From the NCBI RefSeq assembly GCF_009829945.1, contig NZ_SZZT01000002.1:1-64000 (forward strand): 64,000 nt of DNA, written 5' to 3'. The notes below the pieces were generated by a model. The model did no database searches, was not told the origin of the DNA, and saw only the letters and a list, made by a program, of their open reading frames with translations. Position numbers and translations under genes: made by a program. Of this stretch, positions 1-64,000 are shown one piece after another. Within the stretch, counting starts at the first letter, position 1. Every line of letters starts with the position of its first letter. The stretch comes from Pantoea sp. SoEX (GTDB lineage: Bacteria > Pseudomonadota > Gammaproteobacteria > Enterobacterales > Enterobacteriaceae).

Positions 1-65
1 ATACAATTGTTATTATCTAGTAAATTGAATAGAATTTTCTTGTAATATTTTTTTAAATTTAAATT

Positions 66-142
66 GGAGCGGTAGTTCAGTTGGTTAGAATACCTGCCTG
101 TCACGCAGGGGGTCGCGGGTTCGAGTCCCGTCCGTTCCGCCA
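66..142 (+). tRNA. tRNA-Asp (GTC)
   Basis: A full cloverleaf of 77 nt can be drawn. The acceptor stem GGAGCGG pairs with the 3' CCGTTCC segment. The anticodon loop reads CTGTCAC with anticodon GTC, and the T arm carries GGTTCGAGTCC. The 3' CCA is encoded in the DNA, unlike three of the other four tRNAs here. It lies alone upstream of metA. Confidence 0.95.
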
Positions 143-260
143 TTTAACTAAAACTTATTCATTTATTCATATTGTTTTTTAATGGGATCATTAATTTAAT
201 CTTGTACTGATTGATTATTGTTTCTATTATTTTTTAAATCTAATTACTAAGAAATATTTT

Positions 261-1187
261 ATGCCAGTTAAAGTTGCAGATCGTTTACCAGCAGTAAAAT
301 TATTGCGAAATGAAAATATTTTTGTACTTACTTCATCTCATAACACTAATATTCAAGAAATTCGTCCGTTAAAGTTGTTAATACTTAATTTAATGCCTAA
401 AAAAATTGAAACTGAAAATCAATTGTTACGTATACTTTCTAATTATCCATTACAAATCGATATTCAATTATTACGTATTAATAGTCATAAGTCTCGCAAT
501 ACACCTAGTGATCATCTTAATAATTTTTATTGTGATTTAGAACACATTTATAATAATACGTTTGATGGTTTAATAGTTACTGGTGCACCTTTAGGTCTAA
601 TAGATTTTAGAGATGTGTCATATTGGTCTCAAATTAAAAAAATATTTTTCTGGGCGAAAGACCATGTTACTTCAACACTTTTTATATGTTGGGCAGCACA
701 AGCTGCACTGAATATCATATACGGAATTCCTAAAAGAGTCAGAAACAGTAAACTATTTGGTGTTTTTACTCACAAAATTTTAAAATCTTCTTTACTAACA
801 CGTGGTTTTGACAATAATTTTCTTGTCCCTCACTCACGTTATGCAGATTTTTCCGTTCAGTTAATAAAAAATTATACTGATTTAGAATTACATGCTACAT
901 TAGATTTTTCTTCTGATGCATATATTATGTCTAGTATGGATAAACGTTTAGTTTTCGTTACTGGTCATCCTGAATATGATTTACTTACGTTGTCAAATGA
1001 ATACCAAAGAGATTGTAAATTAGGATTATCTCCTATAGTTCCTTATAACTATTTTCCAAATGATGATCCTACCTTGATACCCAGTATTTCTTGGTGCAGC
1101 CACGGATATTTATTGTTTTTTAATTGGTTAAATTATTATGTATATCAAATAACACCATTTAACTTATTATATATGAAATCTATGTAA
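261..1187 (+). CDS. metA: Homoserine O-succinyltransferase MetA
   Basis: First committed step of methionine synthesis in the cytoplasm: succinyl-CoA plus L-homoserine gives O-succinylhomoserine. The 308-residue protein aligns over its whole length with E. coli MetA (309 aa). The catalytic cysteine is in FICWAAQA near residue 143, and the His/Glu of the catalytic triad are in VTGHPEYD near residues 236-238. The motifs [12 protein letters not shown] and PHSRYADF are also conserved. It stands alone between tRNA-Asp and the convergent pgi gene. Its substrate homoserine would come from ThrA, encoded at the other end of this window. No met-box operator or other control site is evident upstream. The remaining methionine genes are not in the window, so whether the pathway is complete cannot be judged here. 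Confidence 0.96.
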
Positions 1188-1299
1188 TAATTATTTATAT
1201 TAATTTGTAATCATTATATTTATAATAGATTATTACTAAATTTGTTATTTTATATAATTATTAAATAAATGCTAAAAAGAAAAATATTATTAGTTTTAA

Positions 1300-2943
1300 T
1301 TATTGCCATTTTTTATAGTAATTAATTAATGAATTAGTAGAATCATCATATTTTTTCGTTTGATTTTTAATTTTTAGTTCTATTAAGATTTTATTTGCTA
1401 ATTTTTTTCCTAATTCCACTCCCCATTGATCAAAACTAAAAATATTTAATATAGATCCTTGAGTAAAAATTTTATGTTCATAAAGCGCAATTAAAGATCC
1501 AAGATTAAAAGGATTAATTTTTCGTATTAGTATAGAATTAGTAGGGCGATTACCTTCAAATAATTCAAATGATGTTATATTTTTTTTAATTTTATTTTTT
1601 ATGTTTAATATATTTTCTTGATCTATTTGATCACAAGATGTACCAAAAGCCAATGCTTTTGTTTGTGCAAAAAAATGTGATAAAAGCTTTAAGTGATGAT
1701 CATCTAATGAGTTATGATGTATTACTGGAGCAATGAAATCACATGGAATTAATTTGGTACCTTGATGTAATAACTGATAAAACGAATGTTGCCCATCAGT
1801 TCCACACTCTCCCCAAATTATAGTACCTGTTTGATAATTAACACGATTTCCTTCTCTATCTACTTGTTTACCATTAGATTCCATACTTAATTGTTGTAAA
1901 TATGTAGCAAAGCAATGCAGATTACGACTGTAAGGTAAAACTGCCTCAGTTTCTGAACCAAAAAAATTGTTATACCAAATACTAATTAATGCGAGTATTA
2001 CTGGTATATTTTTTTCTAATGGTGTTTCAGAGAAATGTTTATCCATTTCGTATGCACCACTAAGAAGTTGTTTAAAATTATCAAATCCTATAGAGAGAAC
2101 AATTGATAATCCAATTGATGACCATAAAGAATACCGTCCTCCTACCCAATCCCACAATTCAAAAATATTATCAATTTTTATACCAAATTTTTGTACTTCC
2201 TTTATATTATTAGACATTGCAATAAAGTGTTTTGACATGTTATGTTTATCTTTTGTTTTTTCTAGAAACCACTTACGTGCGCTATAAGCATTAGTTAATG
2301 TTTCCTGAGTATTAAATGTTTTAGATGCTACTAAGAATAATGTTGTTTCTGAGTTTAAATTTTTTAGTGTATTAGTTAAGTGTGCACTATCAATATTAGA
2401 AACAAAATGTATATTAAGATGATTTTTATAAGGACTGAGTGCCTCAGTTACCATTAAAGGACCAAGATGTGAACCACCTATACCAATATTTACTATATCT
2501 TTTATTGGTTTGCCAGTATAACCTAACCAATCGCCATTAATAATTTTTTCTGAAAAATTTTTCATTTTGTTTAATACTTTATTTATTTTAGGCATTATAT
2601 CTTGTTCATTTAATATTATAGGTTTATTACTACAATTTCTTAGAGCAGTATGTAGTACTGCTCTGTTTTCAGTAAAATTAATTTTTTTTCCAGAAAACAT
2701 TAAATCAATATTTTTTTTAAGATTAGTTTCTCTTGCTAATGATTGTAATATTTTTACTGTTTCTTCAGTGAGAATATTTTTTGAAAAATCTACCAAAATT
2801 TGATCATTGAAAATAGCAGAAAATTTATGAAATCTATAAGGATCTTCAGCAAATAAGTTTACAATTTGTGATGATTTCATTTGTTTAAAATGTTTTTGTA
2901 ATTTCTTCCAAGATATAGTATGAATTGGATTGATTTTTTCCAT
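1300..2943 (-). CDS. pgi: Glucose-6-phosphate isomerase
   Basis: Interconverts glucose 6-phosphate and fructose 6-phosphate in the cytoplasm, linking glycolysis, the pentose phosphate route and hexosamine supply. The 547-residue product matches the family length (549 in E. coli). Recognisable motifs are [10 protein letters not shown] (phosphosugar site), [13 protein letters not shown], the catalytic Glu in MESNGK, the His in GTDGQHSF and the Lys in the C-terminal [10 protein letters not shown]. It is convergent with metA and divergent from lysC. The pgi-lysC neighbourhood is the same as in E. coli. The two short open frames on the opposite strand are shadows. Confidence 0.97.
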
Positions 2944-3312
2944 AAAAAGCTCTTGTTTTTTTTGTATAATTTTTTATTCTATTTTAAATCACAAACATTA
3001 ATATTAACATGATTTAAAAATATATTTTGTGATTAATTAAATAAACACTAACTTATAAATTATTTAATAGATTGAAAATTATCAATATTTATTTGATATG
3101 AATTTATATTATTTTTATCTAAATTAGAAAAAATTTTTATGATTTTCATTTAAAAATATTTTCATTTATTTGGTAAATTTATTAAAAGATTGGTTTTTAA
3201 TTCATCTATAAATTTTTAAAACGATAGTATTTATAACCATAACTAATTCAACATAAAATTTTTTAATTAAAAAATATATTTATAATATATATTATTTTAA
3301 GGGGTTCTAATA
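2944..3312. other. pgi-lysC divergent intergenic region, no riboswitch seen
   Basis: This 369-nt stretch is almost pure A and T. In E. coli the lysC leader carries a lysine riboswitch (L box). I looked for its G/C-rich conserved core and see nothing of the kind. A ribosome-binding site AGGGG lies about 8 nt before the lysC ATG. No further gene or clear promoter can be supported. Confidence 0.6.
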
Positions 3313-4659
3313 ATGGTTAAAAAATTGATAGTAGCTAAATTTGGAGGCACTAGTGTTGCAAATTTTAATGCAATGAACCGTAGTGCTGATTTAATAGTTA
3401 ACAATTCTAATATTCGTTTAATTGTCCTCTCTGCTTCGGCTACTATAACTAATATACTTATAGCTCTTTCTGTAGTAAATACTAATAAAATTTACAGATC
3501 TTCTTTAATTGGTAAAATTAGTGATATTCAAAATTCAATACTTAATCATTTTGATAAGCAAAATAAATTGCATAAATCAATCGATCATATGATAGCGAAT
3601 ATTGCAATATTAGCTGAAAATGCTTCTAAAGTTAGTTCTGTAGAATTAAAAGATGAAATTGTTAGTTACGGTGAATTAATGTCATCTATGATTTTCGTTG
3701 AAATATTACGTCAAAAAAGAGCAAATGTTGATTGGTTTGACGTACGCAATGTAATGAAAACAAATAATAATTTTGGTTGCGCTAAACCCAATATTAATAT
3801 TATATCCGAAAAAGTTAAAAAGTATCTAGAACCACTATTGTTAAAAAAAATTATAGTTACACAAGGATTTATTGGTAGAGAAGATCAAGGACGTACTACT
3901 ACTTTAGGTCGTGGAGGAAGTGATTATACAGCTGCGTTATTAGGTGAAGCATTAAAAGCTAAATGTATAGAAATTTGGACTGACGTACCTGGTATTTATA
4001 CAACTGATCCTAGGTTAGTGCCCACAGCTAAAAGAATAGATGAAATAACATTTAAGGAAGCTGCAGAAATGGCAAGTTTTGGTGCCAAAATACTCCATCC
4101 TTCTACTCTATTACCTGCAGTACGAAGCGATATTCCAGTTTTCGTCAGCTCTAGTCAAAAACCAGAAGCAGGTGGAACATATATCTCCAATAAAACCAAA
4201 ATTATACCATTACTTCGGGCATTATCTTTACTTAAAAAACAAACTTTATTAACTTTTAACGATTTAAAATATAATAAAACAAAATTTTTAGCAAATGTTT
4301 TTAATATACTATCTAATTACAATCTACCAGTAGATATTATAATAAGTGACAAATCTAATATATCATTAATTATTAATAATAGTGATACAAGCATAAATGA
4401 ACCTATTAATAATAGTTTATTAGTTAAACTTGAAACATTTTGTAACGTTACAATAAGAGAAAATTTATCTCTGATTGCTGTCATTGGAAATAATTTAACA
4501 AAAGTTAATGGCATTACTAAAATGTTATTTGCAACATTAGAGCCATTTAACTTAAATATGATTTGTTATGGTGCTAGTGATCACAATATTAGTTTTTTAG
4601 TACAAAGTATTGATGCAGAAAATATTATACGTATTCTGCACAAAAATTTCTTTGAATAA
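3313..4659 (+). CDS. lysC: Lysine-type aspartokinase III, catalytic site intact
   Basis: Phosphorylates L-aspartate, the entry step to lysine, meso-diaminopimelate, threonine and methionine. The 448-residue protein matches E. coli LysC (449 aa). The catalytic motifs are all present: AKFGGTSV at the N-terminus, SYGELMSS with the conserved Glu, LGRGGSDYTAA, and FGAKILHPST. Two C-terminal ACT-type domains follow. In the first, several residues that bind lysine in E. coli differ. Aligned to E. coli numbering these are Ser338 to Pro, Thr344 to Ser, Ser345 to Asp, Glu346 to Lys, Thr352 to Ile, and the Gly323 region. Mutations at several of these sites are known to relieve lysine inhibition in E. 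coli, so I infer an enzyme that responds poorly to lysine. It is monocistronic, with plsB convergent downstream. Confidence 0.96.
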   Translation: MVKKLIVAKFGGTSVANFNAMNRSADLIVNNSNIRLIVLSASATITNILIALSVVNTNKIYRSSLIGKISDIQNSILNHFDKQNKLHKSIDHMIANIAILAENASKVSSVELKDEIVSYGELMSSMIFVEILRQKRANVDWFDVRNVMKTNNNFGCAKPNINIISEKVKKYLEPLLLKKIIVTQGFIGREDQGRTTTLGRGGSDYTAALLGEALKAKCIEIWTDVPGIYTTDPRLVPTAKRIDEITFKEAAEMASFGAKILHPSTLLPAVRSDIPVFVSSSQKPEAGGTYISNKTKIIPLLRALSLLKKQTLLTFNDLKYNKTKFLANVFNILSNYNLPVDIIISDKSNISLIINNSDTSINEPINNSLLVKLETFCNVTIRENLSLIAVIGNNLTKVNGITKMLFATLEPFNLNMICYGASDHNISFLVQSIDAENIIRILHKNFFE

Positions 4660-4794
4660 AAAAATTATTTTTTAATTACGTTAAATTAAACTCATTTAAT
4701 AATTCAATTAAAATTATTTTTATATCATATAATATAAAAATAATAAATTACTATATTATCTTAAGTATTATTCTTTCCTATTAAATATAAAAAT

Positions 4795-7209
4795 TTAAAC
4801 TTTAGTTTTATTATTTAATATTTTGTACAAGACATTATATGTAGATAAGGTTTTTTCTTTATTTACATTACCATTTATATATATATATTTTTGATTACGT
4901 AAAGTTGATAATATAGATCTAAAAAAACATTGATCAAAAAATTCTGGTATGTAAATATTTTTATTTGATAAAAAACTTTGAGATAATATAATACTTTCTG
5001 TCTCTATTAATTTATTATTTACGATTTGATTAATTTTAAGAATATGAAATATTATGATATAACGTTGCAACATTTCTCTAGCATTATAGGATAATAATCT
5101 CAAAATATCTGACCTATCATGTTGTAAAAATAATTTTTCTTTTTTGGAAGAAATTAATTTCTGATATTCTAGTTGATTGCAAATTTTTGTTATTAATGAT
5201 GGAATTTCACTGCATTCCCAACATAAAAACAAATCTCTTTTCACTATAGGATATAAATTTTTAACATAATTGATAAGTTCATGTATATTGATTTCTTCAA
5301 AGTTTATAATAATAGTTGCAATTAACGAGGGCATTATCAACATATGTTGAATATTATTACGGTAGTAAAGAATTGTTTTTACTTCATCTTGCAATGTGAA
5401 TATAATTTCAGTATTATCTTTTTTTTTAATTTTGAATTTATTACATTTTATAATATAAGCAATTATTTCATTAGTATTCATAGGAATTGTAATTCCAGAA
5501 GAATAAGGCACTTTATTTAATAATTCTATATAGAAATTCAATTGATCAGTAAGTTCTTTTTGAGTCAAAGAATATGTGGTAGAAGAAATAATAGCTGTAA
5601 CACATAAATTTACTGCACCAGCTACACTAGCTTCATTAATACGTGTCATAAGTTTAATAGCAAGATTATTTACTAATGGTGTTAACCATATTGGACGAGA
5701 TTTATTAATATTATTTCTTGATTTATACCATTCAGGAACATATTTATTTAAATAACTATTTAAGGTTAAAGGTTCTCCAAAATTAACATAAATATGACCA
5801 AGATTTCTTAATCTACATAATGTAAATAAATTACGTAGTTTTTGTATTATTTTATCTTTTTTTGTTTTTCCACTTAATTCATTGCTATAATAATTTATTT
5901 CTAATATATTGTCATAACCTATGTATATAGGAACTAAAGTAACTAAATTTCTACCGTTATTTTTTATAATTGATTGCAAAGTCATTGTCAATAGACCAGT
6001 TCTAGGTTTAAGTAAAAATCCAGTACGAGATCTTTGTCCTTCTATAAAATATTCTATTGAACATCCATAATTAAATAATTTATCTAAATATTTACGAAAA
6101 ATGATACAGTAAAGCTTATTGTTTTTGAATTTTCTCCTAATAAAAAAAGCTCCTAAACTACGTAGTATGCCACCTATAGGCCAAAAATTAAGATTCTGAC
6201 CTGCAGCTATATAAGGTATTGAAAATCCCTTATTGTATAACACATAAGAAATCAATAAATAATCTATATGACTACGGTGACATGGTATATAAACAATTTT
6301 ATGACCGTTTGAAACTAATTTGTATATTTTTTCGTATCCGTTAATATTAATTTTTTCATAAAATATGTTCCAAAACTGTTTCATTAAATAATCAGTCAAG
6401 TAGATAGCTTCATAAGAAATATTTGAAGCAATTTCGTTGATAATTTTTATAGCATTATTTTTAGATATTTTATAAGTAATATGTTTTTGTTTTGCTTCTT
6501 GTTTTATTATTTTTTTAAGTGTTTTAGATTTTAAAAAAACTAGTAATAAATCTTTATATTTAATAATATTAGGTCCTATTGTATTAATTTTCTGTCTTAT
6601 AAAATAAATATGTGCTATTCTCACGAGTTTTTTAATAATATTTCTGTCTGAGTTATTTTTTAGTAATATTTTGTTCAGAGAAATCATTGATGAAGAATAA
6701 ATTAAAACATTTCTACCATGCCATATAATTATAAACATCTTCTTTAAGATATTTATTACTTTCGATTTTTTCTTTTGTTTAACATCGATATTGCTATTAA
6801 AATTAGGTGACCTGCTAATCACTACTGATATAAGTAATATTTTTATCTCATGTTTATTTACTAATCTAATATAACGTCTTAGTATTTTAATTGATTTGAT
6901 TAATTTCCAATACGGAATTAAATATGAGTGCAAATATCTGTTATCATTAATAAAAAGATGACATGGTAAGGTCATGCCATTTATTTCTATAATAGATAAA
7001 GGGTCAGGTAGTTTATATTTAATACATTGTTTTCGCAAAATTAATAAATTAAGCATTGATTTATCAGGCAGGATATATATAAGAGGTGTTTTTTTATTGA
7101 TATTCTTATTGCAAATATCATCTATAGTAACTATTTTACTTCTTATTGCTATAGATACTATTATATCAACTAAATTTAAATAAATTTTATACCAGTTAAA
7201 TTTAAACAA
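4795..7209 (-). CDS. plsB: Glycerol-3-phosphate 1-O-acyltransferase PlsB
   Basis: Inner-membrane-associated acyltransferase that makes lysophosphatidate, the first step of phospholipid synthesis. The 804-residue protein has nearly the E. coli length (807). The acyltransferase blocks appear in order: the HX4D box in CHRSHIDY near residue 300, GAFFIRRKF, FIEGQRSRTG (one Gly to Gln change against EGGRSRTG) and VPIYIGYD. The large C-terminal region is kept, including YYRNNIQHMLIMPSL and the APEFF-like IPEFFDQCF near the end. Keeping the complete gene indicates the bacterium still begins its own membrane lipids. The E. coli downstream neighbours dgkA and lexA are absent, and yjbJ follows directly on the other strand. 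Confidence 0.95.
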   Translation of the reverse strand: MFKFNWYKIYLNLVDIIVSIAIRSKIVTIDDICNKNINKKTPLIYILPDKSMLNLLILRKQCIKYKLPDPLSIIEINGMTLPCHLFINDNRYLHSYLIPYWKLIKSIKILRRYIRLVNKHEIKILLISVVISRSPNFNSNIDVKQKKKSKVINILKKMFIIIWHGRNVLIYSSSMISLNKILLKNNSDRNIIKKLVRIAHIYFIRQKINTIGPNIIKYKDLLLVFLKSKTLKKIIKQEAKQKHITYKISKNNAIKIINEIASNISYEAIYLTDYLMKQFWNIFYEKININGYEKIYKLVSNGHKIVYIPCHRSHIDYLLISYVLYNKGFSIPYIAAGQNLNFWPIGGILRSLGAFFIRRKFKNNKLYCIIFRKYLDKLFNYGCSIEYFIEGQRSRTGFLLKPRTGLLTMTLQSIIKNNGRNLVTLVPIYIGYDNILEINYYSNELSGKTKKDKIIQKLRNLFTLCRLRNLGHIYVNFGEPLTLNSYLNKYVPEWYKSRNNINKSRPIWLTPLVNNLAIKLMTRINEASVAGAVNLCVTAIISSTTYSLTQKELTDQLNFYIELLNKVPYSSGITIPMNTNEIIAYIIKCNKFKIKKKDNTEIIFTLQDEVKTILYYRNNIQHMLIMPSLIATIIINFEEINIHELINYVKNLYPIVKRDLFLCWECSEIPSLITKICNQLEYQKLISSKKEKLFLQHDRSDILRLLSYNAREMLQRYIIIFHILKINQIVNNKLIETESIILSQSFLSNKNIYIPEFFDQCFFRSILSTLRNQKYIYINGNVNKEKTLSTYNVLYKILNNKTKV

Positions 7210-7570
7210 GACATCTCCTAAATTTTAATAATATATATAAAGTTAATTATATTTCAATAATATTTTAAACAGTTTAAATAAAAAATTTTAGTATTATTTA
7301 AATTATTAAAATAAATTCTATGTTTAGGTTATATCATTATAATTACTTTAAATAATTTATTGATACTTAAATTTCTATTCTAGAATGAAGCAAACATGAT
7401 TATTTTAAATAATTGATTAATCTTTTAAAAAAATAATATAGATAATACTCAGTATTGTGTACAATTATCTACTACAATTAATATTAAATAACACACAACT
7501 AATAATTAAATTTATAATTATTATATAATAAGGTATTATGTTAAACCTAAGGTTGATGTGGAGGTTTAAA
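7210..7570. other. plsB-yjbJ divergent spacer
   Basis: About 360 nt, nearly all A/T, between two divergent genes. It must hold both promoters, but in DNA this AT-rich I cannot pick convincing -35/-10 pairs. This is where E. coli carries dgkA, lexA and dinF; no recognisable remnant is visible. Confidence 0.5.
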
Positions 7571-7795
7571 ATGAATAAAGATAAAATTGACGGTAATTGG
7601 AAACAATTCAAGGGAAAAATGAAAGAGAAATGGGGTAAATTAACAGATGATGACTTTCAATGCATGGAAGGCAAAAGAGAGCAATTGATAGGTAAAATCC
7701 AAGAACGTTATGGTTATGCTAGAGATCAAGCAGAAAAAGAAGTAAGAGCTTGGGAAAGTCATAATAAAGATTGTCATTGGTGCAATCATTATTAA
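7571..7795 (+). CDS. yjbJ: CsbD-family stress protein YjbJ
   Basis: Small soluble protein of the CsbD/YjbJ family, abundant under stress in many Enterobacterales; its molecular role is not established. I place the start at the ATG preceded by GTGGAGG, 33 nt inside the longest open frame, because it gives MNKDKIDGNWKQFKGK, which aligns with E. coli YjbJ from residue 1. The 74-residue product is highly conserved (KWGKLTDDD, GKREQLIGKIQERYGY, QAEKEV). It ends in an extra tail, CHWCNHY, where E. coli has only a short end. The CxxC-xH pattern could bind metal or form a disulphide, which is speculative. The coding DNA is less AT-rich than its surroundings, which fits strong purifying selection. Confidence 0.9.
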   Translation: MNKDKIDGNWKQFKGKMKEKWGKLTDDDFQCMEGKREQLIGKIQERYGYARDQAEKEVRAWESHNKDCHWCNHY

Positions 7796-7819
7796 AATAT
7801 AAAACAAATTTTAAATTTA

Positions 7820-7835
7820 GGCACAAGGAAGTGCC
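7820..7835 (+). other. Small GC-rich hairpin after yjbJ
   Basis: GGCAC and GTGCC flank a 6-nt loop AAGGAA, followed by a G/C-containing patch and then five T residues. It could be the yjbJ terminator, or part of the untranslated region before dusA. The stem is only 5 bp, so the call is weak. Confidence 0.35.
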
Positions 7836-7914
7836 GTCGGATGAGTTTTTGTTTAAAAAATAAAATTTAAATACGGTAAACAATTATGTTAGATCACAAA
7901 CTTATTCTTTAATA

Positions 7915-8894
7915 ATGAATAATTACTATAGGCGTTTTGCTGTAGCACCAATGCTTGGTTGGACTGATCGGCATTGCCGCTATTTTCACCGACAGTTGAG
8001 TAGTTGCGCGATTTTATATACAGAAATGATCAATACAAATGAAATCATAAACAGCAAGTATAATTTTAACATAGAATATAATGATGATAAAGAAAATTTG
8101 GTTGCACTGCAATTAAGTGGAAATAATTCAACCCAATTAGCTTATTGTTCTAAATTAGCAGAAAATTATGGTTATAATGAAATTAATCTTAATATTGGTT
8201 GTCCATCATATCGAGCGCAAAAAGGTTATTTTGGTGTAAGTTTGATGAATAATGCACATCTAGTTGCCGATAATATCAAGGCCATTCATGATGTTGTAAA
8301 TATTCCAGTAACAGTGAAAACTCGTATAGGGATAAATGAACAAGATCATTATAATTTTTTAAGGGATTTTATAGGTACTGTATCACAGTATAGTGGTTGT
8401 AAAATTTTTATTTTCCATGCAAGAAAAGCATTACTTTCCATGTATAATACTCGTAAAAATCTTACAATTCCTCCTCTTAATTATTCTCATGTATATCATC
8501 TTAAAAAAGATTTTCCTTCTTTTTTAGTAATAATTAATGGTGGTATAGAGACATTAGAAGAGGCGCAAATACACTTACAATATCTTGATGGTGTAATGTT
8601 AGGACGTGGGGTTTATAAAAATCCTTTTATTTTATCTGAAGTTGACAATAATATCTTTGGTTTAAAAAAAAAATTGATTCTGTATCATTAGTAAAAAGTA
8701 TGTATCCTTATATTGAAAAGGAAATAAAAAAACATATTAGAATTAATAGAATAATACGACATATGTTGAGTTTATTTAGAGGTGTTCCTGGTTCTAATCA
8801 GTGGCGTCGTTATATTAGCGATAATATCCATAAATCTAATGCAGGTATTTGGGTAATTGAAAATGCATTAAAAATGTTAAAATTTAATAATTAA
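7915..8894 (+). pseudogene. dusA: tRNA-dihydrouridine synthase DusA, frameshifted at a run of ten A
   Basis: DusA is an FMN enzyme that reduces U20/U20a in the tRNA D-loop. The first frame (7915-8691) gives 258 residues: FAVAPMLGWTDRH at the start, the catalytic Cys96 in NIGCPS, VKTRIG, IFHARKA, NGGIET and VMLGRGVYKNP. It stops soon after an A10 run at 8664-8673. The missing C-terminus continues in another frame to 8894 (MYPYIEKEI, LFRGVPGSNQWRRYIS, NAGIWVIENALKML). Adding one A to the run joins the two parts into a continuous protein of about 326 residues, close to the E. coli length. All motifs are intact on both sides, so this is either a young pseudogene or a gene whose frame is restored in some transcripts by polymerase slippage on the poly(A) run, a process reported for other insect symbionts. 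A sequencing error in the homopolymer is also possible. Confidence 0.85.
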
Positions 8895-9166
8895 AATAAT
8901 TCATGTAAGTATTTTTTGTTAATGTAATATTTATGCTTTGTTTCAATATTTATTATAACTATTTACAATATCTTATTGAATTACCAATATTTTATTTTTT
9001 AATTAAAATCCATTCATTATAATAAAAATTTTTAAATGCTTATTAAAAATCATTTTATTATTTTTTATATTCCTGAAATTAATTCAATTATAAGGCAAAG
9101 CATTAATACTGAATCAAGTAAAATTTCTGAATTTCTTCTCAAAAACAGTAGGTAATATACTTAGTT

Positions 9167-10567
9167 ATGTTAGGAAAAAAAAATACTAATAACAAAAAAA
9201 AGAAAGATTATCAATTAGAAGATATAAAAGTTCCTCCACATTCTATAGAAGCTGAACAATCTATTTTAGGCGGATTAATGCTAGATAATGAATGTTGGTT
9301 TAGTATCATTGATTATATTATGGCTAACGATTTTTTTAATTTTGCTCATAAAATTATTTTTTTAGAAATGCAGTTTTTATTAGAAAATAAAAAACCAATT
9401 GATTTAATTACTTTATCTGAATCATTAGAAAGTAACGGCAAACTAGAAATAGTAGGAGGTTTTGCATATTTAGCTGAATTATCTAAAAATACGCCAAGTG
9501 TTGCAAATATTAATGCTTATGCAGATATTGTTCGTGAACGTGCAATATTACGAGAAATCATATCAGTAGCTAATAAAATTGCTAATGTTGGATATAATCC
9601 TCAGGGAAGAAGTAGTGAAGAACTACTAGATTATGCAGAATCTAATGTTTTTAAAATTTCAGAAAATAGATGTAATCAAAATCATGGTCCTAAAAATATA
9701 AGTGAAATTCTTGAAAATACGATTTCACGTATTGAATCATTAATTCAAAAACCTCAAGATGGTATTACTGGTATAAATACAGGATATCAAGACTTAAATA
9801 AAAAAACAGCTGGATTACAACCTTCTGACCTTATAATTATTGCAGCACGACCTTCCATGGGTAAAACCACTTTTGCCATGAATATATGTGAAAATGTTGC
9901 AATGTTGCATGACAAACCTATACTAATTTTTAGCTTAGAAATGCCTAGCGAACAAATAATATTACGTATGTTAGCATCTTTATCTCGTGTTGACCAAACT
10001 CGTATTAGAACCGGACAACTTGATAATGAAGATTGGAGTAGAATTTCTAGTACAATAAATATATTACTGAAAAAGAAAAATATTTACATAGATGACTCAT
10101 CAAGTTTAACACCTAATGAAATTAGAGCAAGAGCAAGACGTATTTACCGAGAAAATGATGGATTAAATATAATAATGGTAGATTATCTGCAACTAATGCG
10201 TATACCATCTTTTTCAGATAATCGTAACTTAGAAATAGCTGAAATTTCTAGATCATTAAAATCACTTGCTAAAGAACTTAATGTTCCAATTATTGCTCTT
10301 TCACAACTTAACCGTTCTTTAGAACAACGTTCTAATAAACGTCCAATGAACTCTGATTTACGTGAATCTGGTTCAATAGAGCAAGATGCTGATTTGATAA
10401 TGTTTATTTATCGTGATGAAATATATAATGATAACAGTGACTTAAAAGGAGTAGCAGAAATAATTGTAGGTAAACAACGTAATGGTCCTGTTGGTACTAT
10501 ATACTTAACATTTAATGGTAAGTGGTCACGTTTCGATAATTATGTAGGTAATTATTACGAGAATTAA
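9167..10567 (+). CDS. dnaB: Replicative DNA helicase DnaB
   Basis: Hexameric 5'-3' helicase that unwinds the replication fork and binds DnaG primase. The 466 residues align along their length with E. coli DnaB (471 aa). The N-terminal domain begins at VPPHSIEAEQS. The RecA-like ATPase domain has Walker A ARPSMGKT at about 227-234, the IFSLEMPSEQ segment, Walker B IIMVDYLQL, and the C-terminal arginine-finger region SDLRESGSIEQDADLI. The first 20 residues are lysine-rich and differ from E. coli, as is normal for this tail. The E. coli order dusA-dnaB is kept, with pspG and qor lost between them. Confidence 0.97.
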   Translation: MLGKKNTNNKKKKDYQLEDIKVPPHSIEAEQSILGGLMLDNECWFSIIDYIMANDFFNFAHKIIFLEMQFLLENKKPIDLITLSESLESNGKLEIVGGFAYLAELSKNTPSVANINAYADIVRERAILREIISVANKIANVGYNPQGRSSEELLDYAESNVFKISENRCNQNHGPKNISEILENTISRIESLIQKPQDGITGINTGYQDLNKKTAGLQPSDLIIIAARPSMGKTTFAMNICENVAMLHDKPILIFSLEMPSEQIILRMLASLSRVDQTRIRTGQLDNEDWSRISSTINILLKKKNIYIDDSSSLTPNEIRARARRIYRENDGLNIIMVDYLQLMRIPSFSDNRNLEIAEISRSLKSLAKELNVPIIALSQLNRSLEQRSNKRPMNSDLRESGSIEQDADLIMFIYRDEIYNDNSDLKGVAEIIVGKQRNGPVGTIYLTFNGKWSRFDNYVGNYYEN

Positions 10568-11128
10568 TTATTTATTGTAAATAATAATTACATTAATACA
10601 GCAACTTATTAAATAATAAATTGATTATTATGTTATATTTTATTTTGCTATAATAAAATAAAACTAATGTTGATTATTTTATTCCATAAACATACAACTT
10701 ACAAATCATCACTGTAGTAATATTATATATTGTTTGATTTTTAGTTTTTAAATTTATATGTAGTAAAATATAAATTATTATATAATAAATTATGTTTTAC
10801 TATAATTTCTATAAATTTAAGCTATATTACTTGTTAATATAGCTTAAATTAATTATATATTAAACAACCAATATGTTTCATGATTAATTTGATAATTAAT
10901 TATAAATTAAAAATTTTAATATAAAATAATCATTTAAATATTTTAGTAAACACAATAATTCTTATAATTAATAATAAGAGTTATTTTTTATAATTTAAAT
11001 TATTTTTATCACAGTCTTTTCTTGATATTTAATTTTTTTATATTAAAATATCAAATTTAGATTCATTTAAATAAATATACTAATTATTATCTATAATGAT
11101 TGATGTTAAAAAAAATAAGAGAAAAAAT
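10568..11128. other. dnaB-ssb intergenic region
   Basis: About 560 nt without a supportable gene. It contains one striking element, a perfect 16-bp inverted repeat (listed separately). The stretch just before ssb has an imperfect inverted repeat around GATATTTAAT and ATTAAAATATC. In E. coli uvrA lies divergently next to ssb under LexA control; neither uvrA nor a CTG-N10-CAG LexA box is visible here. Confidence 0.5.
10814..10850. terminator. Perfect 16-bp hairpin, possible terminator
   Basis: The arms at 10814-10829 and 10835-10850 are exactly complementary over 16 bp, around a CTTGT loop. There is no clean T-run on either side. It lies about 250 nt after dnaB and 280 nt before ssb. It may end transcripts from dnaB or be a remnant of a lost gene's terminator. 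Confidence 0.4.
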
Positions 11129-11644
11129 ATGGCTAGAGGCATTAATAAAGTAATTTTAATAGGTAATTTAGGGCAAGATCCGGAAGTACGCTATATGCCT
11201 AATGGTAATGCTGTAACCAATATTACACTAGCTACTTCAGAAAGTTGGCGAGATAAAAATACAGGTGAAAATAAAGAGATAACTGAATGGCATAGAGTAG
11301 TGATTTTTGGAAAGCTAGCAGAAGTAGCTAGTGAATATTTGCGTAAAGGCTCACAGATATATGTAGAAGGTCAATTACGTACTAGAAAATGGCAAGATCA
11401 AAGTGGTCAAGAAAGATATACTACAGAAGTGGTTGTAAACATGGGAGGAACTATGCAAATGTTGGGTAGTCGTCAACAGAATAATACTTCTAATATTTCA
11501 GTGAGTAATCAAAATAATACTAGTTGGAATCCATCTCAACAAATTAATAATAATATGGATAACGATTCTTGTTTACAAAAAACTCAATCAGAACCTAAAA
11601 TAAATGAACCAGTAATAAATTTTGATGATGATATTCCTTTTTAA
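11129..11644 (+). CDS. ssb: Single-stranded DNA-binding protein
   Basis: Coats single-stranded DNA during replication and repair and recruits partner proteins through its C-terminal tip. I chose the ATG 33 nt inside the longest frame because it gives [20 protein letters not shown], matching the E. coli start. The product is 171 residues (E. coli 178). The OB-fold runs to about residue 115 ([43 protein letters not shown]). A linker rich in Asn, Gln and Ser replaces the Gly/Gln-rich E. coli linker. The acidic tip FDDDIPF is intact. That tip binds the chi subunit HolC, also encoded in this window. Confidence 0.95.
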
Positions 11645-12093
11645 AAAAGATAATGATGTGATTTTCAAATAATTTATAACCATACAGTAGATTTATAAAT
11701 ACATGGGTTGTGTATTATATAGAAGATAGTACATGTGTTGTTTTAAACATAATATCTATTTTAACTTTATAAAATAATTATGTATAAATATAATAAATGA
11801 TATCAACAATGATGTTATTCATAAAATAAAAATAATTTTTTTATTTTATGAATAAATCAATTATTTATGTTACAATGTCAACAGAGTATTACATAACATT
11901 AACAAATAAAATAATCTACATAATATCTGACAATTGACAAGTGATATTACTTTTTAAATTTGATCATCTATGAAAAATTATAATATTATATTATTAATGA
12001 TTATTTTTTGTAGTTATATTTATAATTTTATGTCTTTACTCTAATGAGATTAATTTCATCAATAAGTCAATTGTTATTTCGAGGAATAAAATT
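11645..12093. other. ssb-yfaZ intergenic region
   Basis: About 450 nt without a supportable gene. It holds a perfect 15-bp palindrome at 11818-11852. A ribosome-binding site GAGGA precedes the next ATG. Nothing else stands out. Confidence 0.5.
11818..11852. terminator. Perfect 15-bp A/T hairpin
   Basis: The arms TTCATAAAATAAAAA and TTTTTATTTTATGAA are exact complements around a 5-nt loop. The A-rich left arm and T-rich right arm resemble an intrinsic terminator read in either direction, plausibly for ssb. The stem contains only one G-C pair, so it would be weak. Confidence 0.35.
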
Positions 12094-12672
12094 ATGTTAA
12101 AGAGGTTTATTACTGGAAGTACACTGAGTTTGATTTTATTAAGTAGTCTCACACAAATAGTACATGCAGCCGAAGGTAGTATTTTTTTAGGTAGATATGG
12201 TACTATGTTATCCATCGGATCTAGTACTAAAAATACTGGATCATTCTTCAATGGTCGTTTCTTATATAATAATATTAAAAGTAATGTCTTTGATATTGGG
12301 GTTGGCTATAATATAAATATAAATTCATTTCAAATATCTCCATCGATTAAAACTATTTTTAATAAATATGAAGAATCATTGGCAGAAACTACAATGTCTT
12401 TAGGATTAGGTGCTAAAGCACGTTATAAGTTTAATTCACATTGGAGTATTTATGGTCAGTATAATTATGCGAAGGAATGTTGTGCTCTGAAAACAATACG
12501 TAATTCTTATCAAGAAATTAATAGTGGTATAAGTTATACACCTATTTCTGTTTTAAGTTTAGAACTGGGTTACAGATACATAAGATTAAATAACAATTCT
12601 CCTTCTAAATCTTATAGATCAACTGAATATTTAACTAAAACTCCATATTTAGGTGTATCAATGGTTTTCTAA
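12094..12672 (+). CDS. YfaZ-family outer-membrane protein
   Basis: The 192-residue product has a Sec signal peptide (MLKRF, then a hydrophobic stretch, with probable cleavage after VHA near residue 26). A region of alternating polar and hydrophobic residues typical of a small beta-barrel follows. The C-terminal part, with GYRYIRL and TPYLGVSMVF, matches the YfaZ family, and the final residue is the Phe preferred by the BAM insertion machinery. The function of YfaZ proteins is unknown; a small pore or structural barrel is likely. In E. coli yfaZ is not near ssb, so its position between ssb and cutA differs. Two adjacent cysteines near residue 129 are unusual for an outer-membrane barrel. Family assignment is from remembered motifs only. 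Confidence 0.7.
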   Translation: MLKRFITGSTLSLILLSSLTQIVHAAEGSIFLGRYGTMLSIGSSTKNTGSFFNGRFLYNNIKSNVFDIGVGYNININSFQISPSIKTIFNKYEESLAETTMSLGLGAKARYKFNSHWSIYGQYNYAKECCALKTIRNSYQEINSGISYTPISVLSLELGYRYIRLNNNSPSKSYRSTEYLTKTPYLGVSMVF

Positions 12673-12857
12673 TTATTTAAAGAGTTATTAATAATATACA
12701 AAATTTTGCTCTAATCGGTAAAGCTCGATTCCGATTGCTATTTGATATTATAAATTTATTTAACATAACATTTATAATGTATACTAATAAAGTAGTATGT
12801 AGTATTATGTAATTCGGTGTTTGAGCTTACCTAACCTAAATTAAATAAGATTTTTTG

Positions 12858-12930
12858 TGCCCAGAGGCGGAATTGAACCACCGACACAGGGATTTTCAGT
12901 CCCCTGCTCTACCTACTGAGCTATCTGGGC
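12858..12930 (-). tRNA. tRNA-Phe (GAA)
   Basis: On the minus strand the 73-nt cloverleaf starts GCCCAGA and ends TCTGGGC plus discriminator A. The anticodon loop CTGAAAA gives GAA, and the T loop has GGTTCAATTCC. The 3' CCA is not encoded (the DNA continues CAA), so a CCA-adding enzyme is needed. Confidence 0.95.
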
Positions 12931-13063
12931 AACATATCACTAATTCATCATCAGATATTATATTAGACCTTAAAGATTTAGATTAGTCAACTTCTATTTT
13001 TATATTTTTTATTAAAATATACATTTCAACTATTAAGATTTAAATCTCTAATTTAAATTAATT

Positions 13064-13375
13064 TTATATAAAAGATGATTTTAACCAGTTATGATATTCT
13101 TTATTTACATAAATAGTTGGTAATATTATTATTTCTGGAATTTCATAAGGATGAATATTCTTTATTAAATTTACTAATAGTTGTTGATGTATTTTATCAG
13201 ATTTAATAAAAAACTGAACTTCTTTATCCATTTTAATTTTATTTTCCCAAGTATAATATGATATTATTCCTGGAACTATGTTAACACAGGGTGTTAATTT
13301 AGATTGTAATAATTTTTTAGCAATATCTTTATAATCTTGTTCTGGTACAGTACAAATAATAATGATAATGTCCAT
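13064..13375 (-). CDS. cutA: CutA divalent-ion tolerance protein
   Basis: Small trimeric cytoplasmic protein linked to copper tolerance in E. coli; its true role is uncertain. The 103-residue product matches the conserved core of E. coli CutA (112 aa): PGIISYYTWENKI, the FFIKSDKIHQQ region, and IHPYEIPEIIILP. It lacks only the variable N-terminus. The order cutA-fxsA-groES-groEL is the E. coli order with dcuA and aspA lost. Confidence 0.93.
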   Translation of the reverse strand: MDIIIIICTVPEQDYKDIAKKLLQSKLTPCVNIVPGIISYYTWENKIKMDKEVQFFIKSDKIHQQLLVNLIKNIHPYEIPEIIILPTIYVNKEYHNWLKSSFI

Positions 13376-13774
13376 TCCATTTTTCCATATATCATATTAA
13401 CTTTAACTATTATTAAATCATCAAAAACTTTTATTATTAAATATTTCCAATAACTATACATATTAAAACTGATAAACTATTATCATTAATGTAAGTACTA
13501 TTTATATTATTAATCAATATAATTTTTACCTAATATTATAATTTAATCAATATAATTTTTACCTAATATTATAATTTAAAGTATATTAATAATGATATTG
13601 ATCAGTAAGTGGATTTTTTGTTACGGTTAATTGTAGAAAGATACAATCTATTTTATAATATCGATAAATTAAAATTTATTCATTATATTTTTAATATTTA
13701 TAGACGATAAATATTTTTATATTTTGTTGCAAATATTTTATAAAATATAAAAATATGAATCTTAGGAGAATTTA
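13376..13774. other. cutA-fxsA divergent spacer with a tandem repeat
   Basis: Nearly 400 nt of A/T-rich DNA between divergent genes. It contains two perfect tandem copies of a 33-nt unit at 13511-13576. This is the site where E. coli carries dcuA and aspA, and no recognisable coding remnant remains. Confidence 0.5.
13511..13576. repeat. Two tandem 33-nt repeats
   Basis: The unit TAATCAATATAATTTTTACC followed by 13 more A/T bases occurs twice with no mismatch and no spacer (13511-13543 and 13544-13576). It looks like a recent slippage duplication in non-coding DNA, and could vary in copy number between strains. Confidence 0.85.
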
Positions 13775-14227
13775 GTGGGTTGGCTATTATTAATCATGTT
13801 TTTTATACTATCATGGATAGAAATTTTCTTATTTATTCATGTATCTAACCTATTTGGTATTCCACTTACCATTTTATTGGTATTATTTACTTCTAGTATT
13901 GGTGTATTAATAGTTAAAAATCAAAGTATAAAAAATTTCATATTAATTAAAGAAAAATTAATATATAATGAAATGCCAACATTGGAAATAATTAAAATTA
14001 TTTCTTTGATAATTAGTGGTTTTTTGTTATTATTACCAGGGTTTTTTACCGACTTATGTGGTTTACTATTATTAATACCGCCAATACAAAATTACATAAT
14101 TTTAAGAATTATGAAACACTTAATTATTTGGATTAAATTTAATAATAACAAATGCACCATAGATGGGGAATTTGAAAGGAAAAACAATAAATATATTGAT
14201 CATTGTGATGACTTTAAAAATAATTGA
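13775..14227 (+). CDS. fxsA: FxsA-family inner-membrane protein
   Basis: Small polytopic inner-membrane protein; in E. coli, extra FxsA suppresses exclusion of phage T7 by the F plasmid. Its cellular role is unknown. The start is a GTG preceded by AGGAGA, giving 150 residues (E. coli 158). Three hydrophobic segments can be seen: residues about 3-24, 27-45 and 70-105, the last with the family signature LLLLPGFFTDLCGLLLLIPP. A charged C-terminal tail follows with DGEFERKNN. It is directly upstream of groESL, as in E. coli. Confidence 0.92.
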   Translation: MGWLLLIMFFILSWIEIFLFIHVSNLFGIPLTILLVLFTSSIGVLIVKNQSIKNFILIKEKLIYNEMPTLEIIKIISLIISGFLLLLPGFFTDLCGLLLLIPPIQNYIILRIMKHLIIWIKFNNNKCTIDGEFERKNNKYIDHCDDFKNN

Positions 14228-14350
14228 TTTATATTAATTAGATATAATTTATAATATATTGTATAATTTACATAAATATTGAAATATAGACTATAATTAC
14301 ATGAAACTAACTAGTTATTATATTTTCATAAAAATTTTATTGTTGCTCCC

Positions 14351-14380
14351 CTTGAAAGCATTAACACATGTCCCTATTTA
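14351..14380 (+). promoter_or_regulatory. Sigma-32 heat-shock promoter of groESL
   Basis: CTTGAAA at 14351-14357 matches the sigma-32 -35 consensus. CCCTATTTA at 14372-14380 matches the -10 box (CCCCATnT type). The spacer is 14 nt. It lies about 90 nt before groES, as in E. coli. The G/C content stands out against its surroundings, which argues for selection. Confidence 0.8.
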
Positions 14381-14468
14381 TTTCACCAGCAAGGCTGTAA
14401 ACCATTTGGTCGGTATTCACCAAACAAAATAAAACGATTAGATTTCTTACTTGAAGGAGAACTATCAA

Positions 14469-14765
14469 ATGAAAATTCGTCCATTGCACGATCGTGTTAT
14501 CGTCAAGCGTGAGGAAGTTGAAGCTAAATCGGCCGGTGGTATTATGTTAACTGGTTCAGCGGCATCTAAATCCACTCGTGGTAAAGTAATAGCTGTTGGT
14601 AAAGGTCGTATTCTTGAGAGTGGTCAAGTAAAACCTTTGGACGTAAAAGTTGGTGATTTAGTAATATTCAATGAAAGTTACGGTGCTAAAACTGAAAAAA
14701 TTAATGAAGAAGAAGTATTAATCATAAATGAAAGTGATATTTTAGCAATAGTAGAAACTTATTAA
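14469..14765 (+). CDS. groES: Co-chaperonin GroES
   Basis: Heptameric lid of the GroEL folding chamber. I chose the ATG with GAAGGAGA just upstream, 18 nt inside the longest frame, because it gives [18 protein letters not shown], aligned with E. coli residue 1. The product is 98 residues. The mobile loop ([18 protein letters not shown]) and the roof region ([11 protein letters not shown]) are conserved. It is first in a two-gene operon with groEL under the heat-shock promoter. Confidence 0.97.
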
Positions 14766-14817
14766 AAGTTAAATTTTAAAATTTTATGCATAGTTCACTG
14801 AATATAACGAAGTTTAA

Positions 14818-16488
<1,671 letters not shown>

Positions 16489-16547
16489 TTTTTGTTTTAT
16501 TATCCTATGACTACTTCTATTTAAACAAATTTAATTTTTTATAATCC

Positions 16548-16577
16548 CCCTCTAATCAAGAATATTTGATTAGAGGG
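16548..16577. terminator. 12-bp hairpin between convergent groEL and epmB
   Basis: CCCTCTAATCAA and TTGATTAGAGGG pair perfectly around a 6-nt loop. It sits between the ends of two convergent genes. Neither side has a strong T-run, so it may act as a stabilising or rho-assisted terminator for both. Confidence 0.55.
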
Positions 16578-16607
16578 AACGGTACTATTATAGTTACCTA
16601 TTTAAAA

Positions 16608-17633
16608 TTAATTTCGGTTGTTAAGTGTTATTTTGATATTTTGACTATTTTCTATTAGCTTTGGTACTATATAACCAGATACTCTACTTGATAGTTGTTT
16701 TAATAATTTTATAGCTTTATATTTTGTCACGTAAAAATGAGATGTACCTTGTACTTTATCTAGCATATGTAAATAATAAGGAAATATTCCAATATCAAAT
16801 AAAGTATTGTTTAGTTTCATTAATGATTCTAAATCATCATTTATCCCTTTTAACAAAACACTTTGATTAAATAAAGTAACTCCTATTCTTTTGAGCTTAG
16901 ATATTGCATCAAATAATTCTTCATTTATTTCCTGAGAGTGATTAATATGTGTAACTAATATTATCTTTAATCTTGTTTTTTTTAATATTTGGCATAATTT
17001 ATTTGTTACACGTGAGGGTATAACAACTGGAAAACGGCTATGGATTCTTAATTTTTTTAAATTCGATATATTTTCTAATTGACTTATAATCCACTCTAAT
17101 TCATGATCTTTTGCTATTAAAGGATCTCCTCCTGAAAAAATTATTTCGTTTATTTCATTATTAGAACTGATATAATTTAGTGCTTTTTTCCAATTGTTTT
17201 TATTGCCTTGATTATTTTGGTAAGGAAAATAACGTCTGAAACAATATCTACAATGGATAGCACAACCACCTTTTAAGAGTAATATGATTCTATTTCTATA
17301 CCTATGTAATAAACAAGGTATTTTATTTTGTTGTTCATTTAATGGGTCTTTAGTATATCCTGAAATTTTCAGAAACTCTTGATGTTGAATGAGAACTTGT
17401 AAAAGTAATGGGTCTTTTATTTTATTTTTTTCCATTCTATTAATAAATGATTGTGGTACGCGTAAAGGAAAAATATTATTTAATTTGGCAGATTTTTTAG
17501 TTATATATTTATCTTCTATCTCTAATATTTTTAATAATTTTTTTGGCTCAGTGATAACATTAGCAAGCTGTTTGAGCCACTCTACTTCTTTTTTTTCGTA
17601 AGAGTAGTGATTTACAGTTATAATATTTGCCAC
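16608..17633 (-). CDS. epmB: EF-P (R)-beta-lysylation: lysine 2,3-aminomutase EpmB
   Basis: Radical-SAM enzyme that converts L-lysine to (R)-beta-lysine for modifying elongation factor P. The 341-residue protein (E. coli 342) has the 4Fe-4S cysteine motif in GCAIHCRYCFRRYFPY and the glycine-rich SAM segment EIIFSGGDPLI. The C-terminal PGYIVPKL-like segment (SGYIVPKLIENSQN) carries the PLP-binding lysine. It is divergent from efp, its modification target, with only 40 nt between the starts. EpmA follows efp, so the whole core modification system is kept in one cluster. Confidence 0.95.
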   Translation of the reverse strand: MANIITVNHYSYEKKEVEWLKQLANVITEPKKLLKILEIEDKYITKKSAKLNNIFPLRVPQSFINRMEKNKIKDPLLLQVLIQHQEFLKISGYTKDPLNEQQNKIPCLLHRYRNRIILLLKGGCAIHCRYCFRRYFPYQNNQGNKNNWKKALNYISSNNEINEIIFSGGDPLIAKDHELEWIISQLENISNLKKLRIHSRFPVVIPSRVTNKLCQILKKTRLKIILVTHINHSQEINEELFDAISKLKRIGVTLFNQSVLLKGINDDLESLMKLNNTLFDIGIFPYYLHMLDKVQGTSHFYVTKYKAIKLLKQLSSRVSGYIVPKLIENSQNIKITLNNRN

Positions 17634-17673
17634 TTTTCATGTTCTCTATTATTAATTTTGATAAGGAGTTAAA

Positions 17674-18240
17674 ATGGTAAATTACGTTAGTAATGATTTA
17701 CGTGCTGGTTTAAAGATTATTTTTGATAACGAACCATATACTATAGAATATAGTGAATTTGTTAAACCTGGAAAAGGACAGGCCTTTGTTCGTGTTAAAA
17801 TGCGAAGATTACTAACAGATACTAGAGTTGAAAAAACTTTTAAATCTACGGATTATTTTCAATCAGCAGATATTTCAGATACTAATTTAATATATTTGTA
17901 TAATGATAATGAATTTTATTATTTTATGCATCCTGAAAATTTTGAACATTTTCAAGTAAATAAAAAAACCATGGGTGATACCACTAAATGGATGCAAACA
18001 AACATTTGTTATATTATTACTTTGTGGAATAATATACCCATTAATATTCAACCTCCAAACTTTATAGAAGCAAAAATTATTAAAACTGATCCAGGTTTGA
18101 AAGGAGATTCTATTGGTACTACTAGTAAATTTGCTACTTTATCTACAGGTGCAGTAATTAAAGTGCCCTTGTTTTTAAAAATAGGTGAAACAATTAAAGT
18201 TGACACTCGTTCTGGAGAATATGTATCTCGTATTAAATAA
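17674..18240 (+). CDS. efp: Elongation factor P
   Basis: Relieves ribosome stalling at proline runs. The 188-residue protein has exactly the E. coli length. The modification site is Lys34 in [11 protein letters not shown]. The three beta-barrel domains are complete, ending [22 protein letters not shown] lies upstream of the ATG. A clear client is in this window: ValS has a Pro-Pro-Pro stretch in its active-site region, a known EF-P-dependent motif. Confidence 0.97.
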
Positions 18241-18368
18241 TTAATGTTTTTATTATAAATAATAAAATAAGATAATTTTTGTACTTATTTATAATAAAGT
18301 TAAATTATTCTTGATAAATAAAATTTCAGAACAATTTAATTGATTCTTTTTTAAAAGAGATACTACAT

Positions 18369-19343
18369 ATGACTGAACAATTAAATTGGCAACCTAGTAT
18401 ATCAATAAATAATTTGTTTAGAAGAGCTAAAATTATAGAGAAAATTAGAAAATTTTTTTCTATAAATGGTGTACTTGAAGTTGAAACACCTATAATTAGC
18501 AAACGAACAACTACTGATGTTTATATTGTACCATTTAAAACTAAATTTATTGATTATACCTTGAATGAAATGGATCTTTGGCTAATAACTAGCCCTGAAT
18601 ATCATATGAAAAGATTACTAGCATCAGGAAGTGGGCCAATCTACCAAATCGGAAGAAGTTTCCGTAATAGAGAAATTGGACGTTATCATAACCCAGAATT
18701 TACTATGTTAGAATGGTATCGTCCTAAATGTGATATGTTTTGTTTAATGAATGAAGTAAATGATTTTTTACAATTTATTTTAGGTTGTAGTAGTGCAGAT
18801 TTTATTTCTTATCAAGATATTTTTATTGAATATCTTGATGTAGATCCTCTTTCTGCTAATTTAACACAACTCAATGAAATTGCAAATAAGTTAGATAATA
18901 AAAATTTAATAACTGCCGAAAAAGATATAAGTACAATACTAATGATAATTTTTATGATTATTATTGAACCAAATATTGGAAAAAAAAATCCTTGTTTCAT
19001 TTATAATTTTCCGTCTAATCAAGCAATATTATCAAAAATAAATAGTAGCGATAATCGTATAGCAGAGCGTTTTGAAGTTTATTATAAAGGAATTGAATTA
19101 GCAAATGGATGTGTTGAATTAACTGATCCTAAAGAACATATTATACGTTTTGAAAAAGATAATGACATACGTATAAATAATAAATTACCAGTAAATACCA
19201 TGGATGATAGGTTACTAGAAGCAATTAAACAAGGTATTTCTGATTGTTCTGGTGTAGCAATGGGCTTGGATAGGATAGTAATGTTAGCATTGAATATAAA
19301 TTCCATAGATGAGGTAATGACTTTTCCTATGGATCGTTGTTAA
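18369..19343 (+). CDS. epmA: EF-P--(R)-beta-lysine ligase EpmA (LysRS paralogue)
   Basis: A truncated class II lysyl-tRNA-synthetase paralogue that attaches (R)-beta-lysine to Lys34 of EF-P. The 324 residues (E. coli 325) contain motif 2 (YQIGRSFRNREIGRYHNPEF) and motif 3 (SGVAMGLDRIVMLAL). There is no N-terminal anticodon-binding domain, which distinguishes it from LysS. The frd operon found between efp and epmA in E. coli is gone. Confidence 0.95.
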   Translation: MTEQLNWQPSISINNLFRRAKIIEKIRKFFSINGVLEVETPIISKRTTTDVYIVPFKTKFIDYTLNEMDLWLITSPEYHMKRLLASGSGPIYQIGRSFRNREIGRYHNPEFTMLEWYRPKCDMFCLMNEVNDFLQFILGCSSADFISYQDIFIEYLDVDPLSANLTQLNEIANKLDNKNLITAEKDISTILMIIFMIIIEPNIGKKNPCFIYNFPSNQAILSKINSSDNRIAERFEVYYKGIELANGCVELTDPKEHIIRFEKDNDIRINNKLPVNTMDDRLLEAIKQGISDCSGVAMGLDRIVMLALNINSIDEVMTFPMDRC

Positions 19344-19376
19344 TATTTAATTCTAGCATTAGAATTAAATATTTTT
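19342..19376 (+). terminator. Intrinsic terminator of epmA
   Basis: A perfect 14-bp stem (19342-19355 with 19360-19373) and a 4-nt loop GCAT are followed by a short T-run. It begins at the epmA stop codon itself. Confidence 0.75.
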
Positions 19377-19434
19377 ATTAAAAAATATTTATCAAAGTGA
19401 TAAATATAAATAAAACAATTAAAAACTGAATTAA

Positions 19435-19469
19435 AGCGGATACGTAAATATAATAAATAGGTATCCGCT
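19435..19469 (-). terminator. Terminator of degQ
   Basis: AGCGGATAC and GTATCCGCT form a 9-bp stem around a 17-nt loop. On the minus strand it follows the degQ stop codon at 19475 within a few bases and leads into T-rich sequence. It may work both ways with the epmA terminator. Confidence 0.6.
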
Positions 19470-19474
19470 AATTA

Positions 19475-20839
19475 TTATTTTAATAATAAATATATACTTT
19501 CATTGTTTCTTATTATATTTAGTGTTAACATAGATGGATCACTTGTTATTACTTTATGCATATCTTCTATTGTAAAAGTACGTTTACGATTGACACTAAT
19601 GATTATATCATTTTTTCTTAATCCTAATGTGTCTGATACTATTCCCTGTTCAATATTTTTAATTAGTATACCTTGATCACCTTTTTTTGTCTCACTATTT
19701 TCAAGAATTACACCTGGTAGCATAGGAAATACAATTTTTTCATCAACTGGTGCTACTATATCTTTTTCAATATTTACATCCATAGAAAATATTTTTCCAT
19801 CGCGAAGCAAAATTAATTTGATATTTTTTCCAGGTACTGTAATTCCAATCCTAACACGTAATTCATTAAAGCTGTTAACAGGTTTATTGTTCATTAACAT
19901 AACTACATCACCGGCTTTAATTCCCGATCTTTGTGCAGCTGAATTTGGAATAACCTCTGAAATAAATACACCATTTTGACCTTTTAAATCAAATATATGT
20001 GCCATATCAATACTAATTTCAGTACCTTTAATGCCTAATCTAGCTTGTTGTATTTTTCCGTATTTTATTAATTGTTGTGCTAAAGTTAAAGCTATATCAC
20101 TAGGTATTGCAAACCCAATTCCTACACTTCCACTATTTGATGCTAATATAGCGGTATTAATCCCAATTAATTCACCACTTAAATTTACTAGCGCTCCACC
20201 AGAACTACCTTTATTGATAGCAGCATCTGTCTGAATAAAATTTTCTAATCCTTGTATATTTAAACCATTTCTTCCTAAAGCTGAAATAATTCCAGCAGTT
20301 GCAGTCTGACCTAAACCAAAAGGATTACCAACAGCTATAACAAAATCACCTACTTTAGTAATATCTAAATTTGCTATTTTTACTTGAGTAAGATTTTTTG
20401 CACCATTAATTTTAATTAGTGCAATATCTGTATTTTTATCACATCCAATTAATTTAGCATTATATTCTCTATTATCTATTAATTTAACATAAATTTTTTG
20501 AGCTCCACTTATAACATGGTTATTAGTTAATACATAACCTTTATTTGCATCTATAATTATGCCAGAACCTAGTCCTTCAAATGGTTGTAATCTATCTTGT
20601 GGTTCTTGTTTATCAAAATTTTTTAATGTTTCAGAAAAATCTATTTTTTGTTGTTCTAATGTATCTCCTTCAACATATATACTAACTACAGCAGGTAATA
20701 CTTTTTCTAACACGGGTGCTAGACTAGGTATATTGTTTCTAATACTTATTGGTACAGTTGCTACTACATCTAGAACAATAACAAAATTAATCCATATACT
20801 TAAAAATAGTAAATGAAACAATCTCACTTGTTTTTTCAT
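19475..20839 (-). CDS. degQ: Periplasmic serine endoprotease DegQ
   Basis: HtrA-family protease and chaperone that removes misfolded envelope proteins. I chose the internal ATG giving MKKQVRLFH, as in E. coli, rather than the upstream in-frame start; this gives 454 residues (E. coli 455). A signal peptide covers residues 1 to about 27. The trypsin-like domain has His in LTNNHVI, Asp in NTDIALI and Ser in GSSGGALVN. Two PDZ domains follow, with signatures GVFISEVIPNSAAQRSGIK and QGILIKNIEQG. It ends NESIYLLLK, like E. coli NESIYLLMR. DegS, next door in E. coli, is absent. Confidence 0.94.
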   Translation of the reverse strand: MKKQVRLFHLLFLSIWINFVIVLDVVATVPISIRNNIPSLAPVLEKVLPAVVSIYVEGDTLEQQKIDFSETLKNFDKQEPQDRLQPFEGLGSGIIIDANKGYVLTNNHVISGAQKIYVKLIDNREYNAKLIGCDKNTDIALIKINGAKNLTQVKIANLDITKVGDFVIAVGNPFGLGQTATAGIISALGRNGLNIQGLENFIQTDAAINKGSSGGALVNLSGELIGINTAILASNSGSVGIGFAIPSDIALTLAQQLIKYGKIQQARLGIKGTEISIDMAHIFDLKGQNGVFISEVIPNSAAQRSGIKAGDVVMLMNNKPVNSFNELRVRIGITVPGKNIKLILLRDGKIFSMDVNIEKDIVAPVDEKIVFPMLPGVILENSETKKGDQGILIKNIEQGIVSDTLGLRKNDIIISVNRKRTFTIEDMHKVITSDPSMLTLNIIRNNESIYLLLK

Positions 20840-21289
20840 TTCTACAATGCTCTCTTGCTTTAACAAAAAGTGTTAAAATAAAATTTAATGTTTTAATGTG
20901 ATAATTTGTTTTTAACTTAATTTAATATATAAAAAATTATTAATTTAGATTATTACTTGTCATACTATAGTAATGTTTAAAATAGTTGTTAAGCTGAAAT
21001 AAATCAAAATATATTTATTTTTTATTTAACAAATAAAAATAAAATAATTTTCATTTATTACTTTATTTATTAATAAGTTACTACTTACTACAAACATAAT
21101 TATTTTTATGATATAATAAGTTGTATATTTATAGTTTGCTGGTGATATTGATATATATTTTTAATATTTTTTTATCAAAAATTACTTTTATTAAATATCA
21201 ATTAAAAAATAAGTTTTTTATTGTAATTAATAGTATTGTTTTTAAAAATTGCTATTTATAACTAAATATTTTAATAATTTAAAAAAATA
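20840..21289. other. degQ-zapE divergent spacer
   Basis: About 450 nt of A/T-rich DNA between divergent genes. E. coli has zapG (yhcB) here, and I see no recognisable remnant. No promoter can be singled out. Confidence 0.5.
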
Positions 21290-22426
21290 ATGCAAAATTT
21301 TCCTCTAGGTCTCATATACAAAAAATCTATATTGATAAATCAATTTGTATTTAATGAAGTACAGTATAAAACTATAAGTTTATTAAATGAATTATACAAC
21401 AATTCATTTAATAATCATCAATTTAAGTATTATAATTTAAAAAAATGGTTGAGATTAATAATTAAATATATTAAAAAAAATAAAATAGAAATAACAACAA
21501 AAGGAGCTTACTTATGGGGTAATCCTGGATGTGGAAAAACTTGGATAATAAATTTATTTTTTCAATCAATTTCTAGCAAAAGAAAAATGTATTTTCATTT
21601 TTATAGTTTTATATTATTTATTCGTCAAAAATTAAAAATATTGCAAGGTCATAGTAATCCTTTATTAATGATTTGTAATCAATTAAAAAAAGAAACAGAT
21701 ATTTTGTTTATAGATGAATTTTATATATCTGATGCTAATGATTCTATACTTATTGGTACTATAATTAATGAATTATTAAAAAGTAAAGTAATCTTAATAT
21801 TAACTTCTAATATACATCCCGAAGGATTAAATCATAAATATTCAGAAAATAATAGTTTGTTGTTGATAATTAAAAACATAAAAAAATATTTTAAAATAAT
21901 TAATATGAACTGTGGAATCGATTATAGGAATAGATATTTAAAATCTATTTGTTTATGGAAATTTCCACTTAATAGTGATGCATATGATTATATGGAAAAA
22001 ATGTTCTACTATTTATCAGGAAATAAACTTAAAACATCTATATTAAATATTAATTACCGTGATATAATAGTACTTGGCAACAGTAATAATGTATTATCAG
22101 TAGATTTTAATGTAATTTGTGGAGAAGGTCGTAATCAACACGATTATGTAAGACTATGCAGTATTTTTCATAGTATATTAGTACATAATATTCCAATTAT
22201 GATGTATAATCATGAAAATGAAGCAAAAAGATTTTTGTTGTTAGTAGATGAATTATATGCTAATAACATTAGATTAATAATTTCTGCAGAAACCGATAGA
22301 TTCAATATTTATCAGGGTAAAAAACTAAAATTTGAATATAAACGTTGTGTATCACGTTTAGAAGAAATGCAAAGTGACAACTATTTTAAATCACAACATC
22401 AATATTTTGCTACCTACAAAAAATAA
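21290..22426 (+). CDS. zapE: Cell-division ATPase ZapE (AFG1 family)
   Basis: In E. coli ZapE acts on FtsZ rings under stress. The family also includes mitochondrial AFG1/LACE1. The 378-residue product (E. coli 375) has Walker A in LWGNPGCGKT at about 77-84, Walker B ILFIDEFYISDAND, sensor-1 LILTSNIHPE, and the conserved C-terminal block QHDYVRLCSIFHSI, LLVDELYANNIRLIISAE and CVSRLEEMQS. The N-terminal third and the linker around residues 190-250 diverge strongly from E. coli and are Asn/Lys/Ile-rich, typical of relaxed selection outside the ATPase core. It sits upstream of rplM as in E. coli. Confidence 0.9.
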   Translation: MQNFPLGLIYKKSILINQFVFNEVQYKTISLLNELYNNSFNNHQFKYYNLKKWLRLIIKYIKKNKIEITTKGAYLWGNPGCGKTWIINLFFQSISSKRKMYFHFYSFILFIRQKLKILQGHSNPLLMICNQLKKETDILFIDEFYISDANDSILIGTIINELLKSKVILILTSNIHPEGLNHKYSENNSLLLIIKNIKKYFKIINMNCGIDYRNRYLKSICLWKFPLNSDAYDYMEKMFYYLSGNKLKTSILNINYRDIIVLGNSNNVLSVDFNVICGEGRNQHDYVRLCSIFHSILVHNIPIMMYNHENEAKRFLLLVDELYANNIRLIISAETDRFNIYQGKKLKFEYKRCVSRLEEMQSDNYFKSQHQYFATYKK

Positions 22427-22592
22427 AATTCGATTTTTATGGTTTAATTATTTATAATATGTTGGTACAATATTTTTATGATATAGTTGATATGGTAAGT
22501 TGTCTAATTATAGATAAAATTAATATCTGACTTTTCATAAGTGATAATTATAATTTTATCCATATCAAATTTATATTTTGGGTAAACTTTTA

Positions 22593-23021
22593 ATGAAAAC
22601 TTTTACAGCTAAAAAAGAGACCACTAAACATGGCATCTATTTTATTGACGCTTCTGGTAAGATTTTAGGTCGTTTAGCAAGTGAGATAGCACGTAGATTA
22701 AGCGGTAAACATAAGGTTGAATATACCGCTCATGTTGATACAGGTGATTATATTATTGTTTTAAATGCTGACAAAATTTTAGTAACTGGTAATAAGCGTT
22801 CCAATAAAATTTACTATCATCATAGTGGTTATCCAGGTGGTATTAAAAAATCTAATTTTGAAGAAATGATTATTCGTTCTCCTGAACGTATAATTAAAAT
22901 AGCAGTTAAGGGAATGTTGCCAAAAAATAAAATAGGAAATGCTATGTATCGTAAACTAAAAGTTTATTCAGGTAATAAGCATAAACATCTAGCACAAAAA
23001 CCTCAATTCCTTAACATTTAA
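22593..23021 (+). CDS. rplM: 50S ribosomal protein L13
   Basis: Large-subunit protein needed early in 50S assembly. The ATG chosen gives [14 protein letters not shown], aligned with E. coli residue 1, 15 nt inside the longest frame; the product is 142 residues. Conserved blocks are [29 protein letters not shown] and [12 protein letters not shown]. It forms the usual operon with rpsI, 46 nt downstream. Confidence 0.97.
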
Positions 23022-23067
23022 AATATACAATAATTTTTTAGTATTTAAAATATAATAGAGAAAAGTA

Positions 23068-23466
23068 ATGGTTGAAGTTCAGGACTATAATTATGGAACT
23101 GGTCGTAGGAAAAGTTCATCTGCACGTATATTTATTAAACCGGGTAGCGGTAACATTACAATTAATAACCGTACTTTAGAAGGATATTTTAGTAGGAAAA
23201 ATGCTTGCATGATTGTACTACAACCTTTGGATTTAGTTAATTTAAATAACAAGTTGGATTTATATATTACTGTTAAAGGTGGTGGTGTATCTGGTCAAGC
23301 TGGAGCAATTCGTCATGGAATTACTCGGGCTTTAATAAAATATAATAAATATCTACATAATGATTTTCGTAAAGCAGGTCTCCTTACTCGTGATGCACGC
23401 CAGGTGGAACGTAAAAAAGTAGGTTTACGTAAAGCTAGACGTAGTCCACAATTTTCAAAACGCTAA
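23068..23466 (+). CDS. rpsI: 30S ribosomal protein S9
   Basis: Small-subunit protein whose C-terminal tail reaches the P-site tRNA. It has 132 residues (E. coli 130). [13 protein letters not shown] starts the conserved region, [21 protein letters not shown] is in the middle, and the tail RRSPQFSKR is intact. A strong terminator follows. Confidence 0.97.
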
Positions 23467-23496
23467 TAAATTTATTATCTTATGAAATAACATTAA

Positions 23497-23522
23497 CAAA
23501 AGACCTGCTGGGCAGGTTTTTT
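23497..23522 (+). terminator. Intrinsic terminator of rplM-rpsI
   Basis: ACCTGC and GCAGGT pair around a TGG loop, flanked by A residues before and six T residues after. This classical terminator, one of the few G/C-rich spacer elements here, separates rpsI from sspA. Confidence 0.88.
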
Positions 23523-23586
23523 GTTTTTTACGAAACTAAACTTTTATGAAAGAACTGATTTATTAAAAATATGCAAGGAGGTTTTA

Positions 23587-24228
23587 ATGGCAGTTACTGC
23601 TAATAAACGCTCTGTAATGACATTATTTTCTGGTCCTTCTGACGTTTTTAGTCACCAAGTACGTATTGTATTAGCCGAAAAAGGAATAAATGTAGAAATT
23701 GAGCATATTAAAATAGATAATCCACCTAAAGAATTAATTAAACTAAATCCTTATGGTACTGTTCCTACACTTATAGATCGTGAATTAACATTATATGAAT
23801 CACGTATTATAATGGAATATCTAGATGAAAGATTTCCGCATCCACCCTTAATGCCAGTTTATCCAATAGCACGAGGAGAAAGTCGTTTAATGATGCATAG
23901 AATTAATCGGGACTGGTATAGTATAATGAATATTATAGAAAATACCGTTGGTAACGAATCCGAAATAGCCTCTAAAAAATTACAAAAAGAATTATTAGAA
24001 GTGTCTCCATTATTCAGTCATTCACCATTTTTTGTGAGTGAAGAATTTAGCTTAGTAGATTGCTATTTAGCTCCATTATTATGGCGATTACCTTTACTTG
24101 GCATCAATGTAGATGAAATGTATTGTGATGCTTTTCATGAATATATGAAACGAATTTTTAGTAGAGACTCTTTTCTTACTTCTTTGACTGATGTTGAACG
24201 TGAAATGCGTTCACAATTTAGGAGTTAA
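23587..24228 (+). CDS. sspA: Stringent starvation protein A
   Basis: GST-fold protein that binds RNA polymerase and alters promoter use under starvation and acid stress in E. coli. I chose the ATG after AAGGAGG, which gives MAVTANKRSVMTLFSGPSDV and 213 residues (E. coli 212). The N-terminal thioredoxin-like half includes LNPYGTVPTLIDRELTLYES. The C-terminal helical half includes FFVSEEFSLVDCYLAPLLWRLPLLG. It is directly followed by sspB, as in E. coli. It is one of very few transcription-modulating proteins kept here. Confidence 0.95.
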   Translation: MAVTANKRSVMTLFSGPSDVFSHQVRIVLAEKGINVEIEHIKIDNPPKELIKLNPYGTVPTLIDRELTLYESRIIMEYLDERFPHPPLMPVYPIARGESRLMMHRINRDWYSIMNIIENTVGNESEIASKKLQKELLEVSPLFSHSPFFVSEEFSLVDCYLAPLLWRLPLLGINVDEMYCDAFHEYMKRIFSRDSFLTSLTDVEREMRSQFRS

Positions 24229-24229
24229 T

Positions 24230-24727
24230 ATGATGGAAAACATAAAAATGACTAATGTTCGTCCTTATTTATTACGTGCTTTTTATAATTGGTTAATAGA
24301 CAATCAATTGACACCTTATTTACTAGTAGATATTAATATAGCTGAAGTAAAAGTACCTCTTACATATGCTGCTGATGGTCAAATTCTATTAAATATTGAA
24401 CCAAATGCTGTAAAAAATTTAAATTTAGGCAATAATAATATTTCTTTTAATGCACGTTTTAGCGGAATTGTGCATAATATCAATATTCCCATAGAATCAG
24501 TTTTGGCTATATATGCAAGCGAAAATGGAATAGGTACTATATTTGAATCTAATAATGAATTAATATCTAAAAATAATTTAAATGTTCATAATAATATTCA
24601 AATGTCATTAATAGACAATAAGAAAAATGTTAAAGATAAATTTAACGGAAATAATAAAAAACATGACGAAGATATCACTAAAAATAATCGAGATAAAAAA
24701 CATCCTTACCTTCGCATTATAAAGTAA
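24230..24727 (+). CDS. sspB: ClpXP adaptor SspB
   Basis: Delivers ssrA-tagged, stalled proteins to the ClpXP protease. The chosen ATG lies one base after the sspA stop and 5 nt after AGGAG (another ATG follows at once), so the two genes are translationally coupled. The 165-residue product has the dimeric core (RPYLLRAFYNWLIDNQLTPY, GQILLNIEPNAV, FNARFSGI) and a long, variable, charged linker. The C-terminal ClpX-binding tail HPYLRIIK resembles E. coli PALRVVK. This suggests the tmRNA-SspB-ClpXP route is still used. Confidence 0.93.
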   Translation: MMENIKMTNVRPYLLRAFYNWLIDNQLTPYLLVDINIAEVKVPLTYAADGQILLNIEPNAVKNLNLGNNNISFNARFSGIVHNINIPIESVLAIYASENGIGTIFESNNELISKNNLNVHNNIQMSLIDNKKNVKDKFNGNNKKHDEDITKNNRDKKHPYLRIIK

Positions 24728-24840
24728 CTTTATTAATAACTTTAACTAACAAAAAAGAAATTTGACTTGATGTTTTTGATTACATTGATTATTTTTATGT
24801 ATAAATAATTTATTCTTTGTTATTAAAAATTATTAATAAC

Positions 24841-24861
24841 GGTTACTAGATATTAGTAACC
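24841..24861. terminator. 8-bp hairpin between convergent sspB and lptB
   Basis: GGTTACTA and TAGTAACC pair around GATAT, in A/T-rich flanks. It lies between two convergent genes and could end both transcripts. Confidence 0.5.
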
Positions 24862-24889
24862 AAAATTAACACATGAATTAAATTATTAA

Positions 24890-25552
24890 CTAATCAAAAT
24901 GCATAATAATTTTTCCTTTGTTTAATACATAGGCACGTTTACAAATTTTTAGTGTTTCGATAGCATTTTGTTCAATAATTAATACTCCTATTCCTATTTT
25001 TATTAAATAGTTTATAGCTGTTTCTAAAATTTTTCTTGAATTGTTATCTATATTACTAAATGGTTCATCCATTATAATAAATTTAGGGTTAGCAGCTAAA
25101 GTGCGTGCAATTTCTACAATTTTTCTATTACTTCCTAGCAGATCACTCCCCATATTATCTTTTAGGTGTTCTATATGTAGTTCTTTCATTAAATTATCGA
25201 CATAAATATGATGTTCTCTTTCATTTATATCATTTCTGATTTGAACTATAGATATAATATTATTATATACACTTAAATTACGGAAAATAGATGGTTTTTG
25301 AGGGATATATCCTATACCAAATGCATTACGATTAGATATAGAAAAATCTCTTATATCTTTCTCATTTATAGTTATTTTACCTTCACTTATAGGTGATATT
25401 CCCATCAACATATAACCTATAGTAGTTTTTCCCGAATTTTGAGGACCAAATAATCCTATAATTTCTCCAGATTTTATATATAAACTTACATTGTCTACTA
25501 TATTACAACTTTCATATATTTTAACTAAATTTTTTGCGATTAATATTGACAT
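24890..25552 (-). CDS. lptB: Degenerate LPS-export ABC ATPase LptB
   Basis: LptB normally powers the LptB2FG complex that lifts lipopolysaccharide from the inner membrane. The 220-residue product aligns with E. coli LptB (241 aa) but is decayed. Walker A is GPQNSGKTT (still within G-x4-GKT). Walker B FIIMDEP with Glu163 is intact, and Phe90 of the coupling groove remains. But the ABC signature LSGGE reads LLGSN, the switch histidine (His195 in E. coli) is Gln in LIIEQNA, and about 20 C-terminal residues are missing with no continuation in other frames. A homodimer with neither a signature motif nor the switch His should hydrolyse ATP poorly. No lptA, lptC or rpoN neighbours are present. It may be in transition to a pseudogene, or serve another role. 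Confidence 0.8.
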   Translation of the reverse strand: MSILIAKNLVKIYESCNIVDNVSLYIKSGEIIGLFGPQNSGKTTIGYMLMGISPISEGKITINEKDIRDFSISNRNAFGIGYIPQKPSIFRNLSVYNNIISIVQIRNDINEREHHIYVDNLMKELHIEHLKDNMGSDLLGSNRKIVEIARTLAANPKFIIMDEPFSNIDNNSRKILETAINYLIKIGIGVLIIEQNAIETLKICKRAYVLNKGKIIMHFD

Positions 25553-26061
25553 GTTAGTGTTATTAAAAATAATAAATAAAAGTTTTACTAATTAATTATT
25601 TATAATATCTTTTTTTGTTAATATTTAAATAATGTGTTTATTATACTTTTAGATTAAATATTTACCTGATCATTTATATAAACCACAAATAATAGTATAA
25701 TTTATGAAATATTTCAATAAATTATAACTATTTAATATAGAAGTAAATATTCACTACAATGTAGCAATAAACTTAATTTATCTTTTAAATTTAATAAAAT
25801 AATATTTTTTTAACGTCATTGATTATTTGATATTTTATTTTTTTTAAAGTAAAATTTTCTTTAAGATTACTGTAATTAGTTAAATTCAAGAATAGTTTAG
25901 ATTAATAAATTAATTACAAGGGAAAATACTATTTATTTACTAGAATTTAATTAAAGTTAATTACTTATTATTTTTATAAATTTTCTATTGTTTTAATAAA
26001 AGTATTAATAATATGAATATCATATATATTTAAAAATCTAACGTTATAGTGAAATATAAAA
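25553..26061. other. lptB-ibaG divergent spacer
   Basis: About 510 nt, A/T-rich. In E. coli the genes here include mlaBCDEF, kdsD, kdsC, lptC and lptA. I see no open frame or recognisable remnant of any of them. Confidence 0.5.
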
Positions 26062-26319
26062 ATGAAAGAAAATGATATTAAAACTTTATTAACAACATCA
26101 TTAAATTTAGATAAAGTTTATGTAACGAGTGAAAATGAAAATTATTTCAAAATAATAGCAATTGGAAAAATATTTAGCAAACTGAATTATGTACAAAAAC
26201 AACAATTAATTTATAAACCACTAGCTAAATATATTTCAGATAAAACAATCCATGCTGTTTCCATAAAAACTTATACTCCTCAAGAATGGTCTAATAATAA
26301 AAAATTTATTAACTTTTAA
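26062..26319 (+). CDS. ibaG: BolA-family protein IbaG
   Basis: Small BolA-like protein that partners monothiol glutaredoxins in iron-sulphur handling and acid stress. The 85 residues match E. coli IbaG/YrbA (84 aa) throughout. Conserved are the VKKQQ-like VQKQQLIYKPL segment and the C-terminal IHAVSIKTYTPQEW with the BolA-type His. It lies 46 nt upstream of murA, the same pairing as in E. coli. Confidence 0.92.
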   Translation: MKENDIKTLLTTSLNLDKVYVTSENENYFKIIAIGKIFSKLNYVQKQQLIYKPLAKYISDKTIHAVSIKTYTPQEWSNNKKFINF

Positions 26320-26371
26320 TTCTTAATGTATCTATATTATTAATGATAATAATTTATTAGGTATCTTGTTA

Positions 26372-27628
26372 ATGGAAAAATTTTATGTGCAAGGTCCTAC
26401 ATGCTTAAATGGTAGGGTATCTATTTCTGGAGCAAAAAATGCAGCATTACCTATTTTATTTTCCACTTTACTTACTGAAGAACCAATTGAGCTTCAAAAT
26501 ATTCCGCGTTTACATGACATTGATATTGCTATACAAATTCTTAGAAAATTAGGGGCAACTATTAAATGTAATAATTCTTCTATATATGTTGATACAAGTA
26601 AAGTTAATACTTATAAAGCTCTTTATAGTATAGTTAAAACTATGCGAGCTTCTATTTGGGCATTAGGTCCGTTATTAACAAGATTTGGTTGCGGACAGAT
26701 TTTACTGCCTGGAGGTTGCGCTATCGGTAATAGACCAATTGATTTGCATGTACATGGTTTGAGTAAATTAGGTGCTATAGTGAATTTAGAAGAAGGTTAT
26801 ATTCAAGCTAAAATACATACACAGCTAAAAGGTGCCTATATATCGATGGAATCAATCAGTGTTGGAGCTACTATTACAGTCATGATTACAGCCACATTAG
26901 CATCAGGAATAACAACAATTAAAAATGCTGCCAAAGAACCGGAAATTATTGATACAGCAAATTTTCTTAATACTCTAGGTGCAAAAATTAATGGCGCAGG
27001 TAGTAATGAAATTATTATAGAAGGAGTAAAAAAATTATATGGGGGTGTATACCGCATTTTACCTGATAGAATAGAAACTGGTACATTTCTTGTAGCAGCT
27101 GCTATTTCAGGTGGTAATGTTATTTGTCTTAATACATTACCTAATTTACTAAATATTGTATTATCTAAACTATATGCAGCAGGTGCTGATATTAACATTG
27201 GTGTAGACTGGATTAGTCTTAAGATGAAAGGAAAACGACCAAAAGCTGTAAACATTTATACCTCTCCATACCCTGGATTTCCTACTGATATGCAAGCCCA
27301 ATTTAGTTTACTAAATATGATAGCAGAAGGTAGAAGCATTATTAAAGAGACTATATTTGAAAATAGATTTATGCACCTTCCAGAACTTATACGTATGGGA
27401 GCAAATGTAACAATAAGATCTAATACTGCTATTTTTCAAGGAGTCAATAGTTTAAAAGGAACAAGAGTAACAGCTACTGATTTAAGATCAGCAGCTAGTT
27501 TAGTATTAGCAGGATGTATAGCAAAGGGAACTACGATAATAGATCATATTTACCACATAGATCGTGGTTATGAAAATATAGAAAATAAGTTAGCTTCTAT
27601 AGGAGCTATAGTAAAAAGAATTAAGTAA
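26372..27628 (+). CDS. murA: UDP-N-acetylglucosamine 1-carboxyvinyltransferase MurA
   Basis: First committed step of peptidoglycan synthesis: transfers enolpyruvate from PEP to UDP-GlcNAc. The ATG gives [10 protein letters not shown], matching the E. coli start; an in-frame TTG lies 6 nt upstream. The product is 418 residues. The catalytic, fosfomycin-sensitive Cys is in [11 protein letters not shown] (about residue 116). Conserved blocks [34 protein letters not shown]-like [12 protein letters not shown] and [16 protein letters not shown] are present. With glmM and slt in the window, it indicates that a cell wall is still made. Confidence 0.97.
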
Positions 27629-27673
27629 TTGTTATTTTTTATTATAATATTTATAATCACATTATAAAGTTAT

Positions 27674-28645
27674 TTAATGTTTTCTATTTATTGAAATGTT
27701 AGCAATTAATTTTAAAGCATCACTCCATTGATTTTTTGGTAAAAAGTTTAGTGCATCAATGGCTTTGTTTATTTCATGTTCTGCTATTATCCTGGTCCAA
27801 TCTAATGATCCGTATTGATTCATAATATCTAATATTGGCTGCATTAACTTGATATCATTTCCTTCTTTAACCGATTTATAAATAATTTTCTTCTCTTGTG
27901 GAGTACTATTTCTAATTGCATGTAACAATGGTAAAGTAATTTTACCTTCTTTTAAATCTTTTCCTGTATTTTTTCCTATTTTTTTATTATTGGAACAATA
28001 ATCTAAAATATCATCAATTAGTTGAAAAGCCATACCTATATGCATTCCATATTTTTTTAGTGCTTTTTCTTGTATTACATTTGCGTTTGAAATAATAGCT
28101 GCACTTTGTGCAGCAACTTCAAATAAACAAGCAGTTTTTTTATAAATTACATTCATATAATCTTTTTCAGAAATATCTAAATTTTTACAATTTATTAACT
28201 GCAATACTTCTCCTTCTATTATTATATTTATCGCTTTTGATATTAAAGAAACAATTCTAATTGATCCTATACTAGCCATCATTTGGAATGCTTTAGTATA
28301 AATATAATCTCCTGACAGAACACTAAAAGAATTTCCAAATTCTATATTAGCTGTAACTTTTCCCCTTCTTATACTAGATTCATCTACTACATCATCGTGT
28401 AATAATGTAGCAGTATGTATGAATTCTATCAATGCTGCATTAGTTATGTGTAATTTACCATGATAATCAACAGAACGTGCAGATAATATTGCTATTATCG
28501 GACGTATACGTTTTCCTCCGCTATTTATTATATGTAATCCCAGATTATTTATGAGTGAAACTTTAGAATCTAAATTACTCATGATACTCTGGTTGACATC
28601 ATTCATGTCTCTTTCTATAAGTTTGTTGATTTGTTCTAAATTCAT
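27674..28645 (-). CDS. ispB: Octaprenyl diphosphate synthase IspB
   Basis: Makes the C40 side chain of ubiquinone and menaquinone. The 323 residues equal the E. coli length. Both aspartate-rich motifs are present: LLHDDVVDES (first) and QLIDDILDY (second), plus GGKRIRP near the N-terminus. It is convergent with murA and divergent from rplU, as in E. coli. Its presence implies a quinone-based respiratory chain. Confidence 0.95.
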   Translation of the reverse strand: MNLEQINKLIERDMNDVNQSIMSNLDSKVSLINNLGLHIINSGGKRIRPIIAILSARSVDYHGKLHITNAALIEFIHTATLLHDDVVDESSIRRGKVTANIEFGNSFSVLSGDYIYTKAFQMMASIGSIRIVSLISKAINIIIEGEVLQLINCKNLDISEKDYMNVIYKKTACLFEVAAQSAAIISNANVIQEKALKKYGMHIGMAFQLIDDILDYCSNNKKIGKNTGKDLKEGKITLPLLHAIRNSTPQEKKIIYKSVKEGNDIKLMQPILDIMNQYGSLDWTRIIAEHEINKAIDALNFLPKNQWSDALKLIANISINRKH

Positions 28646-28859
28646 TATTTTTTATTTAGTTCTATTAATTAATTGAATAATATATCAATTAGTATATTAT
28701 ATCAAAATTATATACAATTGTATTAATTTTAAATTGGTTTTTTTTTGGATTATTGTTTTGTAATGTTGTTTTAATTTGATGATTTGTGTAAAATTTGATT
28801 TTTTAATAAAAAGTAATAATCTAAATATAACTAAACAATAGTTTAAAGGTGAACTTTAT

Positions 28860-29171
28860 ATGTATGCTGTTTTTCAGAGTGGTGGTAAACAATATAAGGC
28901 AATTGAAGGTCAAATTATTCAGTTGGAAAAATTAAATTTAAAAATTGGAGATAAAATTCAATTTAAAGATATTTTAATGATTTCAAAGGGTGAATATTTT
29001 AAAATTGGTACACCATTTGTCTTAAACAGTACCATTAATGGAGAAATAATCTATCATGGAAGGAATAAGAAAATTAAAGTGATTAAATTCCGTCGCCGTA
29101 AACATTATAGAAAACAACAAGGACATCGTCAGTGGTTTACTAAAGTAAAAATTATTAATATTAATACTTAG
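28860..29171 (+). CDS. rplU: 50S ribosomal protein L21
   Basis: Large-subunit protein of 103 residues, the E. coli length. It has [14 protein letters not shown] at the start and the rRNA-binding [21 protein letters not shown] region. A ribosome-binding site AAGGTGA precedes the ATG. First gene of rplU-rpmA-obgE. Confidence 0.97.
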
Positions 29172-29183
29172 AGGGTTTAGAAA

Positions 29184-29441
29184 TTGGCACATAAAAAAGC
29201 TGGTGGTTCATCTAGAAATGGAAGAGATTCTCATTCCAAGAGATTAGGTGTAAAACGTTTTGGAGGAGAATGTGTTATGGCAGGTAATATTATTGTTAGA
29301 CAAAGGGGCACAAAATTTCACGCTGGTAGCAATGTAGGATGTGGTCGTGATCATACTTTATTTGCACTAACGAGTGGAAACATTAAATTTGAGTTAAAAG
29401 GACCAAAAAAACGTAGATATATAAGTATTATTCATGCATAA
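29184..29441 (+). CDS. rpmA: 50S ribosomal protein L27
   Basis: Large-subunit protein whose N-terminus reaches the peptidyl-transferase centre. The 85 residues equal the E. coli length. The start codon is TTG, 12 nt after rplU and preceded by GAGGG. The next residues [15 protein letters not shown] match E. coli from residue 2, so the start is firm. Use of TTG where E. coli has ATG may lower expression. Confidence 0.96.
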
Positions 29442-29516
29442 AATTGAATTAATTATATATTTAACATCACATTTTATCGTACTTGATTCTATTACTTTAC
29501 TTTATGGTAGAAATAA

Positions 29517-30545
<1,029 letters not shown>

Positions 30546-31198
30546 TAATTTATCCTAGTAAAAATTAATACAATCTAAATTCTTTCCTTTCTCTTAAAGA
30601 TATAAATATTATTACTTAACATGAAATATATATACTAAAAAACGCGATATATTTGTATTATAATTAGTAAAATAAATTAAGATTTTACAAATTTATTATT
30701 ATATATATAAATAGCAAATACATAAATTTAATGATTAATTGTTTTCATAATTAATCTTAATTATATGATATAATTAGAAAAAGGTTATGTAATAAAAAAA
30801 TATAAGATATTACTTACGATACTTAAAGAATTTCATGCTCTTTAATATAAAAATCGTTTCATAAAAACGGTTAAATGTTCATTTTGAATAAACATTAAAT
30901 TCTGATATGTGACAAAATTAACTATCACAGTTAGTTATGCAATAGTTGTTTATGTTTATAATATAAACGATAAAATTATAAAAAGTATTTTAGAATAATT
31001 TTATGTATCAAGAAAATATATAGTAGCTAAATATATTTATTAAATTTTAATTTATATGAGTAGTAGCTCTTTAAAATTTCGCATTTTTATTGATTAAATA
31101 AAATTTAATAAAAATCGAATTACTCTTGAAAACCATTTCAATAATCACTGATCAGGAGAAATTATTTAGGATAGATAAAAAAATGAGGAAATTACTAA
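30546..31198. other. obgE-greA spacer, no gene seen
   Basis: About 650 nt of A/T-rich DNA. E. coli has dacB (opposite strand) in this place. I found no open frame with SxxK or KTG motifs. In E. coli the greA leader also yields a small RNA (GraL), and I see no clear equivalent. Just before greA are GGAG and GAGG patches that could serve as ribosome-binding sites. Confidence 0.5.
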
Positions 31199-31675
31199 AT
31201 GAACCCAATTCCAATGACTTTAAAAGGTGTTGAACAATTAAGAAAAGAATTAAATGAACTAAAAAACGTGAAACGTCCACGCATAATTGCTTCTATAGCT
31301 GAAGCACGTGAGTACGGAGATTTAAAAGAAAATGCAGAATATCATGCTGCTCGTGAAGAGCAAGAATTTTGTGAAAGTCGTATTAAAGAGATTCAAATAA
31401 AACTCTCTAATGCTCAAATAATTGATATAACTCAGTTACCAAAAACAGGACGGGTGATTTTTGGTTCAACGGTAAGTGTACTTAATATTAGCACAGATGA
31501 AAAATTTACTTATAGAATTGTAGGTGATGATGAAGCTGATTGCAAAAAACATTTGATATCTATAAATTCACCTATGGCTCGTGGATTAATCAGCAAAAAA
31601 TCTAATGATATTGCAATGATAAAAACTCCTGGTGGTGATGTAAAATACAAAATTTTGAATGTTGAATACCTTTAA
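31199..31675 (+). CDS. greA: Transcription elongation factor GreA
   Basis: Rescues backtracked RNA polymerase by stimulating transcript cleavage. The 158 residues equal the E. coli length. The coiled-coil tip carries the acidic pair in [18 protein letters not shown]. The C-terminal domain has [22 protein letters not shown] and IKTPGGDV. Factors that handle polymerase pausing may matter in a genome full of A/T homopolymers, which is inference. Confidence 0.97.
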
Positions 31676-31719
31676 ACATTAATCTTGTAAAGAAATAAAA
31701 AATTAATGTAGAATTATAC

Positions 31720-31746
31720 AAAAGGCTGCGCTAATGCAGCCTTTTT
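31720..31746 (+). terminator. Intrinsic terminator of greA
   Basis: AAAGGCTGC and GCAGCCTTT pair perfectly around a 6-nt loop, followed by T residues. It lies 45 nt after the stop codon. Confidence 0.9.
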
Positions 31747-32432
31747 GAGTAATCAGTTGATTTTATTCCCTATTAACGATAATTTTATTAGCTATTTTTT
31801 TAAAACGGATGATATTAAAATTATTCGATAATAAATTCAATACTTAACTAACATTTAGATTCATCTCAATTTTTTCTATACTAGGGGATTGAAAATAACT
31901 ATTTTTATCGCCATCTCGATTTAAATGCTTGTGATATATAATAATGATAATTATTACAAATAAAAAAGTAAATTAATTTAAATTTTTAAGAAAAAATAGA
32001 TATAATGATCTATTAAGGAAACTAAATATTCCATACGAAATAAAAATTATCTTAAATTTTATCTATCATCATCTTTAAGTAAGAATTTTTATTACGGAAA
32101 TAATTATGAATAAAAAATTAATGTATTACTAATAATATAAATACAAAATTGTTGAGTTTTTTCTTAATATTCACAATGAAATTATTCAATATATTATAAC
32201 AATTAACTATTTATAAATACAACATATACTGTTAAATTTGATAAAATCAATTTATTAAGATAAAAAACAACAAAATTTTATTAATAGTATTTAATTGCAG
32301 TTGATCCAAAATTTATAATTAAAATTTATGCATAAGTAGGTAATATTCGTTACAATCATATAAGTAATGACTATCAGGATAAATAGTAACCTACTATATT
32401 TATTAACATTGTTGTAATATGAGGTTAATCCT
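31747..32432. other. greA-ftsH spacer, no gene seen
   Basis: About 690 nt, one of the longest gaps. E. coli has yhbY and rlmE (ftsJ) here. I see no open frame or recognisable motif of either, so they were deleted or eroded past recognition. The ftsH promoter must lie near the end, but cannot be singled out. Confidence 0.5.
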
Positions 32433-34310
32433 TTGAGTGATATGGTGAAAAACCTAGTTCTTTGGTTAGTCATCGCGATTGTGTTGATGTCTTTATTTCA
32501 AAGTTTTGGTCCCAATCAACTAACTAGTCATAAAATTGATTATTCAAATTTTTTATCTGAAATCAATCAAGATAAAGTACGTGAAGTACGAATCAATGGG
32601 CGGGAAATTACTGTTATCAAAAAAGATAATCGCAAATATATAACTTATATTCCTATTAATGATTCTAAACTTCTTGATACCTTACTGACCAAAAACATTA
32701 AAGTTGTCGGTGCACCTCCAGATGAACCTAGTTTATTAGCTTCGATATTTATATCTTGGTTTCCAATGATGTTACTGATTGGTATTTGGATTTTTTTTAT
32801 GCGCCAAATACAAGGAGGTGGTAAAGGTGCAATGTCATTTGGTAAAAGTAAAGCTCGTATGTTGACAGAAAATCAAGTTACCACTACTTTTGCTGATGTT
32901 GCTGGTTGTGATGAAGCTAAAGAAGAAGTAAGCGAATTAGTTGAATATTTACGTGAACCTGATCGCTTTCAAAAATTAGGTGGAAAAATTCCAAAAGGTA
33001 TATTGATGGTTGGACCTCCTGGTACTGGTAAAACTTTACTGGCTAAAGCAATAGCTGGTGAAGCAAAAGTACCATTTTTTGCTATTTCAGGTTCAGATTT
33101 TGTTGAAATGTTTGTAGGAGTAGGAGCATCTCGTGTTAGAGATATGTTTGAACAAGCTAAGAAAACAGCACCTTGCATTATATTTATTGACGAAATTGAT
33201 GCTGTAGGACGTCAAAGAGGAGCAGGTTTAGGAGGAGGACATGATGAACGTGAACAAACACTAAATCAAATGTTGGTTGAAATGGATGGTTTTGAAGGAA
33301 ATGAAGGAATAATAGTTATTGCAGCAACAAATCGTCCTGATGTTCTAGATCCTGCATTACTTCGTCCTGGTAGATTTGATAGACAAGTTGTAGTTGGATT
33401 ACCTGATGTTCGTGGAAGGGAACAAATTTTAAAAGTACATATGCGTCGCATACCGCTTTCTGCTGATGTTAAACCTATTATTATAGCCCGTGGTACCCCA
33501 GGTTTTTCTGGTGCTGATTTGGCAAATCTTGTTAATGAAGCAGCTTTATTTGCTGCTAGATTAAATAAAAGAGTTGTGTCAATGTCTGAATTTGAAAGAG
33601 CAAAAGATAAAATTATGATGGGAGCAGAACGAAGATCTCTAGTGATGACAGAATCTCAAAAAGAATCAACTGCATATCATGAAGCAGGGCATGCTATTAT
33701 TGGTCGTTTAGTGCCAGAACATGATCCGGTTCACAAAGTAACAATAATTCCTCGAGGTAGAGCATTAGGTGTTACTTTTTTCCTTCCTAAAGATGATGAA
33801 ATTAGTATAAGTAAAAAGAAATTAGAAAGTCAGATTTCTACACTTTATGGAGGTAGACTAGCTGAAGAAGTAATATATGGTATAGATTATGTTTCTACTG
33901 GTGCTTCAAATGATATCAAAATTGCTACTAATCTAGCTAGAAATATGGTAACTCAATGGGGTTTTTCTGAAAAATTAGGTCCTTTACTATATGCAGAAGA
34001 AGAAAGTGAAATATTCTTAGGACGTTCTGTAGCGAAATCTAAAAATATATCGGATGAAACAGCTCGTATTATTGATCAAGAGATTAGGAAGCTAATAGAT
34101 ATCAATTATCAACGTGCTAGGTGTATATTATATGAAAACATGGATATACTTCATGCCATGAAAGATGCTTTAATGAAATATGAAACAATTGATGCATTAC
34201 AAATAGATGATTTAATGGCACGGCGTAAGGTTCGTCATCCAGCTAGTTGGGAAGGTTCTAATGATATGAAAAATCAAAACTCAATAAATAATATAACTCA
34301 CACAACTTAA
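32433..34310 (+). CDS. ftsH: ATP-dependent zinc metalloprotease FtsH
   Basis: Inner-membrane AAA+ protease that degrades LpxC, SecY and other membrane proteins. The start is TTG with a GAGG upstream, giving [18 protein letters not shown]. Two transmembrane segments lie at about 6-23 and 98-122, enclosing a periplasmic domain. The AAA module has Walker A GPPGTGKT, Walker [11 protein letters not shown] and the second region of homology [19 protein letters not shown]. The zinc motif is HEAGH. The 625-residue length is about 20 short of E. coli, all in the disordered C-terminal tail. Confidence 0.97.
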
Positions 34311-34385
34311 TAAAGAAAGTTAGTATAAATTTAACGTAATGACCTTTTAAAATTTAAGTATCATTAAGAACTAGGATTTAATGTT

Positions 34386-35228
34386 GTGAAATTATTTTCC
34401 AGAAATTCTTGTTTACTTTTATCTCAACCAAATATCATGGGAATTCTGAATATCACGCCTGATTCCTTTTCTGATGGTGGCAAATATAACACATTATCAC
34501 AAGCTTTACTACATGTTGAATATATGATTAAAGCGGGAGCTAATATCATTGATGTAGGCGGTGAATCAACTCGTCCTGGTGCTGATAGTGTATCAGTTAA
34601 TGAAGAATTAGAACGTGTTATTCCTATAATAGAAGCTATTAAAAAAAATTTTGAGATATGGATTTCAGTAAACACATCTAAACCTGAATTAATTTATGAA
34701 TCTTTTAAAGCAGGGGTTCATATGATCAATGATGTCCGTTCACTGTATGAAAATGGAGCTTTAAAAGCTGCAGTGTATACTAATTTACCTGTTTGTATCA
34801 TGCATGGACCATCAGGAATATTATGTCATAATAAATATAAGTATGAAAACGTTATAGAAGAAGTTAATAAATATTTTCATAAACAAATTACTCGATGTGA
34901 AGAATCAGGAATAAAGAAAAGTAATATAATTTTAGATCCGGGTTTTGGTTTTGGTAAGAACATCAGTCATAATTATCAGTTATTAGCTAATCTAAATAAA
35001 TTTCATCATTTTGGATTACCCATATTAATAGGCATATCCCGTAAATCAATGATTGGTAATGTATTAAAGGCTAATCCATCAAACTGTTTAATAGGCAGCG
35101 TTACTTGTGCAGTTATTGCTTTACTACAGAATATTCAAATTATTCGTGTACACGACGTTAAAGAAACTGCAGAGGCAATGAACATAGTAAAAATTATACA
35201 AGATATAAAGGAACGTAATTATGGGTGA
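34386..35228 (+). CDS. folP: Dihydropteroate synthase with altered pterin site
   Basis: Condenses p-aminobenzoate with hydroxymethyldihydropterin pyrophosphate in folate synthesis. GTG start; 280 residues (E. coli 282). Conserved are [32 protein letters not shown]-like [24 protein letters not shown] and IIRVHDV. Two oddities stand out. The pterin-binding Asp96 (ISVDTSKP) is Asn96 here (ISVNTSKP). The normally invariant MHMQGNPKTMQ loop reads [12 protein letters not shown]. The frame is intact, so the enzyme may be weakened rather than lost. It overlaps glmM by 8 nt (ATGGGTGA), the same coupling as in E. coli. Confidence 0.92.
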
Positions 35229-36585
35229 TCTTAAATATTTTGGTACTGATGGTATTAGAGGAAAAGTAGGAGAATTACCAATTACACCAGATTTTGTTTT
35301 AAAGTTAGGTTGGGCAGCTGGGAAAGTGTTTACAAGACAGGGATCAAAAAAAATAATTATAGGTAAAGATACTCGTATTTCTGGTTATATGCTAGAATCA
35401 GCATTAGAAGCAGGTTTATCTGCAGCAGGTTTATCAGTTGCTTTTACAGGACCCATGCCAACACCAGCAATTGCTTATTTAACTCGTACTTTTAGAGCAG
35501 AAGCTGGAATTGTTATTTCTGCTTCTCATAATCCTTATGACGATAATGGTATTAAATTTTTTTCTTCTAAAGGCACTAAATTACCTAATCATATAGAAAA
35601 ATCTATTGAATTAGAAATGGAAAAAAAAATAACTTGTGTGGAACCATCACAATTAGGACGTGCTAGCCGCATTGTTGATGCGTCAGGTCGTTATATCGAG
35701 TTTTGTAAGGGAACTTTTCCTAGTAATTTAAATCTTAACGGAATAAAAATTGTTGTTGATTGTGCAAACGGATCTACTTATCATATTGCACCTAATGTAC
35801 TTCGCGAACTTGGAGCAGAAGTAGTGCCTATTGCTGTAAAACCAAATGGCGTAAATATTAATAAAGAATGCGGTACATCTCATGGCTATATGTTGCAACG
35901 TGTTTTATCAGAAAAAGCTGATATAGGTTTATCGTATGATGGTGATGGTGATCGTATCATGATGATTGATCATTTAGGATCTAAAGTAGATGGTGATCAA
36001 ATTATTTATATTATTGCAAAAGAAGGTTTGCGTCATGGTAATTTACATGGTGGAGTGGTAGGTACTTTAATGAGTAACATGGGTTTAGAAATTGCACTTA
36101 ACCAATTGGGTGTTGCATTTGAACGCACAAAAGTAGGTGATCGTTACGTAATAGAAAAAATGAACAAGAAAGGTTGGAGATTAGGAGCTGAAAATTCTGG
36201 TCACATAATTATATTAGATAAAACAACTACTTGCGATGGTATTGTTGCTAGTTTACAAGTGCTTTCTGCAATGATTAGTAATCAAATGAGTTTACATGAT
36301 TTATGTACTGGAATAAATATGTTGCCACAGATATTAGTCAATATTCATCTACCTGATAATAAAAATTTGTTAGAAAAAAACAAAAACCCATTAGAAAATA
36401 ATGAAGTAATAAAATTATTTCAAAAAATTGAAAAAGAATTGTCTGGTTGTGGTCGTGTACTATTAAGAAAATCAGGTACTGAACCCTTTATTCGTGTCAT
36501 GGTAGAAGGTAAAGATAAAGAACAAATTAAAAAATTATCTGATCTTCTAGTAAATCAAATTAAATTAACTATTAATATAATATAA
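35221..36585 (+). CDS. glmM: Phosphoglucosamine mutase GlmM
   Basis: Converts glucosamine 6-phosphate to glucosamine 1-phosphate for peptidoglycan (and LPS) precursors. The 454 residues (E. coli 445) carry the phosphoserine in [16 protein letters not shown], the Mg-binding [12 protein letters not shown], the sugar-recognition GAENSGHI and the phosphate-binding [14 protein letters not shown] small insertion rich in Asn and Lys near residue 385 explains the extra length. The E. coli order ftsH-folP-glmM-secG is kept. Confidence 0.96.
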
Positions 36586-36702
36586 TTATATACTCATCGT
36601 ATTTTCAAAAAAATATTGCAGAAAAACAGTATGTTTGTTAAAATTCTTAACATATATCATGTAAATCATAAAAAATAATTTTTTTGGATAATTAAGTTAA
36701 TT

Positions 36703-37017
36703 ATGTACTTAGCTATTTTAATATTTTTCTTTGCTGTATGTATTGCTTTTATATTCTTTGTTATGCTTCAACAAAATAAAGGTGCTGGGATAGAAACTTC
36801 TTTTAATTCAAATGCATCAAATGTGATTTTTGATTCTATAAACTCTGATAGTATTTTAAATAAAACTATCGCTATTTTAGCTATATTGTTTTTTTTAATT
36901 AGTTTAATGTTAAACAATTTAAATAGTAATAAAATACTAGACAAAAATGAATGGGAAAATCTTTCTGCCCCTTTAAAAAAATCAGGCAAAAAAAGTTATC
37001 AGTCTATTAAGCAATAA
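36703..37017 (+). CDS. secG: Protein-export membrane protein SecG
   Basis: Auxiliary subunit of the SecYEG translocon in the inner membrane. The 104 residues (E. coli 110) have two transmembrane segments, about 1-21 and 50-70, joined by the conserved loop VMLQQNKGAGIETSF. The tail beyond is divergent and lysine-rich. tRNA-Leu(GAG) follows 36 nt downstream, as in E. coli. Confidence 0.92.
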   Translation: MYLAILIFFFAVCIAFIFFVMLQQNKGAGIETSFNSNASNVIFDSINSDSILNKTIAILAILFFLISLMLNNLNSNKILDKNEWENLSAPLKKSGKKSYQSIKQ

Positions 37018-37053
37018 TTACAATACGTTGAATGAACAAATTTAACTAATAAT

Positions 37054-37140
37054 ACCGAGGTGGTGGAATTGGTAGACACGCTACTTTGAGGTGGTAGTGC
37101 CTATTTTGGTATGCGGGTTCAAATCCCGTCCTCGGTACCA
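37054..37140 (+). tRNA. leuU: tRNA-Leu (GAG)
   Basis: Class II tRNA of 87 nt with a long variable arm. The acceptor ACCGAGG pairs with CCTCGGT, and the anticodon loop TTGAGGT gives GAG. The 3' CCA is encoded. It corresponds to E. coli leuU by both sequence and position after secG. The first base is A, pairing with T, where E. coli has G. Confidence 0.95.
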
Positions 37141-37308
37141 TTTTTATAATCATAATATTATAAATTAAATTCATGAAACTGTTATTTATACTATTATTCT
37201 TGATAAATATGATATTATAAAGAGATGTTTAATATTGTGTTATAATTTATTTGTATATATTATTATATAATATAGCTTACTGATTATTTTTTATTAATTT
37301 TTAAAACT

Positions 37309-37348
37309 TTTTGTTTATTTATGTTAGGTTTTGTTTATTTAGGTTAGG
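37309..37348. repeat. Two tandem 20-nt repeats before rimP
   Basis: Copies at 37309-37328 and 37329-37348 (TTTTGTTTATTTATGTTAGG type) differ at one base. They lie in the region where E. coli has metY, and may have arisen by slippage. Confidence 0.75.
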
Positions 37349-37411
37349 TATATTAAGGATCTTTTAGGGGGTAGGTTATTTGTTATTCTAGAGCATTTAA
37401 TATTTAGTGAA

Positions 37412-37452
37412 CTGATAACAAAAACCCCGAACTCGGGGTTTTTTGTTATCAG
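37412..37452 (+). terminator. Long hairpin with T-run in the rimP-nusA leader
   Basis: A stem of about 19 bp with a single-nucleotide bulge: CTGATAAC and GTTATCAG at the base, then A5/T6, then CCCCG/CGGGG around an AACT loop. The T6 inside the right arm makes the inner part (CCCCG-AACT-CGGGG-TTTTTT) a perfect intrinsic terminator. It lies 56 nt before rimP, so it can act as an attenuator of the nusA-infB operon or as the end of the secG-leuU transcript. Confidence 0.8.
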
Positions 37453-37508
37453 TTGATTACATAAAATAGTAGGAAATAACCCTTTTATTACTATGCTGAG
37501 GAATAGTT

Positions 37509-37976
37509 TTGCCGAAATTAAGAAAAAACTTACTAAAGTTAATATCAACACAAATAGAAAATCTAGGATACAAATTAATAGGGATTGATTTTATTAAAAA
37601 CAATCGTGTATCAACTTTCCGTATTTATATTGATAATAAAAATGGTGTCAATATAGAAGATTGTGCAAATGTTAGCTATAAAATAGATACAATAATGGAA
37701 CTAGATAATTCAATTAATGTACCATATAATCTTGAAATATCATCACCAGGATTATACCGTCCTTTATTTAATTCAGAAGATTATTTGAAATTTTTAGGTA
37801 AAAAAGTAAGTTTATTATTGTATGTAGCGAATAAAAATCGTCGAAAGTGGGAGGGAGTTATCAAATCTGTAAAAGGAGATTTAATTACGGTAAATGTTGA
37901 GGGACATGATGAAGTTTTCTCTTTAAATAGTATTAAAAAAGCTAGCTTAATTCCCTACTTCCAAAATCCGGCTTGA
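37509..37976 (+). CDS. rimP: Ribosome maturation factor RimP
   Basis: Needed for 30S subunit maturation. TTG start; the 155 residues align throughout with E. coli RimP (150 aa): [30 protein letters not shown] and [12 protein letters not shown]. First gene of the large rimP-nusA-infB-rbfA-truB-rpsO-pnp cluster, in the E. coli order. The tRNA metY that precedes it in E. coli is not present. Confidence 0.95.
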
Positions 37977-37987
37977 GAAAAACCAAA

Positions 37988-39475
37988 ATGAACAAAGAGA
38001 TATTAGCTGTTGTAGAAGCCGTTTCTAATGAAAAAGCTTTACCACGTGAAAAAATCTTTGAAGCACTGGAACGTGCATTAGCTACAGCAACTAAAAAAAA
38101 ATATGAACATGAAATAGACGTACGTGTCAGTATAGATCGTAAAAGTGGTGATTTTAATACTTTTCGTCGATGGGAAATAGTACAAGAAGTAATACAACCA
38201 ACACGTGAGATTACTTTAGATGCAGCTAGATTTGAAAATCATAAGTTAAATATAGGTGATTATGTTGAAGATAAAATAGAATCAGTAACTTTTGATAGGA
38301 TTACTACTCAAACTGCTAAACAAGTAATAGTACAAAAAGTACGTGAAGCTGAACGAGCTATGATCATTGATAAATTCAGTGAACAAAAGGGCGAAATGCT
38401 CACATGTATGGTAAAGAAAGTTAATCGTGATAGTATATCTCTGGATTTAGGTAATAATGCTGAAGCTATAATTTTACGAGAAGATTATCTACCTCGGGAA
38501 AATTTTAGGCCAGGTGATAGATTACGTGGAGTTTTATATTCAATACGTCCTGAAGCAAGAGGTATTCAACTTTTTATAACTCGTTCTAAACCAGAAATGT
38601 TGATAGAATTATTTCGTATTGAAGTTCCAGAAATTAATGAAGAGATTATTGAAATTAAAGCAGCTACTAGAGATCCTGGTTCTAGAGCTAAAATTGCAGT
38701 AAAAACTAACGACAAAAGGATTGATCCTATAGGTGCTTGTGTTGGTATGCGAGGCGCACGAGTTCAAGCTGTATCTAATGAGTTGGGAGGAGAGCGTATT
38801 GATATTGTGTTGTGGGATGATAATCCAGCTCAATTTGTTATTAATGCAATGGCACCAGCAGATGTAACATCTATTGTGGTAGATGAAGATAAACACACTA
38901 TGGATATTGCGGTTGAACCTAATAATCTTGCTCAAGCTATTGGTCGTAATGGACAAAATGTTAGATTAGCTTCACAACTTAGTGGTTGGGAATTGAATGT
39001 AATGACCATTGAAGATTTACAAGCAAAATATCAATCTGAAGCACATGCAGCAATCCATAATTTTACTAAACATCTTGATATCACTAGTGATTTTGCTTCT
39101 ATTTTAGTTGAAAAAGGTATTTCTTCTTTGGAAGAACTAGCATACGTACCAGTTCATGAACTCTTAGAAATTGGAGGACTTAAAGAAGAAGTTATTAAAA
39201 CTTTACGAAAGAAAGCCAAGAATGCACTGACTACTATAGCATTAGCTAAAGAAGAAAGTATAGTTAGACATAAACCTAATAAGGATCTTTTAAATTTAAA
39301 AGGCTTAAATCGTACTTTGGCTTTTCGCCTAGCATCAAAAGGTATTTCAACAATAGAAAATTTAGCTGAGCAAAGTATTGACGATCTAATCGATATTGAA
39401 GAACTAACTGAAAAACAAGCTGGTGCATTAATTATGGCTGCACGTAATGTATGTTGGTTTAGTAATAAAGCGTAA
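37988..39475 (+). CDS. nusA: Transcription termination/antitermination factor NusA
   Basis: RNA-polymerase-binding factor controlling pausing, termination and antitermination. The ATG chosen gives [20 protein letters not shown] as in E. coli, and exactly 495 residues. It has the N-terminal polymerase-binding domain, S1 ([13 protein letters not shown]), KH1/KH2 ([26 protein letters not shown]) and both C-terminal acidic repeats. Keeping the C-terminal repeats, which bind the polymerase alpha subunit, is notable. Confidence 0.97.
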
Positions 39476-39492
39476 TAACGGGAAGGAATATA

Positions 39493-42129
39493 ATGATAGA
39501 TGTAACCGTACAATCGCTGGCCTCAGAAATTCAGATTTCAGTAAATCGGTTAATTCAACAATTTGCTAATGCAGGAATATCCAAATCTGAAAATGATGTA
39601 GTAACTCAGCATGAGAAAGAAATTTTATTATCTTATTTAAATCATAAACATGGAAATAAAAATTATTCTGATAAATTAATTTTACAACGTAAAATTCGCA
39701 GTACATTAAATATACCAAGTATTGGAGGAAAAGCTAAGTCGGTAAAAATTGAAGTTCGCAAAAAACATACTTATACTAAAGATATCTTAGAAGTTGGAAA
39801 ATTTAATATAGAAAAAGATTTAGAAATAAAAAATAAGTTATCTACTGAAAATGAAATAAAATCAAAAATAACAAATTTACCTAAAGCACAAATTAATCAT
39901 TTAAAAGTTAATAAAAATATAAACAATAAAATTACCGAAGAAATGACAATAAATCAGCAAAGCAAAAAAAATCTCCTTGAATCTGAATTGCCTAAATTAA
40001 AACGTAAAGCTGAAGAAACAGCTCGTAGTAGAATTGAAAAACAAGCACGTCTTGCAGTAGAAAAAGCTCGAATTTTATCTGAAAAAAGAGCAGATGAATG
40101 GGGAAAAAAAGAAAAGAATCATTACAACTCTCGTACATCAGGTTATGATGCTCGTAATGTTGAAGAAGATAAATATAGGAAAATTGAACCCAGTCATAAA
40201 TATATACGTAATAATAAAATGTTACGATCCCAGAAAAAAGGCTATAAACGTACAGAACTAAAAAACGAAAATGAAGAAATAAGAAATTTTAATAAATTAG
40301 GTAAAAACAATAGAAATCGTCATAAACAACAAAATACAATACAACAATCATTTAATAAACCAATACAGGCAGTAAGTCGTAATATAGTTATTGGCGAAAC
40401 TATTACTGTTGCAGAATTAGCAAATAAAATGGCTATAAAAGGTTCTTTGGTAATCAAAGCAATCATAAAAATGGGTGCAATGGCAACAATTAATCAAGTT
40501 CTTGATCAGGAAACAGCTCAATTAGTTGCAGAAGAAATGGGACATAAAGTAATCTTGCGTAAAGATAATGAGCTGGAAGAATCTTTAATAAAAGATCGTA
40601 ACATTAATAATGCTATTAAGGAAAATAGAGCACCGATTGTTACTATTATGGGTCATGTTGATCATGGTAAAACTTCATTATTAGATTATATCCGTTCTAC
40701 TAAAGTAGCTCCTGGTGAAGCAGGTGGTATTACTCAACATATTGGTGCCTATCATGTTGAAACTAGCAATGGAATGATAACATTTCTTGATACACCTGGA
40801 CATGCAGCATTTACTGCAATGCGCGCACGTGGTACAAAGATAACTGATATTGTAGTTTTAGTTGTTGCTATAGACGATGGTGTGATGCCGCAAACCATTG
40901 AAGCAATACAGCATGCGCAAGCAGCTAAAGTACCAATTATAATTGCAGTCAATAAAATTGATAAGCAAGGTCATGATCAGGAACGTATTAAAAAAGAACT
41001 AACTCAATATGGTATTGTTCCAGAAGAATGGGGTGGTGAAAATATGTTTATTAATGTTTCTGCAAAAAACGGTACTGGCATAGATGATTTACTAAGTGCA
41101 ATTTTATTGCAAGCAGAAATAATGGAACTAACAGCTATACGTTCAGGCATGGCAAAAGGAATAGTAATAGAATCATTTCTAGATAAAGGCAGAGGACCTG
41201 TTGCTACTGTATTGGTTAAAGAAGGACAACTCAACCAAAATGATATCGTATTATGTGGTTTTGAATATGGTCGTATTAGAGCTATGCGTAATGAAAGAGG
41301 ACAAAAAGTAATAAAAGCAAATCCTTCTATTCCAGTTGAAATTTTAGGTTTATCTGGAGTTCCATCTGCAGGTGATGATATAACAGTTGTTCAAGATGAA
41401 AAAAAAGCGCGAGAAGTTGCTCTGCATCGACAAGGAAAATTAAGAGAAATCAAATTAGCTCGTCAACAACAATCTAAATTAGACAATATATTGTTTAGTC
41501 GAGATAAAAAAGAAAAGTCAGAACTAAATATACTTTTAAAAGCAGATATGCAAGGTTCTGTAGAAGCAATTTGTGATTCTTTAAATAAATTATCAACTAA
41601 AGAAATAAAAGTAAATATTATATATTGTTCTGTAGGAGGTATAACAGAAACAGACGTAACATTAGCATCTGCTTCCAATGCTATTATAATAGGTTTTAAT
41701 GTAAGAGCTGATGCATCAGCTCGCTATATAGTTGATACTGAAGGTTTAAATTTACGTTATTATTCTGTAATATATAATTTATTAGATGATATAAAAGCAA
41801 TAGTGCATGGTATGTTAAAACCAGAATACAGAAAACAGATTACTGGTTTAGCTAAAGTTCGCGATGTATTTAAATCTATAAAATTTGGTTCTGTTGCAGG
41901 TTGTATGGTTATAGAAGGTATTATAAAACGTAATGATCCTATTCGTATTTTACGTAATAATATAGTAGTTTATGAAGGTGAAGTTGGTTCTTTAAGACGT
42001 TTTAAAGATGACGTAAGTGAAGTACGTAACGGTATGGAATGCGGAATAGCAATTAAAAATTATAATAACATTAATGTTGATGATATAATTGAGGTATTTA
42101 AAAATATAGAAATAAAACGTATCAATTAA
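39493..42129 (+). CDS. infB: Translation initiation factor IF-2
   Basis: GTPase that brings initiator tRNA to the 30S subunit. The 878 residues (E. coli 890) include the IF2N domain at the start ([25 protein letters not shown]), a long lysine-rich linker much altered from E. coli, and a second IF2N-like domain ([19 protein letters not shown]). The G domain follows, with [17 protein letters not shown] and NKID, then domains II-IV. ATG start with GGAAGGA upstream. Confidence 0.97.
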
Positions 42130-42137
42130 TATGATTC

Positions 42138-42165
42138 GATAGGTTTTTGTTTCTGTAAACCTATC
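42138..42165 (+). terminator. Hairpin in the infB-rbfA gap
   Basis: GATAGGTTT and AAACCTATC pair around a 10-nt loop just after the infB stop codon. There is no T-run after it, so it may be a processing site or partial terminator rather than a full stop. Confidence 0.5.
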
Positions 42166-42187
42166 AAATTAGCAGGATAAGCTACTA

Positions 42188-42559
42188 ATGGTAAAAGAAT
42201 TTGATCGTTCCTTACGTATAGCACAAGAAATCAAAAAAAAAATAACAATAATATTACAAAGAAAAATAGATGATCCTCGTTTAAAAATGATTACTACTGT
42301 GTCTAGTGTAGAAGTTTCCCGAGATTTATCTTATGCAAAAGTATTTGTTACTTTTTTTAAAGCAAAGCATGATTTGTATACTATAAAGAATGGAATGAAA
42401 GCATTAAAAGCATCTAGCAAATATATTCGTGTTTTACTGAAGCAAAATATGAAATTGCGAATTATTCCTATAATAAGTTTTTCTTATGATAGTTCTCTTA
42501 AAAAAGGAGAATATATTTGTAATATTATTAATCAATTATATGACAAAAAGGAAAATTAA
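42188..42559 (+). CDS. rbfA: 30S ribosome-binding factor RbfA
   Basis: Cold-adaptive 30S maturation factor that binds near helix 1 of 16S rRNA. The 123 residues (E. coli 133) have the KH-like fold with VKEFDRSLRIAQEIKKKI, DPRLKMITTVSSVEVSRDLSYAKV-type motifs and LRIIPIISFSYDSS. Its stop codon overlaps the truB start (TAATG), so the two are translationally coupled. Confidence 0.94.
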   Translation: MVKEFDRSLRIAQEIKKKITIILQRKIDDPRLKMITTVSSVEVSRDLSYAKVFVTFFKAKHDLYTIKNGMKALKASSKYIRVLLKQNMKLRIIPIISFSYDSSLKKGEYICNIINQLYDKKEN

Positions 42560-43473
42560 TGCATTTTGCTGGTATATTACTATTAGACAAACCCAAGGGT
42601 ATTTCTTCTAATTACGCATTACAGGAAGTAAAACGTATACTCTTTGCTAATAAAGCTGGATATACTGGTACTCTAGATCCTTTAGCAACTGGTATGTTGC
42701 CTATTTGTTTTGGAGAAGCTACTAAATTTTCTCAATACTTGACAGATGCGAATAAACGTTATTTAGTCATAGCTAAATTAGGTAAAAAAACTGATACTGC
42801 AGATTCGTATGGTATGGTAATTAAAGAAAAACCTATTATGTTCAATGAAAAATATCTACATGAGGTATTAGATACTTTTAGAGGTAATATATTACAAATT
42901 CCATCTATATTTTCAGCAATAAAATATCAGGGACGTCCTTTGTATAAATATGCTCGTAAGGGTATAATAATCGAGCGTAAAGCTCGGCCTATTTTCATAA
43001 ATGAGCTAAAACTAATTAGATACAATAAAGATGAACTTGAATTGGAAATAAATTGTTCTAAAGGCACTTACATTCGTACTCTTATTGACGATATAGGTGA
43101 AAAACTAGGTTGCAGTGCTCATGTTATTAAACTACATAGATTACAAGTTGCAAATTGTTCTTTAGATAAGATGATCACTTTAGATCTATTAAACAAATTA
43201 TTTTCTATTTTTATTAAAACTGGTATTTCTTTAAAAGAATTTATTAATCAATTATTATTGCCAATAGATAGCCAATTATCTCATTTGCCTATGGTAAATT
43301 TACCTTCTTTTATAGCAGAAAAGTTCAAAAAAGGACAATTAACATTTATTAATAACTTACCACCAAAAGGTTTCATACGTGTAACAGAAGGTGAATTACA
43401 TAAATTTATAGGTATTGCAAAAATCAATAATGATAAATGTCTCATACTACATCGTTTGTTAAATAGTTTATGA
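42559..43473 (+). CDS. truB: tRNA pseudouridine-55 synthase TruB
   Basis: Makes pseudouridine 55 in the T loop of nearly all tRNAs. The 304 residues (E. coli 314) carry the catalytic Asp40 in GYTGTLDPLATGMLP, the KP box LLLDKPKGISSN, and KGTYIRTLIDDIG. The C-terminal PUA-like part is divergent. Overlaps rbfA by one base. Confidence 0.95.
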   Translation: MHFAGILLLDKPKGISSNYALQEVKRILFANKAGYTGTLDPLATGMLPICFGEATKFSQYLTDANKRYLVIAKLGKKTDTADSYGMVIKEKPIMFNEKYLHEVLDTFRGNILQIPSIFSAIKYQGRPLYKYARKGIIIERKARPIFINELKLIRYNKDELELEINCSKGTYIRTLIDDIGEKLGCSAHVIKLHRLQVANCSLDKMITLDLLNKLFSIFIKTGISLKEFINQLLLPIDSQLSHLPMVNLPSFIAEKFKKGQLTFINNLPPKGFIRVTEGELHKFIGIAKINNDKCLILHRLLNSL

Positions 43474-43590
43474 TAATTTTCATTAGTTTTGTGAATATTT
43501 TTATTTTAATAATTAAGTTAATTAATGAAATATCTTAAGTAGATATAAAGTAAATAATAATTTTATATTCATTCAATGGAGTATTACATT

Positions 43591-43860
43591 ATGTCTCTAG
43601 GAATAGAACTAAAAGAAACAATAATTTCTAAATACAGGAATAATCCTAATGATAAAGGTACTACTGAAGTACAAGTTGCTTTATTAAGTGCTCGTATCAG
43701 TGATCTGCAACTACATTTTTCTAAACATAATAAAGATCACCATAGTCGAATTGGACTATTACGCATAGTATCTAAGCGTCGCAAACTATTAGATTATTTA
43801 AAACGTCAAGATGCAATAAGATATAATAATTTAATTGAAAGTCTTAATATACGTCGTTAA
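43591..43860 (+). CDS. rpsO: 30S ribosomal protein S15
   Basis: Primary binder of 16S rRNA helices 20-22. The ATG with TGGAGT upstream gives [15 protein letters not shown] and 89 residues, the E. coli length. Conserved are [13 protein letters not shown]-like [35 protein letters not shown] and the C-terminal LNIRR. A terminator between rpsO and pnp, as in E. coli, is not obvious. Confidence 0.97.
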
Positions 43861-44106
43861 ATAATTTAATTTTTTAACTAAAAATAATATAAATAAGTAT
43901 AAAATAATTCTATATACTTAATAAAATAATATTTTATATTACTAAATCAATTAGCAATAATTCATAACATGGATTATTGTTACTTAACATGGTCTTTATT
44001 TCATAAAATGAAAATTTTGTATTAATAATTTTAAATATGAAATTATAGATTAAAAATAAACGGCAGGCTGAAAATAGCGTTGCCCTCAAAACTGAGGACT
44101 GTGATT

Positions 44107-46227
44107 TTGTTGAATCCGATATTAAGAAAATTCCAATACGGTCAACATACTATTACTTTAGAAACTGGTATGATAGCACGACAAGCTACTTCAGCCGTAA
44201 TGGTAAGTATGGATGATACTGCAGTATTTGTGACTGTTGTGGGTCAGAAAAAAATCAAGTGCGAACAAGATTTTTTTTCTTTAAATATTACCTACCAGGA
44301 AAGAAGTTATGCAGCTGGTCGTATTCCTGGTGGTTTTTTCCGTCGTGAAGGCCGCCCAAGTGAAAGTGAAGTTTTAATTGCACGTTTAATTGATCGCCCT
44401 ATTAGACCTTTATTCCCTGAAAGTTTTAATGATGAAATTCAAATAATAGCTACTGTACTTTCTGTCAATCCTCAAATTCATCCAGATATAGTAGCAATGA
44501 TAGGCGCATCTACGGCTTTATCTCTATCAGGACTTCCATTTAATGGACCTATTGGTGCTGCACGAGTAGGATATATTAATAATCAATATGTGCTAAACCC
44601 AACTATCAATGAACTTAAAGAATCTCGGTTAGACTTAATTGTATCTAGTAGCAAAAACGCTGTATTAATGGTGGAATCAGAAGCTAAAATTCTAACAGAA
44701 GAACAAATGTTAAGTGCTGTAATTTTTGGTCATGATCAACAACAAATTGTCATAGATAATATACAAGAATTAGTCAATGAAGCAGGTAGAACTAGTTGGG
44801 ATTGGAAACCAGAAATAATTAATGATATATCAAAATTACGTATTGAGCAATTATCTAAAGATAAATTGAGTAATGCTTATTGTATCACTGAAAAACAAGA
44901 ACGATATGAACAGATTAAATTAATAAAAAATGATGTTATTGCTACTATGCAAATTGAAGATGAATCTTTATCAGAAACGCAAATTAATAAGGTATTACAT
45001 TATATAGAAAAAAATATTGTTAGAAATAATATAATGAATGGTGAACTACGTATTGATGGTAGAGAGAAAGATATGATTCGTAGTCTAGATATTAGAACAG
45101 GTGTATTGCCTCGGACGCATGGTTCTGCTTTATTTACTCGCGGAGAAACACAGGCATTAGTTACTACTACTTTAGGTACTACTAGAGACGCTCAAAATTT
45201 AGATGAATTAATGGGAGAAAGAACAGATAATTTTCTATTTCACTATAATTTCCCTCCGTATTCTGTAGGAGAAATAGGAATTGTAGGTTCTCCTAAACGT
45301 CGAGAAATAGGTCATGGCAGATTAGCAAAACGTGGCATAATAGCGGTTATGCCGAAAGAAGAAGATTTCCCTTATACCATTCGTATTGTAGCTGAAATTA
45401 CGGAATCTAATGGTTCCTCTTCTATGGCATCTGTGTGTGGAGCATCTTTAGCACTTATGGATGCTGGAGTACCGATTAAATCTGCTGTTGCAGGTATTGC
45501 AATGGGGTTAGTGAAGGAAAACGAAAAATTTGTTGTTTTATCAGATATTTTAGGCGATGAAGATCATCTAGGAGATATGGATTTTAAAGTAGCAGGTAGT
45601 AAAGAAGGTATCACTGCTCTTCAAATGGATATTAAGATAGAAGGGATTACTCGTGAAATTATGCAGATTGCTTTAAATCAAGCAAAAGGTGCTAGATTAC
45701 ATATTCTTAGTGTTATGGAACAAGCAATTAGTATTCCAAGAAATGAAATTTCTGAATTCGCTCCGCGTATATATACTATTTATGTAAGTCCATTAAAAAT
45801 TAAGGATATCATAGGCAAAGGTGGTTCAGTGATTCGTAGTCTTACAGAAGAAACAGGAACTAATATTGAACTTAAAGACGATGGTACTATAAAAATAGCA
45901 GCCACTGATAATTTAAAAGCTGCAGCAGCAATTCAGAGAATTAAAGAAATAACTTCAGAAATAGAAATAGGTAATATTTATACCGGTAAAGTTACTCGTA
46001 TTGTTGATTTCGGTGCTTTTGTTTCTATTAATACCACAAAAGAAGGTTTAGTTCATATATCTCAAATCGTGGATAAACGTGTTGACAAAGTATCCGATTA
46101 TTTACATATAGGACAAGAAATATTAGTTAAAGTAATAGATATTGATCGCCAAGGACGTATTAGATTAAGTATAAAAGATGTTGTAGAACAAAATTTAAAA
46201 CCTAAGAAAATTATATTAAAAAAGTAA
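44107..46227 (+). CDS. pnp: Polynucleotide phosphorylase
   Basis: 3'-5' exoribonuclease of the degradosome. I place the start at a TTG giving [15 protein letters not shown], as E. coli pnp also starts with TTG; an in-frame GTG lies 6 nt upstream. The product is 706 residues (E. coli 711). It has two RNase PH domains ([57 protein letters not shown]), a KH domain ([16 protein letters not shown]) and an S1 domain ([13 protein letters not shown]). The acidic C-terminal tail is shortened and lysine-rich. Confidence 0.96.
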
Positions 46228-46527
46228 TATATAATAATCAGTGTGGATAATATTTTTTCAAATATTATACTATATTATTTGATGATAAAAATGTTATTTT
46301 TTATAGCGAAATTGTTATGAATTATTTTTTATGAAAATAAAGGAGAAAATATTATCAGATTTTTTATCATTTTATCTATTAACAATATTTAATAAAGCAC
46401 AATTTATTACATTAAAGAAGCATTATCTCTTATGACGGTATACTTTTTTTTGTCAATACTTTTCCATTCAAAATAACCTAAAGTTATAAACTAAATTAGT
46501 TTCTAAATTAAGAGGAACATACATTGC
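46228..46527. other. pnp-deaD spacer
   Basis: Three hundred nt where E. coli has nlpI and the small yrbN frame. nlpI is absent. A 34-codon open frame at 46331-46435 starts MKIKEKILSDFL and recalls the small leader frame upstream of E. coli deaD, but it lacks a clear ribosome-binding site and I do not call it a gene. AAGAGGAA lies before the deaD ATG. Confidence 0.45.
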
Positions 46528-48297
46528 ATGACTGACAATAAAATAACTTTTAATGATTTTGGCTTAAAATCTGAAATACTTAAATCATTAAAAAAGATGG
46601 GCTATATAAAACCTTCTCCGATTCAGATTGGTTGTATTCCTTACTTATTATCTGGTAATGATGTTTTGGGTATGGCACAAACCGGAAGTGGTAAAACAGC
46701 AGCTTTTGCTTTACCTTTGTTGAATAATATTAATGTTGATCAAAAAATACCACAAATTTTAGTATTATCAATAACTAGAGAACTGGCAATTCAAGTTACT
46801 GAAGCTATTACTAAATTTTCTCAATACTTGCGTGGATTAAATATAATCGCTCTTTATGGCGGTCAGCGTTATGATATACAATTACGTGCATTGCGTCAGG
46901 GACCACAAGTTGTAGTAGGTACTCCCGGGCGTCTTCTAGATCATTTAAAACGTGGGACCTTAAATTTATCCAATTTAACAGGCTTAGTGATAGATGAAGC
47001 CGATGAAATGTTACGAATGGGTTTTATTGAAGATGTAGAAAATATTGTATCATGCATTCCTGCAAATCGTCAAACTGCCTTGTTTTCTGCAACAATGCCA
47101 GATGAAATTCGTCGTATAACAAAGCGTTTTATGAAAGATCCTAAAGAAGTACGTATTAAATCAAGTATAAAAACTCAACCTGATATTAGTCAAAGTTACT
47201 GGACAGCATACGGTCGTAAGATTGATGCATTAGTTAGATTTTTAGAAGCCGAAGATTTTGATGCTGCAATTATCTTTGTACGTACTAAAAATACCACTTT
47301 AGAATTAGCTAGTGCTCTAGAAAAACATGGTTATAATAGTGCTGCATTAAATAGTGATATTAACCAATCAGTAAGAGAACAAACTTTAGAACGTCTTAAG
47401 AATTGTAGAATTGATGTATTAATAGCAACTGATGTTGCTGCACGAGGTTTAGATGTAGAACGTGTTAGTTTAGTAATAAACTATGATATTCCACTAGATG
47501 TAGAATCTTATGTTCATCGTATCGGCAGAACTGGACGTGCTGGTCGTTCAGGTAGAGCACTTTTATTTGTTGAAAACCGTGAACGTCGTTTATTACGTAA
47601 TATTGAAAAAAGTATTAATACAACAATCACCGAAGTTAAATTACCCAATTCTGAATTATTAGGTAAACGTCGTTTAGCTAAGTTTACCGAAAAAGTAAAA
47701 AAACAACTCAAAAATAATGATCTCGATCAGTATAGAAGATTGCTTTCTAAAATGCATCCCGAAGAAAATTTAGATATGGAAACTTTAGCAGCAGTGTTAT
47801 TAAAGATAGCTCAAGGAGAACGTCCATTGGTGTTACCTAAAGATATCAACCCATGTAATAATAATTTTACTCGCAATAAATTATATAGTCGTACTGAAAA
47901 TCGCCATGCACGAAATAAATTAGAAAAAAATAATTATCAAAATACTCAAATGAATAGTATTAAAATGAATGAGATGAGATTATATCGTATTGAAGTAGGA
48001 CGTGATGATGGAGTGGAAGTACGTCATATTGTAGGTGCTATTGCAAATGAAGGTTCTATTAGTAGTAGTTGTATAGGGAATATTAAATTATTTAATAATC
48101 ACTCAATAATAGAGTTATCAAAAAATATCAAATGTAATGTAATGCAGTGCTTTAATAGGACTCGTATTTTAAATAAACCTATTAATATGCAATTAATAGG
48201 TGATTCGCAGCTAAATAAAGGACAGGTAAATCGTCAATATAATAGACATCATAATCGCAATAATTTTAATGCTGAACGTCGTGGTATTAAATCTTAA
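46528..48297 (+). CDS. deaD: DEAD-box RNA helicase DeaD (CsdA)
   Basis: RNA helicase used in 50S assembly and mRNA decay, especially in the cold. The 589 residues (E. coli 629) contain the Q motif KPSPIQ, motif I AQTGSGKT, motif II DEAD in [11 protein letters not shown], and motif [13 protein letters not shown]. Motif Ia reads ITREL instead of the usual PTREL. The C-terminal RNA-binding domain ([25 protein letters not shown]) is intact, but the Arg/Gly-rich tail is short. A clear terminator follows. Confidence 0.95.
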
Positions 48298-48373
48298 ATG
48301 ATTTCAATGTAGTTATTATAACTATCTAAATTATAATTTAACAAATATATTAAAATAACTTAAATTATAATTG

Positions 48374-48408
48374 AAAAAGGAACTTCATAAATATTTTAGT
48401 TCCTTTTT
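48374..48408 (+). terminator. Intrinsic terminator of deaD
   Basis: AAAAAGGAACT and AGTTCCTTTTT pair perfectly over 11 bp around a 13-nt loop, ending in a T-run. It lies about 75 nt after the deaD stop. Confidence 0.8.
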
Positions 48409-48500
48409 ACCTATATGAACAACTCATTAATATTATAATTTTAAAACTTTATTTTATATATCTGATTTATTTTTGAGCAAATCAATTTTTTGGATAGACA

Positions 48501-48938
48501 GTGCATAAATTTTCTTGTATTTCAGATTTCTTAAAGAAACAACACATACTATCATTGTGTTGTATTAATAATGATCAGTTATGGTGTGCTAATTGTTTTT
48601 ATGTATTTAAGGATGATAAAAGTATGTCATTATATTTGATGACTTCACCAAATACTAGACATGGATCATATTTAATGCAAAATTCTAATATTGCTGGAAC
48701 TATTAACAATGGTGAAAAAAATGTATTATTAATACAAGGAATACAGTATAAAGGATATATTTCAATATTAGAAGAGGAAACAAATAAAAAGAAAGCATTG
48801 GTTACTTATCATAAACGTTTTCCGATGTCACGTTTTATTTCTGCTCCTATTTGGTTAATCACGTTAGAAGAAATAAAAATGACTGATAATAAGACTAAAT
48901 TTGGAACAAAAATCATATGGCATAGGAATACGTTTTGA
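48501..48938 (+). CDS. yhbP: YhbP-family (UPF0306) protein
   Basis: Protein of unknown function with a split-barrel fold related to flavin-binding pyridoxamine-oxidase-like proteins. GTG start; 145 residues (E. coli 147). Aligns throughout: FLKKQHILSLCC, LWCANCFYVF, TSPNTRH, AGTINNG, IQGIQYKGYI, YHKRFPMSRFISAPIWLI and the ending GTKIIWHRN. Retention of an uncharacterised protein in a reduced genome hints at a useful role. It marks the end of the block that follows E. coli minutes 71-73. Confidence 0.88.
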   Translation: MHKFSCISDFLKKQHILSLCCINNDQLWCANCFYVFKDDKSMSLYLMTSPNTRHGSYLMQNSNIAGTINNGEKNVLLIQGIQYKGYISILEEETNKKKALVTYHKRFPMSRFISAPIWLITLEEIKMTDNKTKFGTKIIWHRNTF

Positions 48939-49008
48939 TAAAAAATGAATTAATATATTATAATTTTCCTTTCTAAGGTCATTATAAAAGAAAAAATTTT
49001 TATATTCA

Positions 49009-49395
49009 TTATTGACGAATAGCAATAGCTTCTATCTCAATTTTTACATTTTTCGGTAATTTTGAAACTTCAATACAAGAACGAGCTGGAAAATTTGATT
49101 GATTTTCTATAAAAAACAGTTCATAAGTTGAATTTATTAATTCAATATCATTGAGATTTATCAAAAAAATTGTAGTCTTAACAATATTTTTTACATCTAA
49201 TTGTGCTGCTTTAATAATTGCCTTTATATTTTCTAATGTTTGACGTGTTTGTTTACATATTTCGTTATCAATTGTACCATTAATTGGATTTATAGGTATT
49301 TGTCCGGAAGTAATAATTATATTTCCTAAATCTACACCTTGAACATAAGGACCAATGGGACATGGAGCTTGTTTTGTGTTTATTTCGTAAAACAT
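49009..49395 (-). CDS. ridA: Reactive intermediate deaminase RidA
   Basis: Hydrolyses enamine/imine intermediates released by PLP enzymes such as threonine deaminase, protecting other PLP enzymes. The 128 residues equal the E. coli length. The signature PARSCIEVSKLPKNVKIEIEA includes the active-site Arg. Near the N-terminus, APCPIGPYVQG and TSGQIPINP match the family. It is co-directional with pyrI-pyrB, 30 nt downstream, as in E. coli. Confidence 0.96.
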   Translation of the reverse strand: MFYEINTKQAPCPIGPYVQGVDLGNIIITSGQIPINPINGTIDNEICKQTRQTLENIKAIIKAAQLDVKNIVKTTIFLINLNDIELINSTYELFFIENQSNFPARSCIEVSKLPKNVKIEIEAIAIRQ

Positions 49396-49425
49396 TTTAA
49401 TTCCTAATAAAATGTGTTTATTTAA

Positions 49426-49887
49426 TTATTTTATTAACATTATATGGTTTGTAAATTCTCTTTCACAATATATACATTTTAACTGCTGATTATTTTTATT
49501 TTTTTCAATAATAAAGCTAGAAAATATTAATTCACTACGGCTAATACAGTTATTGTTAGGACATATTATGACATCTTTAATAAAATCTGGTAGTGAAGGA
49601 GTTATTTTTGATACTACTTTATATTTTTTAATTTGTTTTATTGTAGAATTCGGTGCATATATAGCTAATTGATTTATCTGTTCCTGATCAAGAAAAGTGT
49701 TTTCCATTTTAATTAAATCTTTACAACCAATTAAACTAGACGGTAAATTTAAACATATAGTAATTCTTTGATTAATAATGTTTAAATTAAATAATGATAG
49801 TAATTTAACTCCTATTTTTATCGGAATATGATCTATAATAGTACCTTGTTCGATTGCTTCTACTTGTAATTTATTAATTTGGTCCAT
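49426..49887 (-). CDS. pyrI: Aspartate carbamoyltransferase regulatory chain
   Basis: Binds CTP/ATP and tunes the PyrB catalytic trimers. I chose the second in-frame ATG, giving MDQINKLQVEAI and 153 residues, because residue numbers then equal those of E. coli; an ATG 9 nt upstream is possible. The effector-site residues Asp19, His20, Lys60 and Lys94 are all present, as are the four zinc cysteines (CPNNNC and CIYC). Allosteric control of the enzyme therefore appears kept although transcriptional control looks lost. Confidence 0.94.
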   Translation of the reverse strand: MDQINKLQVEAIEQGTIIDHIPIKIGVKLLSLFNLNIINQRITICLNLPSSLIGCKDLIKMENTFLDQEQINQLAIYAPNSTIKQIKKYKVVSKITPSLPDFIKDVIICPNNNCISRSELIFSSFIIEKNKNNQQLKCIYCEREFTNHIMLIK

Positions 49888-49910
49888 AATTTTCATTCTA
49901 TAATTTATAA

Positions 49911-50846
49911 TTATACCATAAATTTATTATTTAAAACTAATGCTAACAAAGCTTGACGAGTGTAGATTCCATTTTTAGCTTGATGAAAATATTCAGCATA
50001 AGGTGTTTTATCTATATCAGTACTAATTTCATTAGCACGTGGCAGTGGATGCAAAATTTTCATAGTATCTCTAGCATTTTCTAAATCGCTAGTTGTTAAA
50101 ATTAAACTTGATTTTATCTTAGAGTATTCTGAAGGTTTGATACGTTCTTTTTGTATTCTAGTTACATATATAATGTCTATATTATGAATAATTTCTTTGA
50201 AATTATCGTAATAAGACCATGGAACATTTTTTCTATCAAGCATATTAATTATATAACTAGGCATAGATAAATCCCGAGGACATATAAAAAAGAATCTATT
50301 ATCATTAAATTTAGCTAGAGCTTGAGTGAGCGAATGAACTGTTCTACCATTTTTTAAATCGCCTGTGATAGCTACATTCAGAGATGTTACACGATTTTGT
50401 GTTTCATAAATAGTATATAAATCTAGTAAAGTTTGTGTTGGATGTTGGTTAGTGCCATCACCAGCATTTAAAATTGGAATACCTTCTGAATGCTCAGCTG
50501 CTAAACGAGTAGCTCCATCTTTTGGATGTCTAATGATAATAGCATCTACATATTTACTAATTACTGAAACAGTATCAATTAAAGTTTCTCCCTTTTTACC
50601 AAGAGAAGTAGTATTAACATCAGTAAAACCAACTACTGAAGCTCCTAATCTATGTATAGCTGTTTCAAATGATAAGCGAGTACGTGTTGATGCTTCAAAA
50701 AAACAACTAGCTATAACATGATTTTTTAATAGTTCTGGTTGTGGATTTAACTTAAGTATTTTTGCCGCACGTAGAGTAAGCATTAACTCATTGGAGTTAA
50801 AATCACTTATTGAAATAATATGTTTGTGATATAATGGATTAGACAT
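49911..50846 (-). CDS. pyrB: Aspartate carbamoyltransferase catalytic chain
   Basis: Carbamoylates aspartate, the first dedicated pyrimidine step. The 311 residues equal the E. coli length. Carbamoyl-phosphate residues lie in [15 protein letters not shown] and LGKKGE. Also conserved are [18 protein letters not shown] and HPLPRANEI. pyrI follows 23 nt downstream in the same operon. No pyrL leader frame or U-rich attenuator is recognisable in the 155-nt gap towards argF. Confidence 0.97.
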
Positions 50847-51001
50847 ATATTTCTTTTTTTCCTTATGATATTACTAATAAATATTTAATTACAGGCTAAT
50901 ATAACCAAATAATTAGCGATTTTAATCAAGGATTACCACTTAATGTATTTTTAATTAATTTATTATAATAATTAGGATCATTATAAAACATGAATCTCAT
51001 A

Positions 51002-52012
51002 TTACAATTTAACAAGAGTTGCTACCATTATAGCTTTAATAGTATGCATTCTATTTTCGGCTTGATCAAAAACAATGCTATGATTTGATTCAAATACTTC
51101 ATTACTTACTTCAAATCCATTTTTAAAATAATTATGTTTTTTTAATAATTCAACAGCTAGATCAGTTTCTTTATTATGTAATGACGGTAAACAATGTAAA
51201 AATTTTACTTTAGGATTATTAGTTAACTCGAGCATTTTAACATTTACTCTATAATTTCGTAATAGTTCAATACGTTCGTCCCAAGTTGCTTCTGGTTCTC
51301 CCATAGATACCCAAACATCAGTATAAATAAAATCAGCACCATTTACTCCATAAATAATATCATCTGTAAAAATTATCTTTCCTCCATTTTTTTTGGAAAT
51401 ATGCATACAATTTTCAATGAATTGACTATTTGGCCAAAGTTTTTTGTGTGTTAATATTCTTAAATGAAAACCAAGTAAAGCAGCAGCTTCTAATATACTA
51501 TTTACTACATTATTTCTTGCATCTCCTACATAAACTAATTTTATTTCATTTAACTGTCTATTTGGTAGATGTTCTTGTATCGTTAACAAATCTGCAATTA
51601 ATTGGGTTGGATGAAACTCATTTGTTAAACCATTCCATACTGGAATGCCAGAATATTTAGCAATTTTTTCTATTATTTTATGACTGAACCCACGATATTG
51701 AATTCCATCATAAATACGACCTAGTACACGAGCTGTGTCTTTTATCGATTCTTTATAACCAATTTGAGTATCATTTTTGGTCAAATATGTAATATTAGCA
51801 CCTTGATCATAAGCAGCTACTTCGAAAGCACACCTAGTACGAGTAGATTCTTTTTCGAATATTAATACAATATTTTTTCCTTTTAGGTATTTTGTTTCAG
51901 TGGAGTCTTTTTTTGCTTGTTTTAATTGTGATGAAATATTAATTAAATATTTTACTTCGTCAGAAGAAAAATCTAATAATCTTAAAAAATGGCGCAAATA
52001 TAGTTGACTCAT
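51002..52012 (-). CDS. argF: Ornithine carbamoyltransferase
   Basis: Makes citrulline from ornithine and carbamoyl phosphate in arginine synthesis. The internal ATG was chosen because it is preceded by GGAG and gives [15 protein letters not shown], aligned with the E. coli start; the product is 336 residues (E. coli argI 334). Motifs are [33 protein letters not shown], and [10 protein letters not shown] with the catalytic Cys. The last differs from the usual HCLPAFHD at three positions. E. coli has two isoenzymes, argF and argI; this one sits in the argI position between pyrB and valS. No other arg gene is in the window. Confidence 0.95.
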
Positions 52013-52192
52013 ATAAATCTCCACGCTACTACTAACGACAACTTGATAATAAAATGATTCTGATTTTTTGATATTAATGAAATAATATATTTTACTATTA
52101 AACATTTATGTATTAATTATTTAATTTAAAAATATATTACTGTTTTAATGAAATTAATCAAAAATACACATGATTTATTAAAAATAAAATTT

Positions 52193-55060
52193 TTATAAAT
52201 TTTGGATTTTAATTTTTTGATTAATTAGTATTTCTTTTTCTTGTTCTAATTTTTCTATTCTAGTATTTTCTTTGATAAGAATATATTTTGGAATAGCATT
52301 AGATGCGGGATTATTAGCAAGTTTACATTTTATTGAATTTATTTCAATATTCAATTTAATTATTTTTTTATTTAACCGATTTAATTCAGTATCTTTATTT
52401 ATTAAATTTAGCATTGGTATTATTATTTCAGCTTCTTTGATGGTTTTATTCAAAGATATCATATCTTGATTTGTCTTAGATAAAGTATACAAAATATTCA
52501 ATTTTTTTAAGTTTGCTAATTTTATTAAAATATGATAGTTAGATTGCACGATCATTACAACTGATTCAGAGCAATTATATAAAAATATTTCTATTGGTTT
52601 GTTAAATTGTACATTTAACTCTTTACGAATACTACGTATTGCGATTACAAATTGTTTTATCCAATCAAAGTATTTTTTTGATTTTTTATCCTCTTTTTGT
52701 TGATTATATTCAGGAAAATTTTGATACATTATTGTATCACTTTCTATATTTTGGATTTTTTTTATTCTTTGCCAAATATTTTCAGTGATGAAAGGAATTA
52801 TAGGATGGGCTAATCTAAGAAGTGATTCCAATATAAATAATAAAGTATTTTGTGCACTATATATTTCATTTTGATTTTTATTACTCAATATTATTTTAGT
52901 TATTTCTACATACCAGTCACAAAATTCATTCCAAGTAAAATCATATAATTTATTAGCTGCAATATCAAAACGATAAGAATCTAGCGCTTCTCTATAATTT
53001 TTAACTAGATCATTTAATTGATTTATAATCCATCTATCTGCAATTGATAACTTTATTTCCTTATTATTTTTAGAATCATAATTTATTGTGTTAATCAAAA
53101 CAAAACGGCTAGCATTCCATAACTTATTACAAAAATTGCGATACCCTTCTAATCGTTTCATATCCCAATTAATATCACGACCTGTAGAAGCCAAAGCAGT
53201 TAAAGTAAATCTTAAAGCATCAGTACCATATGGTTTAATACCATTTGGAAATTGTTTTCTAGTGCTTTCGTAAATTTTATTAGCTAATTGTGGTAATAGC
53301 ATATTACTAGTGCGTTTTTTTAGTAAGTCATCTAAAGATATTCCATCTATTATATCTATAGGATCAAGAACATTACCTTTAGATTTTGACATTTTTTGAC
53401 CTCTTTCATCTCGAATTAAGCCAGTAACATAAACAACCTTAAAAGGAACTTGTGGTTTGCTATTTTTATCTTTAATAAAATGCATAGTTAACATGATCAT
53501 GCGAGCAATCCAAAAAAAAATAATATCAAAACCACTCACTATTATATTAGTTGGATGAAAAGTATTAAGCCTTTGATTATTTTTTTGGGGCCACCCTAAA
53601 GCAGCAAAAGTCCAAAGGCTAGATGAAAACCAGGTATCTAATACATCATTTTCTTGTTCTAATATAACATTATTATTTAAATTATTTTGTTGTCTTACTT
53701 CTTGTTCATTTAAACCAACATAGATGTTTCCGTCTTTTGAATGCCAAGCAGGTATACGGTGTCCCCACCATAACTGACGTGAAATACACCAATCTTGGAT
53801 ATTCTCCATCCAGGAAAAATACATATTTTCATATTGTTTGGGGACAAATTTTATATCTCCCTGTCTTACAGTTTCAATAGCCATCTTTGCTAAATTTTTA
53901 GTTCGTATATACCATTGATCAGTTAACATTGGCTCAATTATGACCCCACTTCTATCACCGTAAGGAACAGTTAAATTATGGGGTTCAATTTTTTCTAATA
54001 AACCTAGTGAATCAATAATTTCTACAATGACTTTTCTTGCAATAAAACGATCTAGTTTTCTAAACTGTAGGGGAATTGTATTATTAAAACTTACATTAAT
54101 TTTCTTGCCATTTGTATCAAAATATTGGAAATAATCAGAAATACAACCATTCAATGTAAAAATATTGATCATAGGTAATTTATGACGACGACTTACTTCA
54201 TGATCAACAAAATCGTGAGCTGGAGTAATTTTTACACATCCACTACCTTTTGTCATATCTACAAATTCATCACCAATAATAGGAATTGTTCTGTTTATTA
54301 CAGGTAATATTACTGATTTACCGATGAGCTTATTATAACGAATATCATGTGGATTAACTGCAACAGCAGTATCACCTAAAAATGTTTCAGGACGTGTAGT
54401 TGCAATTGTTAAATAATTTTTACCATCATTAGTTTTAATGCTATCAGAAAGGGGATATCTAATATACCAAAGTTTACCTTTAACATCTCTATTTTCTATT
54501 TCTAAATCGGAAATAGCAGTACATAATTTAGTATCCCAATTAACTAGACGTTTTCCTCTGTAAATTAATTTTTCGTTATAAAGATTAATAAATACTTTTT
54601 TTACAGCTTTAGAAAACTCTTTATCCATAGTAAATCTTTCATTTTCCCAATCAATAGAATTTCCTAATCTTCTCATTTGAGAATTAATTGTATTACCTAA
54701 TTTTTTTTTCCAGTCCCAAATTTTTTGTATAAATTCATCTCTTTTATAGTCTAGACGTACTTTACCTTCTTCAAATCTAATCTTATTTTCAACAATTATC
54801 TGAGTAGCAATTCCAGCATGATCTGTACCAGTTTGCCACAATGTATTTTTACCTTTCATTCTGTGATAACGGACCATAATATCCATTATAGTTTGTTGAA
54901 AAGCATGTCCCATATGTAAACTACCAGTAACATTTGGAGGAGGCAACATTATGCAAAAACTATCTTGATTAAAATTTCCAGTTGGTCTGAAATAACCACT
55001 TTTTTCCCAATGTTTATAAATGCTTTGTTCAAAGCTTTTTGGATCGTATTTTTTTTCCAT
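52193..55060 (-). CDS. valS: Valyl-tRNA synthetase
   Basis: Charges tRNA-Val and edits mischarged threonine. The 955 residues (E. coli 951) have the HIGH motif in GSLHMGH preceded by LPPPNVT, and KMSKS in [10 protein letters not shown]. The connective-peptide editing domain is complete, as is the C-terminal coiled-coil arm ([19 protein letters not shown] type). The Pro-Pro-Pro triplet before HMGH is the known EF-P-dependent motif. First of three co-directional E. coli neighbours (pepA-holC-valS). Confidence 0.97.
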
Positions 55061-55081
55061 TTTCTGTATATTTCTTTATAA

Positions 55082-55528
55082 CTATAATATGATTATATTG
55101 ATTTTAAAACCAAATTTACGATATTTTTTATAACGTATACGACCTGATTCTTTAAGATAATTTTCTTCATAAGGTACAAAATCTACTATTTCTTTAAAAT
55201 GAAAAAAACATGATGGAAAATCAAAAAGTAAATTAACCAATACATTATAAGAAGTTAGACTGATTTCGTTTTTTATCCAACTTATTTCTATTGGTGATTC
55301 GCCATCGATTACTTCCCCAACAATATTATGTGGAATGAAAGTATTTACAGGTTGTTCCCATAAAAGGTTATCAATATGGATAGCTTGTAATTTACTTTTA
55401 CAATAAATTAATATACGTTTTCCTTGATACCAATATCTTCGGGATAAATGACATAACAAACTATCAATGCTATTAACATAATTGCTCAATGAACAATATT
55501 TAACAATATAAAACGTTACTGTTTTCAT
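55082..55528 (-). CDS. holC: DNA polymerase III chi subunit
   Basis: Clamp-loader accessory that bridges psi and the SSB tail. The 148 residues match E. coli HolC (147 aa): YWYQGKRILIYC, the LLWEQPVNTFIPHNIVGE block, PIEISW, VDFVPYEENYLKE and RYKKYRKFGF. The binding partners HolD and SSB are both in this window. It lies between valS and pepA as in E. coli. Confidence 0.94.
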   Translation of the reverse strand: MKTVTFYIVKYCSLSNYVNSIDSLLCHLSRRYWYQGKRILIYCKSKLQAIHIDNLLWEQPVNTFIPHNIVGEVIDGESPIEISWIKNEISLTSYNVLVNLLFDFPSCFFHFKEIVDFVPYEENYLKESGRIRYKKYRKFGFKINIIIL

Positions 55529-55557
55529 AAAAAAATATCAAATAAAATTAGTAAATA

Positions 55558-57063
55558 TCAATCATGTTCATTTAATCCTGCGCGGTTTAATAAATACTGA
55601 GATATCATAGCTACTGGTCTTCCAGTAGAACCTTTTATAGTTCCTGATTTCCAAGCAGTACCCGCTATATCTAAATGCGCCCAGTTATATTTTTTGGTAA
55701 AACGAGAAAGAAAACAAGCAGCAGTTATAACTCCAGCGGATCGTCCACCAACATTTGCAATATCTGCAAAATTGGATTCTAATTGATCATGATATTCATC
55801 AGTCATAGGCAATCGCCATGCACGATCTCCTGATTGCTCAGATGCATGAATAAGATCATGAGCTAATGAGTTGTTATTTGATATTAAACCACTTATATGA
55901 TGGCCCAAAGCAACTACACAAGCTCCTGTCAGAGTAGCTATATCTATAACCACTTCTGGTTCAAATTTTTCAACATAAGTAAGTATATCACATAATATTA
56001 AACGACCTTCAGCATCTGTATTTAATACTTCCACTGTTTGCCCTGACATTGTTGTGACTATATCTCCTGGCCTAATAGAATTTCCATCTGGCATATTTTC
56101 GCAATTGGCCATAATACCGATAACATTAATTGGTAAGTTCAATGTTGATACTACATGCATGATTCCATATATTGCTGCAGCACCACACATATCATATTTC
56201 ATTTCGTCTAAATTACTAGATGGTTTTATAGAAATACCACCAGAATCAAATGTTACACCCTTACCAATTAATACAATAGGTTTAGATTTTAAATAATTTG
56301 TTTTATGTTTAATAATTGATATTAATGGTTTATTTTGAGAACCTTTACTTACTGCTAAATATGCGTTCATTCCGAATTTTTTCATTTGATTTTCTTCAAT
56401 TGTATTTATGCTAATATTATCAAATGTTTCAGCAAGTTTACGTGATTGCAGTGATAGATACTCAGAATTACATATATTTGGCGGCATATTACCAAGATCT
56501 TTTGCAATTTTTATCCCATTAGCTATTGCAATACCATGTTGAATAGCTTTTTCTCCTATACTTAATTCACGTCTAGTAGATACATTAAACACTAATTTAC
56601 GCAATGGTCTTCTTATTTCTGTTTTGTTTGTTTTTAATTGATTAAAATTATATAAAGCTTCTATAGAAGCTTCAGTTGCTTGTCGTACTTTCCAATAAGT
56701 ATTTCGTCCTTTAACATGTAGTTCTGTTATAAAACATACTGATTCCATTGATCCAGTGTTGTTTAATGTATTTATAATTTTTTGTATTATATGTTTATAT
56801 TGACGTTCGTTAAGTTCACGTTCTTTACCACAACCTATAAGTAAAACACGTTCTGATAGGATATTAGGTACATGATGCAGCAATAAAACTTGTCCTACTT
56901 TACCTTCTAGTTCTCCTCGACGTAGTAAAGAACTTATATACCCATCACTTATTTTATCTAATTGTTCAGCAATAATTGATAAACGACGAGTTTCAAAAAC
57001 ACCTACTACGATGCAAGCACTACGCTGTTTCTCTGGGCTTCCACTTTTTACACTAAAATCCAT
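55558..57063 (-). CDS. pepA: Leucyl aminopeptidase A
   Basis: Hexameric two-metal aminopeptidase. In E. coli it also binds DNA as an accessory factor in plasmid dimer resolution and carAB control. The ATG after AGGAGT gives [16 protein letters not shown] as in E. coli, and 501 residues (E. coli 503). Metal ligands and catalytic residues lie in [23 protein letters not shown] and NTDAEGRL. Similarity to E. coli is very high for this genome, including the N-terminal domain that matters for DNA binding. Confidence 0.97.
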
Positions 57064-57875
57064 GTTAACTCCTAACTTCAAAAAATATCTTGAAAACATA
57101 ATGAAAAAATTACTATAATTATCAATTATAATTTAGTGCATACAAGATAGTTATTTTATTTTCTTACATACTTACCAATTCACAATAATTAAAATTTTTA
57201 ATAGAAGATTATTGTATTTTATTTTGTTATTTGTCTTGGAAATTAAGGTTAATATAATAATTAGAATAATAGAAACTATCATTAAAAAATGAAATTAAGA
57301 TAACTTTTTGGAAAAAATCATAAAAATAATTAATTTAGAAAAGTAAGAAGATTATAATAAATTACATACTTACCTACTAATTATTTAACATAATACATAT
57401 TTATAAAACAAAAATCATCTAAAAATTCACTTTAAAATTATACAAAACATATTATTTTATAATAAAATGGTTTATTTTATAATAAACCATTGATCTCAGC
57501 AATATTATTTCTATGACTATAGATATCATTTAACTTACTGTTATAAATTGCAAGTTTTTAAAACATATTTCTTTTTTCATTGAATAGTTATAATAAGGAT
57601 AAATGATAGATAGTTATCATTATTTATTTAGATAATTTTTTATTTTTAATAATTACTAAATTATATATCTAAAATGATAAAAAACAAATAATTATAATTT
57701 AGTTATTATTTTTTAAATTTGTATTTTTCTATCTTACATAACATATAATATAAAATTAAAATGTTTAGAGATATTATACATTAAGTAAAAAATAATTCAT
57801 AAAGATTATATAATTTAAAAAATAACATTTTATTTTGATGTAAATTAGTTGCTATAATAAAAAATAAATTCTGTG
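57064..57875. other. pepA to tRNA-Leu spacer, lptF/lptG missing
   Basis: About 810 nt, the longest gene-free stretch. In E. coli lptF and lptG lie divergently next to pepA. No open frame with their long hydrophobic segments is visible. The only structure is a perfect 11-bp hairpin at 57466-57491 (AATGGTTTATT with AATAAACCATT), without a clear T-run. Confidence 0.55.
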
Positions 57876-57958
57876 GCCGAAGTGGCGAAACAGGTAGACG
57901 CAGTTGATTCAAAATCAACCGTATTTTATACATGCCGGTTCGATTCCGGCCTTCGGCA
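57876..57958 (+). tRNA. leuX: tRNA-Leu (CAA)
   Basis: Class II tRNA of 83 nt. The acceptor GCCGAAG pairs with CTTCGGC. The anticodon loop TTCAAAA gives CAA, and the T loop is GGTTCGATTCC. Nearly identical to E. coli leuX. The 3' CCA is not encoded (the DNA reads AAA). Confidence 0.95.
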
Positions 57959-58103
57959 AATAATTTAAGTTTCAATATATTTAAGTAATATTCAGTTTAG
58001 ATAAAATTTTGAGCTCAACAGTAAACAAAAACACCTATCGTATAAAATATTTTTAATTTTAAATAAAATATTAAAAAACATAATCTCTATAATCTTCAAA
58101 TCA

Positions 58104-58190
58104 TGCGAAGAGAGGGATTTGAACCCTCACGTCTAGAGAAAAGACATCAGTATCTGAAACTGAAGCGTCTACCAATTTCGCCATCCTCGC
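58104..58190 (-). tRNA. tRNA-Leu (CAG)
   Basis: On the minus strand the 87-nt class II tRNA starts GCGAGGA and ends TCTTCGC plus A. The anticodon loop TTCAGAT gives CAG, and the T loop is GGTTCAAATCC. CCA is not encoded. It is convergent with the CAA isoacceptor about 145 nt away. Confidence 0.94.
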
Positions 58191-58389
58191 ATATATATGA
58201 TATAATAAATTAAAACAATTGAAATTTAAATAAAAAATAAAATTATTTTTGTTTATTATAATTTATTAATTTGATTATGAATCAATAAATATTAAATTTG
58301 TTTTTTATCGAACGATATTTATATAAATTTATTTATAAATATTAAAATTGTTTGATAAGAAATGGATGTAAAATTAATAGGGTTTTGTT

Positions 58390-58821
58390 TTGATAAATAT
58401 TAAAAATTATTATATCAATTATAAAAGATGTTTGATATTACAAAAGATGGGGATTATTCAATATAAATTACATAGGATAAATGTATTAAAAGGTTTATCA
58501 AATTTTGATATAACATCCTATATAAAATTAGTAATAATAACTAACGATATAATTGATATAAATATATCATTTATGAATGATATATTACATACCTTGTGTA
58601 TACAACACTATCAAGTATTAATTGCTAAACCAGAACAATTAAAAATGCTAATTAAGAAATTGAATTCTTGCATTTTTTGGTTCGTAGGCGAAGTCAGTAG
58701 TATAAAAAATTTAAATTTATGCAAATTTAAATTTTTACACTGTAGTTCTTTATCTAATTTTATAAATAATAACAAGGAAAAACGTTTATTTTGGAAACAA
58801 ATACGTAGTTTCTATGATTGA
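58390..58821 (+). CDS. holD: DNA polymerase III psi subunit (divergent)
   Basis: Psi links chi to the clamp loader. The 143-residue frame resembles E. coli HolD (137 aa) at LQKMGIIQYKLHR (E. coli LQQLGITQWSLRR), VLKG, IKLVIITNDI (E. coli VRLVMVANDL), and LFWKQIRSFYD near the end (E. coli ALWQQICTYE). The middle is too divergent to align with confidence. The start is uncertain: a TTG at 58390 gives the full frame, another in-frame TTG lies at 58432, and there is no early ATG. It precedes serB by 37 nt. Confidence 0.75.
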   Translation: MINIKNYYINYKRCLILQKMGIIQYKLHRINVLKGLSNFDITSYIKLVIITNDIIDINISFMNDILHTLCIQHYQVLIAKPEQLKMLIKKLNSCIFWFVGEVSSIKNLNLCKFKFLHCSSLSNFINNNKEKRLFWKQIRSFYD

Positions 58822-58858
58822 TTATAGATAAAAGAACAATAAAACAATAAAGGATTTT

Positions 58859-59833
58859 ATGTCAGATTATATTAAATTGTCAGATTTACCTAATGATATT
58901 TCACATTGGCCTAATTTTCATATTTTTTCTAATACTAAAAAATTAGAAAAAACATGTTGTTATTTAAATAAAACATATTGGATATTATATGCAACAGAAT
59001 TAAATAAAAAAAGTTTAATATATTATCAGAAAACACTTAATATTAAATTGACTATCATTAATTTTTGGAAAATAGATAAATATAAAATAGTTTGTGTAAA
59101 AGGGTTGATAACAAAAAATGATATTAATTTATTATATAAATTAGGATGGGATATAGCTCCATTAATTAAGATGCCATCTCTACAAAAACCAGGATTATTA
59201 TTGATGGACATGGATTCAACAGCAATTCAAATTGAGTGTATAGACGAGATTGCTAGATTAGCAAATCGAGGTGATATAGTGAAAAATATCACTATCAGTG
59301 CTATGAAAGGAGAAATTGATTTTACTAATAGTTTAAGTCAAAGAGTATCAATGTTAAAAGGAGTGCATGAAAGTATCCTAAAACAGGTGCTTGATAAATT
59401 ACCCTTAATGCCTGGTTTAATTCAACTTGTTGAAAAATTACAAGTACTTAATTGGAAAATAGCCATTGTTTCTAGCGGATTTAAGTACTATGCATCTTAT
59501 TTAGGAAAAAAATTAAATCTGGTAGATGTTGTTGCAAATGATTTAGAAATTTATCAAGGTAAACTTACGGGTAAACTAATTGGTAGAATAGTAGATGCAA
59601 AATATAAACTATATAGTTTGAAAAAAATTGCTCAAAAATTGAATATTTCTTTAGAACAAACAATAGCAGTAGGAGACGGGGCTAATGATTTACTAATGAT
59701 TAGATCTGCTGGTTTAGGAATAGCCTATAGATCAAATTATCATGTAAATAAGCAAGTAATATTTAAAATTGTTCATGCGGATTTAATGGGAATATTTTGT
59801 ATTTTAAGTAGTACTATACTAACCGATAGTTAA
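58859..59833 (+). CDS. serB: Phosphoserine phosphatase
   Basis: Last step of serine synthesis. The 324 residues (E. coli 322) belong to the HAD superfamily. The nucleophile Asp117 and Asp119 are in LLMDMDSTAIQIECIDE, followed by IVSSGFKYY and the Mg-binding AVGDGANDLLMI. The N-terminal domain is much diverged from E. coli, but the catalytic domain is tightly conserved. radA and nadR, next in E. coli, are absent. Confidence 0.95.
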   Translation: MSDYIKLSDLPNDISHWPNFHIFSNTKKLEKTCCYLNKTYWILYATELNKKSLIYYQKTLNIKLTIINFWKIDKYKIVCVKGLITKNDINLLYKLGWDIAPLIKMPSLQKPGLLLMDMDSTAIQIECIDEIARLANRGDIVKNITISAMKGEIDFTNSLSQRVSMLKGVHESILKQVLDKLPLMPGLIQLVEKLQVLNWKIAIVSSGFKYYASYLGKKLNLVDVVANDLEIYQGKLTGKLIGRIVDAKYKLYSLKKIAQKLNISLEQTIAVGDGANDLLMIRSAGLGIAYRSNYHVNKQVIFKIVHADLMGIFCILSSTILTDS

Positions 59834-60200
59834 TTAAAAATAATAAATTATATCTTGATTCAATATTTGGCAAAAATTTTTTATTCGTTATTTTTCAAAC
59901 ATTTTTTCTTTTATTGTCAGTTTAATTTTTTAAAAAATATTAGTTTTTGTAATGTTTATGTATTAATAAGTGGAATATTTCTAATAAATTAACTATAAAT
60001 TTAATATGTAAGTAATATAATTATAATTAAGTTAATAATCAGTTTAGTTAATACAAAATTAAATTTTATTTTGTAATAATAATATCAATTCTATATTTTT
60101 AGATAAATTATTTTTTAGCATACTTTTTAAGTAATACCAATTTATTTTTTTGGAATTAACTACAAACACTAATTATATAAGGTTAAGGAAAGAACAGTAA
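59834..60200. other. serB-slt spacer
   Basis: About 370 nt of A/T-rich DNA. E. coli carries radA, nadR and ettA here. I see no coding remnant. AAGGTTAAGGAAAG before the slt GTG can act as ribosome-binding site. Confidence 0.5.
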
Positions 60201-62138
60201 GTGAAAAATTTATATAAATACTTGATTCTAGTTTTTTCTATTAGTATTACTACAATTTCACAAGCTGATTCTATTACTGAGCAGCGTCGAAACTATCAAA
60301 ACATAAAAGCAGCTTGTACAAAAAATAATATACATATTATAGATAAATTATTGCCTAAACTAAAAGATTATCCACTGTATCCTTATATTCAATCTGATAT
60401 ATTAATGCAAAAAATTAATAATGATGTTAATTCGTTGTCAACAAAAATATCAGTAATTAAATTTATTAAGAAATATCACGATATACCAGTAGTAAATTCA
60501 ATAAGTAATCAATTTATAAATTCTCTAGCTCAACAAAAAAAATGGAAAACTTTAATTGATTTTAGTCCAAAACCACCAAGCCAAATAAAAGCTCTATGTA
60601 ATTGGCATTATGCCAAAGCAATTGTTAAAAACGAGCCAATAAATTTCAATATTCTAGTAAAAATTTTACTTAATCGTATTCATGTACCAAAAGATTGTAA
60701 TAAATTATTTTTCGTTTCAGATAAATATATTAAAATATCTTATCTTAATACAATAGAATTAATTTGTGTAGCAATGAAAGCACATGATGAAAAATTAGTA
60801 AGATATTTAACTAACATACTACCTGAAGATTATAAAAACACTGGGAATTGGATTATAAAATTTCAAGAAAAACCTATATCTATCTTAGATTTTATTAAAA
60901 AAGCAAAACTAAGTCCTTTTACTCTGCAAGCAATAAAATATTCTTTGTTTCATTTATCACATAAAGATATTGAATTAGCAAGAAGATCCATTACAACAAT
61001 TTTAAATCATTATAATAATATTAGTGCATCAGATATTCAAGAACTAAAAGATATAGTTGCAAGTAATATGATTCGTGAAAATATCAGCTACGAACAAAAG
61101 AAATGGCGTGACGAAGTAATCATACATAGTAAATCTATATCATTAATTGAGCGTCGTATACGTTTATCTTTAATGTATAATGAAATGAATAAGTTAAAAC
61201 AGTTGCTTATTCATTTACCACATAATGCGAAACAAAAAGAAGAATGGCAATATTGGTTGTCAAGTATTTATTATCTTAAAGGAAATAAAAAAATTGGTGA
61301 TATTATCTTACGTAACTTAATGAAAAAACGTGGTTTTTATTCTTTAGTAGCAGCACAGAAATTAGGATTGAATTATAAATTTAAACATAATATTTCGCCC
61401 GCACCAGATTACAGCATTTCAAAACTTAAAGAAATCAGAAGAATAAGAGAATTGATTTATTGGAAGTATTACAATCTAGCAAATATTGAATGGACTAATC
61501 TAATTGCTAATAAATCTATTAGACAAAAAAAAATGTTAGCTCGTTATGCTAACGAACAACAATGGTGGTATCTAAGTGTAAAAACAATTACTAACGCTAA
61601 AATTTGGGATAATATTAAAGAAAGATTTCCATTAGCATGGAATAGTATATATAAAAAATATACTAATAATAAAACAATTACAAAAAATTATGCTATGGCT
61701 GTTGCAAGACAAGAGAGTGCATGGGATCCTCAAGCGCATTCATTAATGCATGCTATGGGACTAATGCAACTTGAACCAACTGCTGTAAAACAAACAATAA
61801 ACGTCTATAATATTAAAAAATTTTTAGGTTTAAAAAAATTATTTGATCCTGAAATAAATATTTGGATTGGTACTGGTTATTTAGAATATGTTTTTAAACA
61901 TCTTGGAAAAAATAGAGTTTTAACTTCTGCTGCATACAATGCGGGAATATCGAAAACCAAAAAGTGGAGAAAAAAAAGTGCTGGAAAATTACATGTTATA
62001 GCATTTATTGAAGCTATTCCATTTAGAGAAACTAGAGAATATGTTAAAAATGTATTACTATATAATGCGTACTACAATTATATCACTGGAAAACCTAAAC
62101 ACATTCTTACATCAAGTGAATGGAAATACCACTACTAA
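60201..62138 (+). CDS. slt: Soluble lytic murein transglycosylase Slt70
   Basis: Periplasmic enzyme that cleaves peptidoglycan glycan chains with 1,6-anhydro formation. GTG start; 645 residues (E. coli 645). A signal peptide covers residues 1 to about 22 (probable cleavage after QAD or nearby). The alpha-superhelical U and L domains include LKDYPLYPYIQ and SLIERRIRLSL. The catalytic domain has the Glu in AVARQESAWDPQ, then GLMQLEPTA (E. coli GLMQIMPGTA), SAAYNAG and IPFRETREYVKNVL. trpR, downstream in E. coli, is missing. Confidence 0.95.
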   Translation: MKNLYKYLILVFSISITTISQADSITEQRRNYQNIKAACTKNNIHIIDKLLPKLKDYPLYPYIQSDILMQKINNDVNSLSTKISVIKFIKKYHDIPVVNSISNQFINSLAQQKKWKTLIDFSPKPPSQIKALCNWHYAKAIVKNEPINFNILVKILLNRIHVPKDCNKLFFVSDKYIKISYLNTIELICVAMKAHDEKLVRYLTNILPEDYKNTGNWIIKFQEKPISILDFIKKAKLSPFTLQAIKYSLFHLSHKDIELARRSITTILNHYNNISASDIQELKDIVASNMIRENISYEQKKWRDEVIIHSKSISLIERRIRLSLMYNEMNKLKQLLIHLPHNAKQKEEWQYWLSSIYYLKGNKKIGDIILRNLMKKRGFYSLVAAQKLGLNYKFKHNISPAPDYSISKLKEIRRIRELIYWKYYNLANIEWTNLIANKSIRQKKMLARYANEQQWWYLSVKTITNAKIWDNIKERFPLAWNSIYKKYTNNKTITKNYAMAVARQESAWDPQAHSLMHAMGLMQLEPTAVKQTINVYNIKKFLGLKKLFDPEINIWIGTGYLEYVFKHLGKNRVLTSAAYNAGISKTKKWRKKSAGKLHVIAFIEAIPFRETREYVKNVLLYNAYYNYITGKPKHILTSSEWKYHY

Positions 62139-62588
62139 TCTTAAATTTGATAAATATTGTTTAATGTATTCAAATAACTAATATAATTGGTTCTGGTATG
62201 AGTTGTTTTATAAAACTTATATATATAATATTCCTAAAAAATAAATTATTTTCATCATATTTTTTTATATAATCTCACCTAGTGATTTGTCCGAACACTC
62301 ACATTTAATTATTATTCAAAATAAATAACAAGTATTAAATATGATTAAAATATTATAAACAAAAATACATTCGTCAAATTATAATTAATTTTTAATAAAA
62401 ATAATTATTTAATAATAATTTATTTACATTAAACGTTATATTATTAAAACAATATATTTTACAAAAATTAAATTCAGCATCGCTGTTACTATGTATATTA
62501 AAAGTGAATATACATAAAAAAAGAAAAATAACTTACTTAAAAAAGATATTTATCAACTTTTTTGTTAATACTCAGGAGAGTTTGCCTC
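62139..62588. other. slt-thrA spacer, no thr leader seen
   Basis: About 450 nt. E. coli thrA is preceded by the thrL leader peptide with runs of Thr and Ile codons and an attenuator hairpin. I see neither a comparable frame nor a hairpin with T-run. CAGGAGAG lies 10 nt before the thrA ATG. Confidence 0.55.
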
Positions 62589-64000
62589 ATGCGAGTGCTG
62601 AAATTTGGTGAAACATCAATGGAAAATGCTAAACTTTTGGTTCTAGCAGCTGAAATTGTAGAAGATAATGCGAAACAAGGACAAGTGATAACTGTACTGT
62701 CTTCTACGACTTATTTATTACAATTAATACAAAAAAAAATTAATATTAGAGATGCTAAAAATATTTTTTCTAATTTGTTATTAGATTTAGTCAATATTCA
62801 GCCAAAATTAAATTTTGGTTATTTAAACAATTTCATAGAACTAGAATTTAATAAAATAAGGAAGATGCTTAACGGAATAAAATTATTAAAAAATTGTCCA
62901 GATGAAATATATGCTTCTATTATATTTACAGGAGGAAAAATTTCTGTTGTTATTATGGCAGAAATATTAAAGGTTCGAAATAATAGTATTAGTATAATCA
63001 ATCCAGTAAAAAAATTACTTTCACATGGGAATTACTTGGAATCTAAAATTGATATAATTGAATCTAGTAAACGAATTAAAAGTGAGCTTGAGAATATTAA
63101 GAAAACTAATATTATTCTTATGATTGGTTCAATAGCTGGAAATAAAAATAACGAAATAGTACTACTGGGAAATGATGGTTCAAATTATTCAGCAGCAGCA
63201 TTAGCAGCATGTATTAATGCAGAAGTATGCGAGATATGGACTAACATCGATGGATTATATTCGTGTGATTTATCTTACATTAATAATGCAAAATTATTAA
63301 AATCAATATCATATACTGAAGCAGTAGATTTAGCTTATTTTGGTTGCAAAATATTTGATTTAAGAACTGCAAAAATTTTTAATAATTTTAAAATTCCTTG
63401 TTTGATTAAAAATATTTATAATGTCAAATCTACTGGAACTTTAATTAGCAATAAAAAACTTAAACAAAATAATAAGTTAGTCAAAAGTATAGTTAGTTTA
63501 AGTGATATAGTAATGTTGAATATTTCTGGACCAGCTGTCAATTATATATTGAGTGTATTATCTCGTATAATTTCTTTTGTGTCAAATGCTGGTATTTTAA
63601 TATTTTCTCTCATACAAACTTATTCAGAACCTAGCATTAGTTTTTACATATTAGAAAAGGATTTGCAACTAATTAATCAAATATTTAACAAAGAATTTGA
63701 ATTACAAAAAATATTATGTAATTCAATTAAAATAATTAAAAATTTAGGAATAATTTCAATTATAGGAGATGAAATATCTAATATTAAAGGAGTATATAAT
63801 AAGATTTTTTCAGCTCTAGAGCATGATAATATCAGTATTAAAGCAATATTACACAATCATTCTAAAAGCTCAATTTCAATTGTTATAAATGGTAACAATA
63901 TTATAGATAGTGTAAAAATAATATATTATTCGTTATTTGTTAATAACAAATCAATAGAAGTTTTTTTAATTGGAGTAGGTGGTGTAGGAAAGACACTATT
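62589..64000 (+). CDS. thrA: Bifunctional aspartokinase I/homoserine dehydrogenase I, kinase domain eroded (partial)
   Basis: The first 470 codons are present; the gene runs off the window. The start MRVLKFGETSMENAK aligns with E. coli ThrA residue 1. The kinase domain has lost hallmark residues: KFGGTS reads KFGETS, the catalytic Glu of RGEKMS is Gly (TGGKIS, residue 116), GRNGSDYSAA reads GNDGSNYSAA, and FGAKVLHPRT reads FGCKIFDLRT. About 13 residues after VLSS are also deleted. The frame is open throughout. The ACT region persists in diverged form, and the dehydrogenase half opens with the NADP-binding VFLIGVGGVGK. I infer that this protein now works mainly or only as homoserine dehydrogenase, with LysC supplying aspartyl phosphate. 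Confidence 0.93.
   Translation, partial: MRVLKFGETSMENAKLLVLAAEIVEDNAKQGQVITVLSSTTYLLQLIQKKINIRDAKNIFSNLLLDLVNIQPKLNFGYLNNFIELEFNKIRKMLNGIKLLKNCPDEIYASIIFTGGKISVVIMAEILKVRNNSISIINPVKKLLSHGNYLESKIDIIESSKRIKSELENIKKTNIILMIGSIAGNKNNEIVLLGNDGSNYSAAALAACINAEVCEIWTNIDGLYSCDLSYINNAKLLKSISYTEAVDLAYFGCKIFDLRTAKIFNNFKIPCLIKNIYNVKSTGTLISNKKLKQNNKLVKSIVSLSDIVMLNISGPAVNYILSVLSRIISFVSNAGILIFSLIQTYSEPSISFYILEKDLQLINQIFNKEFELQKILCNSIKIIKNLGIISIIGDEISNIKGVYNKIFSALEHDNISIKAILHNHSKSSISIVINGNNIIDSVKIIYYSLFVNNKSIEVFLIGVGGVGKTL

Follow-up and report, generated by a model that had tools for sequence, protein, structure and literature searches.

The locus described here raises the question of what becomes of a gene whose reading frame is broken at a run of a single base: in Pantoea sp. 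SoEX, dusA, the gene of a tRNA-dihydrouridine synthase, passes from one frame to another at a run of ten A, and the gene might be dead, wrongly assembled, or still able to give its full product. The SoEX genome comprises 826,838 bases in 12 contigs, the ends of which show no usable overlap and no rRNA match, and the window (by which we mean the whole stretch of 64,000 nucleotides that was analysed) is the start of contig C7, with a GC content of 23–32% per 4 kb and an average of about 27%. From its size, base composition and gene content the genome looks like that of an insect symbiont. It was compared with five further genomes of the same genus (G001 to G005); in a tree of eight concatenated proteins SoEX and G005 are sisters with a support of 100, and the branching of G001, G003 and G004 is unsettled (support 41–51). 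Judging from the sequences of these genomes, we hold the chance to be about even that the A10 in dusA is real and that some full-length DusA is made by way of RNA polymerase slippage.

The frames on either side of the run (Table 1) confirm what the earlier note had claimed of the gene, that it is split exactly at the A10, that both halves keep the motifs of the family and that the joined protein has the expected length. The first part of dusA matches positions 11–258 of the NCBIfam family NF008774 (DusA) with 356.5 bits against a cut-off of 269, and the second part, in which the motifs PYIEKEI and GSNQWRRYIS are encoded, matches the adjoining positions 259–329 with 59.8 bits. In the Thermus Dus structure 3b0p, the first part covers residues 5–248 and the second residues 253–299, so that the break sits at the link between the barrel and the helical domain, both of which are said in PMC9775027 to be involved in tRNA binding in bacteria. 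With one A added DusA would have 326 amino acids, compared with 320, 323 and 327 in the intact genes of G004, G001 and G002, and the number of residues between the conserved blocks flanking the A10 is the same in intact G004 and G001. As in the known tRNA-dihydrouridine(20/20a) synthase (NF008774; structures 3b0p, 3b0u and 3b0v), both domains are encoded and the first part is above the family cut-off, but here they lie in two frames and the gene as written yields the barrel only.

Table 1. Features of the dusA locus (window coordinates) and the other frame breaks at runs of at least ten A in the SoEX genome (contig coordinates)
Feature	Position	Strand	Description	Change of frame
dusA first frame	7915..8691	+	258 aa; FMN TIM-barrel domain, then 5 off-frame codons, TAG at 8689-8691	
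A10 run	8664..8673	+	0-frame TTA AAA AAA AAA TTG	frame-change site
dusA second frame	8661..8894	+	C-terminal helical domain; stop 8892-8894	one base back
64-aa ORF from internal Met of dusA second frame	8700..8894	+	counted as part of dusA	
ispE break	C4:242780 (L041)		A10, first run	one A short
riboflavin synthase break	C4:216415 (L040)		A11	one A short
accA break	C7:148198 (L045)		A10	one A short
rluD break	C8:81164 (L047)		A10	one A short
fdhD break	C11:20409 (L051)		A10	one A short

The short ORF within the second frame was considered as a separate gene and rejected, since its start Met is internal and is found in 4 of the 4 intact relatives aligned. No other Dus was found above the Pfam cut-off in the SoEX genome, the sole further match reaching 19.1 against 20.4. 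Among the genes of the window, compared with three relatives, dusA alone is broken at an A run; two other spots that had been flagged as breaks, at 37963 and 9161, were identified by reading as an antisense ORF and an extension of a gene start, respectively.

In the history that we envisage for the gene, the dusA lineage would have built up an A run that is absent in the intact relatives and would then have lost one A, eleven being needed for the frame. If the A10 is what the cell carries and if slippage does occur, RNA polymerase would slip back on the run and add one A to some transcripts, which would restore the frame and give some amount of full-length DusA. Uncorrected messages would give the 258-aa protein, a catalytic barrel lacking the helical domain, which contributes to tRNA binding.

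Intact copies of dusA are present in G001, G002 and G004, and the long A run at the site of the SoEX break is absent from all three and from G005, where the gene is dead, with four single-base indels relative to G004 and its 3' part still there (tblastn and the corresponding slice of sequence). In G003 no match to dusA was found, despite the presence there of the neighbours csbD and dnaB. The break is thus private to SoEX. Joint inheritance of the break with G005 was rejected, as G005 is without the long A run and carries other lesions, so the closest relative lost dusA through lesions that are absent from SoEX. With a dead copy in G005 and none found in G003, the gene is dispensable in the genus. 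Nearby, plsB (window 4795-7209) is intact in SoEX and whole in G002, is split over several frames in G004 and was not found in the regions examined of G001, G003 and G005, so the locus adjoining dusA loses genes too.

Under a codon model, the dN/dS of dusA is 0.061 on the SoEX branch, with a background of 0.065 and a value of 0.167 on the branch of the dead G005 copy. A dN/dS of 1 is rejected for the SoEX branch (2dlnL 15.2), and a value of 0.10 is accepted (1.65) while 0.15 is not (4.67), which places the upper bound at about 0.14; since the dead G005 copy likewise rejects 1 (2dlnL 11.7), the test excludes only an old loss and has little power for a recent one. For the part downstream of the break alone the SoEX estimate of 0.33 is uninformative, neither 1 nor the background rate being rejected, and in a run without G005 the SoEX rate for this part lies at its upper bound, with a single rate fitting slightly worse (2dlnL 4.3). 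Conservation was also scored at the columns whose residue is shared by 90% or more of a set of 99 other DusA sequences (32 downstream of the break and 148 upstream). SoEX departs from 11 of the downstream columns, compared with 13 in G004, 13 in G001 and 15 in G002, and the identity of the downstream part is 0.64 between SoEX and G004, 0.60 between SoEX and G001, and 0.57 between G004 and G001, both of which are intact. The rate on the SoEX branch, together with downstream conservation equal to that of intact orthologues, leads us to reject an old pseudogene, as the earlier note had already argued from the surviving motifs.

A very young pseudogene is another matter, in which the A10 would be the first lesion of a gene that is being lost and no useful full-length protein would be made. 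A loss of this kind has parallels in the two relatives without a working gene, G005 with its four indels and G003 with its neighbours in place, and these, with the restriction of the frameshift to SoEX, count against rescue, as does the upstream part of the SoEX gene, which departs from the conserved columns somewhat more (43 of 148) than those of G004 (36), G001 (36) and G002 (32); the upper bound on the SoEX dN/dS (about 0.14) is moreover not far below the 0.167 obtained for the dead copy of G005. Yet only a single lesion was found, the motifs downstream of it are retained, and accA and ispE, which are unlikely to be dispensable, carry like breaks in the same genome. We regard it as unlikely that dusA is such a young pseudogene, and the reading in which slippage restores part of the message is taken up again below with the evidence from other genes.

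The SoEX genome has 22 runs of at least ten A on both strands (23 hits, one A11), 18 of them inside genes, three in first codons (nuoF, dut and an nnr-like gene) and one without sense coding. Twelve of the 18 intragenic runs are in frame, in nadB, xthA, sohB, acnA, a glyoxalase-like gene, rbfA, dapD (twice), recG, pheA, hemW and the second run of ispE (names by reading), and six are out of frame, in dusA, ispE, riboflavin synthase, accA, rluD and fdhD. The two halves of ispE, accA and rluD each match one family at adjoining positions; for fdhD the downstream part matches the family and the upstream piece of 22 residues has no hit, and for riboflavin synthase the family match is known for the downstream part only. 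Both accA and ispE are essential in Escherichia coli.

As a yardstick, the A8 and A9 runs were counted in a sample of 264 kb (the window and C4:1-200000), in which 93 A8 and 30 A9 runs in genes are in frame and one A9 is broken (1 of 124), two of the 30 in-frame A9 runs being placed by their open frame only. Standing outside this count are 14 A8 and 6 A9 runs not placed in genes, antisense runs, and one A8 supported by an ORF only. Intragenic breaks are therefore more frequent at runs of at least ten A (6/18) than at A8-A9 runs (1/124; p = 1.2e-5), the first being a genome-wide count and the second that of the 264 kb sample, within which A10 runs are broken in 1 of 6 cases. Apart from these long runs, a yciC-like membrane protein gene at C4:180578 (L245), which is diverged from its counterpart in G005, has an A9 that is one A short, and there are breaks away from A runs at C4:112476 and C4:136204. 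A non-coding A10 is found at matching places in SoEX (C4:138150) and G005 (C4:138450), next to the beginning of a gene that runs antisense.

Several of the SoEX breaks are found in the related genomes as well. The A10 of rluD is out of frame in SoEX, G005 and G003, is replaced by an in-frame A11 in G004, and the gene is in frame in G001 and G002; that of accA is out of frame in SoEX, G005 and G001 and the gene is in frame in G003 and G004; and that of fdhD is out of frame in SoEX, G005 and G001, the three genomes compared. The ispE gene is broken at its first run (A10) in SoEX and at its second run (A9) in G005 and G002, and is in frame in G001, G003 and G004, while riboflavin synthase is off frame in SoEX alone (results for G002 here and above are those among the matches listed). 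Further A10 breaks are found in nadK and a thiI-like gene of G005, in murI, ppk, hemW and a lipoprotein gene of G004, and in the 5-formyltetrahydrofolate cyclo-ligase of G001 and G003.

Purifying selection acts downstream of the common breaks, as estimated from the sequences of SoEX and G005, between which the dN/dS of the downstream part is 0.107 for rluD, 0.021 for accA and 0.072 for fdhD, each far from 1. The corresponding upstream values are 0.199 for rluD and 0.084 for accA; that for fdhD is uninformative (1.18 over 35 codons at an identity of 0.43), as are some upstream pairs with other species, for example rluD between SoEX and G003 (0.68). SoEX and G005 being sisters, it is most economical to suppose that their common ancestor already lacked one A in accA, rluD and fdhD. 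The occurrence of these breaks in G001 and G003 as well needs recurrence or reversal, as is described for erfK and ytfM in Blochmannia (PMC3017870). Very long runs also occur in frame in the genus, namely A16 in a sohB-like and a cyoA-like gene of G004 (L218 and L233) and A14 in a coaBC-like gene of G003 (L200), all named by reading.

The breaks share a direction. At runs of at least ten A, all 20 breaks found in SoEX, G001, G003, G004 and G005, at 13 distinct sites, are one A short, in a survey that for the relatives left out runs without a sense ORF and three long runs on a small G001 contig. At A8-A9 runs, which were surveyed non-systematically in the relatives, four of five breaks are one short (ispE in G005, ispE in G002, the yciC-like gene in SoEX and an A8 gene in G004), and the cyclo-ligase of G004 (L229), broken at an A9 and carrying an A10 near its start as well, is the sole break found to be one A too long. 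A gene of about 150 aa near C6:48103 of G004 (L060) is broken at an A8 in that genome only, in comparison with SoEX, G001 and G005. Such a single sign has three possible causes, a rescue that works one way, a shortening of long runs in replication, or the dropping of a base in assembly.

The last of these would apply to dusA if the run counts eleven A in the cell and one of them was lost from the assembled sequence, there and likewise at the other runs that are one short. The sign of an under-call is indeed present in 20 of the 20 breaks at runs of at least ten A, and the longest in-frame run of SoEX is A10; its single A11 is off frame, so that its assembly offers no control for long runs. Longer runs should be called worse, however, and yet all 8 of the judgeable coding A11-A16 runs in G003, G004 and G005 (five intragenic and three near a start) are in frame, an argument that reaches the SoEX assembly by analogy, as does the finding that 123 of the 124 A8-A9 runs in its own sample are in frame. 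On these grounds we think it quite improbable that dusA is broken by an assembly error. If, as we prefer, the A10 is real, then accA and ispE must be expressed across their runs, and dusA, which has a run of the same kind, would be too; the like breaks in other SoEX genes and in the sister species suggest that slippage probably repairs part of the dusA message.

A full-length product could also be reached on the ribosome. Programmed -1 frameshifting of the dnaX type takes place at A_AAA_AAA or A_AAA_AAG sites, and dusA resembles these in having a slippery A run in phase (the 0-frame codons around the run place the heptamer A_AAA_AAA in phase) and a shift of one base back, but differs from them in that it has no downstream structure, the site is not kept in the relatives (G001, G002, G004 and G005) and there is no known use for two dusA products. 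Rescue of this kind, in which tRNA-Lys would move back by one base on A_AAA_AAA so that A10 messages yield the same protein, appears very improbable to us: a backward shift does repair a gene solely where one base is missing, which is the case at all 20 breaks at runs of at least ten A, but the fold of the 87 nt past the run is unremarkable (z -0.86, matched by 36 of 200 shuffled sequences), and the cases reported for Buchnera and Blochmannia are transcriptional, with 12–50% of transcripts corrected according to a review (PMC5009743). Slippage in transcription is, by analogy, the likelier route, since it is the one reported in those genera and dusA shows no sign of a programmed ribosomal shift. 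The rescue by slippage that the earlier note had suggested for dusA is in this way supported by comparison of genomes: five other SoEX genes are broken at A10 or A11 with the same sign, and for accA, rluD and fdhD the break recurs in sister species and is followed by sequence under purifying selection. What counts against it from the literature is that a survey of Buchnera transcripts (PMC5574713) reports no frame-restoring transcription error.

For Buchnera and Blochmannia, genes with frameshifts in poly(A) tracts have been described that transcriptional slippage rescues (Tamas et al. 2008; Wernegreen et al. 2010, as cited in PMC3017870, PMC4389277 and PMC5009743). The kind is already known, since B. 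vafer has eight poly(A)-frameshifted genes with the essential dnaX, dnaG and pth among them (PMC3017870), and dusA by itself is one more gene on that list. The likeness extends to a single indel in a long A run of an otherwise intact gene in an AT-rich, reduced genome, to frameshifts common to several species (here accA, rluD and fdhD) with essential genes included, and to their number, as 4–8 frameshifted genes per Blochmannia genome are given in PMC4389277, compared with six at runs of at least ten A in SoEX. The present case differs in lying in another genus, in being described at the level of DNA, in that the dusA break occurs in one species, and in that the breaks at runs of at least ten A are all of one sign. 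By analogy, then, dusA would seem to match the "impaired and rescued" poly(A) state of Buchnera and Blochmannia, in a further genus and within a whole set of genes.

The single sign may itself be informative. In Buchnera transcripts homopolymers hold 151 of 157 insertions and 16 of 57 deletions (15 of 70 deletions elsewhere in the same source), and the frequency of single-base insertions grows exponentially as runs get longer (PMC5574713); slippage in A runs there mostly adds a base, which fits breaks that are one short, the class that an addition mends. Among the titles and abstract openings searched, which did not cover Tamas et al. 2008 and Wernegreen et al. 2010, we found none on a sign bias of poly(A) frameshifts, and we make no claim that such a bias is new to the literature. 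Automatic annotation may label genes of this kind as pseudogenes or truncated. Taken together, the wider set offers a natural test, with related genomes, 13 break sites at runs of at least ten A, several of them in genes expected to be essential, and all one short. We tentatively suggest, with the chances somewhat against us, that the genus lives with a corrector that works one way: slippage that mostly adds bases would let one-short runs, those in essential genes among them, persist between species while one-long runs are purged, so that A10 frameshifts would accumulate in one direction, and an error habit of the polymerase would be part of how accA, ispE, murI, nadK and dusA are read.
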